DNA of 64,000 nt, taken from Agromyces sp. CF514 (GTDB lineage: Bacteria; Actinomycetota; Actinomycetes; Actinomycetales; Microbacteriaceae). The stretch's first letter is position 1, and each line of letters opens with the position of its first letter. The notes beneath the pieces are model-generated. The model did not search any database. It saw only the letters and a program-made list of their open reading frames with translations, and was not told the origin of the DNA. A program made the position numbers and the translations under genes. The stretch covers positions 2,170,001 to 2,234,000 of the forward strand of contig NZ_FOZD01000001.1 in the NCBI RefSeq assembly GCF_900113185.1, given 5' to 3'. Shown here one piece after another: positions 1 to 64,000 of this stretch.

Positions 1-1
1 G

Positions 2-793
2 CTCGAGGTCTCGTGCCTGCGTTCGCTCTCGGGCCACCCGGTCGGCTCGGGCCTGTCGTTCCGGCCGCCGTTCGAGGCGCCCCACCACACGGCGACCGCG
101 GCGGCGATGGTCGGCGGCGGCAGCAGGCTCATCAGGCCGGGGGCCGCGGCCCGCGCGAGCCACGGCGTGCTGTTCCTCGACGAGGCGCCGGAGTTCCCGT
201 CCGCCGTGCTCGACGTGCTCCGTCAACCGCTCGAGTCCGGCACGATCAGCATTCACCGGGCGAACGCGGTCGCGAGCTTCCCCGCCCGCTTCCAGCTGAT
301 CATCGCCGCGAATCCGTGTCCGTGCGGCCTCGACGGCACGGCCGAGTGCACCTGCCCGCCGAACGCGCGTCGACGCTACCTCGCGCGCATCTCGGGGCCC
401 CTGCTCGACCGCATCGACCTGCAGCTCAAGGTGCCGCGCCTGACGGCCGCCGGCCTGCGCGCCACACGAGAACGGCCCGGCATGAGCAGCGCCCAGGCGA
501 GGGCCAAGGTCGGCGAGGCGCGGGCGACCGCCGCGGAACGGCTTCGCGGCACGCCGTGGCGAACGAACGCGCAGATGCCCGGACCGTGGCTCCGGGGCGC
601 AGGCGGCCTGCACCCGGGCGGTCGCGCGACCACCGCGCTCGACCGATCGCTCGAACGGGGCGGCATCACGATGCGCGGGTACGACCGCGTGCTGAAGACC
701 GCATGGACGCTTGCGGATCTCGAAGGCGCGCCGAGGCCGGACGCATCCCACATCGGCCAGGCGCTCTTCTACCGCCAGGGCATCGCGCGATGA
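2..793 (+). CDS. YifB/ComM-like Mg chelatase-family AAA ATPase, C-terminal part (5' truncated by window edge)
   Basis: The frame is open from the window edge, giving about 263 residues of the C-terminal part of a ComM/YifB-type protein. Visible are the PHHTA sensor segment just before the first internal methionine, the Walker B motif FLDEAPEF, the NPCPCG...CTCPP cysteine cluster typical of this family, and the C-terminal Mg-chelatase helical domain. In naturally competent bacteria ComM is a helicase that promotes branch migration during integration of single-stranded DNA; the role here is inferred by family. It overlaps the next gene, dprA, by 4 bp (ATGA), so the two competence/recombination genes are translationally coupled. 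The N-terminal Lon-like domain lies outside the window. Confidence 0.93.
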   Translation, partial: LEVSCLRSLSGHPVGSGLSFRPPFEAPHHTATAAAMVGGGSRLIRPGAAARASHGVLFLDEAPEFPSAVLDVLRQPLESGTISIHRANAVASFPARFQLIIAANPCPCGLDGTAECTCPPNARRRYLARISGPLLDRIDLQLKVPRLTAAGLRATRERPGMSSAQARAKVGEARATAAERLRGTPWRTNAQMPGPWLRGAGGLHPGGRATTALDRSLERGGITMRGYDRVLKTAWTLADLEGAPRPDASHIGQALFYRQGIAR

Positions 794-2130
794 GCGTCGT
801 CGCACGCGCGGCGCTTCACCTGCAGCGCGAATTCGCGCTGGTCAGGCCGTCGAGCGCATCGTCGCAGGTCGTGGAATCGCCGCAATCGTCCGACTCATCG
901 GGATCGTCAGGATCCTCAGCCGACCTGCACTCGCCCGCCGGGGTCGAGGCGTTCGCGCGAGCGGTGCTCGGCACGCTCGCCGAACCCGGCGATGGAGCAC
1001 TCGGGCGCCTGATCGCCGCGCTCGGCGCGACCCGAACGGCCGACCTCCTGCTCGAGGCGGCATCCGTCCACCGGATCACGGGCGAGGCCGCAGACGGGGG
1101 CGAGTCGTTCACGGCGAAGGAGGTCGAAACCGCGCTCGCAAGATGGACCCCACGCATCGACCATGCCTCCTTCGTGCGCGGGCTCGCGCAGTCCGAACGG
1201 GTCGGTGCCGCCTTCCTCGTACCCGGCGACGCGTCGTGGCCCGTCGGCGTCGACGACCTCGGCGTGCACGCCCCGCTCGGGCTCTGGGTTCGAGGCGACG
1301 TGCGGCACCTCCGGCCCGACGCGCCTGCCGTCGCATTGGTCGGTGCACGCGCAGCGACCGGATACGGCGAGCACATGACCATGGAGCTCTCGGCGGGGCT
1401 CGTCGATCGCGGACTCACGATCGTGTCCGGCGGCGCGTACGGCATCGACGGCATGGCGCACCGCGCCGCGCTGGCCAGCGAAGGTGCCACGGTCGCCTTC
1501 CTCGCGGGCGGCGTCGATCGGTTCTACCCGGTCGGGCACGACGGCCTGCTGCAGCGCATCGCCGAGACCGGTGCCGTGGTGTCCGAGCTGCCGTGCGGCG
1601 CCTCGCCGACGAAGTGGCGATTCCTCCAGCGCAACAGGCTGATCGCCGCCGCGAGCGCAGCGACGGTCGTGCTCGAAGCGGGTGCGCGGTCGGGGTCGCT
1701 CAACACGGCGGCGCATGCAGCCGCCCTCGGCCGTCCGCTGGGGGCCCTCCCCGGTCCGGTCACGAGTCCGGCATCGGCCGGATGCCACCGGCTGCTTCGC
1801 GAGTTCGATGCGGTGTGCGTCGTGAACGCCGACCAGGTCGTCGAGCTCATGGGTGGCATCGCACGGGCCGAGAGTACGGCCGCCTCCGGTGAGGAGGGCG
1901 TCGCCGAGGGCATGCCCGTCGTGCCCGCGGGCACCGGGTCGGAGGCCTCGCCCACGGCCGTCCGAGTGCTCGACGCACTCAGCATGCGGGCGCCTCGCGA
2001 CATCGATGACCTCGCCCGGCGCAGCGGCCTGGGCGCACGCGAGGTCATGGCCGTGCTCGGCGTGCTCGAGCTCGACGACGTCGTCCGCCAGCGGGCCGCC
2101 GGGTGGGTGCGGCGGCGACGTGCGGGGTGA
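790..2130 (+). CDS. dprA: DNA-processing protein DprA (Smf)
   Basis: 446 residues. DprA binds incoming single-stranded DNA and loads RecA. The Rossmann-like core starts with VALVGAR near residue 181 and continues through IVSGGAYGIDGMAHR, FLAGGVDRFYP and FLQRNRLIAA to SGSLNTAAHA and LPGPV, all diagnostic of the DprA fold. The C-terminus carries the winged-helix-like DML1 region. Residues about 21-45 are a serine-rich low-complexity segment not needed for the fold. The start chosen is the ATG that overlaps the stop of the ComM-like gene by ATGA; upstream in-frame starts would lie inside that gene. The function follows from the family; whether this organism is competent cannot be read from the sequence. 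Confidence 0.93.
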   Translation: MSVVARAALHLQREFALVRPSSASSQVVESPQSSDSSGSSGSSADLHSPAGVEAFARAVLGTLAEPGDGALGRLIAALGATRTADLLLEAASVHRITGEAADGGESFTAKEVETALARWTPRIDHASFVRGLAQSERVGAAFLVPGDASWPVGVDDLGVHAPLGLWVRGDVRHLRPDAPAVALVGARAATGYGEHMTMELSAGLVDRGLTIVSGGAYGIDGMAHRAALASEGATVAFLAGGVDRFYPVGHDGLLQRIAETGAVVSELPCGASPTKWRFLQRNRLIAAASAATVVLEAGARSGSLNTAAHAAALGRPLGALPGPVTSPASAGCHRLLREFDAVCVVNADQVVELMGGIARAESTAASGEEGVAEGMPVVPAGTGSEASPTAVRVLDALSMRAPRDIDDLARRSGLGAREVMAVLGVLELDDVVRQRAAGWVRRRRAG

Positions 2131-2255
2131 GCGCGTGAAAGCCGGGCGGCGGCGACAGCTCGACGGTCGGCTCGGTGATCGTGCGATGTCCGTGCGACGG
2201 CCGTGCCGACGAGTCGTCGTCGTGGGCAGGTCGTAGGCTTTCGGCGGAGGTCAGC

Positions 2256-3161
2256 ATGGCAGTACAGCTCGGCACGTACCCGGCGGCGACGCACGTCATC
2301 GCCCACCTCAGCGACACGCACTTCCTCGACGGCGGGGCGCCGCTCGGCGGTCGTGTCGACACGGTCGGTGCGCTCGCGCAGGCGGCAGCGCACCTCGAGC
2401 ATCTCGGGTCCGCACTCGATGCCATCGTCGTGACCGGCGACGTGGCGGACATCGGCGAACCCGACGCCTACCGACGAGTCCGTGCCGTGCTCGAACCGCT
2501 AGCGGCTGCCGCAGATGCGAGCCTCGTGTGGGTCATGGGCAATCACGACGAACGCGACGCGTTCCGGGTGGGGCTCCTCGACCAGGACCCCGCCGCGGAT
2601 GCGCCGGTGAACCACGTCACCGAGGTCGGCGGAGTGCGACTCATCGCGTTGGACTCGAGTGTGCCGGGCTATCATCACGGTGCGCTCGAGCCCGAGACGC
2701 TCGAGTGGCTCGACGCGCAGCTCTCCGATCCGGCGCCGCAGGGCACCGTGGTCGCGCTGCACCACGCGCCGATTCCCACGCCGATCGCGCTGATGGACGT
2801 GCTCGAACTCCGCAGGCAGCACGAGTTCGCCGACGTCATCCGAGGCCGCGACGTCCGGCTCATCCTCGGCGGACACCTCCACTACCCGACGAACGGCTCG
2901 TTCGCGGGCATCCCGGTGTCCGTGGCCGGCGCCACCGCCTACACCATGGACGTGTCGGCGCCCGCCCGCGCGCTCGTGGGCGTCGACGGCGGGCGCTCGT
3001 TCAACCTCGTCCACCTCTTCGAGGGGCACGTCGTCACCTCGGTCGTGCCGATCGGCCGCCATGCACGGGTTGCGGGCTTCGAGGCGGATTTCCTCGACGA
3101 GATCGAGTCCCTCAGTCCGGCCGACCGCGTCGAGCGCTTCTCCCGGAAGCGACCGGCCTGA
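2256..3161 (+). CDS. Calcineurin-like metallophosphoesterase (CpdA/Icc-type 3',5'-cyclic nucleotide phosphodiesterase family)
   Basis: 301 residues. The full set of metallophosphoesterase motifs is present in order: SDTHF (near residue 18), GDVADIGE, GNHDERD, a histidine in VALHHAPIP and GGHLHYP. This arrangement is that of class III cyclic nucleotide phosphodiesterases (CpdA/Rv0805-like), so hydrolysis of cAMP or a related phosphodiester in the cytosol is likely but unproven. The ATG at 2256 is preceded by a good ribosome site (GCGGAGG at 2244-2250). A TAGGCT hexamer at 2234-2239 could be its -10 element. The next gene, xerC, starts about 60 bp after its stop. Confidence 0.88.
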   Translation: MAVQLGTYPAATHVIAHLSDTHFLDGGAPLGGRVDTVGALAQAAAHLEHLGSALDAIVVTGDVADIGEPDAYRRVRAVLEPLAAAADASLVWVMGNHDERDAFRVGLLDQDPAADAPVNHVTEVGGVRLIALDSSVPGYHHGALEPETLEWLDAQLSDPAPQGTVVALHHAPIPTPIALMDVLELRRQHEFADVIRGRDVRLILGGHLHYPTNGSFAGIPVSVAGATAYTMDVSAPARALVGVDGGRSFNLVHLFEGHVVTSVVPIGRHARVAGFEADFLDEIESLSPADRVERFSRKRPA

Positions 3162-3219
3162 TTCCGGCAGCGGGCGCGTCGGCGGCGCGGCGGGAGCCGA
3201 GAGCGGGCAGGCTGGCGAC

Positions 3220-4167
3220 GTGACGAGTCTCGACGCCGCCCTCGACGAGTACTCGGCGTACGTGAAGACCGAGCGCGCGTACTCCGAGCACACCGTCGCC
3301 GCGTACGCCGCGGACCTCGGCGACCTCATCGCCTTCTCCGAGTCCCGAGGCCTCGTCGACGTCCGCGACCTCGACCTCGCGCTGCTCCGGGACTGGCTGT
3401 GGGCTGCCACCGAGCGCGGGGCGGCACGCGCCACCATCGCCAGGCACGCCGCATCCGCTCGCGGATTCACCGCCTGGCTCGCGCGACGAGGCTTGGCGGA
3501 GCACGACGCGGGGGCCCGCCTCAGGGCGCCCCGACCGGCGCGGACCCTGCCGCGCGTGGTCTCGCAGTCCGCGCTCGAAGACGCGATCCGACGCCTCGAG
3601 GTGCCGGCCGCGCAATCCGAGCCGATCGCGGAACGCGATGTCGCCATCGTGGAACTGCTGTACGCCTCTGCGCTGCGCGTCTCCGAACTCGTCGGTCTCG
3701 AGCTCGGTGACGTCGATCGCGAACGACGAACCGTGCGCGTCATGGGCAAGGGTTCGAAGGAGCGGGTCGTTCCGTACGGGGCACCCGCGGCTCGGGCGAT
3801 CGATCGGTATCTCGAGCACGCGCGTCCGCTGATCTCGGCGGCAGCCGCCGCGTCGGCGAACGCATCGGGGACAGGTCCGCCGCGTCCAGGTTCGGCGGTA
3901 TTCCTCGGAGCCCGCGGCGGCCGCATGGGGGTCCGTAGCGTGCACCGGCTCGTCGCAGCCATGTTGGCCGAGATCCCGGGCACCGGCCCGAGCGGTCCGC
4001 ACGCGCTTCGGCACACCGCGGCGACCCACCTGCTCGACGGCGGCGCAGACCTTCGCGCGGTCCAGGAGTTCCTCGGACACGCGAGCCTCGGCACCACGCA
4101 GATCTACACCCATGTGTCGGCCGAGCGCCTCAAGCAGAGCTATCGCACCGCGCATCCGCGCGCCTGA
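3220..4167 (+). CDS. xerC: Tyrosine recombinase XerC
   Basis: 315 residues, close to the usual ~300. It has an N-terminal SAM-like core-binding domain (residues about 5-95) and a C-terminal catalytic domain with the tyrosine-recombinase set: Arg in ALRVSEL (about 152), Lys in MGKGSKER, HALRHTAATH (about 260-269), His in LGHAS and the nucleophile Tyr in QIYTH (about 294). With XerD it resolves chromosome dimers at dif. The start is taken as GTG at 3220, since earlier in-frame codons fall in the previous gene. Its place between dprA and the rpsB block is the usual actinobacterial order, which argues for the housekeeping enzyme rather than a phage integrase. An alanine-rich insert at about residues 205-228 is a small oddity. 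Confidence 0.93.
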   Translation: MTSLDAALDEYSAYVKTERAYSEHTVAAYAADLGDLIAFSESRGLVDVRDLDLALLRDWLWAATERGAARATIARHAASARGFTAWLARRGLAEHDAGARLRAPRPARTLPRVVSQSALEDAIRRLEVPAAQSEPIAERDVAIVELLYASALRVSELVGLELGDVDRERRTVRVMGKGSKERVVPYGAPAARAIDRYLEHARPLISAAAAASANASGTGPPRPGSAVFLGARGGRMGVRSVHRLVAAMLAEIPGTGPSGPHALRHTAATHLLDGGADLRAVQEFLGHASLGTTQIYTHVSAERLKQSYRTAHPRA

Positions 4168-4204
4168 CGGAGCCGGCGAAGGCCCGCGCGTGAAACGGTG
4201 CGGA

Positions 4205-4759
4205 TCAATCCGGGAGCAGCACCGCCCACGGCACCCCGCCCAGGTACAGCATCGGTGAGACGTATTCGCCGTGCAGCCGTACGCCGAGGTGCACGCATCT
4301 CGCGTCGCAGTGCCCGCCGCTCGCGACGCTGCCGAGCGGATCGCCCTCGAGCACCTCCTCGCCCTCGACGACGTTCCCGACGACCGGCTCCACGGAGCTC
4401 ACGAGGCCGCCGCCGTGGTCGATCGAGACGACGGGGCGCCCCGCCACCATCCCGGAGAACGACACCACGCCCCGGGCGACGGCGGTGACGGGCTCACCGG
4501 TCGCCGCTCGGAGATCGACCCCGCGATGGCCGGCGGCGTAGGGCGTCTCGGGTGCACGGAACGGATTCTCGACGACGATGGGCGCGCTCGTGGGCCAGCT
4601 CCAGTCGGCGAGGATCGCGAGTGCGTCGCGGCGGGGTGGGGTCGCGCTCGCGGGAGCGTCGGCGAACACCGTCGCGCCGAGGAGCAAGGTCAGGAGCGTC
4701 GCGGCGGGGAGCGCGCGACCCATCCGTCGATGGCTGTGGAGACGATGCGCCGACTTCAT
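4205..4759 (-). CDS. Secreted M23-family (LytM-like) peptidase domain protein
   Basis: 184 residues on the minus strand, convergent with xerC. It has a signal-peptide-like start (AALPAATLLTLLLGATVFADAPASA) and a compact M23/LytM beta-sheet domain with GHRGVDLRA, VSIDHGGGLVSSVEPV and VHLGVRLHGEYVSPMLYL. The HxGVD and HxGVR motifs supply two of the usual zinc ligands and the catalytic HxH is represented only by VHLGVR, so hydrolase activity should be checked. It is likely exported to the wall as a peptidoglycan endopeptidase or amidase activator. The start at 4759 is uncertain: the GAGGG just before it is very close, and a second ATG about 12 codons downstream also leaves an intact signal peptide. 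Confidence 0.85.
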   Translation of the reverse strand: MKSAHRLHSHRRMGRALPAATLLTLLLGATVFADAPASATPPRRDALAILADWSWPTSAPIVVENPFRAPETPYAAGHRGVDLRAATGEPVTAVARGVVSFSGMVAGRPVVSIDHGGGLVSSVEPVVGNVVEGEEVLEGDPLGSVASGGHCDARCVHLGVRLHGEYVSPMLYLGGVPWAVLLPD

Positions 4760-4836
4760 GCCCTCATGGTCCCCGGGCGCGTCCGCGCCGTGGTGGGTTC
4801 CGCCGCACACGGGGGGAGCGGCCCGCCCGCGCCGTG

Positions 4837-4865
4837 TTGGGGAGGACCGGTGCCGGTGCTAGACT
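4837..4865 (+). promoter_or_regulatory. Candidate promoter of rpsB-tsf
   Basis: TTGGGG (4837-4842) and TAGACT (4860-4865) are separated by exactly 17 bp, a good match to a housekeeping sigma promoter. Transcription would start near 4872 and leave a leader of about 160 nt before rpsB. Confidence 0.6.
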
Positions 4866-4871
4866 TCCGAG

Positions 4872-5030
4872 AGCACCCCGCGCGTCGGGGTGACTACGCG
4901 TGCCATTTCGGCAGACGACTCCACTCGGTCCGACTTCAGTTCTCACGAACCGGAGGCGGCGGAGCCGTGCCGGGCACCAGGGCTCCGACCGCCGGTCGGG
5001 GCGTCAACTGAGAACAAAGGAGTACGGCTC
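4872..5030 (+). promoter_or_regulatory. Structured 5' leader of rpsB
   Basis: This is the untranslated leader between the promoter and rpsB. It contains a perfect 7-bp hairpin (4874-4880 with 4886-4892, loop CGCGT) and a second hairpin 4985-4990/4994-4999 (CCGACC/GGTCGG, loop GCC). A strong AAAGGAG ribosome site lies at 5016-5022. S2 mRNA leaders mediate autogenous control in several bacteria, so a similar role is plausible here, but no known leader motif was recognised. Confidence 0.35.
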
Positions 5031-5918
5031 ATGGCCGTCGTCACCATCCGCCAGCTGCTCGACAGCGGCGTGCACTTCGGGCACCAGACCCGCCGTTGGA
5101 ACCCGAAGATGAAGCGGTTCATCTTCACCGAGCGTTCCGGCATCTACATCATCGACCTGCAGCAGTCGCTCGCCTTCATCGACAAGGCGTACGACTTCGT
5201 CCGCGAGACCGTCGCCCACGGCGGCACCATCCTCTTCGTCGGCACGAAGAAGCAGGCTCAGGAGTCCATCGCCGAGCAGGCGACCCGCGTCGGCCAGCCC
5301 TACGTCAACCAGCGTTGGCTCGGCGGGCTCCTCACCAACTTCCAGACGGTCTCCAAGCGCCTCGCGCGCATGAAGGAGCTCGAGGAGCTCGACTTCGAGG
5401 GCACCACGAGCGGCTTCACCAAGAAGGAGCTCCTCATCAAGAAGCGCGAGCTCGACAAGCTGCACAAGTCGCTCGGCGGCATCCGCAACCTGTCGAAGAC
5501 GCCTTCGGCGCTCTGGGTGGTCGACACCAAGAAGGAGCACCTCGCGATCGACGAGGCCAAGAAGCTCGGCATCCCCGTCATCGGCATCCTCGACACCAAC
5601 TGCGACCCCGACGAGGTCCAGTACCCGATCCCGGGCAACGACGACGCGATCCGTTCCGTCGCGCTGCTGACCCGCATCATCGCGGATGCCGCAGCCGAGG
5701 GCCTCATCGAGCGCCACCAGAAGCCCGAAGAGGCCGGCAACGTCTCGGCCGTCGAGCCGCTCGCCGAGTGGGAGCAGGAGCTCCTCCAGGCCGGTTCGGA
5801 GACCACTCCCGAGCAGGCTTCGGCCGAGACCGAGAAGGTCGCCGAGACGGAGGCCGAGGCCAAGGTCGAGGCCGCTGAGGTCGTCGCAGAGGCCGCGCCC
5901 GAGGCCGCTGCCGAGTAA
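5031..5918 (+). CDS. rpsB: 30S ribosomal protein S2
   Basis: 295 residues. The S2 fold is recognised from [20 protein letters not shown] at the start, then [20 protein letters not shown] and [22 protein letters not shown]. The start is ATG 5031, preceded by AAAGGAG. Residues beyond about 250 form a long Ala/Glu-rich acidic tail (many AE repeats), which is typical of actinobacterial S2 but absent from E. coli S2. It is co-transcribed with tsf, 39 bp downstream. Confidence 0.97.
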
Positions 5919-5957
5919 TTCAGCCGCTCCACTTCAACTCAAAGGAGAATGCCGGAA

Positions 5958-6785
5958 ATGGCAATCAGCATCGCCGACATCAAGGCCCTGCGCGAGCAGC
6001 TCGGCACGGGCATGGTCGACACGAAGAAGGCGCTCGAGGAGGCCGACGGCGACCTCGAGAAGGCCACTGAGATCCTCCGCCTCAAGGGTGCGAAGGGCAA
6101 CGCGAAGCGTGCCGACCGCTCCACGAGCGAGGGCCTCGTCGCCGCCGTCGACAACGGTGACGGCACCGCCACGCTGATCGAGCTCGCGTGCGAGACGGAC
6201 TTCGTCGCCAAGGGCGACAAGTTCGTCGGACTCGCCGACCGCGTGCTCGCCGCCGTGGCCGCGTCGCACGCCGACTCGGTCGAGGCCGGTCTGGCCGCGC
6301 CCGCCGAGGGCAAGACCGTCGCCGACGTCATCGACGCCGACGCCGCGATCCTGGGCGAGAAGGTCGAGCTCCGGCGTGTCCGCCTCGTCAAGGGCGACCA
6401 GTTCTCGATCTACCTGCACAAGACCTCGAAGGACCTGCCCCCGCAGGTCGGCGTGGTCGTCGGGTACACCGGCGCAGACGCAGAGACCGCCCGGTCGATC
6501 GCACAGCACATCTCGTTCGCCGCGCCCGAGTACCTCACCCGTGAGGATGTCCCGGCCGAGGCAGTCGAGAAGGAGCGCGCGCTCGTCGAGCAGATCACCC
6601 GCGAGGAGGGCAAGCCCGAGGCTGCCCTGCCGAAGATCGTCGAGGGTCGCGTCAGCGCGTTCTTCAAGCAGGTCGCCCTGCTCGAGCAGGACTACGCGAA
6701 GGACAACAAGCTCAGCGTGTCCAAGGTCCTCCAGGACGCCGGTATCACGGTGAGCGACTTCGCTCGCTTCAAGGTCGGCGCCTAA
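5958..6785 (+). CDS. tsf: Elongation factor Ts
   Basis: 275 residues; nucleotide exchange factor of EF-Tu. It shows the UBA-like N-terminus (IADIKALREQLGTGMVDTKKAL), the TDFVAKGDKF motif that inserts into EF-Tu, and the C-terminal coiled coil and dimerisation part (LLEQDYAKDNKLSVSKVL). There are two ATGs nearby: the one at 5949 is 1 nt from the AAAGGAG at 5941-5947, while the one at 5958 has correct spacing and gives the canonical MAIS start, so 5958 is chosen. It is followed by an intrinsic terminator. Confidence 0.97.
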   Translation: MAISIADIKALREQLGTGMVDTKKALEEADGDLEKATEILRLKGAKGNAKRADRSTSEGLVAAVDNGDGTATLIELACETDFVAKGDKFVGLADRVLAAVAASHADSVEAGLAAPAEGKTVADVIDADAAILGEKVELRRVRLVKGDQFSIYLHKTSKDLPPQVGVVVGYTGADAETARSIAQHISFAAPEYLTREDVPAEAVEKERALVEQITREEGKPEAALPKIVEGRVSAFFKQVALLEQDYAKDNKLSVSKVLQDAGITVSDFARFKVGA

Positions 6786-6794
6786 GTCGATGTG

Positions 6795-6830
6795 AAGGAG
6801 TCCGGATCGCCTCGCGATCCGGGCTCCTTT
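6795..6830 (+). terminator. Rho-independent terminator after tsf
   Basis: AAGGAG-T-CCGGATCGC pairs with GCGATCCGG-G-CTCCTT around a CTC loop: a 15-bp stem with one internal mismatch, ending in TTT. It closes the rpsB-tsf unit just before pyrH. Confidence 0.85.
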
Positions 6831-6951
6831 GCTGTGTCCGGACCACTCCGGAACTCCGACGGCCCAACGGTCTCGGAAAGACCGCGTTCCGGCACTGCGC
6901 CGGGACCCGGGAACCACTAGCTTTACTCCCAAGGGGAAGGAACGGTCGGGG

Positions 6952-7683
6952 ATGACGGAACGTAGACGCAGGGTCATGCTGAAGCTTTCGGGCGAGGCGT
7001 TCGGAGGTGGATCCCTCGGCGTGAACCCCGACGTGGTGAGTGCGCTCGCACGCGAGATCGCGGACGCGGCCCGCACGGTCGAGATCGCGATCGTCGTCGG
7101 CGGTGGCAACTTCTTCCGCGGCGCCGAGCTCTCGCAGCGCGGCATGGACCGCGGACGAGCCGATTACATGGGCATGCTCGGGACCGTCATGAACTCGCTC
7201 GCACTGCAGGACTTCCTCGAGCAGGCAGGCGCGGAGACCCGCGTGCAGTCGGCGATCTCGATGACGCAGGTCGCCGAGCCGTACATCCCGCGCCGCGCGG
7301 AGCGTCACCTCGAGAAGGGCCGCGTCGTCATCTTCGGCGCCGGCGCGGGCCTGCCCTACTTCTCGACCGACACGGTCGCTGCGCAGCGCGCGCTCGAGAT
7401 CGACGCCGAGGTCGTGCTCGTCGCCAAGAACGGCGTCGACGGCGTCTACTCCGACGACCCCCGCACGAACCCCGATGCGCACAAGATCGATCGCATCACC
7501 TACCAGGAGGCCCTCCAGCGGGGGCTCAAGGTGGTCGACTCGACGGCGTTCAGCCTGTGCATGGACAACGGCATGCCGATGCAGGTGTTCGGCATGGAGC
7601 CCGGCGGCAATGTCACCGCGGCGATCCTCGGCGCCGATCTCGGCACCATCGTCAGCAACAGCGAGTCGTCGGCGACTCGATAG
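6952..7683 (+). CDS. pyrH: UMP kinase
   Basis: 243 residues, amino-acid-kinase fold. UMP kinase phosphorylates UMP to UDP in pyrimidine nucleotide synthesis and is hexameric and cytosolic. Motifs seen are [12 protein letters not shown] at the N-terminus, [37 protein letters not shown]-type (here [12 protein letters not shown]) and [13 protein letters not shown]. The ATG at 6952 gives the usual start; a purine-rich AAGGGGAAGGAA stretch lies 10-20 bp upstream. It forms the usual block with frr and cdsA. Confidence 0.96.
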
Positions 7684-7714
7684 ACTGTACCGAGCACCGA
7701 ACGAAGGAGCCCCC

Positions 7715-8269
7715 GTGATCGCGGATGTACTGTCCGATGCCAACGCACGCATGCAGAAGGCGGTCGAGGTCGCGAAAGACGACTTCGCCTCCGTTCGCAC
7801 CGGCCGTGCCAACCCCCAGCTCTTCCAGAAGATCATGGTGAGCTACTACGGCACCCCGACGCCGCTCGCACAGCTCGCGTCGCTGGCGAACCCCGAGGCG
7901 CGCACCCTCGTGGTGACGCCGTACGACAAGAGCGCCATCCGCGACATCGAGCAGGCGATCCGCGACACCCCGAACCTCGGCGCGAACCCCACGAACGACG
8001 GCAACCTCGTTCGCGTGACGCTTCCCGAGCTGACCGAGGAGCGCCGTCGGGAGTTCGTGAAGATCGTCAAGGCGAAGGCCGAAGACGCGCGCGTGTCGGT
8101 CCGGAACATCCGTCGCAAGGCGAAGGACGATCTCGACGCGCTGAAGGGCGAGGTCGGAGACGACGAGGTCGCGCGCGGCGAGAAGGAGCTCGAGCAGGTC
8201 ACGAAGTCGAACGTCGACGCCATCGATGACGCGCTCAAGCGCAAGGAAGCCGAACTCCTCGAGGTCTGA
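7715..8269 (+). CDS. frr: Ribosome recycling factor
   Basis: 184 residues, the normal RRF length. RRF splits post-termination ribosomes together with EF-G. The sequence shows [14 protein letters not shown], the [11 protein letters not shown] motif of the three-helix domain, PTPLAQLAS, the [13 protein letters not shown] segment of domain II and the C-terminal helix. GTG start with AAGGAG upstream (7704-7709). A TAGACT overlapping the pyrH stop codon (7681-7686) could be an internal -10 element. Confidence 0.97.
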
Positions 8270-8278
8270 GGGAAGACC

Positions 8279-9262
8279 ATGTCGGGCGTCCCTGAACACG
8301 ACGATGCGGATGCCGGTGGGCATGAACGCAGCGCTCGCGACGAGTTCCGGTCGCAGGTGCACGCGAAGCGCGTGGACATCGAGCGTCAGTTCGAGGCGTC
8401 GAAGGCGCAGTTCGATCAGGCTCAGGAGAAGATCAACGCCCGGACGGGCCGCAATCTGATCCTCGCGATCGCGATCGGACTCGTCTTCGGCGGCGCGCTG
8501 CTGCTGAGCCTGCTCGTGATCAAGGAACTCTTCCTGGTCTTCGCGGTGGTGATCGTCGCCTTCGCGAGCTACGAGCTCGCCCAGGCCCTTCGCAAGGGCG
8601 ATTTCGACGTGCCCCGCATCCCGACGGTGGCCGTTGCGGTTGCCGTGGTGCCGTTCGCCTACTTCGGCGGCGCGGGCGGCCAACTGCTCGCGGTGCTCGG
8701 CGGCATCCTGCTGGTGTCGCTGTGGAGACTGCTCGAGCAGTTCTCGTCCACCCGTCGCACCTCGGCACGTGCCCTGCTCCGAGACCTCGGTGCGAGCGCC
8801 TTCGTACAGGGGTACGTGACGTTCCTCGCGACGTTCGCCGTCGTGCTCACCGCGGCCGACGGCGGGCAGTGGTGGACACTCGCGTTCGTCATCGTCGCGA
8901 TCTCCGCCGACACGGGCGCGTATGCGTCGGGCCTCGCGTTCGGCAGGCATCCGATGGCCCCGGTCATCAGTCCGAAGAAGACGTGGGAGGGCTTTGCCGG
9001 CGGTGCGGCGGCGAGTGTGATCGCAGGCGTCCTGCTGTCGCTCTTCATGCTCGGCAACACGTGGTGGTTCGGCCTGATCTTCGGTGTCGCGATCTTCCTG
9101 ACCGCGACGCTCGGCGACTTGGCCGAGTCGCTCGTCAAGCGCGACCTGGGCATCAAGGACATGAGCTCCTGGCTCCCGGGCCACGGCGGGTTCCTCGATC
9201 GCCTCGACTCGATCCTGCCTTCGGCTGCGGTCGCGTTCGTGGCGTTCCGCGTCTTCGGGTGA
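8279..9262 (+). CDS. cdsA: Phosphatidate cytidylyltransferase
   Basis: 327 residues, an integral membrane enzyme making CDP-diacylglycerol from phosphatidic acid and CTP. The first ~60 residues are a hydrophilic, coiled-coil-prone extension (DIERQFEASKAQFDQAQEKI), followed by about eight membrane segments. The CDS signature is intact near the C-terminus: SLVKRDLGIKDMSSWLPGHG followed by GFLDRLDS. It starts 9 bp after frr, in the classic pyrH-frr-cdsA order. Confidence 0.95.
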   Translation: MSGVPEHDDADAGGHERSARDEFRSQVHAKRVDIERQFEASKAQFDQAQEKINARTGRNLILAIAIGLVFGGALLLSLLVIKELFLVFAVVIVAFASYELAQALRKGDFDVPRIPTVAVAVAVVPFAYFGGAGGQLLAVLGGILLVSLWRLLEQFSSTRRTSARALLRDLGASAFVQGYVTFLATFAVVLTAADGGQWWTLAFVIVAISADTGAYASGLAFGRHPMAPVISPKKTWEGFAGGAAASVIAGVLLSLFMLGNTWWFGLIFGVAIFLTATLGDLAESLVKRDLGIKDMSSWLPGHGGFLDRLDSILPSAAVAFVAFRVFG

Positions 9263-9270
9263 AGCTCGGT

Positions 9271-9276
9271 GATAAT
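9271..9276 (+). promoter_or_regulatory. -10 element of leaderless DivIVA-repeat gene
   Basis: GATAAT lies exactly 6 nt before the GTG start at 9283 and there is no Shine-Dalgarno sequence between, so the transcript probably starts at the initiation codon. Confidence 0.5.
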
Positions 9277-9282
9277 GGGTCG

Positions 9283-9837
9283 GTGGACTCCACCTTCCCC
9301 CGCACCCGCAAACCTCAGCGCGGCTACGACACCGAGCAGGTCGACGAGTTCCTGCAGGTCGCACGCCGCGCGTACGACGGCAGTCCTCGTGCGTCCGATC
9401 CTCCGCTGAACTCGGAGCGCATCCGCCTCACCGCGTTCTCCATGCAGAAGGGCGGCTACGTCACCGCTGCAGTCGATGCGGCGATGGAGCGACTCGAAGA
9501 CGCGTTCGCGACCGAGGAGCGTCAGGTCGCAGCGCGCCTGCACGGCGACGAGGTCTGGCTCGCCGAGGCGCGCACCACGGCGCAGGTGGTCGCCAATCGC
9601 CTCGCACGCGACGAGGGGCACCGTTTCGACCGGGTGAGCCCGCTCGCGTTGGGGTATCGCGTGCGCGACGTCGACAAGTTCGCCGACAAGCTCACCCGGT
9701 ACTTCCGCGACGGATGGCCGATCTCCATCGACGACGTCCGAAGCATCGTGTTCTCGACGCAGCGCGGGGGGTACCGCGAGTCGCAGGTCGACCTCGTGCT
9801 CGACGCCGTCGTCGACGTGATGCAGGCCGTCCGCTGA
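9283..9837 (+). CDS. DivIVA-type repeat protein
   Basis: 184 residues made almost entirely of four copies of the DivIVA N-terminal motif (F...GYd...VD-f): near residues 5-25 (FPRTRKPQRGYDTEQVDEFL), 49-70 (FSMQKGGYVTAAVD), about 115-140 (LALGYRVRDVDKFADKL) and about 155-180 (FSTQRGGYRESQVD). This resembles the actinobacterial DivI1A repeat proteins placed near cdsA. Such proteins bind curved membrane or partner DivIVA/Wag31 at poles and septa, but no function is shown for this one. The GTG at 9283 is preferred over GTG 9259 because it sits 6 nt from a -10-like GATAAT and begins with the family-typical FPRTRK. Confidence 0.85.
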   Translation: MDSTFPRTRKPQRGYDTEQVDEFLQVARRAYDGSPRASDPPLNSERIRLTAFSMQKGGYVTAAVDAAMERLEDAFATEERQVAARLHGDEVWLAEARTTAQVVANRLARDEGHRFDRVSPLALGYRVRDVDKFADKLTRYFRDGWPISIDDVRSIVFSTQRGGYRESQVDLVLDAVVDVMQAVR

Positions 9838-9884
9838 GCGGGCCCGCGCGGGGTCGGCGTTCGCGTGAGCGCCGAGACCTCCGA

Positions 9885-9890
9885 TACACT
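9885..9890 (+). promoter_or_regulatory. -10-like element before lysozyme-like protein gene
   Basis: TACACT ends 9 nt before the GTG at 9900, suggesting a very short or absent leader. Confidence 0.35.
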
Positions 9891-9899
9891 CGACCCATC

Positions 9900-10556
9900 G
9901 TGGGCAGGCATACCGGATCCGAGCAGAGCGTGACGCCTGCCGCACCTCTTCGAACGCACTCGAGCACGCGCAGCGCGCTCAAGCAGGGCGTGACGGTCGT
10001 GTTCGCCTTCTGTGCGGCGTTGAGCTTCGTCGGCATCAACCTGGTCGACCCGAACGCCGGCGCCACTGCGACCCCGGATCGCGTGAGCGGTGATCGTTTC
10101 GGCGGTGCCGAGATCCAGGCGCTCGAGGTCGACGGCGACTACACGATCAACGCATCCCGCGAGGGCTACGTGGCCGAGGCCAAGCCCGCATACGTCGAAC
10201 CCGCCGCCACGAGCGAGGAGAGCGGGTGGGCGCCGCCCGCGGTCACACCGGACCCCGGTTCGGCGCAGGCCTACGCGGCGACCGCCGTCGCCGCGCGAGG
10301 GTGGGCGACGACAGAGTTCGACTGCCTCGTGGCGCTCTGGAGCAAGGAATCCGGCTGGCGTGTCAACGCGTACAACGCCTCGAGCGGTGCGTACGGCATT
10401 CCGCAGGCGCTTCCCGGATCGAAGATGGCGTCCGCCGGCGCCGACTGGGAGACCAACGCGGCGACGCAGGTCGAGTGGGGTCTCGGGTACGTCCAGGGCC
10501 GGTACGGCACGCCCTGCGGCGCGTGGGCGCACTCCGAGACCATCGGCTGGTACTGA
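9900..10556 (+). CDS. Secreted lysozyme-like (transglycosylase-like) protein
   Basis: 218 residues. A membrane anchor or uncleaved signal (GVTVVFAFCAALSFVGINLV, about residues 32-51) follows a basic N-terminus. A linker of about 70 residues leads to a C-terminal lysozyme-like domain with FDCLVALWSKESGWRVNAYN (catalytic Glu in KESGW), GAYGIPQALPGSKM and the terminal W-A-H-S-E-T-I-G-W-Y. This domain occurs in actinobacterial wall-active proteins related to soluble lytic transglycosylases and resuscitation-promoting factors. It probably acts on peptidoglycan outside the cell. GTG start, with a -10-like hexamer close upstream. Confidence 0.82.
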   Translation: MGRHTGSEQSVTPAAPLRTHSSTRSALKQGVTVVFAFCAALSFVGINLVDPNAGATATPDRVSGDRFGGAEIQALEVDGDYTINASREGYVAEAKPAYVEPAATSEESGWAPPAVTPDPGSAQAYAATAVAARGWATTEFDCLVALWSKESGWRVNAYNASSGAYGIPQALPGSKMASAGADWETNAATQVEWGLGYVQGRYGTPCGAWAHSETIGWY

Positions 10557-10634
10557 CGCGGACCCGTCCAGGGCGCGGCCCGACGTTCGTCGGAGGCGGG
10601 CGAGCGCATGCGGCATCCGTGCCACACTTGAGAC

Positions 10635-10943
10635 ATGCCGCGCTCGAACCGTTCCCATGGTCGCGCCGCCAAGGCTCGCGAACCGCACCCCGAACTGGAC
10701 GTCGACCGGTTGAGCGCCGGTTGGCGGCGCACCGAGTCTCGCAACGGCCGTGAATGGAACGTGCAGCCCGTCTCCGAGGTTCAGGCGGTGAAACGCTATG
10801 TGTGCCCGGGCTGCGGGCTCGACGTGGAACCCGGGGTAGCCCACCTCGTCATCTGGCGCGCCGATGGCGTGCTCGGCGACGCGGCGGACCTCGCGAGCCG
10901 CAGGCACTGGCACCAGCACTGTTGGAGGATCGGAACCAGATGA
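10635..10943 (+). CDS. Conserved actinobacterial small protein with zinc-finger-like cluster
   Basis: 102 residues, not assigned to a known function. The N-terminal third is basic (MPRSNRSHGRAAKAR), followed by WRRTESRNGREWNVQPVS and a CPGCGLDVEPG...H...HWHQHCW pattern that could bind one zinc ion. It overlaps the next gene (alpha/beta hydrolase) by 4 bp (ATGA), so the two are co-translated. Such genes are sometimes labelled ATP/GTP-binding protein in databases, but no nucleotide-binding motif is visible here. Confidence 0.75.
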   Translation: MPRSNRSHGRAAKAREPHPELDVDRLSAGWRRTESRNGREWNVQPVSEVQAVKRYVCPGCGLDVEPGVAHLVIWRADGVLGDAADLASRRHWHQHCWRIGTR

Positions 10944-11692
10944 GCACTCCCGAATCGACGCCGTTCGAGATCCGCGCATCGGTCGAACTGCCCGCGATCC
11001 GTGAAGAGGTGCGACTGCACACCGCAGACGGCCTCACCCTCGTCGGCGAACTCGCGACCCCGGTCGGCGTTGCACCCGTCGCGACGCTCGTCACGCTGCA
11101 TCCGCTGCCGACCGCGGGCGGGTTCATGGACTCGCACATCATCCGCAAGGCGGCCGCCCGTCTTCCGGCCCTCGCTGATCTCGCGGTACTCCGGTTCAAC
11201 ACCCGCGGCACGACCTCGCCGCGCGGCACGAGCGACGGCTCGTTCGGCGAGGGGGTCGCTGAACGAGAAGACGTCGCGGCTGCCATGGCCTTCGTCGCGC
11301 AGCGCGGGCTTCCGGACCCGTGGCTGGTGGGGTGGTCGTTCGGCACCGAACTCGCGCTCAAGTACGGACTCGAGCACGACATCGCAGGCGCCGTGCTGCT
11401 CTCCCCGCCGCTGCACCGCACCTCGGTCGAAGAGCTGCGCCGTTGGAACGACGTCAGCGTGCCGGTCATCGCCGTGATCCCCGAGTTCGACGACTACCTG
11501 CGACCGGATGCCGCGGCGGAGCGCTTCGCGGTGACCCCGCGCATCGCCCGCGTCGACGTCGAGGGCGGACGCCACCTCTGGGTGGGGGAGACCCAGACCC
11601 GGCGCGTGCTCGACGAGATCGTGGCCGCGGTGAACCCGTCGGCGCTGCCGCTGCCGACGACGTGGCCTCCGGCATCCCAGGGGCACGCCTGA
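10940..11692 (+). CDS. Alpha/beta hydrolase
   Basis: 250 residues. Fold features are VTLHPLPTAGGFMDS (oxyanion-hole strand), LRFNTRGTTSPRGTSDG, the nucleophile elbow with sequence GWSFGTEL (Ser near residue 136), VIPEFDDYLRP (acid) and GGRHLWVG (His). All three catalytic positions are therefore present. It resembles the dienelactone hydrolase/CocE-like group of small cytosolic hydrolases; the substrate cannot be inferred. It is coupled to the preceding zinc-finger-like gene. Confidence 0.8.
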   Translation: MSTPESTPFEIRASVELPAIREEVRLHTADGLTLVGELATPVGVAPVATLVTLHPLPTAGGFMDSHIIRKAAARLPALADLAVLRFNTRGTTSPRGTSDGSFGEGVAEREDVAAAMAFVAQRGLPDPWLVGWSFGTELALKYGLEHDIAGAVLLSPPLHRTSVEELRRWNDVSVPVIAVIPEFDDYLRPDAAAERFAVTPRIARVDVEGGRHLWVGETQTRRVLDEIVAAVNPSALPLPTTWPPASQGHA

Positions 11693-11705
11693 GCCTGCGC
11701 CCGCG

Positions 11706-11721
11706 GGGCGTGAGCACGCCC
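11706..11721. terminator. Small hairpin between convergent genes
   Basis: GGGCGTG-AG-CACGCCC, a 7-bp stem between the stops of the hydrolase (+) and the AI-2E transporter (-). There is no T-run, so termination is only possible. Confidence 0.3.
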
Positions 11722-11743
11722 TGTCAGACGTTCGCTCGCGCCC

Positions 11744-12808
11744 TCAGAGCTCGTTCTGGCGCGGGATCACGACCTGCTTGATGATGAGCAGGAACGACGC
11801 GGCGACGGGGATCGCCACGAGGGCGCCGAGCAGGCCGAGCAGGGTTCCGCCGGCCAGCGCCGCGATCACTACGAGCGCGCCGGGCACCCGCACCGCGCGG
11901 TTCATGATGCGGGGGCTGAGCACGTATGCCTCCACCTGCATGTAGACCAGGTAGTAGATCGCCGCGACGAGCGCGGTCAGCGGCGAACCCAGGCCCGGAA
12001 TGAGGCAGACGAGCACGATCACGATGGAGGCCGTCAACGTGCCCACCAGGGGTACGAGTGAGAAGACGAACGCCAGGAACGCGAGCACGGCGGGGAACGG
12101 CGCCTGGATGATCGAGAGGAAGATGAAGCTCAGTACGCCGTTGCATGCGGCGAGCCCCGCTTGCCCGAGCACGTAGCGGCCCACCGACTGCGTGATCTGC
12201 TCGGTGAGGTCGGCGAAGCGGGCCCGACGCGATGCGGGTACGAGCTGGTACGCCGTGCGCTTCATCGCGCTCAGCGAAGCCGAGAAGTACAGGGTCAGGA
12301 TGAAGACGATCACGACGGCGAAGATGCCGGCGCCGAGCGCGAACGCGACCTGGAGCACGCCGCCCGCCAGCTCGCTCAACTTCTCGGGATTCGTGAAGAA
12401 GTCGGTGATGGCCTCGGTGACCTGGCGGGTGATGTCGACGATCGGCACCTGGGGGAACTGCTTGGAGAGCTCTTCGACCCAATCGGTCGACTGCACGCGC
12501 GTCGCGATCGCCGGGATCTCCTCGACGAGCTGGCCGACCTGATCTGCGACGATCGGCACGACCGCCAGCACGAGGGCGGCGACCAGGAGCCCGACGCCCG
12601 TCATGACGATGAGGATCGACGCCCAACGCGGAAGCCCCCGGCGCTCGAGCCAGCTGATGGCGGGCTCGAGGCCGAGGGCCAGGAAGAGTGCGGCGCCGAC
12701 GTAGGTCAGCACGGTCGACAGGCTCGCGATCGCCGAGAGGATCAGGATGCCGACGCCGACGCCGAGCGTGCCGACGAGGCCGATTCGGAACGCGTTCTGG
12801 ATCTTCAT
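11744..12808 (-). CDS. AI-2E family transporter (UPF0118 membrane protein)
   Basis: 354 residues with about eight transmembrane segments: a pair at the N-terminus (GLVGTLGVGVGILILSAIAS), then a large amphipathic region (residues about 80-150), then the C-terminal bundle with PFPAVLAFLAFVFSLVPLVGT and the conserved P-R-x-M-N segment (SPRIMNRAVRVPGALVVIAA). The family is named for autoinducer-2 export but many members are Na+/H+ antiporters or of unknown substrate. It lies 18 bp downstream of the coiled-coil DivIVA gene in the same direction, so the two probably form one transcript. Confidence 0.88.
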   Translation of the reverse strand: MKIQNAFRIGLVGTLGVGVGILILSAIASLSTVLTYVGAALFLALGLEPAISWLERRGLPRWASILIVMTGVGLLVAALVLAVVPIVADQVGQLVEEIPAIATRVQSTDWVEELSKQFPQVPIVDITRQVTEAITDFFTNPEKLSELAGGVLQVAFALGAGIFAVVIVFILTLYFSASLSAMKRTAYQLVPASRRARFADLTEQITQSVGRYVLGQAGLAACNGVLSFIFLSIIQAPFPAVLAFLAFVFSLVPLVGTLTASIVIVLVCLIPGLGSPLTALVAAIYYLVYMQVEAYVLSPRIMNRAVRVPGALVVIAALAGGTLLGLLGALVAIPVAASFLLIIKQVVIPRQNEL

Positions 12809-12826
12809 CGAGCCTCGCCGACCGGG

Positions 12827-14443
12827 CTAGCCGCGGCTCGCCGCAGCGACCTGCTCGGCCTGCGTGAGCACGCCGCGCAGGCTCTCGAAGTAGCCCGCGA
12901 CCGCGTCGCGCTCGATCTTGATCTGCGACAGGCGGTCCTCGGCATCTGCCACGAGCGCGCGCGTGCGCTCCTCGGCGTCGGCGATGAGCTTGCGTGCCTG
13001 CGTGTGGGCGTCGGCGATGCGCTCGCGCGCCTCGTCGTCGGCCTTGTCGCGCAGCTTCGCGATGTCACCGCGCACGTCGGTCTCGAGACGGTCGGCCTCG
13101 GCGCGGCTCTCGGCGGTGCGGGCGGTCGCCTCGGCGAGCTCGGCGTTGGCGTCCTCGAGGAACTTCTGCGTCTGCGCGGTGGCCTCCTGGTGGCTGGCGA
13201 GCAGCTCCTGCTCGGCCTCGTCGCGCTTCGTGGCGAGCTCCGCCTCGAGGTCGAGGTGCGCCTTCTCGATCTCACGACGCATGCGGTTCACCTCGTGCGT
13301 GGTCTTCTTGCGCATCGACGTCAGCTGGTTGTCGAGGTCGATGCGGGACTGCTCGGACTCGGCGTCGAAGTCGGCGCGTGCCTGCTCCTGCTCGAGGGTG
13401 AGGTCGGCCCGCATCTGCTCGAGGTCGGCGGCGTGCTTCGCGCGGAGGCGGTCGAGCTCGCTCTGGAGCTTCACGCGTGCGATCTCGGCCTCGCGCTCGA
13501 TATCGACGGTCGCCTGCTTGCGCTGCTGCGCGACCTCGGCGCGGCTCGCGTCGAGCTCGCGGTCGAGGTCGGTGCGGGCCTGCTCGAGTTCGTGCACGAG
13601 CGCGGCGCGGCGCTCGGTGATCTCGGCCTCGAGCGCGGCACGCGCGTCGGCGCTGTCGCGGTCGAGGTCGAGGCGCGCCTGCTCGGTCTCGGAGGCGAGG
13701 TCGATGCGGGCCTGCTCGGTCTCCTTCGCGAGCTCCGCGCGGGCGCGGTCGAGCTCGATCGCCACCTCGGCGCGGGTCTGCTCGGTCTCCTGCGTCAGTC
13801 CGGCGGCCGTGGCACGGGCCTCGGAGGCCTCGTCGTTGGCCGAGACGAGGATCTCGGAGGCCTTGCGCTCGGCTGCGGCCACGGCTGCGGCTGCGTCGCG
13901 CTTGCCGCTGGAACGCAGGTCGGCAGCCTCGGTGGCCACTGCGCCGCGGATGGCTGCGGCATCCCGAGCGGCGTCGTTGCGGAGCTGCTCGCTGGACTCG
14001 TGCGCGCGGGAGACCATGTCGTCGGCCTCGGCGCGGGCGTTCTCGAGCAGGCGGGCCGCCTGGGCGCGGGCCTCGGCGAGCGTGCGCTCGGCGAGCTCGT
14101 TCGCGTCGGAACGGAGGAGGTGCACCTCGTCATCGGCCGCGCGACGCAGCTTCTCGGCGTCGATGTCGGCCTGGGCGATCAGGCGGGTGGACTGCTCCTC
14201 TGCGACGCGGAGCGTGTTCTCGAGCTTGGTGCCGAGACCCGAGAAGGTCGGGCTGCCGACCTCTTCGAGCTCTGCGCTCAGCTCTTCGATGCGGGCGAGC
14301 AGCCGCTTGTTCTCTTTCGCCTGCTCGGTCAGCTGGTTGTTCGCGGTGATGACGTCACGGCGAAGTCCGTTGATGGACTTGTCGACTTCGTCTTTGTCAT
14401 ATCCACGGAATACCTGCGTGAACTCGGTCTCTTCGACGGCCAA
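12827..14443 (-). CDS. Long coiled-coil DivIVA-domain protein
   Basis: 538 residues. The first ~35 residues are a DivIVA membrane-binding domain (TEFTQVFRGYDKDEVDKSIN). Almost all the rest is continuous alpha-helical coiled coil rich in Glu, Ala and Arg, with repeated segments such as EQARIDLASETEQARLDLDR and EQARTDLDRELDASR. This is the layout of actinobacterial filament-forming polar-growth scaffolds (Scy/FilP- and DivIVA-type), so a cytoskeletal or septal role near the membrane is likely. It starts divergently from the membrane-protein gene at 14647 and precedes the AI-2E transporter gene. A lack of globular domains makes any finer assignment unsafe. Confidence 0.85.
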   Translation of the reverse strand: MAVEETEFTQVFRGYDKDEVDKSINGLRRDVITANNQLTEQAKENKRLLARIEELSAELEEVGSPTFSGLGTKLENTLRVAEEQSTRLIAQADIDAEKLRRAADDEVHLLRSDANELAERTLAEARAQAARLLENARAEADDMVSRAHESSEQLRNDAARDAAAIRGAVATEAADLRSSGKRDAAAAVAAAERKASEILVSANDEASEARATAAGLTQETEQTRAEVAIELDRARAELAKETEQARIDLASETEQARLDLDRDSADARAALEAEITERRAALVHELEQARTDLDRELDASRAEVAQQRKQATVDIEREAEIARVKLQSELDRLRAKHAADLEQMRADLTLEQEQARADFDAESEQSRIDLDNQLTSMRKKTTHEVNRMRREIEKAHLDLEAELATKRDEAEQELLASHQEATAQTQKFLEDANAELAEATARTAESRAEADRLETDVRGDIAKLRDKADDEARERIADAHTQARKLIADAEERTRALVADAEDRLSQIKIERDAVAGYFESLRGVLTQAEQVAAASRG

Positions 14444-14595
14444 TTCTTCCTCCGGGCTCTGTCCCGCGTTCGTGGGGGCTCGTGCGGGATCACATGATTC
14501 TACGGGTGCGCGGGAGCCCGTCGGGCACGAGTTGCTCCGAGATCGCTCCGAGTGACGATCGGTCGCGGCGGAGGCGACTCACAGGCGGATCCCGG

Positions 14596-14601
14596 TAGGG
14601 T
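14596..14601 (+). promoter_or_regulatory. -10-like element before membrane/lipoprotein-like gene
   Basis: TAGGGT would set transcription start near 14608, upstream of the GGAGGT at 14638-14643 and GTG 14647. This argues against the ATG at 14605 as the translation start. Confidence 0.4.
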
Positions 14602-14646
14602 TGGATGTCTTTGTTCAATGCCGCCACAGGCGGTACCGGAGGTAAC

Positions 14647-16638
14647 GTGCGATTCGTCTTCGCCATTCTGGCTTTCGCCGCAGCCGCCGTGATGATCGGA
14701 TTCGGCATCGCGCAGCGCACGGTGTTCCTCGAACCCGACCGCGTCTCGCTGTCGTCGAGCATCGAGTCGGATGCCGCATACGTCGTCGTCGAGCCGGGGG
14801 CCCTCGCAGCGCACCCGGGCAAGCAGACCCTGACCGCGGCGGGCACCGACACCGTGTTCCTGGCATACGGACGTCTCGACGACATCGAGTCCTGGATCGG
14901 CGAAGCGCCGTACGTCGCGATCACCCACGACGCCGAGGCCGACGAACTGGTCGCCACCGATTCGCGCGACGCGGCGAGCGGCACCGATGACGGCACGGGT
15001 GAGGACGGCACGGGTGACGACGGCGCGGCCGAGGAGGGCGAAGAGGCGACCTCGCGTCCGTCGCCGACCACGACGCCCACTCCGACTCCGGAGCCGACCG
15101 GTACCGCCGACGCGGAGGCCGGCACCGATGCCGCAGCCGGCGGCGCGCTCGAACCCGTTCCGGCGAACTCCCCGGTCGGCTCCGACCTCTGGCTCGACGA
15201 ACTCTCGGGCGAGCAGTCCGTGACGACGACCATCGATGTGCCCGACGACATCGCGGTGCTGATCGCATCGGACGGCACGAACCCCGCGCCCTCGCGACTC
15301 ACGCTCACCTGGCCGCTCGACAACGCGACGCCGTGGGCCGGCCCGCTGCTGCTCGGCGGCGGCCTGCTGTTCCTCGTGGGCGTCGCCCTCGTGATCTCGG
15401 GCTTCGTGCACCACCGCCGTTCTCGCGGACCGCGTCGCAACCTGCCGAAGGGCCGTGCGGGCAGCGGTCCGAAGCCCGCTGAGCTGCGCCGGGGACCGAT
15501 CGGCGGCGGACGGCGCTCGATCGGGCGATCCAAGCGCGTCGCGATCATCCCCGTGCTGCTGCTGCCGGCGCTCGCGCTGACGGCGTGCTCGCCCGACTAC
15601 TGGCCGAGCTTCGACCAACCGCCGGCCACGACGGCGCCCGCGACCACGGCCCCTCCGGTCGAGCCGGTCTCGACCGACGCGCCCGACGGCGAGGAGCCCG
15701 CGACCGATCCGCTGGTGCCCGCGGTCACGGTGCCGCAGATGGAGCGCATCATGGCGCGCGTCGCCGAGAGCGCTGCGGCCGCCGACGAGGCGCTCGACGG
15801 CGACCTCGCCGCGGATCGCTTCATCGGCCCCGCGCTCGAGGCCCGTCGCGCGAACTACGCGATCCGGAAGACCCTGCCCGATCAGGCCGGCCCCGTTCCC
15901 GTGCCCGCCACGACTCCGACGCTGATCCTCCCGCAGCAGGTCGCCGGCTGGCCCGCGACCGGACGCACCGTGCTCGTGATCGAGAAGGCCTCCGACGACC
16001 CGACCGTCGCGCCGACCGCCCTGTACCTGCAGCAGGCCTCGCCCCGCGAGAACTACAAGGTCGTCTACGCGATGTCCCTCGCCCCAGACGCCGACGTGCC
16101 CGAGGTCGCCCCGGCGAGCATCGGCGCGCCGCTCATCTCGCCCGAGTTCAAGGGACTCGTGATGCAGCCCGACCAGGTGAGCGCTGCGTACGCCGACGTG
16201 CTGCTCAAGGGCGATGACTCCCAGTGGGCGGCGATGTTCGATCCCGAGGGCGACCTGCTGCGCGAGCAGCTCGGCGTCGCGGGGCAGAAGGTGATCCGCG
16301 ACGACCTGCATGCGACCTCGCCGACCGCCGACATCGCGTTCTCGAACGGCGTGGGCGACGGCCCGACGATCGCGCTCGCGACGAACGACTCCGGCGCACT
16401 CGTCACGGCGTCGATCGAGCAGACCGAGAAGGTGACGCCGAACGACGGCGGCACGATCGGCTTCCAGGAGGGGGCGCCCGGCGCCGCGCTGTCCGGCTTC
16501 ACGGGCAAGAGCGCGAAGGGCGTTCAGCGCATCATCGGCATCCAGATGGTGTTCTACGTTCCGGCCGTCGGCTCGGACGAGAAGATCCGGCTCCTCGGGT
16601 GGTCCGAGGGACTCATCGGCGCATCGGAGGTACCGTGA
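14647..16638 (+). CDS. Two-part membrane protein with internal lipobox-like motif, unknown function
   Basis: 663 residues, family not recognised. The order is: TM segment (FVFAILAFAAAAVMIGFGIA, residues 3-22); an extracytoplasmic domain; a Thr/Pro/Glu/Asp/Gly linker (about 105-170); a second TM (GPLLLGGGLLFLVGVALVISGFV); and a very basic cytoplasmic stretch rich in Arg/Gly. A third hydrophobic segment, VAIIPVLLLPALALTAC, then ends in a lipobox-like L-T-A-C and is followed by a large soluble domain of about 340 residues. The second half therefore looks like a lipoprotein precursor fused in frame to a membrane protein. The GTG start follows a perfect GGAGGT. It overlaps the YbbN-like gene by 4 bp (GTGA), so the two products may work together at the membrane. 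Confidence 0.75.
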   Translation: MRFVFAILAFAAAAVMIGFGIAQRTVFLEPDRVSLSSSIESDAAYVVVEPGALAAHPGKQTLTAAGTDTVFLAYGRLDDIESWIGEAPYVAITHDAEADELVATDSRDAASGTDDGTGEDGTGDDGAAEEGEEATSRPSPTTTPTPTPEPTGTADAEAGTDAAAGGALEPVPANSPVGSDLWLDELSGEQSVTTTIDVPDDIAVLIASDGTNPAPSRLTLTWPLDNATPWAGPLLLGGGLLFLVGVALVISGFVHHRRSRGPRRNLPKGRAGSGPKPAELRRGPIGGGRRSIGRSKRVAIIPVLLLPALALTACSPDYWPSFDQPPATTAPATTAPPVEPVSTDAPDGEEPATDPLVPAVTVPQMERIMARVAESAAAADEALDGDLAADRFIGPALEARRANYAIRKTLPDQAGPVPVPATTPTLILPQQVAGWPATGRTVLVIEKASDDPTVAPTALYLQQASPRENYKVVYAMSLAPDADVPEVAPASIGAPLISPEFKGLVMQPDQVSAAYADVLLKGDDSQWAAMFDPEGDLLREQLGVAGQKVIRDDLHATSPTADIAFSNGVGDGPTIALATNDSGALVTASIEQTEKVTPNDGGTIGFQEGAPGAALSGFTGKSAKGVQRIIGIQMVFYVPAVGSDEKIRLLGWSEGLIGASEVP

Positions 16639-17576
16639 CCGACCCCACTCCCCACGCAGCGCTCCGCGGAGCGGTCGACCTCTCGTCGCTCGTGCAGCGA
16701 TCGCAGCAGCCGGCAGGTGCCGCCCCCGCGGCCGCGCCCGACGGTCGGGTCGTGTTCGCGACCGACGACCAGGGCTTCGCAGCGGCGCTCGAGCTCTCGC
16801 GCACCGTTCCGGTCGTCGTCGCGGTCTGGGGTTCGTGGAGCGAGCCCTCGGTCGAACTCGTCGCGTCGCTCGAACGCCTGGTGCGCGCCCGCGAGGGTCG
16901 ACTCGTGCTCGCGACGGCCGATGCCGATCGCAGCCCGCAACTCGTGCAGGCGTTCCAGGTGCAGTCCGTTCCGACGGTCGTCGCCGTGGTCGCCGGGCAG
17001 CCGGTGCCGCTCTTCGCCGGCATCCAGCCCGACGAGGTCATCGAGCAGGTCTTCGACCAGCTCCTCGAACTGGCCTCGCAGCACGGGGTGACCGGCACGG
17101 TCGAGGCGACGGACGGCGCGGGCGACCCCGATGCCGCGCCGCAGGCACCCGAGGAGCCGCCGCTGCCGCCCCTGCACCAGGAGGCCTACGAGGCGATCGA
17201 GGGCGGAGACTTCGCTGCGGCTGCGGCCGCGTACAAGAAGGCGATCGCCCAGGACCCCCGCGACCAGATGGCCGTGGCGGGGCTCGCACAGGCGAACCTG
17301 CTCGGTCGGCTGAACGGCAAGACGCTCGAGGCGATCCGCAACGCCGCCGCTTCGAACCCCGAAGACCTGTCGGCCCAGCTCGACGTGGCCGACCTCGATC
17401 TCTCGGGCGGACACGTCGACGACGCGTTCGACCGCCTGCTGAGCGTGTTCCCGAAGCTCGACGCCGACCAGAAGAAGCTCGTGCGCGAGCGCCTGGTGGA
17501 GCTCTTCGAGGTCGTCGGCACCGAGGACCCGCGGGTCGCCGTGGCCCGGCGACGCCTCACGAACCTGCTCTTCTGA
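16635..17576 (+). CDS. YbbN/CnoX-like thioredoxin-fold plus TPR protein without CxxC
   Basis: 313 residues. The thioredoxin fold covers about residues 35-150 (VVVAVWGSWSEPSVELVASLE, then VPTVVAVVAGQPVPLFAG), followed by TPR-like helices to the C-terminus (AAAAYKKAIAQDPRDQMAVAGLAQANLL). At the position of the WCxxC redox site the sequence reads W-S-E-P-S, so both catalytic cysteines are missing. E. coli CnoX (YbbN) likewise has a redox-inactive SQHC-type site and acts as a chaperone-linked holdase. A chaperone or adaptor role is therefore more likely than disulfide reduction. GTGA overlap with the upstream membrane protein. Confidence 0.85.
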   Translation: MTDPTPHAALRGAVDLSSLVQRSQQPAGAAPAAAPDGRVVFATDDQGFAAALELSRTVPVVVAVWGSWSEPSVELVASLERLVRAREGRLVLATADADRSPQLVQAFQVQSVPTVVAVVAGQPVPLFAGIQPDEVIEQVFDQLLELASQHGVTGTVEATDGAGDPDAAPQAPEEPPLPPLHQEAYEAIEGGDFAAAAAAYKKAIAQDPRDQMAVAGLAQANLLGRLNGKTLEAIRNAAASNPEDLSAQLDVADLDLSGGHVDDAFDRLLSVFPKLDADQKKLVRERLVELFEVVGTEDPRVAVARRRLTNLLF

Positions 17577-17608
17577 GCCGTTCCGGATGTCGCAGGCTCG
17601 CCCTTCGT

Positions 17609-17642
17609 GACTCGGGCCCCGCCGTGAGGCGGGGCCCGAGTC
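17609..17642. terminator. Bidirectional terminator between ybbN-like gene and glgB
   Basis: A perfect 15-bp stem (GACTCGGGCCCCGCC with GGCGGGGCCCGAGTC, loop GTGA) sits between the convergent genes and can serve both strands. Confidence 0.85.
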
Positions 17643-17654
17643 GTCTGCGCGCGT

Positions 17655-19871
17655 TCAGTCCAGCGTGAACCAGACGGCGCCGAGCGGCGGAAGCGTGAAC
17701 TCGGCCGACGCCGGCCGCCCAGCCCACGGCGTCGCCGTCGCGTCGACCCCGCCGAGGTTGCCGACGCCGGATCCGCCCCACTGCGCGGCATCCGAGTTCA
17801 GGATCTCGCGCCAGCGGCCGGTGATCGGGAGCCCGAAGCGGACGCGTTCGTGCGGCACGCCCGAGAAGTTGACGATGCACAGCAGCGGGCGGCGTTCGCG
17901 GTCGTAGCGCAGGAACGCGACGACGTTCTGCTGGGCCGCTCCGCCCTCGATCCACTCGAAGCCTGCGGCCTCGTCGTCGAGCTGCCAGAGCGCGGCCTGC
18001 TCGCGGTATGCGCGGTTGAGCGCGCCGACGAACTCGGCGAGCTGCTTGTGGCTGGGCTGCTCGAGGATCCACCAGTCGAGCCCGCGCTCCTCGCTCCACT
18101 CGGAGAGCTGGCCGAACTCCTGACCCATGAAGAGCAGCTGCTTGCCGGGATGGGCCCACATGAACGAGAGGTAGGCGCGCACGTTCGCGAGCTGCTGCCA
18201 GTGGTCGCCGGGCATCTTGCGGATGAGCGAGCCCTTGCCGTGCACGACCTCGTCGTGGCTGATCGGCAGCACGAAGTGCTCGCTGAACGCGTAGAGGAAC
18301 GAGAAGGTGAGGTCGTGGTGGTGGTGCGACCGGTACATCGGGTCCTTCGAGATGTACTGCAGCGTGTCGTGCATCCACCCCATGTTCCACTTGTAGCCGA
18401 ACCCGAGGCCGCCGTTCGAGGTCGCGGCGGTGACTCCTGGGAACGAGGTGGACTCCTCGGCGATCATGACGATGCCGGGATTGCGCTTGTAGGCGGTGGC
18501 GCTCGCCTCCTGGAGGAATCCGATGGCCTCGAGGTGCTCGCGACCGCCGTGGATGTTCGGCTCCCATTCGCCGTCGGCGCGCGAGTAGTCGAGGTAGATC
18601 ATCGATGCCACGGCGTCGACCCTGAGGCCGTCGACGTGCATCTCCTCGAACCAGAACAGGGCGTTCGCGACGAGGAAGTTGCGCACGCGCGGGTTGCCGT
18701 AGTCGAAGACGTACGTGCCCCAGTCCTTCTGCTCGCCCTTGCGCGGGTCGGGGTGCTCGTAGAGCGCCTCGCCGTCGAAGCGCGCGAGCGCCCAGCCGTC
18801 TTTGGGGAAGTGGCCGGGAACCCAGTCCATGATGACGCCGTACCCGGCCTGATGCAGGCGGTCGATGAGGTACTTGAGGTCGTCTGGGCTTCCGAATCGG
18901 CTGGTCACGGCGTAGTAGCCGGTGACCTGATACCCCCACGATCCGCCGAACGGATGCTCCGCGAGGGGCATGAACTCGACGTGCGTGTAGCCCAGCCAGC
19001 CCAGGTACTCGATGAGCTCGTCGGCGACGTCGCGGTAGGAGCGGCCGGGCCGCCACGAGCCGAGGTGCATCTCGTAGATGCTCATCGGGCGTTCGTGCGC
19101 GTTGGTGCGGGCGCGCTCGGCGATCCAGTCGGCGTCGTCCCACTCGTGCGTGGAGACCTCGACGATCGAGCCGGTCGCCGGTGAGACCTCGGCCTGACGG
19201 GCCATCGGGTCGGCCTTCATGATCCACTCGCCCGAGGCGGTGAGGATCTCGAACTTGTAGGTCGCGCCCGGCTCGACATCGGGGACGAACAGCTCCCAGA
19301 CCCCGGACGAGCCCATGCTGCGCATGGTGTGCGACGTGCCGTCCCACCGGTTGAACCCGCCCACGACGCGGACCGCACGGGCGCGCGGCGCCCACACGGT
19401 GAACGACGTGCCCTCGACCGGCGCCGCCACGCCCCAGTGGGAGCGTCGATGGGCGCCGAGCACGCGCCAGAGCTCCTCGTGCCGGCCTTCGCCGATGAGG
19501 TGCAGGTCGAGCTCGCCGATGCTCGGCACGAACCGGTAGGGCTCGTCGCTCGTCCACTCGTCGTCGCCGTAGGTCGCTCGGATCAGGTAGTCGCGCGGCG
19601 TGGCATCGGCGACGCCGGCCCACACCCCGTGCCCGATGTGCTGCAGGGGGAGCGGGGGCGAGTCCGCGAAGAGCGCCTCGACCGTGTCGGCGAGCGGGCG
19701 GCGCGTGCGGATCACGGTGGCTGCGGCATCCGCTCGCCCGTCGCCCGCCGCACCCGTGACGATCGGATGCTGCCCGAGCACCGAGTGCGGGTCGGCGTGA
19801 CGGCCCTCGGCGACCGCCGTCAGCACGTCGTCGGGGACCGTGGGGCCGGCCGCCGGCATCCGGTCAGACAT
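17655..19871 (-). CDS. glgB: 1,4-alpha-glucan branching enzyme
   Basis: 738 residues, a GH13 enzyme that introduces alpha-1,6 branches into glycogen or maltodextrin. It has N-terminal N2 and CBM48-like domains (residues about 20-240, with GTSFTVWAPRARAVRVVGGFN) and the catalytic barrel: YEMHLGSW, the nucleophile Asp in RVDAVASMIYLDYSR (about 417), the acid Glu in IAEESTSF (about 470) and LPISHDEVVHGKGS. The length matches actinobacterial GlgB. It overlaps glgE by 8 bp (ATGTCTGA), the usual glgE-glgB pairing of the GlgE pathway. Confidence 0.95.
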   Translation of the reverse strand: MSDRMPAAGPTVPDDVLTAVAEGRHADPHSVLGQHPIVTGAAGDGRADAAATVIRTRRPLADTVEALFADSPPLPLQHIGHGVWAGVADATPRDYLIRATYGDDEWTSDEPYRFVPSIGELDLHLIGEGRHEELWRVLGAHRRSHWGVAAPVEGTSFTVWAPRARAVRVVGGFNRWDGTSHTMRSMGSSGVWELFVPDVEPGATYKFEILTASGEWIMKADPMARQAEVSPATGSIVEVSTHEWDDADWIAERARTNAHERPMSIYEMHLGSWRPGRSYRDVADELIEYLGWLGYTHVEFMPLAEHPFGGSWGYQVTGYYAVTSRFGSPDDLKYLIDRLHQAGYGVIMDWVPGHFPKDGWALARFDGEALYEHPDPRKGEQKDWGTYVFDYGNPRVRNFLVANALFWFEEMHVDGLRVDAVASMIYLDYSRADGEWEPNIHGGREHLEAIGFLQEASATAYKRNPGIVMIAEESTSFPGVTAATSNGGLGFGYKWNMGWMHDTLQYISKDPMYRSHHHHDLTFSFLYAFSEHFVLPISHDEVVHGKGSLIRKMPGDHWQQLANVRAYLSFMWAHPGKQLLFMGQEFGQLSEWSEERGLDWWILEQPSHKQLAEFVGALNRAYREQAALWQLDDEAAGFEWIEGGAAQQNVVAFLRYDRERRPLLCIVNFSGVPHERVRFGLPITGRWREILNSDAAQWGGSGVGNLGGVDATATPWAGRPASAEFTLPPLGAVWFTLD

Positions 19872-21885
19872 GCGCGCCTCGCACGACGTGCAGCACGTGC
19901 GCGGGCCGTGTGAACGCGTCGAGGCGCACGTAGTTCGAGTGGCCCCACTCCCAGCGATGCCCGGTGACCAGGTCTTCGACGGCGAATCGCGCGCCCGGCG
20001 CGATGCCGATGGACTCGAGATCGAGGTGCACGGTGGTCTCCCTCACGGAATGCGGGTCCACGTTCGCGATGACGATGATCGTGTCGTCGACGCCGTCGGG
20101 GGTGAATCGGCCCTCGAGATGCTTCGAGTAGACGAGCACGGCGTCGTCGTCGCTGGTGTGGAACCTGATGTTGCGCAGCTGCCCGAGCGCGGGGTGAGCG
20201 GAGCGGATGCCGTTCAGGATGCCGAGATACAGGCCGAGCGAGCGGCCCTCGGCCTCGGCCGCGGCGAAGTCGCGGGGCTTGTACTCGAACTTCTCGTTGT
20301 CGATCGCCTCTTCGGCGCCGGGACGCGCGACGGACTCGAAGAGCTCGAAGCCCGAGTAGACGCCCCAGTTCGGCGCGGCGGTCGCGGCGATCGTCGCGCG
20401 CACCGTGAACGCGGCCGGGCCGCCGAACTGCAGGTACTCGGTGAGGATGTCGGGCGTGTTCACGAACAGGTTGGGCCGCATGAAGTCGGCGGTCTGCTGC
20501 GAGACGCTGGTGAGGAACTCCTCGAGCTCCTCTTTCGTGTTGCGCCAGGTGAAGTACGAGTAGGACTGCTGGAAGCCCGCCATCGCGAGGGCCTGCATCA
20601 TCGACGGGCGGGTGAACGCCTCGGCGAGGAAGACCACGTCGGGATCGGTCGCGTTGATCTCGCCGATGAGCCGCTCCCAGAAGGCGAGCGGCTTGGTGTG
20701 GGGGTTGTCGACGCGGAAGATGCGCACGCCCTGCTTCATCCAGTGCCGCACGATGCGCTCGACCTCGGCGAAGACGCCCTCTGGGTCGAGGTCGAAGTTC
20801 ACCGGGTAGATGTCCTGGTACTTCTTCGGCGGGTTCTCGGCGAAGCGGATGCTGCCGTCGGGAAGTACCGTGAACCACTCGGGGTGCTCGGTCACCCAGG
20901 GGTGGTCGGGCGAGGCCTGCAGCGCGAGGTCGAGCGCGACCTCGATGCCGAGGGCGTTCGCGCGGCGCACGAAGGCGCGGAAGTCGGCGAGCGTGCCGAG
21001 ATCGGGATGCACGGCGTCGTGCCCGCCCATGGTGCCGTCGGCCAGCGGGCCGCCGATGGCCCATGGCGAACCCGGGTCGCCGGGTGCCGGGTCGAGCGTG
21101 TTGTTGGGCCCCTTGCGGTTCGTCACGCCGATGGGGTGGATCGGCGGCAGGTAGAGCACGTCGAACCCCATGGCCGCGACGCCGTCGAGGCGCTTCACCG
21201 CCGAACGGAACGTGCCCGACTTCCAGGTGCCGTTCTTCAGCCGCCGCGCACCCTCGGACCGGGGGAAGAACTCGTACCACGACCCGACGCCCGCGCGACG
21301 GCGCTCGACGAGGATCGCGTGCTCGTCGGAGTCGCTGCTGAGCTCGGCGAGCGGTCGGGTGACGAACTCGCCGAGCGCGGGGTCGTCGACGAGCTCCCGA
21401 CGGCCGGCGACGGATGCCGCGGGGTCGCGCAGCTTCGCCGCGATCGCCGTCAGGCGCCTGCGGGCGGCCGCGGGCCGCGACTTGTCGGCGACCGCGCGGT
21501 CGAGCAGCCTCGCGCCGATCTCGAACATGAGCTCGACGTCGACTCCGGCGTCGATCTTCAGCGCGGCGTCGTGCCGCCAGGTGCCGATCTCGTCGTCGAA
21601 GCCCGTGACGTGCCAGTGCCATTCGCCGATCTCGTCGAGCAGGACGCTCGCCTCCCACCGGTCGGTGCCGGGCGCCGTCAGCGACATGCGCTCGCGGCGC
21701 ACCAGCCCGGACGGGGCGGTGAGCACGAGCATTGCTCCGACCTGATCGTGCCCCTCGCGGAACACGTTCGCCCGGAACGGCACCACTTCGCCGTCGAAGG
21801 CCTTCGGATGCCAACGGGGGTCGGGCACGGCGGGGGAGAGCCGGGTGACGGGGATGCGACCGGCGCGAACGGATCGGGTGCTCAC
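19864..21885 (-). CDS. glgE: Alpha-1,4-glucan:maltose-1-phosphate maltosyltransferase GlgE
   Basis: 673 residues. GlgE extends alpha-glucan using maltose-1-phosphate. Visible are the N-terminal DUF3416-type beta domain (VVPFRANVFREGHDQVGAML), the GH13 barrel with YEFFPRS, the nucleophile Asp in FRVDNPHTKP (near 390), the acid Glu in VFLAEAFTRP (near 419) and NKGPNNT-type substrate motif (here NRKGPNNTLDPAPGDPGSPW). It starts 82 bp from the divergently oriented glgP. No treS/pep2 or glgM gene is in the window, so the source of maltose-1-phosphate is not shown. Confidence 0.94.
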   Translation of the reverse strand: MSTRSVRAGRIPVTRLSPAVPDPRWHPKAFDGEVVPFRANVFREGHDQVGAMLVLTAPSGLVRRERMSLTAPGTDRWEASVLLDEIGEWHWHVTGFDDEIGTWRHDAALKIDAGVDVELMFEIGARLLDRAVADKSRPAAARRRLTAIAAKLRDPAASVAGRRELVDDPALGEFVTRPLAELSSDSDEHAILVERRRAGVGSWYEFFPRSEGARRLKNGTWKSGTFRSAVKRLDGVAAMGFDVLYLPPIHPIGVTNRKGPNNTLDPAPGDPGSPWAIGGPLADGTMGGHDAVHPDLGTLADFRAFVRRANALGIEVALDLALQASPDHPWVTEHPEWFTVLPDGSIRFAENPPKKYQDIYPVNFDLDPEGVFAEVERIVRHWMKQGVRIFRVDNPHTKPLAFWERLIGEINATDPDVVFLAEAFTRPSMMQALAMAGFQQSYSYFTWRNTKEELEEFLTSVSQQTADFMRPNLFVNTPDILTEYLQFGGPAAFTVRATIAATAAPNWGVYSGFELFESVARPGAEEAIDNEKFEYKPRDFAAAEAEGRSLGLYLGILNGIRSAHPALGQLRNIRFHTSDDDAVLVYSKHLEGRFTPDGVDDTIIVIANVDPHSVRETTVHLDLESIGIAPGARFAVEDLVTGHRWEWGHSNYVRLDAFTRPAHVLHVVRGAHV

Positions 21886-21955
21886 GTGAACGACCGTAGC
21901 GCGGAATGCCTCGCCGGGGCGTGCCGACGTTCACACATTCGACATGCACGGCACG

Positions 21956-21961
21956 TAGGTT
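21956..21961 (+). promoter_or_regulatory. -10 element of leaderless glgP
   Basis: TAGGTT lies exactly 6 nt before the GTG at 21968 with no ribosome site between. It sits in the 82-bp divergent region shared with glgE. Confidence 0.5.
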
Positions 21962-21967
21962 GGTGCC

Positions 21968-24541
21968 GTGAAGCCGATTCGCAAGTTCACCGTCCGCGCC
22001 GTCGTCCCTGCCCCGCTCTCGGCACTCGAGGAGCTCGCCGCCAACCTCCGCTGGTCGTGGCACGAACCGACCCGGCGATTGTTCGAGGCCATCGATCCCG
22101 AACTGTGGCGCGCCTCGAACCGCGACCCCGTGACACTCCTCGGCGAGGTCGCGCCCGAACGGCTCGCGGCGCTCGCCGGCGACGGAGGATTCGTCGACTG
22201 GGCCGAGCGCGAACGCGCGGGGCTCCGCGCGTACCTCGACGAGCCGCGCTGGTTCCAGTCGCTCGGCGCCGAGGTGCCCCGCACCATCGCGTATTTCTCG
22301 CCCGAGTTCGGCATCACGGCGGCGCTGCCGCAGTACTCCGGCGGACTCGGCATCCTCGCAGGCGACCACCTGAAGGCCGCCTCCGACCTGGGCGTGCCGC
22401 TCATCGGCGTCGGCCTGTTCTACAAGGCGGGCTACTTCTCGCAGTCGATCACCGACGACGGCTGGCAGCAGGAGCGCTACCCGGTGCTGGACCCCGACGG
22501 GCTGCCGCTGTCACTGCTGCGGCATCCCGACGGATCGCCCGTGCAGGTCACGCTCGCGCTGCCGGACGACGGCTCGCTGCACGCGCGCGTCTGGACGGCC
22601 GCCGTCGGACGCATCCCGCTGCTGATGCTCGACACCGACATCCCGGCGAACACCGATGCGCTGCGGTCGGTCACCGACCGTCTCTACGGGGGCGGCGGCG
22701 AACACCGCCTGCTGCAGGAGCTCCTGCTCGGCGTCGGCGGAGCGCGGGCGGTCAAGGCCTACACCGAGCTCACCTCACGGCCCGCGCCCGACGTGTTCCA
22801 CATGAACGAGGGGCACGCCGGGTTCCTCGGCCTCGAGCGCATCTCGACGCTCATCGGCGAGGGGCTCTCGTTCGCCGAGGCGCTGCAGCTCGTGCGCGCG
22901 GGCACCGTGTTCACGACGCACACCCCCGTTCCCGCGGGCATCGACCGCTTCGACCGCGGGCTCGTGGAGCGCTACCTCACCTCGTCGCTGCTGCCCGGCG
23001 TCGAGCTCGCCGACGCGCTCGCTCTGGGGGTCGAGCCCGGCGCGGACCCGGCCACGAGTGCGTTCAACATGGCCGTCATGGGGCTGCGGCTCGCCCAGCA
23101 CGCGAACGGCGTGTCGAAGCTGCACGGCGAGGTGAGCCGGCGCATGTTCGGCGACCTGTGGCCCGGTTTCGACAGTGACGAGGTGCCCATCACGTCGATC
23201 ACGAACGGCGTGCACGCGCCGACGTGGACCGATCCGGCGCTCGTCGCGCTCGCCGAGTCCAACCTCGGCACCGGCGACACCGAGCACGCCGACTGGCGGA
23301 GCGAGGCGGTCTCCGACGCCGAGTTCTGGGGCGTCAAGCGGGGCATGCGACTGCAGTTGGTCGAAGACGCGAGGCGCCGCCTCGCTGCGGCGTGGAGCGA
23401 GCAGCACGCCGGCGCCCAGCCGCCGAAGTGGGTGCGACAGGTGCTCGACCCCGACACGCTTACGGTCGGGTTCGCGCGTCGCGTGCCCACCTACAAGCGC
23501 CTCACGCTCATGCTGCAGGATCCCGAGCGGCTGAAGGCCATCCTCACGAACCCCGAGCGCCCCGTGCAGTTCGTGATCGCGGGCAAGTCCCACCCCGCCG
23601 ACGACGAGGGCAAGCGGCTCATCCAGAAGCTCGTGCAGTTCGCCGCGCAGCCCGAGCTCCGCGAGCGCATCGTGTTCCTGCCCGACTACGACATGGGCAT
23701 GGCCGAACTGCTGTACCCCGGTTGCGACGTGTGGCTGAACAACCCGCTCCGCCCGCTCGAGGCGTGCGGCACGTCGGGCATGAAGGCCGCCATGAACGGC
23801 GCGCTCAACCTCTCGATCCTCGACGGCTGGTGGGCCGAATACGAGGGGGAGGACTACGGCTGGGTCATCCCGTCGGCGGATGCCGCCGGCGACGCCGGCG
23901 AACGCGACGCTCTCGAGGCGGCCTCGCTCTACGAGCTGCTCGAGCACCGCGTCGCGACCCGGTACTACGAGCGCAACCACGACGGCGTCCCCGAGGAGTG
24001 GGTGCGCCGCGTGCGGACGACGCTCGACACGCTCGCACCCGAGCTCGGTGCCGATCGCATGGTCAAGCAGTACGTCGAGGAGTTGTACCGTCCGGCCGCC
24101 GAGCAGGCCGAGCGCGTCGCCGCCGACAACGACCGCGGCGCCAAGGACCTCGCGGCGTACCTCGAGCGCGTCCGGGCCGCCTGGCCGAGCGTGCGGGTCG
24201 GGCATGTGGAGTCGGGCGGCGTCGACGCGCCGCACGTGGGAGACGAACTGCAGCTGCGCGCGCACGTCGATCTCGGCGGGCTCTCCGCTGACGACGTGAC
24301 GGTCGAGGCCGTGCACGGTCGCAGCAGGTCCGACGAGCGCATCGAACACGCGCAGCGCACGCCGTTGGCGCCCGCGATCACGGGCACGGATGCCGGCGCC
24401 GCCGTCGGGGGTCCGCAGCTGTACACGGGCACGATCGTGCTCGATCGCGCCGGCTCCTTCGGCTACACGGTGCGCGTCGTTCCGCGGCACGCGCTGCTCG
24501 TCTCCCCGGCGGAACTGGGGCTCGTCGCCCTCGCCGACTGA
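21968..24541 (+). CDS. glgP: Alpha-glucan (glycogen/maltodextrin) phosphorylase
   Basis: 857 residues, GT35 family, releasing glucose-1-phosphate from alpha-1,4-glucan with PLP. The N-terminal DUF3417-type segment (LEELAANLRWSWHEPTRRLF) is followed by YFSPEFGI, QYSGGLGILAGDHLKAASDLG, FHMNEGHAGFL, the VPTYKRLTLML loop and the PLP-lysine motif EACGTSGMKAAMNG (Lys near 604). This is the actinobacterial/archaeal-type phosphorylase rather than the E. coli form. GTG start, probably leaderless. Divergent from glgE-glgB and convergent with ybaK-glgX, so synthesis and breakdown genes lie side by side. Confidence 0.94.
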   Translation: MKPIRKFTVRAVVPAPLSALEELAANLRWSWHEPTRRLFEAIDPELWRASNRDPVTLLGEVAPERLAALAGDGGFVDWAERERAGLRAYLDEPRWFQSLGAEVPRTIAYFSPEFGITAALPQYSGGLGILAGDHLKAASDLGVPLIGVGLFYKAGYFSQSITDDGWQQERYPVLDPDGLPLSLLRHPDGSPVQVTLALPDDGSLHARVWTAAVGRIPLLMLDTDIPANTDALRSVTDRLYGGGGEHRLLQELLLGVGGARAVKAYTELTSRPAPDVFHMNEGHAGFLGLERISTLIGEGLSFAEALQLVRAGTVFTTHTPVPAGIDRFDRGLVERYLTSSLLPGVELADALALGVEPGADPATSAFNMAVMGLRLAQHANGVSKLHGEVSRRMFGDLWPGFDSDEVPITSITNGVHAPTWTDPALVALAESNLGTGDTEHADWRSEAVSDAEFWGVKRGMRLQLVEDARRRLAAAWSEQHAGAQPPKWVRQVLDPDTLTVGFARRVPTYKRLTLMLQDPERLKAILTNPERPVQFVIAGKSHPADDEGKRLIQKLVQFAAQPELRERIVFLPDYDMGMAELLYPGCDVWLNNPLRPLEACGTSGMKAAMNGALNLSILDGWWAEYEGEDYGWVIPSADAAGDAGERDALEAASLYELLEHRVATRYYERNHDGVPEEWVRRVRTTLDTLAPELGADRMVKQYVEELYRPAAEQAERVAADNDRGAKDLAAYLERVRAAWPSVRVGHVESGGVDAPHVGDELQLRAHVDLGGLSADDVTVEAVHGRSRSDERIEHAQRTPLAPAITGTDAGAAVGGPQLYTGTIVLDRAGSFGYTVRVVPRHALLVSPAELGLVALAD

Positions 24542-24550
24542 GGCGTGCGC

Positions 24551-24578
24551 CGTCCGGCCTGCGAGCGCAGGCCGGACG
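24551..24578. terminator. Convergent terminator between glgP and ybaK-type gene
   Basis: A perfect 13-bp stem (CGTCCGGCCTGCG with CGCAGGCCGGACG, 2-nt loop) 9 bp after the glgP stop. There is no long T-run. Confidence 0.7.
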
Positions 24579-24585
24579 AACCCGG

Positions 24586-25082
24586 TCAGCGGGCTCTGGC
24601 GATGGGCGCGTAGGCGGCCGAGGTGATCGCGACGAGGTCGTCGGGCGCGAGCTCGAGGTCGAGTCCCCGGCGACCGCCCGACACGTAGACCGTCTCGCAG
24701 ACGATCGCGGACTCGTCGAGCACGGTGGGCAGCGGCGTCTTCTGGCCGATGGGGCTGATGCCGCCGACGACGTAGCCGGTCTTGCGCTCGGCGACGGCCG
24801 GATCGGCCATCTCGGCCCGCTTGCCGCCGAGGGCCTGCGCGAGCGCCTTGAGGTCGAGTTGCATCGCGACGGGCACGATCGCGACGGCGAGGGAACCGTC
24901 GACCGAGGCGAGCAGGGTCTTGAACACGCGCTCGGGGTCGAGTCCGAGCTTCTCGGCGGCCTCGAGGCCGTAGGCGGCGGCACGCGGATCGTGCTCGTAG
25001 GCGTGCACTCGGAAGTCGACGCCCGCCCGGGTCAACGCGAGGGTCGCGGGCGTGCCGGCCGCGGCATCCGCTCGCCTGGCCA

Positions 25083-25083
<1 letters not shown>
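24586..25083 (-). CDS. ybaK: YbaK/EbsC-type aminoacyl-tRNA deacylase
   Basis: 165 residues, normal for Cys-tRNA(Pro) deacylases, which hydrolyse cysteinyl-tRNA(Pro) formed by error. It shows the INS-domain fold with FKTLLASVDG, AIVPVAMQLDLKAL, the KTGYVVGGISPIGQK loop (GGISPxGQK is the family hallmark) and PTVLDESA. ATG 25083 overlaps the glgX stop by ATGA, so it is translated from the glgX message although the two functions appear unrelated. Confidence 0.92.
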
Positions 25084-27254
<2,171 letters not shown>

Positions 27255-27260
27255 GCGATC

Positions 27261-27266
27261 TAGAGT
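27261..27266 (+). promoter_or_regulatory. -10-like element before cysteine desulfurase gene
   Basis: TAGAGT lies 26 bp before the ATG at 27293, which has its own GGAGGG ribosome site at 27284-27289. It is in the short gap divergent with glgX. Confidence 0.4.
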
Positions 27267-27292
27267 AGGACCACGAACTGGTTGGAGGGCGC

Positions 27293-28516
27293 ATGCCGGT
27301 CTATCTCGACCACGCGGCGACCACGCCGGTACGGCCGGAGGCGATCGAGGCGATGGTCGACGCGATGCGCCTCGTCGGCAATCCCGCGTCCATCCACAGC
27401 GCCGGGCAGCAGGCCAAGCGCGTGCTCGAGGAGAGCCGCGAGCGCATCGCCGCGACCCTCGGCGTCGACGGCATCGAGGTTGTCTTCACCGGCAACGGCA
27501 CCGAGGCCGTGAACCTCGCGATCAAGGGACTCTGGTGGAGCCGGCAGACGGATGCCTCGCGCCCGCGCCTCATCGTCCCGGCCGGGGAGCACCACGCCAC
27601 CGTCGACACGGTCGAGTGGCTGGCGACCCACGAGGGCGCCGTGATCGACGAGGTGCCGCTCGACGCGATCGGGCGACTTCGGCTCGACGTGCTCGAGGCG
27701 CTGCTCGCCGAGCACGCGGCATCCGTCGCCCTCGTCACGATGCTCTGGGCCAACAACGAGGTGGGCACGATCCAGCCGGTCGCCGAGGTCGCGCGCCTGA
27801 CGGCCGCGGCGGGCGTGCCGCTGCACGTCGACGCCGTGTCGGCGTACGGGCAGGTGCCGATCGACGTGCGGGCGCTGCGTCGCGAAACGAACGCGCCGCG
27901 CGGCGCCGGGCTCGTCGCGCTCAGCGTTTCGGCGCACAAGATCGGCGGGCCCACGGGCATCGGCGCGCTCGTGCTCGACCGGTCGGCCGCGCTCGAGCCG
28001 CTCATCCACGGCGGCGGGCAGCAGCGCAAGGTGCGGTCGGGCACGCAGGACGTCGCGGCCGCCGCGGGCTTCGCCGCCGCCGCCGAGGCCGTGCAGGCCC
28101 ACCTCGCCGTCGACGCCGCGCGCATGGCGTCCCTCCGCGACCGGCTCATCGCGGGCGCGCTCGCCGCGGTCGACGGCGTGCACCTCTCGGGCGACCCCGA
28201 CTCCGAGGGCCGGCTGCCCGGCAACGTGCACCTCTCGTTCGACGGATGCGAGGGCGACTCGCTCCTCTTCCTGCTCGACGCCGCCGGCGTCGCCGTGTCG
28301 ACCGGGTCGGCGTGTCAGGCCGGCGTGCCCGAGCCCTCGCACGTGCTCATGGCCATGGGGCGCTCCGAGGCGGATGCGCGCGGCGCCCTGCGCATCACGC
28401 TCGGCCACGACTCAACCGGTGACGATGTCGACGCGTTCCTCGCAGCCCTGCCCGCCGCGCACGCGCAGGCCGTGAAGGCCGGGCTCGCAGCGCGCGCCAC
28501 GTCGTTCGACCGCTGA
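27293..28516 (+). CDS. Cysteine desulfurase (NifS/IscS type)
   Basis: 407 residues, PLP-dependent, taking sulfur from cysteine. Seen are [15 protein letters not shown] at the N-terminus, the [10 protein letters not shown] histidine, [11 protein letters not shown], the PLP lysine in [10 protein letters not shown] (near 215) and the persulfide cysteine in STGSACQAG (near 340). It lies 79 bp upstream of mnmA in the same direction. The sulfur it mobilises therefore most likely feeds tRNA 2-thiouridine synthesis, as in other actinobacteria where this pair is conserved; iron-sulfur assembly is also possible. Confidence 0.93.
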
Positions 28517-28583
28517 CGCCCGCCGAGTCGCTGCGCCGCGAGTCGCTGCGCCTGCGCGCGGCATCCGTTCAGGCGGCCCTGCC

Positions 28584-28589
28584 TACACT
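28584..28589 (+). promoter_or_regulatory. -10 element at mnmA
   Basis: TACACT lies exactly 6 nt before the ATG at 28596. The spacer GGAGGG is also Shine-Dalgarno-like, so mnmA could be read both from its own short transcript and from the upstream gene. Confidence 0.45.
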
Positions 28590-28595
28590 GGAGGG

Positions 28596-29717
28596 ATGAA
28601 GGTTCTCGCAGCGATGAGCGGCGGCGTCGACAGCGCCGTCGCAGCCGCGCGCGCCGTCGAGGCGGGCCACGAGGTGGTCGGCGTGCACCTGGCGCTCAGT
28701 CGCAACGCCGGCACGCTGCGAACCGGCAGCCGCGGCTGCTGCACCATCGAGGACTCGATGGACGCCCAGCGAGCCGCGAACGTGCTCGGCATCCCGTACT
28801 ACGTGTGGGACTTCTCGGAGCGGTTCAAGGCCGACGTCGTCGACGACTTCATCGCCGAGTACTCGGCCGGCCGCACGCCGAACCCCTGCATGCGCTGCAA
28901 TGAGCGCATCAAGTTCTCGGCCCTGCTCGAGAAGGCGCTCGCGCTCGGCTTCGACGCGGTCGCCACGGGGCACTACGCCAAGGTCCTGCCGGGCGAGTCG
29001 GGTGCGCTCGAGCTGCACCGTGCGAGTGCGGAGGCGAAGGACCAGTCCTACGTACTGGGCGTACTCACGGCCGAGCAGCTCGCGCACGCGTACTTCCCGC
29101 TGGGCAACACCCCGTCGAAGGCGCTCGTGCGCGAGGAGGCCGCGCGTCGCGGGCTCAGCGTCGCGCAGAAGCCCGATTCGTACGACATCTGCTTCATCCC
29201 CGACGGCGACACCAAGGGGTGGCTGGCCGACAAGGTCGGCACCGCGACCGGCGACATCGTCGACCGCACCGGCGCCGTCGTGGGCTCGCACGAGGGTGCG
29301 CACTCGTTCACCGTCGGCCAGCGCCGCGGCATGCGGCTCGGCACGCCGGCCGCCGACGGCAAGCCGCGCTTCGTGCTCGAGGTGCGTCCGAAGGAGAACA
29401 CGGTCGTTGTCGGCCCCAAGGAGGCGCTCGCGACGGCGCTCATCGCGGGCTCCCGCTTCACGTGGGCCGGGCTCGCGCCCGCAGACCCGGCCGCGGAGTT
29501 CGACTGCGAGGTGCAGATCCGCGCGCACGCCGACCCCGTGCGGGCCGTCGCGCTGGTCGTCACGGATGCCGCGGGCACGGCGGAGCTCGTCGTGACGCCC
29601 GAGGTCCCGCTCGACGGCGTCGCCCCCGGCCAGACGGCCGTGATCTACGTCGGCACGCGCGTGCTCGGCCAGTTCACGATCGACCGCACGGTCAGCGCGG
29701 TGCCGGTCGGCATCTGA
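28596..29717 (+). CDS. mnmA: tRNA-uridine 2-sulfurtransferase MnmA
   Basis: 373 residues. It thiolates U34 of Lys, Glu and Gln tRNAs. Features are the PP-loop [10 protein letters not shown] (residues 6-15), the first catalytic cysteine in [13 protein letters not shown] (about 98), DQSYVLG, the second in [11 protein letters not shown] (about 198) and the VGQRRGM loop. The C-terminal beta domain is intact. The partner desulfurase is directly upstream. Confidence 0.95.
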
Positions 29718-29897
29718 GGTCGCTGCGGCACCGTCGACCGATCGCCCCGCCTGCACGGGCGCCGGTGGAGCATGGCCCGTTCGCGCATGAGATACCCGTT
29801 GGCCGCGCGCCGTGTCAAGGCCCCACGACCGATGTCGCACCTCCCCTAGATTGACGTGCACGCCGCCGGACGGCGGCGCATTCCCGAGGAGGACGAC

Positions 29898-30698
29898 GTG
29901 ACCACCCCCCGAGTTCCCGCAGAACGAAGCGCCACGCACCCCGCACCCGCCGCCGCCGTGATCGACGAGCCCGCGCCCGATGAGCGCGACACCGTCGCGT
30001 ACCCGGCTCCCGCTCACGGGGCCGGATCCGCCGGCCCCGCCGGCCCCGGCGACTCCGCCACGACGGACGACCGCCCCGCGGCGTCCGATCGGCCCGAGGC
30101 GGCCGAGGGCTCAGCCGCCGCCCTCTCGGGCGCCGCCGCCCGCCGCACCGTGGTCGGCCGTCAACGCGAGGCGTTCGGCGGCGTGAAGCTCGGATCCGCC
30201 CTGTTCGGCTGGCTGACCGCCACCGGCACCGCGGCGATCCTCACCGGCACCGTGGCCGGGGCGAGCACCGCGCTCGGCATCGACACCGCCGGCCGCGCGG
30301 CCGTGCTCACGGGCGTGGCCTCCAGCGACGTCGGCTGGGTCGCGGTCGCGGTGCTGGCCGTCATCCTGCTCGCGTCGTACTGGTGCGGCGGCTACGTCGC
30401 CGCGCGCATGGCGCGCTTCAACGGCGCCGTGCAGGGACTCGCCGTGTGGGTGTGGGCGCTGGTGATCGCGATCGTGGTGTCGCTCGTCAGCGTGATCATC
30501 GGCAGCCAGGTCGACGTGCTCGCGAACGCCAACCTCTACCCGCGTCTCACCATGAGCGCCGAGGAGTTCACCGTCGCAGGCCTCGTCGTCGCGGCGATCG
30601 TGCTCGCGGCGAGCCTCGCCGGCGCCGTGCTCGGCGGAATGGCGGGCACGCGGTACCACCGCCGCGTCGATCGCGCCGGGTTCGTCGAGGAGTCCTGA
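29898..30698 (+). CDS. Four-TM membrane protein with disordered N-terminus
   Basis: 266 residues, function unknown. Residues 1-90 are low-complexity and rich in Pro, Ala and acidic residues. They are followed by GGVKLGSALFGWLTATGTAAIL and three more TM segments (WVAVAVLAVILLASYWCGGY; GLAVWVWALVIAIVVSLVS; FTVAGLVVAAIVLAASLAGA), ending in GTRYHRRVDRAGF. The layout resembles YrzE/TIGR04086-type small membrane proteins. The GTG at 29898 follows a GAGGAGG site and is preferred over the upstream ATG, which has none. The 180-bp gap after mnmA holds nothing recognised except a TAGATT hexamer (29847-29852) as a possible -10. Confidence 0.72.
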   Translation: MTTPRVPAERSATHPAPAAAVIDEPAPDERDTVAYPAPAHGAGSAGPAGPGDSATTDDRPAASDRPEAAEGSAAALSGAAARRTVVGRQREAFGGVKLGSALFGWLTATGTAAILTGTVAGASTALGIDTAGRAAVLTGVASSDVGWVAVAVLAVILLASYWCGGYVAARMARFNGAVQGLAVWVWALVIAIVVSLVSVIIGSQVDVLANANLYPRLTMSAEEFTVAGLVVAAIVLAASLAGAVLGGMAGTRYHRRVDRAGFVEES

Positions 30699-30732
30699 TC
30701 CGGTCGACGCCCCCGCACCCCGGCGAGCTCGC

Positions 30733-31491
30733 GTGACGCGCGAGCTCGCCGGCGCGCCCGGCTCCGACGTCGAGGTGCCCGACGCAGTGGCGGCCTTCGC
30801 GGGCGGAGCCGAACCCGTGCCCGTGTGGCGCAACACCGTGGGCGGACTCACCTTCCGCGTGGACCGGTCGGCCGTCGACGGAGGTGCGTGCTTCGTCAAG
30901 TGGAACCCGAGCGGCTCGGGGGAGTCGCTCGGCGACGAGGAGCAGCGGCTCTCGTGGCTGCGCGGGCGGTTCCCGGCGCCCGAGGTGTTGGCCTCCGGCC
31001 GGGACGAGCGCGGCGAATGGCTCGCGACGGCGGCGATCGACGCCGAGTCCGCCGTGGCGCCGCACTGGACCGAGCGGGCGGATGTCGCGGCACGGGCCGT
31101 CGGCGAGGGGCTCCGCCTGCTGCACGGGTCGCTCGACCCTGCGGACTGTCCGTTCGACTGGTCGGTCGGAGCGCGCATCGCGGTGGCCGGGGCATCCGGA
31201 CTCGTGGTGCCCGAGCGGATGCACCACGCGCCGCCGGTCGACCGTCTCGTCGTCTGCCACGGCGACCCGTGCGCGCCGAACACGCTCGTGGATCGAGCGG
31301 GTCGCTTCGCCGGCATCGTCGACGTCGCGCGACTCGGCGTCGCCGACCGGTGGGCCGACCTCGCGGTGGCGAGCTGGAGCCTCGAGTGGAACTACGGCGC
31401 CGGGTTCGAGCCCGCCTTCTTCGAGGCGTACGGCATCGCGCCCGACCCCGAGCGGATCGCGTTCTACCGGGCGCTCTGGGACGCGACCTGA
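30733..31491 (+). CDS. Aminoglycoside/choline phosphotransferase-fold kinase (APH(3')-like)
   Basis: 252 residues with the APH kinase fold. The catalytic loop HGDPCAPNTL (near residue 175) and the metal-binding Asp in GIVDVARLGVADRWADLA (near 197) match the APH(3') pattern, including the G-R/L-G-V-A-D-R-x-x-D-L-A segment. Length and motifs fit aminoglycoside 3'-phosphotransferases, but many chromosomal actinobacterial homologues are not resistance enzymes, so the substrate is open. GTG start directly after the membrane protein gene. Confidence 0.8.
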   Translation: MTRELAGAPGSDVEVPDAVAAFAGGAEPVPVWRNTVGGLTFRVDRSAVDGGACFVKWNPSGSGESLGDEEQRLSWLRGRFPAPEVLASGRDERGEWLATAAIDAESAVAPHWTERADVAARAVGEGLRLLHGSLDPADCPFDWSVGARIAVAGASGLVVPERMHHAPPVDRLVVCHGDPCAPNTLVDRAGRFAGIVDVARLGVADRWADLAVASWSLEWNYGAGFEPAFFEAYGIAPDPERIAFYRALWDAT

Positions 31492-31493
31492 CC

Positions 31494-31523
31494 GGATGCC
31501 GCGAGCGGGCGCCCGCGGCATCC
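31494..31523 (+). terminator. Hairpin after APH-like gene
   Basis: GGATGCCGC pairs with GCGGCATCC (9 bp) around a GC-rich loop, directly after the stop codon. There is no T-run. Confidence 0.45.
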
Positions 31524-31610
31524 GATCTGCATCCGACCGCTCGACGGGCTCGTCCGGCTCGTCGGCCCCGTGCCCGTAGTGGTGCTCCCCGCGACGTCGG
31601 AGGCCGCTCA

Positions 31611-33974
<2,364 letters not shown>

Positions 33975-34045
33975 TCCTCGCGCGAGAACGTGAAGGACGG
34001 TCGTCGGGGCGGGCGGCACGGAGGCGCATCAGACGGGGGGAGCGC

Positions 34046-35875
34046 ATGGCAGACGAGAGACCGCCGAGTTCAGCCGAGCCCGAGGGGGCCGCTGACGGAG
34101 CAGAGACCCGGGCGCCCGAGACGATCGCATCGCCCCCGTCCCAGCCTTCGCCTCCGTCGGGCGCATCACGACGCGACTTCCTGAAGCTCGGCGGTGCCGC
34201 CGCCGCGGGCGCCGTCGTCGGCGGTGGTGCCGGCGCGGCGGTCGGCCTCGCCGTCGGACACGCGCGCGGATTCGCCGAGGGCGCCGACGAGTTCGCGGCG
34301 CTCACCCCGCGCGAGAAGGCCGGGTTCGACCACCTGGTCGTGCTCATGGGCGAGAACCGCTCGTTCGACAACCTGCTCGGCTGGCTCTACACGCCCGACG
34401 ACCTGCCGGCGGGCCAGAGCTTCGACGGGCTCGCGTTCGGCACCTACTCCAACACCGGGCCCGATGGCACCGAAGTGCCGGTGCACGTGTACGAGGGCAC
34501 GACCGACGAGATCATGGGCAAGCCGAACCCCGACCCGGGCGAGGAGTACCCGCACGTGAACACGCAGCTGTTCGGCATCGTCGAGCCTGCCTCGAACGCC
34601 GAGGTCGAGGTCGGCGACATGGACGAGCCCTACAACGCGCCGAAGCCGGGTCAGAAGCCCGCGATGCAGGGGTTCCTCGACGACTACGTCATCAACTACG
34701 AACGACTGAAGAAGGGCAAGGAGCCCACGGCCGACGAGGCGAACCAGATCATGGGGTCGTTCTCGCCCGAGATGCTGCCGGTGCTCTCGACGCTGGCGAA
34801 GAACTTCGCCGTCTACGACGCCTGGCACTGCGGGGTGCCGTCGCAGACCTTCTGCAACCGCTCGTTCTTCCACGCGTCGACCTCGCACGGGTTCGTGACG
34901 AACCAGCACGACGGCGGGTACGGCAAGTGGCTCGACGCCGCTGCGACGCCGACGATCTTCAACCGGCTCGAGGCCGCGGGCGTGACTTGGCGCATCTACT
35001 TCGACGAGCTGCAGCTCGTCTCGTTCACGGGCGTGCTGCACGCCCCGGTGCTCGAGCAGTACTGGCGCACCGAGCGGTTCGCGACCATGAAGCAGTTCTA
35101 CGACGACGTCGAGAAGGGCACGCTCCCGGCCTACGCGTTCATCGAGCCGCGCATGGTCTACAACCACAACGACTTCCACCCGCCGTTCGGCAAGCTGCGC
35201 GAGTCCGACTTCGACGGCGCCGAGGTGATCGACAGCGCGATCTCCGACGTGCGGGCCGGAGAGCTGCTCGTGCACCAGGTCTACGAGGCCGTGAAGGCGA
35301 GTGCGACGCAGGGCGGTTCGAACGCCCTGAACACGCTCCTGCTCATCACGTTCGACGAGCACGGCGGCACCTACGACCACGTGCCGCCCCCGGCGGCGAC
35401 CCCGCCGCACGAAGACGAGGAGCCCGGCGAGATGGGCTTCGCCTTCGATCGGCTCGGATGCCGCGTGCCGGCCATCGCCGTCTCCGCCTACACCCGGGCG
35501 GGAACCGTGATCCACGACGAGATGCATCACGCCGCGGTGATCGCGACCCTCTCCCGCCTGCACGGGCTGAAGCCGCTCACCCGCCGCGACGCCGGGGCGA
35601 ACAACCTGTTCAACGCCGTCACGCTCGACGCGCCGCGGCATCCGTCGTCCTGGCCCTCGACGACGCCCCAGTACCTGCCGCCGAACCCGCAGGCGACACC
35701 GCCGCACCCGGCGCACGCGCACAAGGACAAGCCGTTGAGTCCGCCGGCACGGGGCCTGCTCGGACTGCTGCTCGCGCGCTTCGGGCAGGCGGACGAGCCC
35801 GAACCCGAGACCTACGCCGACGCGTACCGGCTGCTGCACAAGTACGGCGAGGGCCTCTTCGGCGTGCAGGGGTAG
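34046..35875 (+). CDS. Tat-exported phosphoesterase of the phospholipase C / acid phosphatase family
   Basis: 609 residues. After a Pro/Ala-rich N-terminal region comes a twin-arginine signal (SRRDFLKLGGAAAAGAVVGG, residues about 41-60), so it is exported folded. The catalytic domain opens with HLVVLMGENRSFDNLLGWLY, the metal/nucleophile motif of PF04185 phosphoesterases (bacterial phospholipase C and AcpA). It continues with FEPRM-like (IEPRMVYNHNDFHPP) and ITFDEHGGTYDHVPPP, which supplies further metal ligands. Substrates in the family include phosphatidylcholine and phosphomonoesters; which applies here is unknown. The start follows a GGGGGG-A-G stretch. Confidence 0.87.
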   Translation: MADERPPSSAEPEGAADGAETRAPETIASPPSQPSPPSGASRRDFLKLGGAAAAGAVVGGGAGAAVGLAVGHARGFAEGADEFAALTPREKAGFDHLVVLMGENRSFDNLLGWLYTPDDLPAGQSFDGLAFGTYSNTGPDGTEVPVHVYEGTTDEIMGKPNPDPGEEYPHVNTQLFGIVEPASNAEVEVGDMDEPYNAPKPGQKPAMQGFLDDYVINYERLKKGKEPTADEANQIMGSFSPEMLPVLSTLAKNFAVYDAWHCGVPSQTFCNRSFFHASTSHGFVTNQHDGGYGKWLDAAATPTIFNRLEAAGVTWRIYFDELQLVSFTGVLHAPVLEQYWRTERFATMKQFYDDVEKGTLPAYAFIEPRMVYNHNDFHPPFGKLRESDFDGAEVIDSAISDVRAGELLVHQVYEAVKASATQGGSNALNTLLLITFDEHGGTYDHVPPPAATPPHEDEEPGEMGFAFDRLGCRVPAIAVSAYTRAGTVIHDEMHHAAVIATLSRLHGLKPLTRRDAGANNLFNAVTLDAPRHPSSWPSTTPQYLPPNPQATPPHPAHAHKDKPLSPPARGLLGLLLARFGQADEPEPETYADAYRLLHKYGEGLFGVQG

Positions 35876-35951
35876 TCGCGGTTGCCTGCCGGGGTCGCGG
35901 GCGCGGCCGCTCGTCGGCCGAACGCGACCGGTCCGATCGACGCCGCCCCGA

Positions 35952-35957
35952 TAGAAT
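35952..35957 (+). promoter_or_regulatory. -10-like element before gatCAB
   Basis: TAGAAT lies 33 bp before the gatC ATG; a clear -35 hexamer was not found. GACGGAGCAGC before the ATG provides the ribosome site. Confidence 0.45.
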
Positions 35958-35990
35958 CGATGCATCCCCACCACGAGACGACGGAGCAGC

Positions 35991-36293
35991 ATGTCCGAAA
36001 TCAATGCGGAGCAGGTCGCGCATCTCGCGAACCTCGCTCGCATCGCGCTCACCGAAGAAGAGATCGCGCACCTCACGACGGAGCTCGGCCAGATCATGCA
36101 GGCCGTCGAGAAGGTCAGCGAGGTCGCCACGCCCGACGTGCCGCCGACCAGCCACCCGATCCCGTTGCAGAACGTGTTCCGGGCCGACGTCGTCAGCGCC
36201 GACGTGCTGACCGCCGAGCAGGCGGTCGCCGGCGCGCCCGAGGTCGACGGCTCGCGATTCGTCGTCTCGGCGATCCTCGGGGAGGAGCAGTGA
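35991..36293 (+). CDS. gatC: Asp/Glu-tRNA amidotransferase subunit C
   Basis: 100 residues. The fold is a short helical N-terminus ([19 protein letters not shown]) plus an extended tail with [17 protein letters not shown], typical of GatC. It stabilises the GatCAB complex that converts Glu-tRNA(Gln) and/or Asp-tRNA(Asn) to the amide forms. It overlaps gatA by 4 bp (GTGA). Confidence 0.95.
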
Positions 36294-37822
36294 GCGACAT
36301 CATCCGCCTGACCGCGGCCGAGCTCGGCGCGAAGATCGCCGCGGGCGACGTCTCGTCGGTCGAGGCCACCCGCGCCCACCTCGACCGCATCGCCGCCGTC
36401 GACGGCGCGGTGCATGCCTTCCTGCACGTCGACGCCGAGGGCGCGCTCGCCGCTGCCGCCGACGTCGACCGGCGCCGCACCGCAGGCGAGGCCTTCGGCC
36501 CGCTCGCGGGCGTGCCCATCGCCGTGAAGGACGTGCTCGTGACCGAGGGCATGCCCTCGACCGCCGGCTCCCGCATCCTCGAGGGCTGGATCCCGCCCTA
36601 CGACGCGACGCCGGTGCGACTCGTGCGCGAGGCAGGCATGATCCCGCTCGGCAAGACCAACATGGACGAGTTCGCCATGGGCTCGTCGACCGAGCACTCC
36701 GCCTACGGCCCGACCCACAACCCGTGGGACCTCGACCGCATCCCCGGTGGTTCGGGCGGCGGCTCGGCGGCATCCGTCGCGGCCTTCGAAGCACCCCTCG
36801 CGCTCGGCAGCGACACGGGCGGCTCGATCCGCCAGCCAGCGCACGTCACCGGAACGGTCGGTGTCAAGCCGACCTACGGCGCCGTGAGCCGATACGGCTC
36901 GATCGCGCTCGCCTCGAGCCTCGACCAGATCGGCCCGGTTACGCGCACCGTGCTCGACGCGGCACTCCTGCAGGACGTCATCGCGGGCCACGACCCGCAC
37001 GACTCCACCTCGCTCCCCGAGGCGTGGCCGTCGATGGCCGACGCGGTCCGGCGAGCGGATGTCGCGGGCGTGCGCATCGGCGTGGTGAAGCAGCTCGACT
37101 CCGACGGCGTGCAGGCGGGCGTGCGTTCGCGCTTCCACGAGGCGCTCGCGCTGCTCGAGCGCAACGGCGCCGAGATCGTCGAGATCGATGCCCCGAGCTT
37201 CGAGTACGCGATCGCCGCGTACTACCTGATCCTCCCCGCAGAGGCCTCGTCGAACCTGGCGAAGTTCGACTCGGTGCGCTTCGGGCTCCGGGTCTCGCCC
37301 GAGGGCGGCGGAACCGTCGAGCAGGTCATGGCGGCCACGCGCGAGGCGGGCTTCGGACCCGAGGTCAAGCGCCGCATCATCCTCGGCACCTACGCCCTCT
37401 CCGCCGGCTACTACGACGCGTACTACGGCAGCGCCCAGAAGGTGCGCACGCTCGTGCAGCGCGACTTCGACGCGGCGTTCGCGAAGGTCGACGTGCTGGC
37501 AACGCCGACCGCGCCGACCACCGCGTTCAAGCTCGGCGAGAAGCTCGACGATCCGCTGTCGATGTACCTCAACGACGTCGCGACGATCCCGGCCAACCTC
37601 GCGGGCGTGCCGGGCATCTCGCTGCCCGCGGGCCTCGCGCCCGAAGACGGGTTGCCCGTCGGCATCCAGTTCCTCGCCCCGGCGCGCCAGGACGCGCGCC
37701 TCTACAACGTCGGCGGCGCGCTCGAGCGCCTGCTCGAGGCCGAGTGGGGTGCGCCGCTGCTGAGCCGCGCTCCCGACCTGTCCTCCCACGAGATGGCTGC
37801 GGCCGAGGAAGGCGCACTCTGA
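36290..37822 (+). CDS. gatA: Asp/Glu-tRNA amidotransferase subunit A
   Basis: 510 residues, an amidase-signature enzyme that releases ammonia from glutamine for GatB. The Ser-cisSer-Lys triad is visible: Lys in IAVKDVL (about 79), Ser in [14 protein letters not shown] (about 155) and Ser in [11 protein letters not shown] (about 179). GTG start overlapping gatC; its stop overlaps the gatB start (TGATG), so all three subunits are co-translated. Confidence 0.96.
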
Positions 37823-39339
37823 TGACCCGCGTCGAACTGATGGACTTCGAGAAGGCGCTCGAGCTCTTCGAGCCGGTGATCGGCCTCGAGGTGCACGTCG
37901 AGCTGAACACCGAGACCAAGATGTTCTCGCCCGCGCCGAACCCGGCCAACGAGAAGTACCACGGCGCCGAACCGAACACGCTCGTGTCGCCCGTGTGCCT
38001 CGGCCTCCCGGGTTCGCTGCCCGTGGTCAACGGCGACGCGGTTGCGAAGTCGATCTCGCTCGGCCTCGCGCTCGGGTGCTCGATCGCCGAGTCGAGCCGT
38101 TTCGCGCGCAAGAACTACTTCTACCCCGACCTCGCGAAGAACTACCAGATCTCGCAGTACGACGAGCCGATCGCGTTCGAGGGCTCCGTCGAGGTCGAGA
38201 TCGAAGGCGGCCGCGTCTTCCAGGTGCCGATCGAACGCGCCCACATGGAAGAAGACGCGGGCAAGCTCACGCACGTCGGTGGCGCGACCGGTCGCATCCA
38301 GGGCGCCGAGTACTCGCTGGTCGACTACAACCGAGCCGGCGTGCCGCTCGTCGAGATCGTCACGAAGCCGATCTTCGGCGCCGAGGGCGATGCTCCCGAG
38401 CTCGCGAAGGCCTACGTCTCGACGATCCGCGACATCGCGATCTCGCTCGGCATCTCCGAGGCGCGCATGGAGCGCGGCAACCTCCGATGCGACGCGAACG
38501 TCTCGCTCCGCCCTCGCGGCGAGCAGAAGCTCGGCACGCGCACCGAGACGAAGAACGTGAACTCCTTCCGGTCGATCGAGCGTGCCGTCCGCTACGAGAT
38601 CCAGCGCCAGGCGGCGATCCTCGCCAAGGGCGGCTCGATCACGCAGGAGACGCGCCACTGGCACGAGGACACCGGCACGACCAGTCCCGGTCGCCCGAAG
38701 TCCGACGCCGACGACTACCGGTACTTCCCCGAGCCCGACCTGGTGCCCGTGGTGCCGTCGGCCGAGCTCGTCGAGTCGCTGCGCGCGGCACTGCCCGAGG
38801 CGCCCGCCGCTCGTCGGCGTCGCCTGAAGGCCGAATGGGGCTTCGCCGACATCGAGTTCCAGGGCGTGGTGAACGCGGGCCTCCTGGCCGAGGTCGAGGC
38901 GACCATCGCGGCCGGCGCGTCGCCCGCATCGGCCCGCAAGTGGTGGACCGGCGAGCTCCTGCGCATCGCGAACGCCGAGGGCAAGGAGCCCGCGGAGCTC
39001 GTCGAGCCCGCGGCCGTCGCCGAGCTCCAGCAACTCGTCGACGCCGGCACCCTCACCGACAAGCTCGCGCGCCAGGTGCTCGAGGGCATGATCGCCGGCG
39101 AGGGCTCGCCGCAGCAGATCATCGACGCACGCGGACTCGCGGTCGTGTCCGACGACGGCGCGCTCATCGCAGCGATCGACGAGGCGCTCGCCTCGCAGCC
39201 CGACGTGCTCGAGAAGATCCGCGACGGCAAGGTGCAGGCGGCGGGCGCGGTCATCGGCGCGGTCATGAAGGCCATGCAGGGCAAGGCGGATGCCGCGCGC
39301 GTCCGCGAGCTCGTGCTCGAGCGGGCGACGGCCGAGTAG
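37822..39339 (+). CDS. gatB: Asp/Glu-tRNA amidotransferase subunit B
   Basis: 505 residues, the kinase/amidotransferase subunit. It shows [65 protein letters not shown] and [12 protein letters not shown], then the helical and YqeY-like tRNA-binding tail. The length and motifs are canonical. Presence of the full gatCAB set suggests the organism relies on indirect aminoacylation for Gln and/or Asn tRNA. Confidence 0.96.
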
Positions 39340-39374
39340 TCCCTCAGCCTCGGCTTCAGCCTCCATCGCGTTTC

Positions 39375-39410
39375 CGGGCGGTGCACCGACGGTCGTCGGT
39401 GCACCGCCCG
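39375..39410 (+). terminator. Terminator after gatCAB
   Basis: A perfect 16-bp stem (CGGGCGGTGCACCGAC with GTCGGTGCACCGCCCG, loop GGTC) followed by TTCG, 36 bp after the gatB stop. Confidence 0.8.
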
Positions 39411-39526
39411 TTCGCCGTCGGGCGTTCGGCACGGCACCGGCGCCCGTCGTCGGCGGCCTCACCTCACAGCCGGTTCATGGCCGTGCGCCGTACGCTGGTG
39501 CCCCCTGAGCGATTGGCGAGGACACC

Positions 39527-40156
39527 ATGGGCTTTCTGGATCGACTGTTCGGCACCCCCGACCCCGAGGCATCGCGATCCGTGCCCAGGGTTCCGCAGGC
39601 ACCGCGCGCGCAGTCCGATGACGAGCGCGCGATCGAGCGCTACCGATACCTGCTCCGCACTGCGCCGCCCGAGTCGATCGAGGCCGTGCACGCCGAGGCG
39701 TTCGCCAAGCTCACGCCCGACCAGCGCGCGCAGGTCTTCCGGGCCCTGTCCGCCGAGGCTCCGGCTGGCGAGCGTCTCGTGTCCGACGAACCGTCGGCCC
39801 TTGCACGCGCCGCGACCCGCGCAGAGCTGCGCTCGCCCGGCACGATGGAGCGAACCTTCCGGGCGACGGATGCCGCGGGCGGGCGTGCCGCGTACGGAGG
39901 CCCGTCGTTCGGGTCGATGGTCGGCGGCTCGATGCTCGGCACGGTCGCGGGCGTCGTCGTCGGCTCGATGATCGCACAGGCCTTTCTGCCCGGCCCCGAC
40001 TTCGGAGCCGACGTGGCCGGTGACGTCGGAACGGGTGGGAGCGACGCGGGCGCGACGACCGAGGCGTCCGCTGCAGACGGCGGGTACGGCGGGTACGGCG
40101 ATCTCGGCGGTGACTTCGGCGGCGGTGACTTCGGCGGCGGCGACTTCGGTTTCTGA
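39527..40156 (+). CDS. Glycine-rich-tailed conserved protein, unknown function
   Basis: 209 residues. An N-terminal helical region (MGFLDRLFGTPDP, then ERYRYLLRTAPPESIEAVHAEAFAKLTPDQRAQVFRALS) resembles small actinobacterial proteins sometimes mislabelled cation-transporting ATPase. A glycine-zipper-like hydrophobic segment follows (SMVGGSMLGTVAGVVVGSMIA), then a Gly/Asp/Phe tail with three GDFGGG-like repeats. The hydrophobic segment could be membrane-associated. Its promoter may be the TACGCT upstream (39491-39496), and GGCGAGGAC precedes the ATG. Confidence 0.72.
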   Translation: MGFLDRLFGTPDPEASRSVPRVPQAPRAQSDDERAIERYRYLLRTAPPESIEAVHAEAFAKLTPDQRAQVFRALSAEAPAGERLVSDEPSALARAATRAELRSPGTMERTFRATDAAGGRAAYGGPSFGSMVGGSMLGTVAGVVVGSMIAQAFLPGPDFGADVAGDVGTGGSDAGATTEASAADGGYGGYGDLGGDFGGGDFGGGDFGF

Positions 40157-40232
40157 CGCCGTCCCGGCCGGGCATCAGTCCATCAGTTCAGCGCCGCGGC
40201 CGACCTCGGGTTCCCGTGACGGTGGCAGCGGG

Positions 40233-40238
40233 TAGGGT
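40233..40238 (+). promoter_or_regulatory. -10 element of leaderless dinB
   Basis: TAGGGT lies exactly 6 nt before the GTG at 40245, with no ribosome site. No LexA-box-like palindrome was recognised nearby. Confidence 0.5.
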
Positions 40239-40244
40239 CGCCAC

Positions 40245-41591
40245 GTGAGCAAGCAGGACGGCTCGTCGAGGCAGGTCACCACAGGGCCGGTCGACGATTC
40301 GGCGACCCCGATCCTCCATGTCGACATGGACGCGTTCTTCGTTTCCGTCGAGCTGCTCTCGCGTCCCGAACTTCGTGGCAAGCCGGTCCTCGTGGGCGGC
40401 ACGGCAGGCCGCGGCGTGGTCGCGGCTGCGAGCTACGAGGCGCGCAGGTACGGCGTCAACTCGGCCATGCCGATGTCGGTGGCCCTCCGGCGGTGCCCGA
40501 ACGCGATCGTGCTGCGCGGCGACTACCCCTCGTACTCGAAGTACTCCAAGCGCGTCATGCAGATCTTCGGCGAGATCACGCCGCTCGTCGAGCCGCTGTC
40601 GATCGACGAGGCCTTCCTCGATGTCTCCGGCGCGCGTCGCCTGCACGGCACGCCGGCCGAGATCGCGTGGACCATCCGCGAGCGCGTCCAGGCCGAGACC
40701 GGGCTCACCTGCTCCATCGGCGTCGCCGCCACGAAGTACGTCGCGAAGGTGGCGTCCAGCCGCGCCAAGCCCGACGGCATGCTCGTCGTGCCGGCGCACG
40801 AGACCGTCGCGTTCCTGCATCCGCTGCCGGTCTCGGCGCTCTGGGGCGTGGGCCGGGTGACCGAGGAGTCCCTGCTGCGGTTGGGCCTCCGCACGGTCGG
40901 CGACGTCGCCGCGATGCCGCCCGGGGCGCTCGAACGTGCGGTCGGGCCGGCGCTCGCGGCGAGGCTCGCGCATCTCGCGCGCGGCGAGGACCCGCGTGCC
41001 GTGCACACGTCCCGGGTCGAGAAGAGCATCGGGCACGAGCAGACCTTCGGACACGACCTCGTCGACCCCGTCGAGATCAGGCGAGAACTGCTGCAGCTCT
41101 CGGGCAACGTGGCGGTCCGCCTGCGCAAGGCGGGCCTCGTCGCGCGCACCGTGTCGCTCAAGCTCAGGTACGGCGACTTCCGCACCCTCACCCGTTCGCG
41201 CACGCTCGCCGAGCCGACCGATGTCGCACGGCGCATCTACGACGAGGCATCCGAAGCCCTCGAAGGGCTCGTCGGCGACGGCGAACGGGTGCGCCTCATC
41301 GGCGTGCGCGCCGAGAACCTGCGCGAGTCGGGGTCGGGCGCCATGCTCTGGGACCCCGACGAGGAGTGGCGCGATGCCGAGCGCACGATCGACGAGGTCT
41401 CTGCGAAGTTCGGGCGCGGAGCGGTGCGGCCGGCATCGCTCGTGCAGCGCGAGCGCGAGCAGCGGTCGCGCCGTGAGGCGAGAGCCCGGAACGACGCCGA
41501 TGAGCAGAGCGCAGGAGGCGACGGTCGCAGCCGCGGGTCCGGCGACGGCGAGGCGCCGTTCGACCCGACAGCCGCAGGCTGGGGCTGGTAG
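40245..41591 (+). CDS. dinB: DNA polymerase IV (Y family)
   Basis: 448 residues. Translesion polymerase with the palm motifs HVDMDAFFVSVE (catalytic Asp pair) and SIDEAFLDVS, followed by the thumb helix-hairpin-helix region (LWGVGRVTEESLLRLG) and the little-finger domain (EKSIGHEQTFGHDL). The last ~60 residues are a charged tail (REREQRSRREARARNDADEQ) unlike the short beta-clamp-binding C-terminus of E. coli Pol IV. It acts in DNA damage tolerance. Confidence 0.93.
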   Translation: MSKQDGSSRQVTTGPVDDSATPILHVDMDAFFVSVELLSRPELRGKPVLVGGTAGRGVVAAASYEARRYGVNSAMPMSVALRRCPNAIVLRGDYPSYSKYSKRVMQIFGEITPLVEPLSIDEAFLDVSGARRLHGTPAEIAWTIRERVQAETGLTCSIGVAATKYVAKVASSRAKPDGMLVVPAHETVAFLHPLPVSALWGVGRVTEESLLRLGLRTVGDVAAMPPGALERAVGPALAARLAHLARGEDPRAVHTSRVEKSIGHEQTFGHDLVDPVEIRRELLQLSGNVAVRLRKAGLVARTVSLKLRYGDFRTLTRSRTLAEPTDVARRIYDEASEALEGLVGDGERVRLIGVRAENLRESGSGAMLWDPDEEWRDAERTIDEVSAKFGRGAVRPASLVQREREQRSRREARARNDADEQSAGGDGRSRGSGDGEAPFDPTAAGWGW

Positions 41592-41608
41592 CCCGCGCGC
41601 CGCACGGG

Positions 41609-41614
41609 TAGCGT
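41609..41614 (+). promoter_or_regulatory. -10-like element before gerW-family gene
   Basis: TAGCGT lies 7 nt before ATG 41622. It argues for that ATG rather than the GTG at 41613, which it overlaps. Confidence 0.4.
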
Positions 41615-41621
41615 GGCCGAC

Positions 41622-41966
41622 ATGGCTGAACTCGTACTGGACTTGGCAGAGCGCGTCGCGGGCGTCGGGGTGAAGACCGCATACGGCGACAAGATCGAGA
41701 TCGACGGCGTCGAGGTGGTGCCCGTGGCCCTCGGCTACTACGGGTTCGGAGGCGGAATCGGCAGCGGCGACGCGACGTCCAACTTCACCGGCAGCGGCAG
41801 TGGCGGCGGAGGCGGCGGCCTTTCGGTTCCGCTCGGCGCCTATGTGGGCGAGGGCGGGCGCGTGAAGTTCGAGGCGAACCTCATCGGCCTCGTGCTGGTC
41901 GCCACGCCGTTCGTGTTCGTCGTCGGCCACGCCCTCAAATCGGTGATCCGCGCACTGAAGCGCTGA
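41622..41966 (+). CDS. GerW/YtfJ-family protein
   Basis: 114 residues. The N-terminal AYGDKIEIDGVEVVPVALGYYGFGGG and the glycine-rich loop (SGSGGGGGGLSVPLGAYV) are the GerW (YtfJ) family pattern, and a hydrophobic segment (LIGLVLVATPFVFVVGHAL) follows. In Bacillus the family is linked to spore germination; in non-sporulating actinobacteria its role is unknown. It lies just upstream of the thiamine transport locus but transcriptional linkage is unlikely, because a separate -10 and riboswitch follow. Confidence 0.82.
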   Translation: MAELVLDLAERVAGVGVKTAYGDKIEIDGVEVVPVALGYYGFGGGIGSGDATSNFTGSGSGGGGGGLSVPLGAYVGEGGRVKFEANLIGLVLVATPFVFVVGHALKSVIRALKR

Positions 41967-41983
41967 GCGACCCCGCCGGCGTG

Positions 41984-41989
41984 TACGCT
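41984..41989 (+). promoter_or_regulatory. -10 element of the ykoEDC transcript
   Basis: TACGCT would start transcription at about 41997, directly before the TPP aptamer. Confidence 0.4.
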
Positions 41990-41999
41990 GGTGCACGAA

Positions 42000-42087
42000 C
42001 ACGGGAGTCCGGTGAGCCGGGCTGAGAGGAAGGTTCTCAACCTTCGACCGTCGAACCTGATCTGGATCATGCCAGCGCAGGGAGGCA
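42000..42087 (+). promoter_or_regulatory. TPP riboswitch (THI element)
   Basis: The conserved aptamer landmarks are present in order: GGGAG near 42003, GGGCTGAGAGG (the CUGAGA core), GAACCTGATCTGGATCATG (the ACCUGAU...GGAU core) and GCCAGCGCAGGGA. It is immediately followed by the ykoE-ykoD-ykoC transporter genes, which fits thiamine-pyrophosphate repression of thiamine uptake. Confidence 0.95.
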
Positions 42088-42111
42088 TCCACATCTCAAC
42101 ATCCCGTGCCG

Positions 42112-42128
42112 CTTTCCTCCGACGAAAG
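42112..42128 (+). promoter_or_regulatory. Possible ribosome-site sequestering hairpin of the riboswitch
   Basis: CTTTC (42112-42116) can pair with GAAAG (42124-42128), which overlaps the GAAAGGG ribosome site of ykoE. No terminator is seen, so control of translation is the likelier mode. Confidence 0.4.
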
Positions 42129-42137
42129 GGCACGCCA

Positions 42138-42785
42138 GTGCACAACATCTCCGCCGAATCCGCCACCAACGTCGCGGCATCCGGAACCTCGGTCACGAAC
42201 TCGCCGCGTCTGCGCTGGCGGGTCGTCGACATCGTCGTCGCGAGCGTCGTCGGCGTGGCCGTCGGCGTCGTCTTCTGGGCCTGGGGGGTGGTGTGGGGGC
42301 CGATCTCGGCGCCGATCGAGGCGCTGCTCCCGGGCCTCCAGGCTGCACCCGCCGCGCTGTGGGTCGTCGCCGGCGTGCTCGGCGGCCTCATCATCCGCAA
42401 GCCCGGCGCCGCGCTCTACACCGAGCTGGTCGCTGCGGTCGTCTCGGCGCTCATCGGCAGCCAGTGGGGCGGCCTCCTCACGATCGAGGCCGGTCTCGTG
42501 CAGGGCCTCGGCGCGGAACTGGTCTTCGCGATCTTCCTCTACCGCAATTGGCGGTTGCCGGTCGCGCTCCTCGCGGGCGCGGGCGCCGGTCTCGCGATGG
42601 CGATCAACGACCTCGTGCTCTGGTACGCGGGCGCGGCTCCCGCCTTCGCCACGATCTACACGATCTCCGCAGTCGTCGGCGGCGCGCTCATCGCAGGCGG
42701 GCTCTCGTGGCTCGCGGTGCGCGGGCTCGCGCGGGCCGGTGCCCTCGACCGATTCGCGGCCGGGCGCGAGCTCCGGGAGGTCTGA
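42138..42785 (+). CDS. ykoE: ECF transporter S component, YkoE-like (thiamine/precursor)
   Basis: 215 residues with about six TM segments (VVDIVVASVVGVAVGVVFWAWG at the start; WGGLLTIEAGLVQGLGAELV in the middle). Length, topology and the YkoE-like central part with the VQGLGAELVFAIF motif fit the substrate-binding S component of the YkoEDC system, which transports thiamine or a thiamine precursor (hydroxymethylpyrimidine). The GTG start is placed after the GAAAGGG ribosome site; the frame extends further upstream only through the riboswitch. Confidence 0.88.
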   Translation: MHNISAESATNVAASGTSVTNSPRLRWRVVDIVVASVVGVAVGVVFWAWGVVWGPISAPIEALLPGLQAAPAALWVVAGVLGGLIIRKPGAALYTELVAAVVSALIGSQWGGLLTIEAGLVQGLGAELVFAIFLYRNWRLPVALLAGAGAGLAMAINDLVLWYAGAAPAFATIYTISAVVGGALIAGGLSWLAVRGLARAGALDRFAAGRELREV

Positions 42786-42791
42786 ACCGTC

Positions 42792-44309
42792 GTGTTCGGC
42801 GAATTCTCCTCGCCGGCCGCCGCAGTCCGTGCGCGCGACTGGGGATGGCGCCACGGCGGTCGGCGCCGCCCCGCCGTCAGCGGTCTCGACCTCGACATCG
42901 AGCCCGGCGAACGGGTGCTGCTGCTCGGCGCCTCGGGTGCGGGCAAGTCCACCCTGCTGCACGGCCTGGCAGGTGTGCTCGGCGGCGACGACGACGGCGA
43001 GACGCTCGGCGAGCTGCTCGTCGACGGTCGGCATCCGGCCTCGGCGCGCGGTCGTTCCGGGCTCGTGCTGCAGGACCCCGACTCGCAGATCGTGATGGCC
43101 CGCGTCGGCGACGACGTCGCGTTCGGCCTCGAGAACCTCGGGGTCGCACGCGAGCTCATCTGGCCTCGGGTGCGCGCCGCACTCGACGCCGTCGGCCTGC
43201 GCCTGCCGCTCGAGCATGCGACGGCCGAGCTCTCGGGCGGGCAGCGCCAGCGGCTCGCACTCGCGGGCGTGCTGGCCATGCGGCCGGGCCTGATCCTGCT
43301 CGACGAGCCGACGGCGAACCTCGACCCCGACGGCGTGCGCGAGGTGCGCGACGCCGTCGCATCCGTGGCCTCGGCGACCGGCGCCACGCTCGTCGTCGTC
43401 GAGCATCGGGTCGCGACGTGGCTCCCCGTCGTCGACCGCGTCGTGGTGCTCGGGGCCGATGGCGGGGTGCTGGCAGACGGGTCGCCCGGCGCCGTGCTCT
43501 CGGAGCGTGCCGCAGAACTGCGGTCGGCCGGCGTGTGGCTGCCGGACGAGGTGCCGTGGCGTGCACCCGCGCCGACCGGCAGCGCGCGGCATCCGTTGCT
43601 CGAGGCTGCGGGCCTCGACATCGCACGTACGCCGCAGGTGCCTGTGCAGCGCGGGCTCGACCTGCGCGTCGACGCCGGCCGCGTGCTCGCGATCGCGGGT
43701 CCGAACGGCGCCGGGAAGTCGACGCTCGCGCTCACGCTCGCCGGCCTGCTGCCCCCGATCGGCGGCAGCCTCGAGGCGACCGACCTGCTCGCGCAGGGGC
43801 TTCGCCCCGAACCCGCGAGGTGGCGCTCGCGCGACCTCCTCAGACGTATCGGCACGGTGTTCCAGAGCCCCGAGCACCAGTTCCTCACCGGGTCCGTCCG
43901 CGCGGAACTCGAGGTCGGCCCCCGTGCGCTGAAACTCGGCGAACGCGCGCGCCGCGAGCGCGTCGACGAGCTCCTCGCCGCGCTGCGGCTCGCCCACCTC
44001 GCGGGTGCCAACCCGTTCACGCTGAGCGGCGGCGAGAAGCGCCGCCTTTCGGTCGCGACGGCGATCGCCACGCGGCCCCGACTGCTCGTGCTCGACGAGC
44101 CCACCTTCGGCCAGGACGCCACGACCTGGCGCGAGCTCGCGAAGCTGCTCATCGCCCTGCGCGATGAGGGCGTCGGCCTCGTGGCGGTGACGCACGACGA
44201 GGCCTTCGTCGAGGCGATCGCCGACGATCGGTTCGACCTGCGACCAGCCCGACCCGATTCCGTCGCGTCGTCGTCGTCGTCGGCCGCTCGTCGGGAGGGC
44301 GGGCGATGA
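42792..44309 (+). CDS. ykoD: ECF transporter ATPase, two ABC domains (YkoD-like)
   Basis: 505 residues with two fused ABC ATPase domains. Domain 1 has Walker A GASGAGKST (near 47), LSGGQRQRLALAG and LLDEPTANLD. Domain 2 has GPNGAGKSTLAL (near 304), LSGGEKRRLSVA and VLDEPTFGQD. It energises the YkoE/YkoC membrane components. It begins 6 bp after ykoE and its stop overlaps the ykoC start (ATGA), so the operon is tightly coupled. Confidence 0.92.
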   Translation: MFGEFSSPAAAVRARDWGWRHGGRRRPAVSGLDLDIEPGERVLLLGASGAGKSTLLHGLAGVLGGDDDGETLGELLVDGRHPASARGRSGLVLQDPDSQIVMARVGDDVAFGLENLGVARELIWPRVRAALDAVGLRLPLEHATAELSGGQRQRLALAGVLAMRPGLILLDEPTANLDPDGVREVRDAVASVASATGATLVVVEHRVATWLPVVDRVVVLGADGGVLADGSPGAVLSERAAELRSAGVWLPDEVPWRAPAPTGSARHPLLEAAGLDIARTPQVPVQRGLDLRVDAGRVLAIAGPNGAGKSTLALTLAGLLPPIGGSLEATDLLAQGLRPEPARWRSRDLLRRIGTVFQSPEHQFLTGSVRAELEVGPRALKLGERARRERVDELLAALRLAHLAGANPFTLSGGEKRRLSVATAIATRPRLLVLDEPTFGQDATTWRELAKLLIALRDEGVGLVAVTHDEAFVEAIADDRFDLRPARPDSVASSSSSAARREGGR

Positions 44310-45085
44310 GCATCGCGACCATCCGCCCAGGACTGCCGCTTGCCGACGTGAACCCCGTCGCCAAGGTCGCCGCGACCGTGCCGCTCAGCCTCGTGCTGAT
44401 CCTCACGCTCGACGTCGTCTCTGCGAGCGTCGCGATCCTCTGCGAGATCGTCGTGTTCACGCTCGTCGGCCTCGGCGGCCTGCTCTGGTCGCCGCGGACC
44501 CTGCCCGTGTGGATCGCCGCACCGCTCACCGGCCTCAGCATGGTGCTCTACGGCGCACCCTCGGGTGCCACGCTCTGGGACTTCGGACTCATCCACGTCA
44601 CCGAGGGATCCGTGCAGATCGGGCTCGCGACGACCGCCCGAGTCATCGCGATCGCGCTCCCGGCCGTCGTGCTCTTCCTCACGATCGACCCGACCGACTT
44701 CGCCGACGGACTCGCGCAGACGCTCCGGCTTCCCGCGCGGTTCGTGCTCGGCGCACTCGCGGCCCTGCGACTGGTCGGCTCGTCGATCGACGACTGGAGA
44801 ACCCTGAACCTCGCACGACGTGCGCGCGGCATCGCCGACCGCGGTCCGATCGTGCGGTTCGCCGGGCAGGCGTTCGCGTTGCTGGTGCTCTCGATCAGAC
44901 GCGGCGGCACGCTGGCGACCGCGATGGAGGCGCGCGGCTTCGGTGCCGTCGGCGAGCGGACGTGGGCGAGGCCTGCGCGATTCGGGTACGTCGAGTGGGC
45001 GGTCATCGCGGTCGGATGCCTCGTCGCGGCGCTCGCGGCCACGGTGGCCGTCGCGACGGGCAGCTGGAATGTCGTCTGGTCGTGA
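44306..45085 (+). CDS. ykoC: ECF transporter T component (YkoC-like)
   Basis: 259 residues with five to six TM segments. It is recognised by the coupling-helix Ala-Arg-Gly motif (LARRARGIADRG) and a second ARG-like motif (AMEARGFGAVGERTW) that contact the two ATPase domains, typical of CbiQ/EcfT proteins. It completes the transporter. Confidence 0.9.
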   Translation: MSIATIRPGLPLADVNPVAKVAATVPLSLVLILTLDVVSASVAILCEIVVFTLVGLGGLLWSPRTLPVWIAAPLTGLSMVLYGAPSGATLWDFGLIHVTEGSVQIGLATTARVIAIALPAVVLFLTIDPTDFADGLAQTLRLPARFVLGALAALRLVGSSIDDWRTLNLARRARGIADRGPIVRFAGQAFALLVLSIRRGGTLATAMEARGFGAVGERTWARPARFGYVEWAVIAVGCLVAALAATVAVATGSWNVVWS

Positions 45086-45644
45086 CGCGGTGGCGCTGAC
45101 ACGACCGGTCGGCGCCGCGCTCGCCCGGGTACGGGCGGCCGTGCGCGGCATCCGTCGGCCGCTCGTGCTCATCGACGGGCCGAGCGGCGCTGGCAAGTCG
45201 ACATTCGCCGATCTGCTCCTCGCCGACTGGGCGGGCCGCGCGCCCGACCTCGTGCGCCTCGACGAGGTCTACCCGGGCTGGGAGGGGCTCGACCCGGCGG
45301 TCCGGCACGTGGAACGTGAGCTCGTGCGGCCGTGGTTGCGGGGTGCGACGGGGCGGCGGCGCGGGTGGGATTGGGTGCTGGCGCGCCCCACGGCGTTCAC
45401 GACGTTGGCGCCGGGCAATGCCCTCGTCATCGAGGGCTGCGGTGCGTTCGGCACGACCGCCGGGTCGTGCACGGCCGTGCGGGTCTGGATCGACGCGCCG
45501 TACGTGGAGCGGCGAGACCGCGCCCTCACGAGGGACGCCGGCGCCTTCGACCCGTACTGGGACCTCTGGGAACGCCAGTGGCGTCGCTACGAGCGCCGAC
45601 TGGACGCAGGATCGCACGCCGCGATCAGGCTGCGACTGGAATGA
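45069..45644 (+). CDS. P-loop kinase-like protein, unknown substrate
   Basis: 191 residues. Walker A GPSGAGKSTFADLL is near residue 38, followed by LVRLDEVYPGWEGL, an aspartate pair in VWIDAPYVERRDRAL and a lid-like Arg-rich segment. It looks like a small nucleoside/uridine-kinase-like NTPase. The start is uncertain: ATG 45069 overlaps ykoC by 17 bp, while GTG 45090 would begin just after it. Because it follows ykoC so closely it could be read from the TPP-controlled transcript, but a role in thiamine phosphorylation is only speculation. Confidence 0.7.
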   Translation: MSSGRDAVALTRPVGAALARVRAAVRGIRRPLVLIDGPSGAGKSTFADLLLADWAGRAPDLVRLDEVYPGWEGLDPAVRHVERELVRPWLRGATGRRRGWDWVLARPTAFTTLAPGNALVIEGCGAFGTTAGSCTAVRVWIDAPYVERRDRALTRDAGAFDPYWDLWERQWRRYERRLDAGSHAAIRLRLE

Positions 45645-45681
45645 CCGACTGCGCTCCGATGGAGCGCGCCGGGCCGCCGCC

Positions 45682-46938
45682 TCAGGGGGCCTGCGCCTCG
45701 ACGAACGCGGAGATGACCGGGAACGGGTGCGTGAGGCGCCAGATCGGACCGGGGTCGCGGATCGCGCTGCTCAGCCGCAGTGGCGACGAGACGTCGGCGG
45801 CGCCGGTCGAGATGGTCACCCGACCGACGTCGCGTGCGTCCGAGGAGGTCGTGAACGGGTCGATCGTCACGGTCGGTTCGTCGAAGGTGGCGCCCCAGGA
45901 GGACTCCGTGCGGGTCACCGTCGCGACGACGTCGGACGAGGCGCCCCAGGCCGACCGGACCTTCGCGTAGGCGGTGCCCTCGGTGATGATCGTGACCGGC
46001 ACCGCGGCGGCCTTCACCGACGCGACAGCGGCCTCGATGGCGGGGTCGAGCGTTTCGTAGTCGGGCATGAGCAGCATGACGCCGATGATGCGGCCCGCGC
46101 CGTCGGCGGCGCCGTCGAGTTCGACCTCGGCGGTGAACACCGAGGAGAGACCGGCCTGGTCGGTGTAGCTGCGGGTGACTTCGCGCACGCCGTCGCCGCT
46201 CGAGCGATCGACGAGGTCGGGCGCGGCGTGGGCTCCGAGCTCGGTCGCGTCGGGATCGTCGAGCATCGCCGAGAGGCTCGGGTTCGCGAGCAGCAGGCCC
46301 GTGAGCTTCGCGAGCTCCTCGGCCGTGGTCACGTTGTCGCCGGACAGTCCGGTGGCGTCGGCCACCTTCGTCGTCGTGAGTCCCTGGTCGGCGAGCCAGG
46401 AGTTCGCACCGTCGACGTACGCGTCGACCGTGCCGAACGCCCATCGGGCCAGCGTGTCGGCGTGATTGTTGCTCGAGGTCAGCAGGATCGCACGCACGAC
46501 ATCGCGCTGGGTCCACGAATCGCCGGGGGAGACCTGCAGCGCGCGCGAGCCGTCGGCCTGGTAGCGGAGGTAATCGGTGTAGTCGGCGGGGCCGATCTTG
46601 ATCGACGGGCCTTCGCCCTCGCCGGGCGCGGGCAACGGCAGCGATTCGAGCGTCGCGAGGATCGTGACGAGCTTCGCCGCGCCGCCCATGGGCACCGCTT
46701 CGGTGCTGCCGGCCGTGGCCAGCACGCTGCTCGTGCCGTCGTCGCCGACGACCGCGAGGGCGGTCGCACCGTCGGCGGGAAGGGCGAGCGGTGCGGACTC
46801 GGGCGAACCGGCCGCGGAGACCTGTTGGACGGTCACCGCGGGGAGCGGGCCGAGCAGCATCGCAGGCGCGTAGACGCCGACGGCGAGGATCGCGATCGCT
46901 CCGACGACGATGCCGAGCACGCGAGCGGGGGAACTCAT
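45682..46938 (-). CDS. Degenerate D-alanyl-D-alanine carboxypeptidase (PBP5-like) homologue
   Basis: 418 residues. An N-terminal TM/signal (VLGIVVGAIAILAVGVYAPA) is followed by a penicillin-binding fold. The active-site SxxK is replaced: the aligned segment is VPMGGAAKLVTIL, with Gly where Ser should be. The SxN motif is present (LLTSSNNHADTLARW). The KTG triad is replaced by T-R-S in EVTRSYTDQAGLSSVF. It is therefore probably not a functional carboxypeptidase and may act as a wall-binding scaffold or regulator. It lies 24 bp downstream of the small metallopeptidase gene on the same strand. Confidence 0.82.
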   Translation of the reverse strand: MSSPARVLGIVVGAIAILAVGVYAPAMLLGPLPAVTVQQVSAAGSPESAPLALPADGATALAVVGDDGTSSVLATAGSTEAVPMGGAAKLVTILATLESLPLPAPGEGEGPSIKIGPADYTDYLRYQADGSRALQVSPGDSWTQRDVVRAILLTSSNNHADTLARWAFGTVDAYVDGANSWLADQGLTTTKVADATGLSGDNVTTAEELAKLTGLLLANPSLSAMLDDPDATELGAHAAPDLVDRSSGDGVREVTRSYTDQAGLSSVFTAEVELDGAADGAGRIIGVMLLMPDYETLDPAIEAAVASVKAAAVPVTIITEGTAYAKVRSAWGASSDVVATVTRTESSWGATFDEPTVTIDPFTTSSDARDVGRVTISTGAADVSSPLRLSSAIRDPGPIWRLTHPFPVISAFVEAQAP

Positions 46939-46962
46939 GTTCTCAGCGTATCCGGGCCGGGA

Positions 46963-47310
46963 TCATGCCCAGCCCAACTCGTGCAGCCGGTCGTCGTCGA
47001 TGCCGTAGAAGTGCGCGATCTCGTGCACGAGGGTGATGTGGATCTCATCGCGCAACTCGTCTTCGTCTTCGCAGATGGCGAGCAGGGGCTCGCGGTAGAG
47101 GATGATGCGGTCGGGCATCTCGCCCAGGCCGTAGCGATCGCGCTCGGTGAGTGCGTAACCGTCGTAGAGGCCGAGCAGATCGAGCGAACCGTCTTCTGGT
47201 CGATCCTCGACGACGAACACGATGTTCTCGAGACCGTCGATCATCTCATCGGGCAACTGATCGAGCTCGTCGACCACGATCGCCTCGAAGGATTCGGCGT
47301 CGAGGTTCAC
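46963..47310 (-). CDS. Small zincin-like metallopeptidase family protein
   Basis: 115 residues. The C-terminal HEIAHFYGIDDDRLHELGWA carries an HExxH...GxxDxxL zinc-binding signature of the PF06262 group, and DRIILYREPLL precedes it as the usual beta strand. Members are widespread in actinobacteria; their substrate is unknown. GTG start. This is the last host-type gene before the prophage. Confidence 0.85.
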   Translation of the reverse strand: MNLDAESFEAIVVDELDQLPDEMIDGLENIVFVVEDRPEDGSLDLLGLYDGYALTERDRYGLGEMPDRIILYREPLLAICEDEDELRDEIHITLVHEIAHFYGIDDDRLHELGWA

Positions 47311-47459
47311 GGACGGCTCCGATCGAACGTATTGGGGTGAGTAACGGGGCTTGAATGCGTAGCATCAGTACGGGTGAAAATGGGGTTAATCCCTAGTCTC
47401 ATCAGGGGTTTCGACCGTTCCTGTGAATATTAGCAAGCACCCAGTCGTATGGCATGTTC

Positions 47460-47506
47460 TTGGGAAATGTCCCAACAGATCGGGTCGAATTGTAGTGTCC
47501 ACTACA
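47460..47506. repeat. Two palindromes at the left prophage boundary
   Basis: TTGGGA-AATG-TCCCAA (47460-47475) and TGTAGTG-TC-CACTACA (47491-47506) lie between the last host gene and the leftward HTH gene. They could be a transcription end of the HTH gene, protein-binding sites or part of the attachment region. The rest of 47311-47459 shows no gene. Confidence 0.5.
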
Positions 47507-47507
47507 C

Positions 47508-47876
47508 CTAGCGGGCTGTCAGGCGAAACGACTGACGAGCCAGCGCATCACTCCTACCTAACGACTGATCACGGTGACGCTTCACCGCACGCCTATGCAA
47601 CTCCGACGTCAACGCATGCTCCGGCGCATACTTCACAATCGCCGAATAGTTCAGATCCCCAGTCTGGGCAGGCTTGATCCGATCCAGGAGAATGAGCGCC
47701 GCGATCGGGTCACCATTGAGCCTGACTGTCAACTCCCAAACAGTCTCCGCAGGGATACCCTTACTCACCCACCGAGCCACAGTCGGATGCGTCACACCCG
47801 TCGCACGCGCAATCCCACGGAAAGACTCCTCCCCTGTGGTTGCGCGCAACCACAGAAGCCACTTCGAGTCTTCCAT
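47508..47876 (-). CDS. HTH protein, candidate prophage immunity repressor
   Basis: 122 residues. The N-terminal half has an XRE-like helix-turn-helix (SFRGIARATGVTHPTVARWVSKGIPAETVWELTVRL). The C-terminal half (EHALTSELHRRAVKRHRDQ) is basic and helical, unlike a LexA/CI peptidase domain. It is the only gene at the extreme left reading toward the host and faces the early region, the usual place of an actinophage immunity repressor. The ATG at 47876 follows GGCGAGGTC. A perfect palindrome lies 33 bp upstream of it. The repressor role is inferred from position and fold. Confidence 0.72.
   Translation of the reverse strand: MEDSKWLLWLRATTGEESFRGIARATGVTHPTVARWVSKGIPAETVWELTVRLNGDPIAALILLDRIKPAQTGDLNYSAIVKYAPEHALTSELHRRAVKRHRDQSLGRSDALARQSFRLTAR
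47659..47669. promoter_or_regulatory. Second copy of operator core inside the HTH gene
   Basis: CCCAGTCTGGG is identical to the core of the 17-bp palindrome at 47909-47925 and could be a secondary repressor site. Confidence 0.35.
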
Positions 47877-47908
47877 GACCTCGCCACGCCTTCGGCTTTC
47901 CAGTTCGT

Positions 47909-47925
47909 ACCCCCAGTCTGGGGGT
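47909..47925. promoter_or_regulatory. Perfect 17-bp palindrome, candidate repressor operator
   Basis: ACCCCCAG-T-CTGGGGGT, an 8-bp inverted repeat around a single centre base. It lies between the leftward HTH gene and the rightward early promoter. Confidence 0.55.
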
Positions 47926-47967
47926 GAAACTCAGTTTACTGCGGCTTTTGCTTTCCACCGCTCGGGT

Positions 47968-47997
47968 TTGACAAGCCCCCCGGTCGGTAGGTACGGC
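47968..47997 (+). promoter_or_regulatory. Candidate rightward early promoter
   Basis: A consensus -35 TTGACA (47968-47973) is followed after 18 bp by TACGGC (47992-47997), a weak -10; TAGGTA at 47988 is an alternative with short spacing. It points into the early genes. Confidence 0.45.
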
Positions 47998-48056
47998 TAG
48001 CCTCGAACCAATTCGGAAGCGGACTCAAGTATCCGGAAATGCCATTGGGGGGCAGC

Positions 48057-48191
48057 ATGACAGACAACCCGATCGTGTGCGGCAATGGGGCGGCATGCGA
48101 GAAGACGTGCCCGGTAATGCGCATGGGGCGCATCTGCCCGGAACCGGCCGAACTCGTCAAGGAAGTCCTCGAGGCGCTTCAGCCGGCGTAA
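48057..48191 (+). CDS. 44-residue cysteine-containing early protein
   Basis: It begins with ATG after a GGGGGG ribosome site and follows the rightward TTGACA promoter. The product has four cysteines (C8, C14, C18, C27) in MTDNPIVCGNGAACEKTC...RICPEP, suggesting a small metal site, and a helical tail (AELVKEVLEALQPA). It overlaps the oppositely oriented HTH gene by 13 bp at the 3' end. Function unknown; it is too short for homology-free assignment. Confidence 0.55.
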   Translation: MTDNPIVCGNGAACEKTCPVMRMGRICPEPAELVKEVLEALQPA

Positions 48192-48445
48192 AGCTTGATG
48201 CTCTCAATTTCGACCGCTTTGGCGAAGTCAAGGAAGTCTCTCCCTATGACGTTCAGTACCTGGATGATGAGGGGACTGTTCAAAGCGTAAGAGGGCGCAC
48301 CGTTCAGTGTTTTGGAGAACGAGTCGGATCGTTCTCCCACAGCGGTGGCGATGGCTTCTTGAGTAAGCCCACTCTTTTTCGCCTCACGGACGAAGCGTTG
48401 CAGGACAATCCTGGGCGCATCGGGGTGGAGCTTTCCATTGGTCAC
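48179..48445 (-). CDS. Leftward HTH protein (Cro/CI-like fold)
   Basis: 88 residues. The fold is a Cro/CI-like helix bundle with LQRFVREAKKSGLTQEAIATAVGERSDSFSKTLNG as the HTH. GTG start with a -10-like TAAACT exactly 6 nt upstream and no ribosome site, so it is likely leaderless. It is a second DNA-binding regulator in the switch region, transcribed against the early operon. Confidence 0.65.
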   Translation of the reverse strand: MTNGKLHPDAPRIVLQRFVREAKKSGLTQEAIATAVGERSDSFSKTLNGAPSYALNSPLIIQVLNVIGRDFLDFAKAVEIESIKLYAG

Positions 48446-48451
48446 TAACCC

Positions 48452-48457
48452 AGTTTA
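48452..48457 (-). promoter_or_regulatory. -10 element of the leftward HTH gene
   Basis: On the minus strand TAAACT precedes the GTG start (48445) by exactly 6 nt, indicating a leaderless transcript. The -35 region is weak. Confidence 0.45.
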
Positions 48458-48563
48458 TGGGTTCATGTGGCTTCCTTTGTAGGGATTATTAGCAAGTTCA
48501 GGGCTAACACTTAGAGGTTTCACCGAACCTTGTGATTACCTCGCAAAAGATGGGAAATATCCC

Positions 48564-48592
48564 TAGACACACTGTAGATGTGGGCCTATCTT
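48564..48592 (+). promoter_or_regulatory. Strong promoter of leaderless HTH gene
   Basis: TAGACA (48564-48569) and TATCTT (48587-48592) are separated by 17 bp. The -10 ends 6 nt before the ATG at 48599, so the mRNA probably starts at the AUG. Confidence 0.6.
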
Positions 48593-48598
48593 GGGAAT

Positions 48599-48820
48599 AT
48601 GACCAAGTTCCCCAGCGTCGAGGAAATCACCTCAGGCATCCATCACAGAGTGGAAGCAGAGCTCGCCGGCCGCGGTATCGAATGGTTGGCATCTGAAGTC
48701 GGGGTTGACCCGCACACCATTCTCCGGTCGTTCCATGAAGGCCCTTCGTACGGGCTCGTTTGGGACATGGCCGAAGCTCTCAACGTGTCAGTGGCATACC
48801 TCATGACGGGTGTCCGCTGA
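48599..48820 (+). CDS. Small HTH regulator (Cro-like)
   Basis: 73 residues. GIEWLASEVGVDPHTILRSFHEGPSYGLVWDMAEALNVSVAYLMTG is a compact helix-turn-helix of the XRE/Cro type. It is the first gene of the long rightward operon and is divergent from the HTH gene at 48445, so the two may form a Cro/CI-like pair. The ATG at 48599 is chosen because the promoter places the transcript start there; its stop overlaps the next ATG (TGATG). Confidence 0.7.
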   Translation: MTKFPSVEEITSGIHHRVEAELAGRGIEWLASEVGVDPHTILRSFHEGPSYGLVWDMAEALNVSVAYLMTGVR

Positions 48821-49035
48821 TGGACATTCGTGAAGAGCCGTTGACCGTTGACGAGATGGCTTCGTATCTGAAGAAGTCTGCGTACACGGTTCGTGAGCAC
48901 GCAAAGTCTGGTGCTATCCCAGCTCACAAGGTGGGTGGGACGTGGCGGTTCTTCCTGTCCGAGTTCCACGCACAGCGCACGGCCGAGGTTGTTGACCCGT
49001 TCGCTGCACCTCGTTCGCGGCGGAGGAAGTCCTGA
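48820..49035 (+). CDS. Excisionase-like MerR/Xis winged-helix protein
   Basis: 71 residues. LTVDEMASYLKKSAYTVREHAKSGAIPAHKVGGTWRFFLSEFHAQR matches the HTH_17/excisionase pattern (x-T-V-x-E-x-A-x-x-L...G-x-I-P-x-x-K-V-G-x-x-W-R-F). In phages such proteins direct integrase toward excision. The last residues (PRSRRRKS) are basic. Coupled to both neighbours by TGATG overlaps. Confidence 0.78.
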   Translation: MDIREEPLTVDEMASYLKKSAYTVREHAKSGAIPAHKVGGTWRFFLSEFHAQRTAEVVDPFAAPRSRRRKS

Positions 49036-49265
49036 TGGATTTCTCACTCTCACGCCACGCCGTGCAGCGCGCACTCGAAATGGGGCTCGAGGCGGAGTTC
49101 ATCCGCCGCCTGATCCTCAAGCCCGCGACCAAGCGGGAGAACCTCAGCCCGACGTACACGGACGGCTGCATGGTGCACACCCTCAACGGTGTCGCCGCGG
49201 TAGTGAATGCGACGGGCCATGTCGTCACGTTTTTGAAGACCGACCAAGGCGTCTGGTCGCGATAG
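49035..49265 (+). CDS. Small protein resembling DUF4258
   Basis: 76 residues. FSLSRHAVQRALEMGLEAEFIRRLILKP at the start, then YTDGCMVHTLNGVAAVVN and GHVVTFLKT, fit the DUF4258 beta-alpha pattern found in phages and toxin-antitoxin loci (RelE/colicin-D-like nucleases). Activity is unknown. It ends the first group of coupled early genes; beyond it lies the ORF-free structured region. Confidence 0.6.
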   Translation: MDFSLSRHAVQRALEMGLEAEFIRRLILKPATKRENLSPTYTDGCMVHTLNGVAAVVNATGHVVTFLKTDQGVWSR

Positions 49266-49364
49266 CCCTTCTCGCCGTCGAACGCGTTTAGGGCACCAAC
49301 ACAACTACACAGCAGCTAAGTCGAACCTGTGACCACTGCGCACCGTCGTGATGATGGCGTGTTC

Positions 49365-49830
49365 AGAGCAGGGTAGGCGGAAACCCAAAGCCGGCGCTTA
49401 GGCGGACACGGCATGGGATGTGATCCCCACGGTGGGGAGATCTTCGGTGATACGTGACTTGGCGGTCGCGGCTGACTTTACCGAACGAAGTAACGCCGGG
49501 TCTATAGGGGCTGACCCTTACCCGGCTGGTTGAGAGCTACGGGAGTCATGTTCGCTCATTCCTTCGGGAGACGTGATTGCTACACGAACCGGTAAGCGCA
49601 TAGGGCTGCGCGGCGCGGTTTAGGAACGGCTCAACCTTTATCGACTTGGTGGTCGATGGTGGCGCGATTGGCAACCTCCACGGTTCGAGGCCGTGGCGCG
49701 TACTGCGGAGGCGAGGTGGCACACGCGCCTCGGGACTGCTGCCCAAGTGCTCGCGGGATCGTATGCCCGCCTATGAGCCAAGCGTGGCAAGCGCCGAGGA
49801 CATTCCCGGGTTCGAATCCCGGCTGCTCTT
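49365..49830 (+). ncRNA. Large structured RNA candidate with tRNA-like T arm (tmRNA-like topology)
   Basis: No coding frame covers this stretch. A 7-bp closing helix joins AGAGCAG (49365-49371) to CTGCTCT (49823-49829). A perfect T arm (CCGGG-TTCGAAT-CCCGG) occupies 49806-49822. An inner helix pairs 49392-49399 (CGGCGCTT) with 49789-49796 and stacks on 49400-49405 with 49767-49772, with a small hairpin 49777-49788 between. Internal hairpins include 49424-49438, 49495-49526 (two-tier), a UUCG loop at 49561-49568, 49596-49611, 49640-49657, 49678-49696 and 49708-49731. This is the layout of tmRNA (acceptor, P2, T arm), though the G3-U70 alanine signal and a clear ALAA tag are missing and 466 nt is long. 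GOLLD/ROOL-type phage RNA is an alternative. The flanks 49266-49364 and 49831-49845 hold no gene. Confidence 0.5.
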
Positions 49831-49845
49831 GAGAAAGGAACGGTC

Positions 49846-50235
49846 ATGATCACGGTTCGTGAGTACAACGACAGCGGCGGCAACCCGCTCTACCCGGCCA
49901 TGTACTACACCATCCCGGGGACCGACGACTTCGAGCTCGTCACCCACTTCAACGACAGTGGCGGTTACGACTGGACGGATTGGGTCGCATGGTACTCGCC
50001 GACACGCCGGATGTACTTCGTCGCCAGCGGGTCCGGGTGCTCCTGCAACAGCCTGACCGACGACTATTACACCCTCGGCGATTTCGTCTCGTTTCACTCG
50101 AAGGAAACGTTGAAGGCCGACCTGGTTTCTTTCATCAACGACCGGTATGAGTACACCGACCTTCGCAATCGTCCGCGTCTTGACGACAATCTCGCGGCAA
50201 TCAACTCGTTCAAGTCGAATGCGGTGTCGTCGTGA
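49846..50235 (+). CDS. Phage hypothetical protein
   Basis: 129 residues, not recognised. It is rich in aromatic residues (NPLYPAMYYTIPGTDDFELV, GYDWTDWVAWYSPTRRMYFV) followed by a GSGCSCNS turn and a helical end, suggesting a small beta-rich domain. AAAGGA 8 nt before the ATG is a good ribosome site, so translation restarts here after the structured RNA. It overlaps the next gene by one base (TGATG). Confidence 0.65.
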   Translation: MITVREYNDSGGNPLYPAMYYTIPGTDDFELVTHFNDSGGYDWTDWVAWYSPTRRMYFVASGSGCSCNSLTDDYYTLGDFVSFHSKETLKADLVSFINDRYEYTDLRNRPRLDDNLAAINSFKSNAVSS

Positions 50236-50399
50236 TGGGTGACGACGTACGCCTCATGTTCGCTGCGGGTTGGACGGCGGCCCTTGTTGAGGCTGAGCGT
50301 CAGTGCCGGCGCATGTGGGATCCGTCTGGCGACGTAGTGCAGGCGACGTCGAGTGTGGAGCTGGTTGAGCTCCGAAACGCAGTAAGGAGCAAGTCATGA
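50235..50399 (+). CDS. 54-residue phage protein
   Basis: Unrecognised small helical protein (MGDDVRLMFAAGWTAALVEAERQ ... VELVELRNAVRSKS). It starts at the ATG in the TGATG overlap with the previous stop and overlaps the next gene by ATGA. This coupling on both sides is the main support. Confidence 0.55.
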   Translation: MGDDVRLMFAAGWTAALVEAERQCRRMWDPSGDVVQATSSVELVELRNAVRSKS

Positions 50400-50593
50400 G
50401 CACCTTGTCGACGGCTGGTCGTTGGACGCGTCAACCTGATGACCGGTACGACACGAAACATTTGCTCGACGACGCCTACACACCCGTACCCGATGAGGTG
50501 CGTGCTGCTGCTGAGGCTCGTGTGCGCAAGTTCGTCACCGAAGAAGCATCACTCGCGGAACTCTTCGCAATGCTCGGACTGGTGACGCCATGA
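50396..50593 (+). CDS. 65-residue phage protein
   Basis: Unrecognised; GRWTRQPDDRYDTKHLLDDAY at the start and a helical EVRAAAEARVRKFVTEEASLAELFAML end. AGGAG lies 8 bp before the ATG, with ATGA overlaps at both ends. Confidence 0.55.
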   Translation: MSTLSTAGRWTRQPDDRYDTKHLLDDAYTPVPDEVRAAAEARVRKFVTEEASLAELFAMLGLVTP

Positions 50594-50850
50594 CTCAGTT
50601 CAGCAGCGGGAAGCATGCCGACGTCATCACGCGAACGGGTCTGCCCATGCATCGACCACTCGCGAATCCAGCTAACCCGATCCTTGAGAACTACCGCGGC
50701 AACGAAGGACACTGGCCGATCGACGGCTACCTCCGTTCGCTTTCGCTCCACAACTCGTGGCAGTGGGAGAGCATCGCGAGGCAGGACGAAATTGAGCATG
50801 CTCGAGCGGTCATCCTGCGTCTCGTGAAGTTCATCGAGGGGGAGTCATGA
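50590..50850 (+). CDS. 86-residue phage protein
   Basis: Unrecognised, hydrophilic, with RSLSLHNSWQWESIARQDEIEHARAVILRLVKFIEGES as a helical C-terminal half. ATGA-coupled to both neighbours. No catalytic motif seen. Confidence 0.55.
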   Translation: MTQFSSGKHADVITRTGLPMHRPLANPANPILENYRGNEGHWPIDGYLRSLSLHNSWQWESIARQDEIEHARAVILRLVKFIEGES

Positions 50851-51185
50851 TGCCGTTTGATCTTCCGGGGATGCGTGCGATGCATTGGACGCAAGGCATG
50901 CAACCCGTCGAAAAGATGGCCGTCGAAAGTGTCGAAGAGATACGCATGCTCGAGGATGCGTACTCCGAAGACATGAAGTGTGAGGCGATCCACCGCGGCG
51001 ACTACAACCCGCGTTGCAGCGGCGATGTCGTGGCCATGTTTCAACGCTCATGCTCGAGCAAAGGTGAGCGCCCCATCTGCTCTCTTTCGGCCGAGTACGT
51101 CGACCGGACCATGGCTCTTCCCGCCTGCCTTTGCACTGAATGCCTCGGCTATGTGCGCGATCACTGGCGTATTCGGAACCTGTGA
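50847..51185 (+). CDS. Cysteine-rich phage protein
   Basis: 112 residues with six cysteines in the second half (CEAIHRG, RCSGD, SCSSKGERPICS, CLCTECLGYV), likely one structural zinc site. The fold is unknown. Overlaps neighbours by ATGA and TGATG. Confidence 0.55.
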   Translation: MMPFDLPGMRAMHWTQGMQPVEKMAVESVEEIRMLEDAYSEDMKCEAIHRGDYNPRCSGDVVAMFQRSCSSKGERPICSLSAEYVDRTMALPACLCTECLGYVRDHWRIRNL

Positions 51186-51337
51186 TGACGTCTGGTTTTT
51201 ACCGTTCGTGGGCGGACATTCAAGCCGACTGCCGTTGTGGTTGGTCGGGTGACACACAAATCTGCGACGACCTCGAAGACATGCGAGCCGTCTGGACATG
51301 CCCCGAATGCGGGCACGAACACGTGGAGGTGCAGTGA
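51185..51337 (+). CDS. 50-residue zinc-ribbon-like microprotein
   Basis: Two Cys pairs, CRCGWSG and TCPECGHEH, give a Cys4 or Cys3His zinc ribbon. TGATG coupling at both ends. Possibly a nucleic-acid or protein adaptor; no function known. Confidence 0.55.
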   Translation: MTSGFYRSWADIQADCRCGWSGDTQICDDLEDMRAVWTCPECGHEHVEVQ

Positions 51338-51504
51338 TGAATTGGTTGGTCAAACTGCGGCGAGGCGACTGGGAGACCGTTCTCTACGGCTTCAAGAGTC
51401 TGGACGAGGCCATTGCGAAACGTGTCGAGCTCAACAGCATCTACCAGACCGACGAGTACTACGTCGAAGCGTTCCAGATCGAGAAGGCAGGATCAGGCCG
51501 ATGA
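51337..51504 (+). CDS. 55-residue phage protein
   Basis: Unrecognised; NWLVKLRRGDWETVLYGFKSLDEAIAKRVELNSIYQ suggests a small alpha/beta fold. Starts in a TGATG overlap and ends in an ATGA overlap. Confidence 0.5.
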   Translation: MNWLVKLRRGDWETVLYGFKSLDEAIAKRVELNSIYQTDEYYVEAFQIEKAGSGR

Positions 51505-51689
51505 TCAAGACGATTGAGGAGTTGGAGCAAGAATCCGACGCACTCGAACAAATGATCCGCGAAACCGACGCTTCAATCGCCTACCACCAGGCAGAAGCAC
51601 TCAAAGAATCCGGCAACCGCATCGTCTTGCGGCAAGAACTCGACGCCGTCGAATCCGCACTCATCTCAGCGTTGGGTGAACCGTCATGA
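51501..51689 (+). CDS. 62-residue coiled-coil phage protein
   Basis: Almost wholly helical, with heptad-like IEELEQESDALEQMIRETDASIAYHQAEAL. ATGA overlaps at both ends. Function unknown. Confidence 0.5.
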   Translation: MIKTIEELEQESDALEQMIRETDASIAYHQAEALKESGNRIVLRQELDAVESALISALGEPS

Positions 51690-51868
51690 GACCGCTCATC
51701 TCAACCCTGTTCATCATGGCCGCGATCGTAATGATCGTGGCCATCGTTCTGTCCGCAGAAGCCGGAGACATTGTCGCGGTCCGTGTGTGGGCGTCACTAC
51801 TCCTCGCCCTCGCAGTCGCCCGGTCCATCGAAATCCTCCACGAAGAACGGGTCAGCGAGACACCTTGA
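51686..51868 (+). CDS. 60-residue two-TM phage membrane protein
   Basis: Two hydrophobic segments (ISTLFIMAAIVMIVAIVLS and VWASLLLALAVARSIEIL) and a short charged tail. It overlaps the next gene, which begins with TTG, by TTGA. Confidence 0.5.
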   Translation: MRPLISTLFIMAAIVMIVAIVLSAEAGDIVAVRVWASLLLALAVARSIEILHEERVSETP

Positions 51869-52047
51869 CCGAGTTCCACACCTACCGTTCCGGGCTGAAC
51901 GTGTACACCGTCTGCACCCTGTGTGGAGCGTACGCGATCGGCCCATTTCATCATTCATGCACGTCAGGCAGCCACCCACGATTCATGCGGGACTGCGCGT
52001 GCCGAGCTTGCGGGGAGTACCGCGCATGGATATCTGGGAACCAATAA
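51865..52047 (+). CDS. 60-residue zinc-knuckle protein with TTG start
   Basis: A TTG start is inferred from the TTGA overlap with the preceding stop, which mimics the ATGA coupling used throughout this operon. The product has CTLCGAYA and CACRACGEYR cysteine pairs, a likely Cys4 zinc site. It overlaps rusA by 22 bp. Confidence 0.45.
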   Translation: MTEFHTYRSGLNVYTVCTLCGAYAIGPFHHSCTSGSHPRFMRDCACRACGEYRAWISGNQ

Positions 52048-52409
52048 CGACCTTCATCATCCCCGGCAGACCCAAACCCAAAGGCCGGCCCCGCTTCACA
52101 CGCACAGGCCATGCGTACACGCCGCAGAGCACACGGGACGCCGAGAAGAACGTCATCGATCTCTTCGAACTCGCATGCCCACTCTGGGAACCCACGTTGG
52201 AAGACGTCCGACTCACCCTCGACGTCTGCTTCCAACACGGACGCGTCGCCGACCTCGACAACATCACCAAACTCATCGCCGACGCCCTCAACGGGTACGC
52301 GTGGGTAGACGACCGACAAATCCGAAAACTCGACATCACAGGGCACGAACACGCAGGCGACAGAGCCGGGGTTGTTGTGTCCATCGCCATCTACAAAGGG
52401 GAACGGTAA
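52026..52409 (+). CDS. rusA: RusA-family Holliday junction resolvase
   Basis: 127 residues, the normal RusA size. IPGRPKPKGRPRFTRTGHAYTP is the typical N-terminal strand. The catalytic aspartates lie in VADLDNITKLIADALNGYAWVDDRQI (the DxDN...DDxQ pattern). In phages it resolves recombination or replication junctions before packaging. The downstream YqaJ exonuclease suggests a recombination module. Confidence 0.9.
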   Translation: MDIWEPITTFIIPGRPKPKGRPRFTRTGHAYTPQSTRDAEKNVIDLFELACPLWEPTLEDVRLTLDVCFQHGRVADLDNITKLIADALNGYAWVDDRQIRKLDITGHEHAGDRAGVVVSIAIYKGER

Positions 52410-52585
52410 TGCGCAGAAAGGTAGTGCTCGAAGACGAGTACGGCGACCGGCAGACAGGCGTCGAACACCCCGCACGCATGTCCGACGAACCCGGCACCAT
52501 CACCGTCAACGGCACCAACTGGTACACCACCGTCTGGCACGCACACGGTTGGCGTGTCGTCTCCGCGGGGGAGTGGGAAGAGTGA
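52409..52585 (+). CDS. 58-residue phage protein
   Basis: Unrecognised; VNGTNWYTTVWHAHGWRVVSAGEW suggests a small beta sheet. It starts in a TAATG overlap with rusA and ends in a GTGA overlap with the WhiB gene. Confidence 0.5.
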   Translation: MRRKVVLEDEYGDRQTGVEHPARMSDEPGTITVNGTNWYTTVWHAHGWRVVSAGEWEE

Positions 52586-52842
52586 CACGCGTACATCTTC
52601 CTGACCCCGGCTTCCACCCCTGGATGACCGACGCCGAATGCACCCAATACGACCCCGACATGTGGTTCTCCCCAGACGGCGACCCACACACCGCACGACG
52701 CGCAAAAACCGTCTGCCAAACACGCTGCACCGTCCGCGAACAATGCCTCCAACACGCACTCAGCAACAACGAACAACACGGCATCTGGGGCGGCATGGAT
52801 GTTGACGAACGCCGCGCACTACGACGGAAGAAGACAGCATGA
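52582..52842 (+). CDS. WhiB-family iron-sulfur transcriptional regulator
   Basis: 86 residues. The four cluster cysteines are present (AECTQ, then VCQTRCTVREQC) with the downstream GIWGGMDVDERR turn and a basic tail (RRALRRKKTA), the full WhiB pattern. Phage-encoded WhiB proteins (as in mycobacteriophage TM4) can interfere with host WhiB2 and cause superinfection exclusion or septation defects; whether this one does is unknown. GTG start coupled to the preceding gene. Confidence 0.92.
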   Translation: MTRVHLPDPGFHPWMTDAECTQYDPDMWFSPDGDPHTARRAKTVCQTRCTVREQCLQHALSNNEQHGIWGGMDVDERRALRRKKTA

Positions 52843-52928
52843 CGTACGCGTACGGGTTCGAACCGCGCCGTGAACACTACCTCGACGACGAATCCTTCGA
52901 ACGTGCCGACGCAGACTACTGGGCCTGA
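52839..52928 (+). CDS. 29-residue phage microprotein
   Basis: Acidic/aromatic peptide (EHYLDDESFERADADYWA) starting in an ATGA overlap with the WhiB gene. Support is positional only. The following 35 bp carry GGAAGGA for the next gene. Confidence 0.35.
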   Translation: MTYAYGFEPRREHYLDDESFERADADYWA

Positions 52929-52963
52929 TACGACGCCGAAGAATCCAAACGGAAGGACTACCA

Positions 52964-53638
52964 GTGATCACGACTTACGCCGAGCTCGAGCAGGGCAGCG
53001 ACGAATGGTTGGCTGCCCGTTGTGGTCTACTCACCGCATCCACCATCGGACGCCTCATCACACCGTCAACGCTCAAGACCGCGGACAACGACACGTCACG
53101 CGGACTCACCCTCACACTCGCAGCCGAACGCATTACCGGTCACGTCGAATATGTGCACCCCACGTTGGACATGCAACGCGGCACAGAGGACGAACCCGAA
53201 GCCCGAGCCGTATACGCCGACCACAACGCACCCGTCCAAGAAATCGGGTTCGTCACACTCGAACAACACGGCTACACCATCGGCTACTCACCAGACGGGT
53301 ACGTGGGCGACGACGGGCTAATTGAGATCAAGTCCCGTAAGCCCGACAAGCACATTGCCCATGTTCTCGCAGGCAAACCACCGCTCTACAACATGGCCCA
53401 AATGCAGGCCGGCATGTACATCACCGGCCGTGAATGGTGCGACTACGTGTCGTTCAGCGGCGGACTCCCGTTGTGGGTGTCGCGCGTCTACCCCGAGCAG
53501 CGCTGGTACGACGCCATCGACACTGCCGCACGTGCGTTCGAGGAAAACGTGACCGCAATCGTCAACAACTTCACGAACGCCACCCAAGGTCTACCAATGA
53601 CCGAACGGCGACCCGAACTTGAGGAGATCCGATTCTGA
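52964..53638 (+). CDS. YqaJ-type viral recombinase exonuclease
   Basis: 224 residues. ELEQGSDEWLAARCGLLTASTIGRLI is the conserved start of the YqaJ/lambda exonuclease fold (the G-S-x-x-W-x-x-x-R-x-G...T-A-S motif). The active site follows: PDGYVGDDGLIEIKSRKP, where Asp and the E-x-K pair are the metal-binding residues, and PLYNMAQMQAGMYITG. It degrades one strand of double-stranded ends to start recombination. The GTG start follows GGAAGGA. It is coupled to the next gene by one base. Confidence 0.92.
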   Translation: MITTYAELEQGSDEWLAARCGLLTASTIGRLITPSTLKTADNDTSRGLTLTLAAERITGHVEYVHPTLDMQRGTEDEPEARAVYADHNAPVQEIGFVTLEQHGYTIGYSPDGYVGDDGLIEIKSRKPDKHIAHVLAGKPPLYNMAQMQAGMYITGREWCDYVSFSGGLPLWVSRVYPEQRWYDAIDTAARAFEENVTAIVNNFTNATQGLPMTERRPELEEIRF

Positions 53639-54180
53639 TGGACATCTCACGAACTGTTGAACCGCGCTCCGACCAGCTCAACTTCGACGACCTCGCAGTT
53701 GCATCAAAAACCGTCACCATCAGTGAAGCGCGACCCGGCACAGCAGAACAGCCCGTCGAACTCCACCTCGTCGAGTTCCCCGGACGACCCTACAAACCCG
53801 GCAAATCCATGCGACGCGTACTCATCCAGGCGTGGGGTGCAGAAGCATCCGTATACGTCGGACGCACCCTCGAACTCTACGGCGACCCAACCATCCGGTT
53901 CGGGAAAGACGCTGTCGGGGGCATCAGGATTCGCGCACTCAGTCACATCGACAAGCCGCTCACCGTGAATCTGACGGTGACCCGCGGACAACGGAAACCG
54001 TTCGTCGTTCAGCCGCTCACCGTCACACCCGTACGCGACTGGCTGGCGGAGCTCGAGCTCGCCGGGGGTGACGTCACAGCACTCGAAGCACTCGGCAAAG
54101 CAGCACGCACAGCAGGAGCGTCGGAAACGGTCGTCGACAAGATCCGTGCCGGCTACCAGAAAGCAAAGGACGGCGCATGA
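53638..54180 (+). CDS. Phage protein next to YqaJ, possible recombination partner
   Basis: 180 residues, family not recognised. The central part is beta-rich (MRRVLIQAWGAEASVYVGRTLELYGDPTIRFG, then GGIRIRALSHIDKPLTVNLTVTRGQRKPF) and could be an OB-like fold. The C-terminal third is helical. It occupies the position where a RecT-like annealase would normally follow the exonuclease, and no RecT is visible, so a recombination-mediator role is a reasonable but untested guess. It overlaps the methyltransferase gene by 4 bp. Confidence 0.6.
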   Translation: MDISRTVEPRSDQLNFDDLAVASKTVTISEARPGTAEQPVELHLVEFPGRPYKPGKSMRRVLIQAWGAEASVYVGRTLELYGDPTIRFGKDAVGGIRIRALSHIDKPLTVNLTVTRGQRKPFVVQPLTVTPVRDWLAELELAGGDVTALEALGKAARTAGASETVVDKIRAGYQKAKDGA

Positions 54181-54857
54181 GAATACTCGACCTGTTCTGC
54201 TGTGCAGGAGGAGCCGGCGTTGGGTATTCCCGCGCCGGCTTCGACGTTGTTGGCATCGATGTGAAACCTCAACGAAATTACCCGTTCGAGTTTCACCAGG
54301 CTGACGCGATCGAGTATCTGTCAGAGCACGGTCACGAGTTCGACGCAATCCACGCTTCACCCCCCTGCCAGCTGTACTCGATTACGAGCAATGCTCACAC
54401 CAACGAGCATCCTGATCTTGTCGGACCGACCAGGGAGGCACTTGTCGCGTCCGACAAACCGTACGTGATCGAGAACGTCGAGGGCGCACCACTAATGGAA
54501 CCGCTGTTGCTCTGCGCTAGCGAGTTCGGTCTTCGAGCCCCAGACGTGGATGGTGTCGAGCTCGCGCTGAAACGGCATCGACTGTTCGAGTCGAACGTGT
54601 GGCTCATGGGGGCCGGGGGTTGCCGCCACGACGGGACACAGATCGCAGGCTCGTACACGGGAAGTCGCCACCGGAAGCCGGAGCATCGAGACAACCCGGA
54701 GAGACGCGGCGGTTACACGCCCGCACTGACGGTGAGGCGCGAACTAATGGGTATCGACTGGATGAACGAACACGAGCTCGCCCAGGCAATCCCGCCCGCG
54801 TACACGGAGTTCATTGGGCACCAACTGATGACACACCTGATGGAGGTGGCCGCATGA
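54177..54857 (+). CDS. DNA (cytosine-5) methyltransferase, short phage form
   Basis: 226 residues, shorter than typical. Motif I is LDLFCCAGGAGVGYSRAG, motif IV with the catalytic cysteine is IHASPPCQLYS, motif VI is IENVEGAP and motif VIII is KRHRLFES. The target-recognition part is short, and the C-terminal motifs IX-X are reduced to TPALTVRRELMGIDWM and AIPPAY. It probably protects phage DNA from host restriction; no cognate endonuclease is adjacent. Confidence 0.92.
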   Translation: MRILDLFCCAGGAGVGYSRAGFDVVGIDVKPQRNYPFEFHQADAIEYLSEHGHEFDAIHASPPCQLYSITSNAHTNEHPDLVGPTREALVASDKPYVIENVEGAPLMEPLLLCASEFGLRAPDVDGVELALKRHRLFESNVWLMGAGGCRHDGTQIAGSYTGSRHRKPEHRDNPERRGGYTPALTVRRELMGIDWMNEHELAQAIPPAYTEFIGHQLMTHLMEVAA

Positions 54858-54943
54858 CCGAATGTGTGAAATGCCGCGACTGGGGCAAGTACGAGACCCA
54901 CGCCGATCACTGGCCGCCCGCAAGCGAGTCGCCGCATGACTGA
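54854..54943 (+). CDS. 29-residue phage microprotein
   Basis: MTECVKCRDWGKYETHADHWPP contains one Cys pair and two His, a possible zinc knuckle. ATGA-coupled to the methyltransferase. Confidence 0.4.
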   Translation: MTECVKCRDWGKYETHADHWPPASESPHD

Positions 54944-55061
54944 CTTCTTCTTAACGTCGGAGGATTGCGCGCGTTGTGGTTCTCATGCCGGAAGCGCACA
55001 CGTTTTCTGCCACCCATGCGTGATCGAGGGGCAAGAGTTTCACATGCTGACAAGGAGGTGA
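54936..55061 (+). CDS. 41-residue zinc-knuckle microprotein
   Basis: CARCGSH and FCHPCVIEG form a Cys4 pattern. It overlaps the previous microprotein by 8 bp; its 3' end carries the AAGGAGGT ribosome site of the next gene. Confidence 0.45.
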   Translation: MTDFFLTSEDCARCGSHAGSAHVFCHPCVIEGQEFHMLTRR

Positions 55062-55065
55062 GTTA

Positions 55066-55788
55066 GTGCCGAAAGATGATCGCCTGTATGGAAGGTTCAC
55101 ACTCGATTTCGCTGATTCGCCGAAGATTGCCCCCCTGTCAGACATCGCGTTTCGGACCCTGGTCGAGATGACTTTGCATTCACGGCGCATGTTGGATGAC
55201 GGGTTCGTTGACGCGCGCATTGTGGCAAAGAAGTGGAAGAAGAAAGCGGTCGATGAACTGTGTATCAACGACACAGAAAAGCCGTCACTGATTCGTGTCG
55301 ATGGCGGATTTCGCATCCACGACTTCGCCGAGCATCAGCAGACCCGCGCGGATATTGACAAGAAGCGGGAGGCGGGTCGTGCGGGTGGTCTAGCACGTGC
55401 TCAAGCACATGCTAAGGCGGATGCTCAAGCACCTTCCAAGCTATTAACAGAGACAGAGACAGAGACACCTTCTTCTACGAAGAAGGAGAACACTCCCGCT
55501 TCGCGGGGGTCACGGTTGGATCCTTCATGGCTTCCCTCTGCTGACGATGTAGCGAAAATCAAGAGCGAGTGCCCGGACGTTGACCCTCAACGCGAGCATG
55601 CGGTGTTTGTCGATTACTGGGTGGCTGTTCCTGGCACGAAGGGCATCAAACGGGACTGGTCGGCGACGTGGCGGAATTGGATGCGTCGGAAGCAGTCGGA
55701 TTCGTCGGGTCGTCGTCCGTCGCCGTCTGAGAAGGCTCGTCGGACTGTGATGTTGGCAACAGATTTGGTAGGGGAGTTGGAAGCATGA
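55066..55788 (+). CDS. Phage replication-initiation-like protein
   Basis: 240 residues. The N-terminal half looks winged-helix-like (SDIAFRTLVEMTLHSRRMLDDGFVDARIVAKKWKKKAVDEL). A hydrophilic linker follows (residues about 105-150). The C-terminal region with FVDYWVAVPGTKGIKRDWSATWRNWMRRK is the F-x-x-Y-W...K-x-D-W-x-x-T-W-x-N-W motif of DnaT/DnaD-like replication proteins. It probably binds the phage origin or loads helicase. GTG start after a perfect AAGGAGG. Confidence 0.78.
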   Translation: MPKDDRLYGRFTLDFADSPKIAPLSDIAFRTLVEMTLHSRRMLDDGFVDARIVAKKWKKKAVDELCINDTEKPSLIRVDGGFRIHDFAEHQQTRADIDKKREAGRAGGLARAQAHAKADAQAPSKLLTETETETPSSTKKENTPASRGSRLDPSWLPSADDVAKIKSECPDVDPQREHAVFVDYWVAVPGTKGIKRDWSATWRNWMRRKQSDSSGRRPSPSEKARRTVMLATDLVGELEA

Positions 55789-56201
55789 CGTATTTCGGGA
55801 AGAAAGCGGTGCTCGAGTTCAGGCTCTCATGGCCGCAATCGTCAAACCGCTTCGACAACTTCTGCCGATTGGAAGCGACGGATCGGGCGTCGGGTATGCG
55901 CGTGTTCGAAGCGGAGTTCACAGCGGAAGAGTTCGCGGGCTTGATGAGTAATCGGGGGGCGAAGGTGGAGGCTGATCTGCTTTCGGATGGCCGGTATTCG
56001 CGCGTCTCTCAGCAATACGTGCACGAGGCGGTCCCGTTGCCGAAGGAGTTCGTTAGACATCTTGGCCGGCAGCCCAGCGACGAGATGATCGCTTGGGCTG
56101 AGAGGGCTTCCGATGGGTGGGAGGGCTCCAATTGGTCTCGTCATAACTTCGGGTGGTCGCTGACTGTTTACAGATACAAGGCGGCTGATGAACAGGCATG
56201 A
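55785..56201 (+). CDS. Phage hypothetical protein
   Basis: 138 residues, unrecognised. It begins with a beta-rich part (VLEFRLSWPQSSNRFDNFCRLEATDRASGMRVFEAEF) and has an amphipathic C-terminus. ATGA overlap with the replication protein and 14-bp overlap with the next gene. Confidence 0.55.
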   Translation: MTYFGKKAVLEFRLSWPQSSNRFDNFCRLEATDRASGMRVFEAEFTAEEFAGLMSNRGAKVEADLLSDGRYSRVSQQYVHEAVPLPKEFVRHLGRQPSDEMIAWAERASDGWEGSNWSRHNFGWSLTVYRYKAADEQA

Positions 56202-56493
56202 GGTTGCGAAGGTGTTGGCGAAGATCCAGCTGGGCGACAACCGGCAGGTTGACGAGCTTGTGTTGAACGAGTGGGCGGACACGATCGGGCACCTCGACTT
56301 CGCTGATGCGATTGCTGGTGTCCGTATGCACCGTCAGGAGTCTGCGGCGTGGATTATGCCGGCGCATGTGATTGCGAACGCTCACCGTGCACGTAGGGAC
56401 CGGTTGCCGTTGAACGCTGTTGAGGCGTCGTCTCGTGAATGCAGCACGCATGCGGGGTATCCGTTGCCGTGTCTCAGATGCGAGGCAATCTGA
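56188..56493 (+). CDS. Phage replication-module protein with C-terminal Cys/His cluster
   Basis: 101 residues. NRHEVAKVLAKIQLGDNRQVDELVLNEWADTIGHLDFADAI followed by AAWIMPAHVIANAHRARR resembles small proteins that follow the replication protein in many actinophages and are thought to be helicase-loader-like. The tail CSTHAGYPLPCLRCEA could bind zinc. Function inferred from position only. Confidence 0.6.
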   Translation: MNRHEVAKVLAKIQLGDNRQVDELVLNEWADTIGHLDFADAIAGVRMHRQESAAWIMPAHVIANAHRARRDRLPLNAVEASSRECSTHAGYPLPCLRCEAI

Positions 56494-56672
56494 TGACCTA
56501 TCAGGAGATGACGTCGGACTCACTGTTTACCGCGTTCCTGGCTGGTGTTGGTCCGGAGCGTATGTATGACGACGAGTTGCGGATGTTCAGGTTTTTTCAA
56601 TCGCATCCGGGGCAGTCGATGTTTCGGGCTGTTGAGGCGGCGATTGAGGCTTACGAAAAGGGGAGAAATTAA
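56493..56672 (+). CDS. 59-residue phage protein
   Basis: Unrecognised helical protein (LFTAFLAGVGPERMYDDELRMFRFFQSHPGQSMFRAVEAAIEAYEKGRN). TGATG overlap upstream; its stop overlaps the SSB-like start by one base. Confidence 0.5.
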   Translation: MTYQEMTSDSLFTAFLAGVGPERMYDDELRMFRFFQSHPGQSMFRAVEAAIEAYEKGRN

Positions 56673-57058
56673 TGGCTGAGGTTTCGTTTGTTGCGTTCGT
56701 GGAGGACGTGCTTGATGGGAAGAACGGCGCGTGGGGTTTGAAGACGGCTGAGGCTCATTCGCGTAAGGACGAGTCAGGTCAGTGGCAGACCGTTAGTCGT
56801 ACGTTTCGGACGGTGAAGGCTGCTTATGAGACGACCATCAATTTCGGCATCTTTGCGAAGGGCGACAAGGTCAAGGTGGTTGGTAAGGAATCGACTGAGG
56901 TTCGCGAGTACCAGGGGAAGAAGTTTTACGACCTGATCGTGAAGGCTGAGAGCGTCGTGCCGTTCCAGTCGAACCGTGAGCCTGTCGGTGTGTCTGTGGC
57001 ACCGGCTGCTGACACGTGGACTGCTGCACCCGCATACACGGACGAAACGCCGTTCTGA
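56672..57058 (+). CDS. Single-stranded DNA-binding-like protein
   Basis: 128 residues. The beta-rich central part (WGLKTAEAHSRKDESGQWQTVSRTFRTV, FAKGDKVKVVGKESTEVREYQGKKFYDLIVKAESVVPF) has the OB-fold strand spacing of SSB. The C-terminus ends in the acidic DETPF, equivalent to the DDDIPF tip by which SSB recruits partners. It overlaps the preceding gene (TAATG). It likely coats phage ssDNA in replication and recombination. Confidence 0.8.
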   Translation: MAEVSFVAFVEDVLDGKNGAWGLKTAEAHSRKDESGQWQTVSRTFRTVKAAYETTINFGIFAKGDKVKVVGKESTEVREYQGKKFYDLIVKAESVVPFQSNREPVGVSVAPAADTWTAAPAYTDETPF

Positions 57059-57134
57059 CCATTTTCGTATCCGCAAACACGGGGTCGTCACTTACTGGGT
57101 GGCGGCCCCGAACTGTTCCCAGAAGGAGACAAAC

Positions 57135-57392
57135 GTGGACTACCCAGAAGCACTCGTCGAGAAGGTTGCGTTTGCGATGTTCGATGCGCAGACAGTGGGC
57201 AGGGGCATTGGGGGGCAGACGCTTGGCCCACCGCCCGAGATTTGGTACACGCTCGCGAATGCTGCGCTCGACGCTATCGGGCTGCAAGAAGATCGGCGCA
57301 CGGTTGTCCTCGCAGGGAACGACACGCCCGTGAAGGCCAAGCCCGGAAAGTGGTTGCGCTACACGACTGGTTGGGAGGCGATTCGTGACTGA
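57135..57392 (+). CDS. 85-residue phage protein
   Basis: Unrecognised; VEKVAFAMFDAQTVGRGIGGQTLGPPPEIWYTLANAALDAIGL is a helical motif also common in phage proteins of the replication region. GTG start after AGAAGGAGA. It overlaps the next gene by 8 bp. Confidence 0.55.
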   Translation: MDYPEALVEKVAFAMFDAQTVGRGIGGQTLGPPPEIWYTLANAALDAIGLQEDRRTVVLAGNDTPVKAKPGKWLRYTTGWEAIRD

Positions 57393-58041
57393 CGACTTGC
57401 AGGCTGCTGTTGCCGCGTTGACGGTGACACAAACACGGAAACTCATCGACTGCACATGCCCTCAACATGGCGGCAAGAAGTCGCACGTCTTCGAGGATGC
57501 GCCGTTGCTCGTGCAGCTCGAGGAAGCAATCCGTTCATCCATCGGGGGCAGCATGTCCGGTGCCGGTCTCGCGTCAACCAGGAACCTGCTCGACCCGGCA
57601 GCCCTGTACCAGTCAATGCTCATTACGGATGCGATTGGTTCGTGGTGTCGACTCGCGGGGGTGAAGCCGACCCGTGATGCATCGGCTGATCTGGTTGCGT
57701 GGCATGCAGCCAGCCCGGATGCCGGCGAGTTCTATACTGCACAGCTCGTTGGGTGGGCTGAGTTCATCCGGGCGAAGATGGATCCCACGAAGGCGCTCGA
57801 GGTTTCGGGTGCATGCCCGGAGTGCGGGGCGACCGTGTGGGCCGATCTGGACGGTGTTGAGCATCCGAGACCGGTGCTGCTGACTTACCACCCGGAAGAC
57901 CCGTTGACTACCGTTGCGGCGTCGTGCAGGTCTGCTGAATGCTTCGCAGAATGGCAAGGTGAAATGGCTGTGAGGCTGTTGAGGGCGCAGATTGATTCTG
58001 ACCCGGCAGCGTTGCTTGCGTTTCTGCGAAATTCTGGCTAA
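57385..58041 (+). CDS. Phage protein with zinc-ribbon-like segment
   Basis: 218 residues, unrecognised family. The helical N-terminal two thirds (LLDPAALYQSMLITDAIGSWCRLAG) lead to CPECGATVWADLDGVEHPRPVLLTY, then CRSAECFAEWQG, which together give a Cys4 zinc ribbon. GTG start. It is the last gene before a strong terminator and so ends the first early operon. Confidence 0.6.
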   Translation: MTDDLQAAVAALTVTQTRKLIDCTCPQHGGKKSHVFEDAPLLVQLEEAIRSSIGGSMSGAGLASTRNLLDPAALYQSMLITDAIGSWCRLAGVKPTRDASADLVAWHAASPDAGEFYTAQLVGWAEFIRAKMDPTKALEVSGACPECGATVWADLDGVEHPRPVLLTYHPEDPLTTVAASCRSAECFAEWQGEMAVRLLRAQIDSDPAALLAFLRNSG

Positions 58042-58050
58042 ACTGAGAGT

Positions 58051-58086
58051 GCGCTCTAGGACTCTGTCCTCAGGGCGCTTTCTGCT
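58051..58086 (+). terminator. Rho-independent terminator ending the early operon
   Basis: GCGCTCTAGGAC pairs with GTCCTCAGGGCGC (12 bp, one bulged C) around TCT, followed by TTTCTGCTT. It starts 9 bp after the stop codon. Confidence 0.85.
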
Positions 58087-58427
58087 TCCTCGGCACGTTC
58101 GCCTAAACGTATGTGGAGCCACCCGCAACCCATGGTTGTGCGGTGAGCCTTTGGTTATCACGCGAACTTGTGGTCCGGGGATCATCGTCCCTGTCAGCCT
58201 CACAAGGGTTGGTGGGTGACTAGCCGCGACTGATTGCGGCGTAATCGCTCCTTGTCGGGAGTGCGACGTGTCTCATGCCCCTTAGGGGTGTTGGGCGTCG
58301 GGGGCTGTATGTCGGCCCTGCTGAGAGCACAGTGAGCAATCGCAGACATCCGCCACGTAAGCGGGGCGCGCGAGACAACCAGAGGTGCTGCCACCTCACT
58401 AAGGCCTCGCGGCCCCGCTTCGTGTGC
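58087..58427. other. Gene-free structured spacer before the tRNA
   Basis: No gene with start, ribosome site and neighbour support was found. The right end holds a long imperfect stem (58359-58374 with 58406-58420, one bulge) enclosing a 6-bp hairpin (58382-58387/58392-58397). Smaller hairpins lie further left (GGGA-TCATCG-TCCC near 58178; CCCC-TTA-GGGG near 58281). It may be processed together with the adjacent tRNA. Confidence 0.45.
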
Positions 58428-58500
58428 CCCGGTGTAGCCCAACGGAAGAGGCAACGCCTTCAAGTCGCGTTCAGTGCGTGTTCGAATCACGCCACCGGGA
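58428..58500 (+). tRNA. tRNA with anticodon CAA (Leu-like, class I variable loop)
   Basis: 73 nt. A perfect 7-bp acceptor (CCCGGTG / CACCGGG), T8 A9, a D stem GCC/GGC with the AACGGAAGA loop, an anticodon stem with one C-C mismatch at the loop base, loop TTCAAGT (T33, anticodon CAA, G37), a 5-nt variable loop, T arm GCGTG-TTCGAAT-CACGC and discriminator A. The CCA end is not encoded. CAA would read the leucine codon UUG, rare in this GC-rich host, but leucine tRNAs normally have a long variable arm. Confidence 0.85.
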
Positions 58501-58649
58501 CTCATAAACAACGTGAACCCCAAACCGGGATGGCTGGCGTGCCGCATCTCAGGGCTATCCGTTCATAAGTGCTGGGCCGGCAGACGCATTCCGGCCACAA
58601 CTCAACATGGTCACCTTCACTCTGGTTCCCCTGAGGAGGGCGAACAATC
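58501..58649. other. Spacer after the tRNA
   Basis: No gene seen. A GCCGG...CCGGC hairpin (around 58576-58598) and the GAGGAGGG ribosome site of the next gene (58634-58641) are the only features noted. Confidence 0.4.
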
Positions 58650-58895
58650 ATGGCGCTTGCAGACCGTAAGCAGCTCGACGACAAAAAGCCCGCATTCGAA
58701 CGGTGGATCGATTCGCTCTCCACCAGCAACCGTGCCGTCATCGACGGATGGTTGGCGGACCTGAACATTTCAAACCAGCGCATCGCTGACTGGATCCGTG
58801 ACGACGACGAGGACGACGACTTCACGGGTTACCCGGCTGGGAAAGACACGATTGCGATTGCGAGGCGTGCCCGTGGCTTTGTCAGATCGGCTTAA
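58650..58895 (+). CDS. Small HTH-like phage protein
   Basis: 81 residues. KQLDDKKPAFERWIDSLSTSNRAVIDGWLADLNISNQRIADWIRDDDEDDDF looks like an HTH followed by an acidic stretch (DDDEDDD). It starts the second early gene group after a strong GAGGAGGG site. Possibly a packaging or regulatory adaptor; not assigned. Confidence 0.6.
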   Translation: MALADRKQLDDKKPAFERWIDSLSTSNRAVIDGWLADLNISNQRIADWIRDDDEDDDFTGYPAGKDTIAIARRARGFVRSA

Positions 58896-59988
58896 GCAGC
58901 CCACCGCGAAAGAGACGCCTTACACGCCCCGCACCGAGTTCGATGGCCAGTCTGGGTTCATTCAGACTGGCCCGCTAGCAGAAGCACCGAAGTCGCACAC
59001 GGAACTCCTCGAGCTGTTCGGGTACGACCCGGCCGAGGTTCGCATCACTGGTGCGCCGCGTGTATCGAAGTGGCAGACGTACGACGAACGTTGGTTGTCG
59101 TCGTACCGGTTCACAATCGAACCCGTCCACGACTCCCGTGTTGAAGACCTGTACGCGATCATCAAGAAGCACCGGGCGCACAAGCCGGTTGGTGTCGGTT
59201 CGTCGGTGTTCAACTTCCAGGCTGGCGATTTGCAGCTCGGCAAAGTGGACGCGGGCGGATCCGAAGGAATCGTTGAGCGGTACCTTGCATCCGTGGATTC
59301 GGCTAAAGCCGAATTTCGCCGCCTGCGGAAAACACGCAATATCGGAACCATCAACCTCATGTTCCCCGGCGACTGTATCGAGGGCAACCAGTCGCAGAAC
59401 GGCCGCAACTTTTGGCGCACCGACCTGACGATTACCGAGCAGGTTCGAGTGTTTCGCCGTCTGCTAATGCATACGGTGTCCGCCTTTGCGCCACTTACTG
59501 ACGAACTTCTTGTTCGTGTTGTCGGTGGCAACCACGACGAGGTACAACGCTTCCAAGCCACGAAGCCCGGCGACAACCATGCAACCGAAGCTGCCGTCGC
59601 AGTGTCCGACGCTATCGCGTTGAACGGTGACGCTTACGGGCACGTCAAGGTTGAGATCCCATCCGAAGACAAGTCACACATGACTGTCGCGGCGGGGGAC
59701 ACGATCTTCACGATTGTCCACGGTCACCAGTGGCGCCGTAATGGTGCGATGCAGTGGTGGCAGGGGCACACGTTCAATGGCGGTAATCCTGGTGCGGCTC
59801 ACATTCTCGCGCACGGCCATTGGCATGCGTGGGAGCTCGAGACGACCGGGAACCGTACCCGCATTTGTGGTGCCACGTTCGAGGGTGCGTCTGAGTGGTT
59901 TGAGGAGAACACGGGTGGTACGGCGGCTAAGGGCGGTCTGGTGTATACGACGTCTGCTGGTCGCGTGTCTGACCTGAGTTTGGTGTGA
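58873..59988 (+). CDS. Phage calcineurin-like metallophosphoesterase
   Basis: 371 residues. All motifs of the fold are present: GDLQLGKVD, FPGDCIEGN, VVGGNHDEVQ, TIVHGHQWRR and LAHGHWHAWE. The N-terminal ~100 residues (with PRTEFDGQSGFIQTGPLAEAP) form an extra domain. The family includes Mre11/SbcD-like nucleases and protein phosphatases; the location in the DNA-metabolism region favours a nuclease. The GTG at 58873 overlaps the previous gene by 23 bp and is preceded by GAGG. The frame extends upstream only through the previous gene. Confidence 0.85.
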   Translation: MALSDRLKQPTAKETPYTPRTEFDGQSGFIQTGPLAEAPKSHTELLELFGYDPAEVRITGAPRVSKWQTYDERWLSSYRFTIEPVHDSRVEDLYAIIKKHRAHKPVGVGSSVFNFQAGDLQLGKVDAGGSEGIVERYLASVDSAKAEFRRLRKTRNIGTINLMFPGDCIEGNQSQNGRNFWRTDLTITEQVRVFRRLLMHTVSAFAPLTDELLVRVVGGNHDEVQRFQATKPGDNHATEAAVAVSDAIALNGDAYGHVKVEIPSEDKSHMTVAAGDTIFTIVHGHQWRRNGAMQWWQGHTFNGGNPGAAHILAHGHWHAWELETTGNRTRICGATFEGASEWFEENTGGTAAKGGLVYTTSAGRVSDLSLV

Positions 59989-60062
59989 ACCCGTATGAGT
60001 TCATCCGCTGATAACAACCGTTGTGGCTTTATCCCGTTCGCTCTTTTTCCGGGGGTGGTGTT

Positions 60063-60239
60063 GTGCGTGTTCGTGTTTGGTGGGTTGTTGCGTTTGTGGC
60101 GGCTGTTTGGGCGTCGTTCACGTACAACGGGTTCGTCGTGCTCGCGTCGGTCTTGTTGGTCGGCGTGTTTGGTGTGCATGTCCGACCAGAAATGACACTC
60201 GAAACGGCTATTGAACAGTGGTCGCGTGATGCCAGTTGA
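60063..60239 (+). CDS. 58-residue membrane protein
   Basis: GTG start. Two hydrophobic stretches (VWWVVAFVAAVWASF and GFVVLASVLLVGVFGV) followed by HVRPEMTLETAIEQWSRDAS. An overlapping frame (59995-60195) is also open and starts with ATG 7 bp after the previous stop, but its C-terminal part is an Arg/Ser/Cys-rich shadow, so this frame is preferred. It overlaps the next gene by 11 bp. Confidence 0.45.
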   Translation: MRVRVWWVVAFVAAVWASFTYNGFVVLASVLLVGVFGVHVRPEMTLETAIEQWSRDAS

Positions 60240-60432
60240 CCGGTACCTGACAGCCGCCGACCGTTGCGATTGGCGTGGTTGTGGTGCGGCAGCTTATGCG
60301 CGCATCTATTTCGAGGCCACACCTAAGCCTGTGTTCATCCAGGCGTGCGGTCACCACTTCCAGAATGCTCCGGCCTCGTTGTTGGAGCGATCGATGTATC
60401 ACCTCGACGAAACGGAATGGATCAATGCCTGA
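60229..60432 (+). CDS. DUF7455-like small protein
   Basis: 67 residues. LTAADRCDWRGCGAAAYARIYF, then QACGHHF and DETEW reproduce the T-A-A-D-R-C-D-x-C-G-A-x-A-Y...C-x-H-H...D-E-T pattern of actinobacterial DUF7455 proteins, with one residue inserted between the first cysteines. Likely zinc-binding; function unknown. It overlaps neighbours on both sides. Confidence 0.7.
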   Translation: MPVDRYLTAADRCDWRGCGAAAYARIYFEATPKPVFIQACGHHFQNAPASLLERSMYHLDETEWINA

Positions 60433-60529
60433 GGGCGACCGCGAAAGCATGTTCGAGACAGAAGACGGGGATGTCTGGTGCTGCGAGAGGTGCTACCGGA
60501 TCGCACGCGACACCGGAGAGATCGACTGA
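60425..60529 (+). CDS. 34-residue zinc-knuckle microprotein
   Basis: Contains DVWCCERCYRIARDTGEID; the Cys cluster could bind zinc as a dimer. Coupled by 8-bp and TGATG overlaps. Confidence 0.4.
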   Translation: MPEGDRESMFETEDGDVWCCERCYRIARDTGEID

Positions 60530-60681
60530 TGATGGATCAGGTTGCAGCGGTTGAACGGATCATCGGCCGCACGTTCTACCGTGAGCCGGCGACCGTGGAT
60601 GAGCCGCACCGTGTCCTGTATGACGGAGAGGGCGACTGGCTGCTCGGGACCGACTGTCATGTGGGTGAAGATGTCGCGTGA
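60529..60681 (+). CDS. 50-residue phage protein
   Basis: Unrecognised; VAAVERIIGRTFYREPATVDEPHRVLYDGEGDWLLG. Two adjacent ATGs (60529, 60532); the first overlaps the previous stop. Confidence 0.45.
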   Translation: MMDQVAAVERIIGRTFYREPATVDEPHRVLYDGEGDWLLGTDCHVGEDVA

Positions 60682-60802
60682 GTGGCATGAGCCGGTTGTT
60701 GCGAACAGGTGCGCCGCCGAATGCCAAGGACACGTCTGCGTGCGCACCACAGGCCACCCCGACGTAACAGAACACAAATGCTTCTGCGAGGAGATGTTCT
60801 AA
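60671..60802 (+). CDS. 43-residue Cys/His-rich microprotein
   Basis: Five cysteines and four histidines (RCAAECQGHVCVRTTGHPDV, KCFCEEMF), likely zinc-binding. It overlaps the preceding gene by 11 bp and is followed directly by the next ATG. Confidence 0.45.
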   Translation: MSREWHEPVVANRCAAECQGHVCVRTTGHPDVTEHKCFCEEMF

Positions 60803-61009
60803 ATGGCCGACTGCCGGACATGCTCAAATAAAGCCGACCGGTCATGCAAATGCGGTGCCGCACTCTGCCCCCGACACGCTCACTATTACGTCGACGAATC
60901 CAACCGGGCCGTGACCGCATCATCCCTACCAACCTGCCCTGCATGCGCAGGCATACGAATCAAACGCCCGTACACCGAGTGGCAGGCAATCGAAGCGTTG
61001 GAGTGGTGA
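60803..61009 (+). CDS. 68-residue multi-Cys zinc-binding protein
   Basis: CRTCSNKADRSCKCGAALCPRHAHYY and CPACAG give two potential zinc sites with a B-box-like spacing. It starts immediately after the previous stop and is coupled to the next gene by TGATG. Confidence 0.5.
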   Translation: MADCRTCSNKADRSCKCGAALCPRHAHYYVDESNRAVTASSLPTCPACAGIRIKRPYTEWQAIEALEW

Positions 61010-61206
61010 TGATCGAGTTCCTTCTCCAGCAACTCTGCGACGAAGACGCACCACTCATCGGCTTCATCACCCTCCAACGCAACGACGACGGCAACATCAT
61101 CGCCGTCCAACACAAAGTGAAACGACACGAACCCAGACCCGAAGAGTTCGTCACCTCACTGCGATGGATGGCAGAAGCAATCGAAATCGAAGGACTACCC
61201 GAATGA
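61009..61206 (+). CDS. 65-residue phage protein
   Basis: Unrecognised, acidic (IEFLLQQLCDEDAPLIGFITLQRNDDGNIIAVQHKVKR). TGATG and ATGA overlaps with neighbours. Confidence 0.45.
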   Translation: MIEFLLQQLCDEDAPLIGFITLQRNDDGNIIAVQHKVKRHEPRPEEFVTSLRWMAEAIEIEGLPE

Positions 61207-61313
61207 GCGAATACGACGCCAACAACACAGGCCGAACCGACTGGACACTCGTCATCGCCAACCTCCACAACGCCGGCGAACACGACGCCGCAGAAACACT
61301 CGCCAACACCTAA
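61203..61313 (+). CDS. 36-residue phage microprotein
   Basis: MSEYDANNTGRTDWTLVIAN followed by LHNAGEHDAAETLANT; a single amphipathic helix. Supported only by ATGA coupling. Confidence 0.35.
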   Translation: MSEYDANNTGRTDWTLVIANLHNAGEHDAAETLANT

Positions 61314-61329
61314 ACAGTGGGAGGCCAAC

Positions 61330-61812
61330 ATGATCACAGGACAAGTTGGCCTCATCCCGCAAGACGGCTACTGGTTCTCACGCCTCATCGCATGGGTCAC
61401 TGGCTCCCAGTACACGCACATTGTTGTTGCGATCAACGAGAACCAGTGCGTCAGTGCAGAACCAGGCGGCGCACGAGTCAGGCCCATCAGCTTCTACCCC
61501 GGCATTGTGTGGTCGCGATACCCGTTGCGCACATGGCAGCGACGCCGCATCGTGCGATACGCGGTTAGTCGCATCGGTACCCCATACGCAACCGCCGACT
61601 TCATCGCAGCCGGCATTGCGATCATCACCCGCACGAGAACACCCGACTGGTTGGCTGCGTACGTCGAAGACGATGAACGCCTCATCTGCTCACAACTCTG
61701 CGACCTCGCATTGCAGGCAGGCAACATCCACGTCTTCCACGACTACCGACCAGCAGGCGCCGTCGTACCCAGCTCATTCGAGAAAGTCTTTAGAGCAAGA
61801 GGATGGCTATGA
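61330..61812 (+). CDS. Permuted NlpC/P60-like cysteine hydrolase (YiiX-like)
   Basis: 160 residues. The catalytic pair occurs in permuted order, His first (TGSQYTHIVVAINENQ) and Cys later (ERLICSQLCDLALQAG), as in YiiX/LRAT-like members of the NlpC/P60 superfamily. IGTPYATADFIAAGIAII is a hydrophobic helix in between. No signal peptide is visible. It may cleave peptidoglycan or an amide/acyl bond during infection; the substrate is unknown. ATGA overlap with the next gene. Confidence 0.75.
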   Translation: MITGQVGLIPQDGYWFSRLIAWVTGSQYTHIVVAINENQCVSAEPGGARVRPISFYPGIVWSRYPLRTWQRRRIVRYAVSRIGTPYATADFIAAGIAIITRTRTPDWLAAYVEDDERLICSQLCDLALQAGNIHVFHDYRPAGAVVPSSFEKVFRARGWL

Positions 61813-61976
61813 ACCGGGCAGAACTCCTCGCCGAACTCAACGCCGCTGTCGAAGAACTATTCGCAGCCGTCGACGCAACAACACACGGATGGACTGTCGA
61901 CCCTCACGACTCGACGCCCAACACGCTCGCCGTTGAAGACGCAGCAGACCACATCGAACAACTGCTAGGGGAATGA
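61809..61976 (+). CDS. 55-residue acidic helical phage protein
   Basis: NRAELLAELNAAVEELFAAVDATTHGWTVDP... EDAADHIEQLLGE, a helical hairpin. ATGA overlaps at both ends. Confidence 0.45.
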   Translation: MNRAELLAELNAAVEELFAAVDATTHGWTVDPHDSTPNTLAVEDAADHIEQLLGE

Positions 61977-62110
61977 TGCACATCTGCGACCTCTGCGGAT
62001 CCGAATCAGCATCAGTCTCAGCCATGCTCGCCTGCGTCGAACAATGCGAAACAGAAGCAGCAAACACACGCGACTACTTCGCACGCTACAACCCCAACCA
62101 CCGCGACTAG
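61973..62110 (+). CDS. 45-residue Cys microprotein
   Basis: CDLCGSE and ACVEQCET pairs suggest one zinc site. ATG 61973 (ATGA overlap) is used; ATG 61976 is in the same frame. The 100 bp after it to the HNH gene hold no gene. Confidence 0.45.
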   Translation: MMHICDLCGSESASVSAMLACVEQCETEAANTRDYFARYNPNHRD

Positions 62111-62210
62111 GGGTGTGACAGCAGGGGCATACCAGGGCAGCGGACAACCGGGGGCAGAAGTGCCACCCCCATCCCTCACCCCACCAACAGCCAATAGGTG
62201 GTGAACCATC

Positions 62211-62558
62211 ATGCGTGTCTGCTCAGTACACGGATGCCCAACCATCTACGACAGCACATCCTCCCGCTGCCCCACCCACACCCGCATGGCGGACAAGGGT
62301 AGGGGCACGGCAACTGAGCGAGGCTACACATCCAAAGGACACCAGCGCTTCCGTGATGCGGTACTCACACGAGACCCCATCTGTGTCCTATGTGGTGTAG
62401 CCCAAGCCACCATCGCAGACCACCACCCACGCTCACGCAAAGAACTACTCGAGCTACACATGGACGCTAACGACCCACGGCACGGCAGAGGACTTTGCAA
62501 GCACTGTCACGACACACAGACAGCACAACACCAACCCGGTGGCTGGCACACGCTCTGA
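62211..62558 (+). CDS. HNH endonuclease
   Basis: 115 residues. The HNH core reads CVLCGVAQATIADHHPRSRK (with the two-histidine metal motif), then NDPRHGRGLCKHCHDTQTAQ with the second Cys pair. An extra N-terminal CSVHGCPTIYDSTSSRCPTH forms a second zinc site. HNH proteins directly before terS are part of the packaging machinery of HK97-type cos phages. A good AGGTGG precedes the ATG. Confidence 0.9.
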   Translation: MRVCSVHGCPTIYDSTSSRCPTHTRMADKGRGTATERGYTSKGHQRFRDAVLTRDPICVLCGVAQATIADHHPRSRKELLELHMDANDPRHGRGLCKHCHDTQTAQHQPGGWHTL

Positions 62559-62721
62559 CACCGCTCCGGGGTGCGCGTAGGGGTGGGGGGAGACCCTGGT
62601 ACAACGCGTGCTACAGAACCGCCGGAGAGGTGATCGTCGGGTCTGTCAGGTCAAACATCTTCGAGGCCCCCGCAATGGGGGCCCTTTTTCATGCCCGCGC
62701 AATGCGGAATTGGAGGTTCTG
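62559..62721. other. Spacer between HNH and terS, possible cos region
   Basis: 163 bp with a G-rich run (GGGGTGGGGGGAG near 62581) and the terminator below; no gene. In HNH-terS phages the cos site often lies here or just upstream, but no cos sequence was recognised. Confidence 0.3.
62665..62689 (+). terminator. Rho-independent terminator before terS
   Basis: GGCCCCC-GCAAT-GGGGGCC followed by C and TTTTT, the only classical T-run terminator in the prophage section. It separates early from late (packaging) genes. Confidence 0.9.
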
Positions 62722-63165
62722 ATGCCTAGTGGTGGACACGGTAATAGTGGTCCGGCGCGTGATCCGAATGCGTTGCGTCGGGATCGTGCTGATGATGGTG
62801 CTTGGGTGACTTTGCCGACTGTTTTTGACGGTGATGCGCCGGCGTGGCCGCTCGAGTTGCTGACGGGGACTGAGTCGGCCCTTTGGGATGAGCTTTGGCT
62901 CAAGCCGCAGGCTGCGATGTGGTCGAAGCTCGGTTTGAAGTTCCAGGTTGCGGCGTATGTGCGTGCGTACCTTGAGTCGGTTGAGCCGGGTGCTGTGAAC
63001 GGTTTGAAGACGGGTGTTCTTCGCATGGAGGCGGAGTTGGGTCTGTCGATTCCGGGGATGACTCGTCTCGGGTGGAAGTTCGCTGAGGATGAGGTTGCTG
63101 AGGTTCGGCAGGAAAAGCAGCGGGCGGTGAGCGCGCGGGACAGGTTGAGGGCTATCAATGGCTAA
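62722..63165 (+). CDS. terS: Terminase small subunit
   Basis: 147 residues. The N-terminus is Gly/basic (MPSGGHGNSGPARDPNALRRD). The helical core has WPLELLTGTESALWDELWLKPQAAMWSKLGLKFQVAAYVRAYLE, typical of actinophage TerS (phage_Nu1/P27-like), and the C-terminal GLSIPGMTRLGWKF. It recognises phage DNA for packaging. TTGGAGG precedes the ATG, and it overlaps terL by 8 bp. Confidence 0.82.
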   Translation: MPSGGHGNSGPARDPNALRRDRADDGAWVTLPTVFDGDAPAWPLELLTGTESALWDELWLKPQAAMWSKLGLKFQVAAYVRAYLESVEPGAVNGLKTGVLRMEAELGLSIPGMTRLGWKFAEDEVAEVRQEKQRAVSARDRLRAING

Positions 63166-64000
63166 GCCGCTGATGGTTGCTGTTGAGTGGGTTGAGGCTC
63201 ACTGTGTCATCCCTGACCAGGATCACCGTGGGGAACCGTTTCTGCTGGGTGATGAGCAGTTGGCTTTCATGGCCAACCATTACCGGGTGAAGGACACCGC
63301 GCAGGTTGGTGAGAAGGCTCCCGCATTCGTGTACAGGCGTTCGCAGCTTGTGCGCGCACAGAAGTGGGGCAAGTCTCCGCTGGTCGCCGCGTTTGTGTGC
63401 GTTGAGGGTGTCGGGCCTGTGACGTTTGCCGGGTTCGCTCGTGGTGGTGAGGTGTATGACTGCCGCGACTATCGCTGCGGTTGCGGTTGGTCGTACGTGT
63501 ATGAGGCCGGCGAGCCGATGGGTTCGCCGTGGTCGTCGCCGCTTATCCAGATCACTGCGACGTCTGAGGATCAGACGGCGAACACGTATGACGCTTTGCG
63601 GCCGATGATTGAGCTCGGCCCGTTGTCGGATGTGATTCCGAAGACGGGTGAGGAGTTTATTCGTCTGCCTGGTGGTGGTCGCATTGATGCTGTGACGTCT
63701 GCGGCTACTTCACGTCTTGGTCAGCGCATCACGTTTGCTGTGCAGGATGAGACTGGTTTGTGGCTCGAGACCAATGGCGGTTGGAAGCTGTCGAAGAATC
63801 AGCGTCGTGGTCTTGCTGGTATGGGTGGTCGTTCGATTGAGACGACGAACTCGTGGAATCCGACTGAGAACAGTGTCGCTCAGCGGACGCACGAGTCGTT
63901 GGCGAAGGACATCAACAAGGACTTCCAGCAGCCCCCCGCCAACCTTGACTTCAAGAACAAGGCCGATCGCCGACGCATCTTCGAGATCAACTACGCGGCG
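63158..64000 (+). CDS. terL: Terminase large subunit, 5' part (truncated by window edge)
   Basis: The frame is open from ATG 63158 to the window edge (281 codons). The ATPase domain shows the Walker A-like RAQKWGKSPLVAAF (near 70-83), a Cys-containing insertion (YDCRDYRCGCGWSYVYEAGEP), the Walker B/catalytic acid in ITFAVQDETGLWL (near 205) and the C-motif region ETTNSWNP. The nuclease domain lies beyond the window. It powers DNA translocation into the capsid. Confidence 0.9.
   Translation, partial: MAKPLMVAVEWVEAHCVIPDQDHRGEPFLLGDEQLAFMANHYRVKDTAQVGEKAPAFVYRRSQLVRAQKWGKSPLVAAFVCVEGVGPVTFAGFARGGEVYDCRDYRCGCGWSYVYEAGEPMGSPWSSPLIQITATSEDQTANTYDALRPMIELGPLSDVIPKTGEEFIRLPGGGRIDAVTSAATSRLGQRITFAVQDETGLWLETNGGWKLSKNQRRGLAGMGGRSIETTNSWNPTENSVAQRTHESLAKDINKDFQQPPANLDFKNKADRRRIFEINYAA

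Follow-up and report, generated by a model that had tools for sequence, protein, structure and literature searches.

A prophage of Agromyces sp. CF514 carries, in its early operon, a structured RNA of a previously undescribed family that has no Rfam entry and is neither tmRNA, GOLLD, nor ROOL. The block that holds it is built of three modules, namely an rrn-type boxC-like site, a core of ~110 nt, and a tRNA-like minihelix. The family comprises 17 loci with 16 distinct cores, all matched by a covariance model; selection acts on the secondary structure of the core, and the boxC-like motif and T-arm minihelix accompany it far above chance.

Distribution and genomic setting

In the window (the whole 64-kb stretch of Agromyces DNA that was analysed), a gene end at 49265 and an ATG at 49846 bound ~580 nt of untranslated sequence. 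Every reading frame is interrupted by stops and no conserved open frame crosses the block, in agreement with the first-pass annotation, which had called it free of ORFs. As a whole the block is not unusually stable (folding-energy z = -0.71), so energy by itself would not reveal a structured RNA. Its features and flanking genes are as follows.

48820..49035, + strand: upstream gene, excisionase-like HTH (PF12728 and PHROG excisionase)
49300..49313, + strand: rrn-type boxC-like motif CACAACTACACAGC, sole + strand match to AACT[ACG][AC]A[CT]AG in the window
49528..49636, + strand: core domain, a junction RNA closed by P1 (17 loci)
49528..49534 with 49630-49636, + strand: P1, GGTTGAG with CTCAACC (7/7 pairs with two-sided changes)
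49544..49578, + strand: P2 of the core, 49544-49551 with 49571-49578 (8 bp; 8/8 pairs with two-sided changes)
49555-49559, + strand: conserved CUCAU within the P2 element
49559-49562 with 49567-49570, + strand: apical P2b, hairpin closed by a UUCG loop
49587..49620, + strand: P3, AACCG 49587-49591 with CGGTT 49616-49620 (RNAalifold covariation and pair counts; register in the window assigned by hand)
49596-49600 with 49607-49611, + strand: apical P3b, GCGCA with TGCGC, loop UAGGGC
49640..49657, + strand: window-specific hairpin ATCGAC-TTGGTG-GTCGAT between core and minihelix, seen directly
49662..49702, + strand: tRNA-like minihelix, with acceptor GCGCG/CGCGT, 11-nt linker, T arm CCACGG-TTCGAGG-CCGTGG, and 3' A
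49846..50235, + strand: downstream gene, DUF7574 (PF24459)

Comparison of the window by blastn with phages and the genomes of relatives gave short fragments only, and scans of viral contigs with the flanking proteins gave the same prophage only. Microbacterium phage Footloose was reached via distant similarity of recombination genes (synteny); its early region has a 744-nt gene-free gap at the corresponding position, preceded by two HTH genes and a small gene, and this gap has GCTACGGG, GCTACACG, GCGCATAG, and TTAGGAACGG in common with the window. A third member (L015) came from a pattern scan, a degenerate pattern yielded ten more viral contigs, all of which score with the covariance model, and the model in turn found two prophages in Microbacteriaceae, one identical in sequence to a Mycetocola tolaasinivorans contig, which points to this family as the host group. 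Two further patterns confined to the core added L034 and L035. Order- and class-wide scans with the model (796 and less after overlap) returned nothing convincing; the one additional match (L033, 33 bits), in a coding region and with no tRNA-like piece, was taken as chance.

All 17 loci are in phages, prophages, or viral contigs, and the known hosts are Microbacteriaceae; several loci are closely related, such that probabilities assuming independence are too small. In the window, the upstream gene pair includes the excisionase-like HTH gene, and the DUF7574 gene is followed by YqaJ exonuclease and DNA methylase genes. At other loci, Cro-like or Xis-like genes flank the RNA on one side and genes for exonuclease VIII, Erf, or Ant on the other. 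Across the family, its site is in the early region, after the regulators; i.e., the setting is the early lytic (cro/xis) operon of temperate Microbacteriaceae phages.

Anatomy of the three modules

In the core, the P1 stem encloses two branched hairpins, with UACGGG, CUCAU, GCUACACG, UAGNG, and AGGA as near-invariant single strands. Over the 17 loci (16 rows), 97.6% of cells are paired, versus 68.3% in shuffles and 30-44% with partners slid, and 113 cells carry two-sided changes versus 34 in the control; the alignment used was fitted to the model structure and is somewhat biased towards it. Among the 16 distinct rows, 20 of the 24 core pairs have changed on both sides. For the first three sequences, aligned with MAFFT, every cell is paired and 15/24 pairs show two-sided changes, the structure having been derived from these same sequences. 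The first-pass annotation had proposed a structured RNA across the region; the structured noncoding RNA stands, whereas the conserved parts prove to be the core (49528-49636) and the internal T arm in 49662-49702, which that annotation had left out of its model.

The motif upstream of the core, written AACTNNANA (short form AACTACACAG), resembles the host rrn leader/spacer boxA-boxC (NusA-type) site, for which comparison sequences are the 16S-23S spacer (GAGAACTACATAGTG; also TTGAGAACTACATAGTGG), the 16S leader GAGAACTCAACAGCG, and the rrn leader CTTGAGAACTCAACAGCGTG. In 13/16 loci, a match to AACT[ACG][AC]A[CT]A precedes the core within 260 nt; among control windows, 7/1571 have one. One version (L029, TTTGAGAACTCCACAGCGTG) is nearly equal to the host rrn leader CTTGAGAACTCAACAGCGTG, while L020 has TTGAAAACTCCACAGCGTG and L034 has TTCTTAAGTAACTACATAGAGCG; the exact motif is absent from Footloose and from L019, the latter having AATTCCACAGCGTG. 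Both loci found by core-only patterns also possess an upstream boxC-like stretch (a variant in L035) and a downstream T arm. The window itself matches the host-rrn 17-mer at 10/17 positions, no better than many control windows; for the window, the argument hence draws on the family and the shorter motif. By this shared sequence motif, the element is a predicted site of the rrn boxC type. In mycobacteria, the boxes of the rrn leader and spacer serve in antitermination, and a boxC-like RNA is bound by NusA of M. tuberculosis (PMC5676007, PMC6614801). The likeness to actinobacterial rrn operons extends to the layout, with a near-identical short motif 5' of an untranslated structured RNA and a tRNA-like piece behind; however, the phage element lies in an early operon, its RNA is not rRNA, and many loci, window included, have a weak boxA half.

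Hairpins between motif and core seem to be exchanged among relatives as modules. Upstream of the core in L022, L028, L023, and L015, two boxC-like copies flank a stem (AACTGAATCCCGC ... GCGGGCTAACTCAAYAG), which is kept but altered in L015. Separately, Microbacterium phage Camille (L038) has five copies of the rrn boxC-like CACAACTGAATA (at 11779, 25257, 28935, 29173, and 38541), each of them at or close to a gene junction and on the coding strand, with none on the other strand; these may constitute a phage antitermination signal or another transcription signal.

On the 3' side, a T arm follows the core by 19-60 nt in 13/16 rows, compared to 24 T arms on the same strand in 181 kb elsewhere. 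In the window, the spacer between P1 and minihelix is 25 nt and contains the hairpin at 49640..49657, this stretch being just a few nt long at most other loci; ARAGORN calls a tRNA-??? at 49612-49703. With minihelix boundaries set by hand, the acceptor and T stem stack to 11-12 bp in all elements, close to the 12 of tRNA, and pairs covary at nearly every position; the acceptors include GCGCT/AGCGC, GGGCT/AGCCC, GAGGCT/AGCCTC, and GCTCGG/CCGAGC, and an A follows the acceptor in 13/15. Most minihelices are without D and anticodon arms, those of Footloose, Count, and Camille having one extra hairpin. The resulting mascRNA-like layout of acceptor plus T arm is found in the window, L015, L021, L022, L024, L026-L028, L030, and L035, as well as in L023 with a mutated T loop. 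In L025, a complete tRNA-Leu(CAA) (5428-5511) begins about one base after P1, in the place of the minihelix; tRNA-Leu(CAA) is also present in the window (58428) and in Footloose, elsewhere in the phage. Hairpins replace the minihelix in L019 (a perfect 13-bp one) and L029 (another strong one), which, together with the mutated T loop of L023, indicates that the tRNA-like shape is not strictly needed.

Phages Count (L016, 1502-1570) and Camille (L017, 1495-1563) also contain tRNA-like genes that are unannotated and comprise an acceptor, a T arm, and one hairpin with a 12-nt loop; they closely resemble the 3' element of Footloose, lack the core, and are preceded by AACTGAATAG. In L024, L026, L028, and L023, a long repeated intergenic hairpin (TTGTGGGGTTCGGTTCGGC..GGGGG(T/G)ACCGAACCCCACAACACACAAACGAAA) lies 3' of the RNA, before gene starts.

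Proposed mechanism and alternatives

Reasoning from sequence, we give roughly even chances to a model in which rrn-type antitermination would carry transcription through the early-operon RNA, RNase P/Z would cleave at the minihelix, and the core so released would act in trans. During lytic growth, the boxC-like site would recruit the host rRNA antitermination factors (NusA and partners), as for rRNA, allowing RNA polymerase to read through the untranslated stretch. We propose this role because ~580 untranslated nt within an operon would invite Rho termination, and rrn-type sites serve such read-through. RNase P (possibly RNase Z) would then recognise the 11-12-bp acceptor/T stack and cut, thereby freeing the core with a 3' end near P1 and affording the downstream mRNA a clean 5' leader. 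The stable core would subsequently work in trans through its invariant loops.

The main rival is that the whole element serves as a cis-acting processive antiterminator, as do HK022 put or the rrn/lambda nut sites; boxC and core would bind the passing polymerase, which would then ignore early-operon terminators, with the tRNA-like piece just tidying the transcript. Its constant site after cro/xis and before a long early operon, the rrn-type motif, and the invariant loops of the core all fit such a function, and HK022 put is likewise folded and encoded near the front of a phage early operon, with possible antitermination, the two being likened by description and across different hosts. Yet a cis antiterminator has no need of a 3' tRNA-like processing element, and for rRNA, the rrn-type boxes alone are enough; neither an rrn-type motif nor a tRNA-like element is known in HK022 put. 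An acceptor/T stack of 12 bp suffices as a minimal RNase P substrate, and one sits just where cleavage would leave the core with a neat 3' end, for which reason we favour an excised, trans-acting RNA and consider the cis reading rather unlikely. The antitermination step would be common to both.

Less probable still is an RNase P-matured regulatory RNA that pairs with an early leader. The P4 CI and P1 C4 RNAs are phage RNAs of the immunity region matured with RNase P, and P4 CI or P1/P7 C4 would be the counterpart here. The immunity-region setting is shared, the minihelix is of the RNase P type, and at the Mycetocola locus the next large gene encodes the antirepressor Ant; however, no Ant adjoins the RNA at other loci, the invariant residues are scattered over junction strands instead of forming one exposed seed, and the window has no Rfam match to C4 or CI antisense RNA, antisense pairing being a feature of those RNAs. 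We judge this reading improbable.

The full tRNA-Leu in L025 and the further tRNA-like pieces in L024 and L025 could suggest a decaying phage tRNA array plus leader, devoid of any RNA function of its own. Such decay is very improbable, as the strongest covariation lies in the non-tRNA core, including compensatory changes in P1 and P2, and the core is kept where the tRNA-like piece has been lost (L019, L029).

Outer helices and known RNA families

The window holds a second set of long-range helices, whose strands were all found where the first-pass annotation had placed them.

49365..49371, + strand: 5' strand of the outer acceptor, AGAGCAG, seen directly, pairing with CTGCTCT 49823-49829 (shuffle test; without phylogenetic support)
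49392..49405, + strand: 5' strand of the long-range P2, seen directly, pairing as CGGCGCTT 49392-49399 with AAGCGCCG 49789-49796 and AGGCGG 49400-49405 with CCGCCT 49767-49772 (shuffle test; without phylogenetic support)
49806..49829, + strand: second T arm (49806-49822, CCGGG-TTCGAAT-CCCGG) and 3' acceptor strand, seen directly; the T arm of the first-pass annotation

Dinucleotide shuffles that keep the T arm in place yield a perfect 7-bp acceptor in 2.2% of cases, and the acceptor plus adjacent 8-bp helix in 0.06% (chance about 0.0006), in a test chosen after the fact, once the helices were known. In this prophage, the tmRNA-like closure by the outer helices may be genuine. ARAGORN reports no tag at the block. 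The acceptor/P2/T-arm topology was not found in relatives and is seen in the window only, the homologues having a local acceptor; a second downstream tRNA-like piece is also present in L024 and L025. A divergent phage tmRNA built from these helices, as had been suggested, is the remotest of the readings: however improbable by chance the helices are, neither Rfam covariance models nor ARAGORN detect tmRNA at the block, the host tmRNA lies elsewhere (C1:2038443-2038812, recovered at 159 bits as a positive control), no homologue has an acceptor closing the whole RNA, and the G3-U70 pair is indeed missing, AGAGCAG/CTGCTCT giving A3-U70.

At gathering and permissive thresholds alike, Rfam gave only sub-threshold T-arm resemblance, in the block and L015, and no earlier description of the RNA was found in Rfam or the open-licence literature, an absence not proven thereby. 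The earlier view is upheld in that the prophage early operon holds a large noncoding RNA that is structured, has a tRNA-like T arm, and matches no known family. GOLLD and ROOL resemble this RNA in being large, structured, and noncoding, in occurring near tRNAs in phages and prophages, and in their unclear function (PMC12286853). The suggestion of a GOLLD/ROOL-like RNA is nevertheless not borne out, since their Rfam models give no match up to E = 10 in the window or in L015; moreover, the conserved core here is only 110 nt. The mascRNA/MALAT1 3' element (RF01684) likewise places an acceptor plus T-arm minihelix directly after a noncoding RNA, with weak model resemblance at 19-23 bits (19.4 for the second T arm of the window, 22.6 for L015) that lies below the Rfam gathering threshold of 42.5. 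In contrast to mascRNA, the phage element is bacterial and its RNase P cleavage is a prediction; the shared minihelix is more likely convergent than a sign of kinship. A kinship of core strands (CUACGGGAG, GCUACAC) with 16S rRNA was also considered, and the resemblance is within chance. Elsewhere in the window, an ordinary TPP riboswitch (42000-42100; 55.2 bits against a threshold of 54.3) precedes ABC transporter genes.

Ultimately, these loci may represent a new class of phage RNA, a proposal we advance tentatively and at somewhat under even confidence, in which a host rRNA transcription signal and tRNA-processing enzymes would be borrowed to produce, in rRNA style, a stable excised early noncoding RNA whose invariant junction strands would bind, in trans, a target from either host or phage. 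Judging by the family, rrn-type antitermination sites may be in use among actinobacterial phages, and the five junction motifs of Camille point the same way. Its arrangement of a noncoding RNA followed by a tRNA-like putative processing signal is a bacterial parallel to MALAT1-mascRNA. As a strongly covarying RNA family in well-collected, easily grown phages, such as Footloose on Microbacterium paraoxydans, its function is directly testable.
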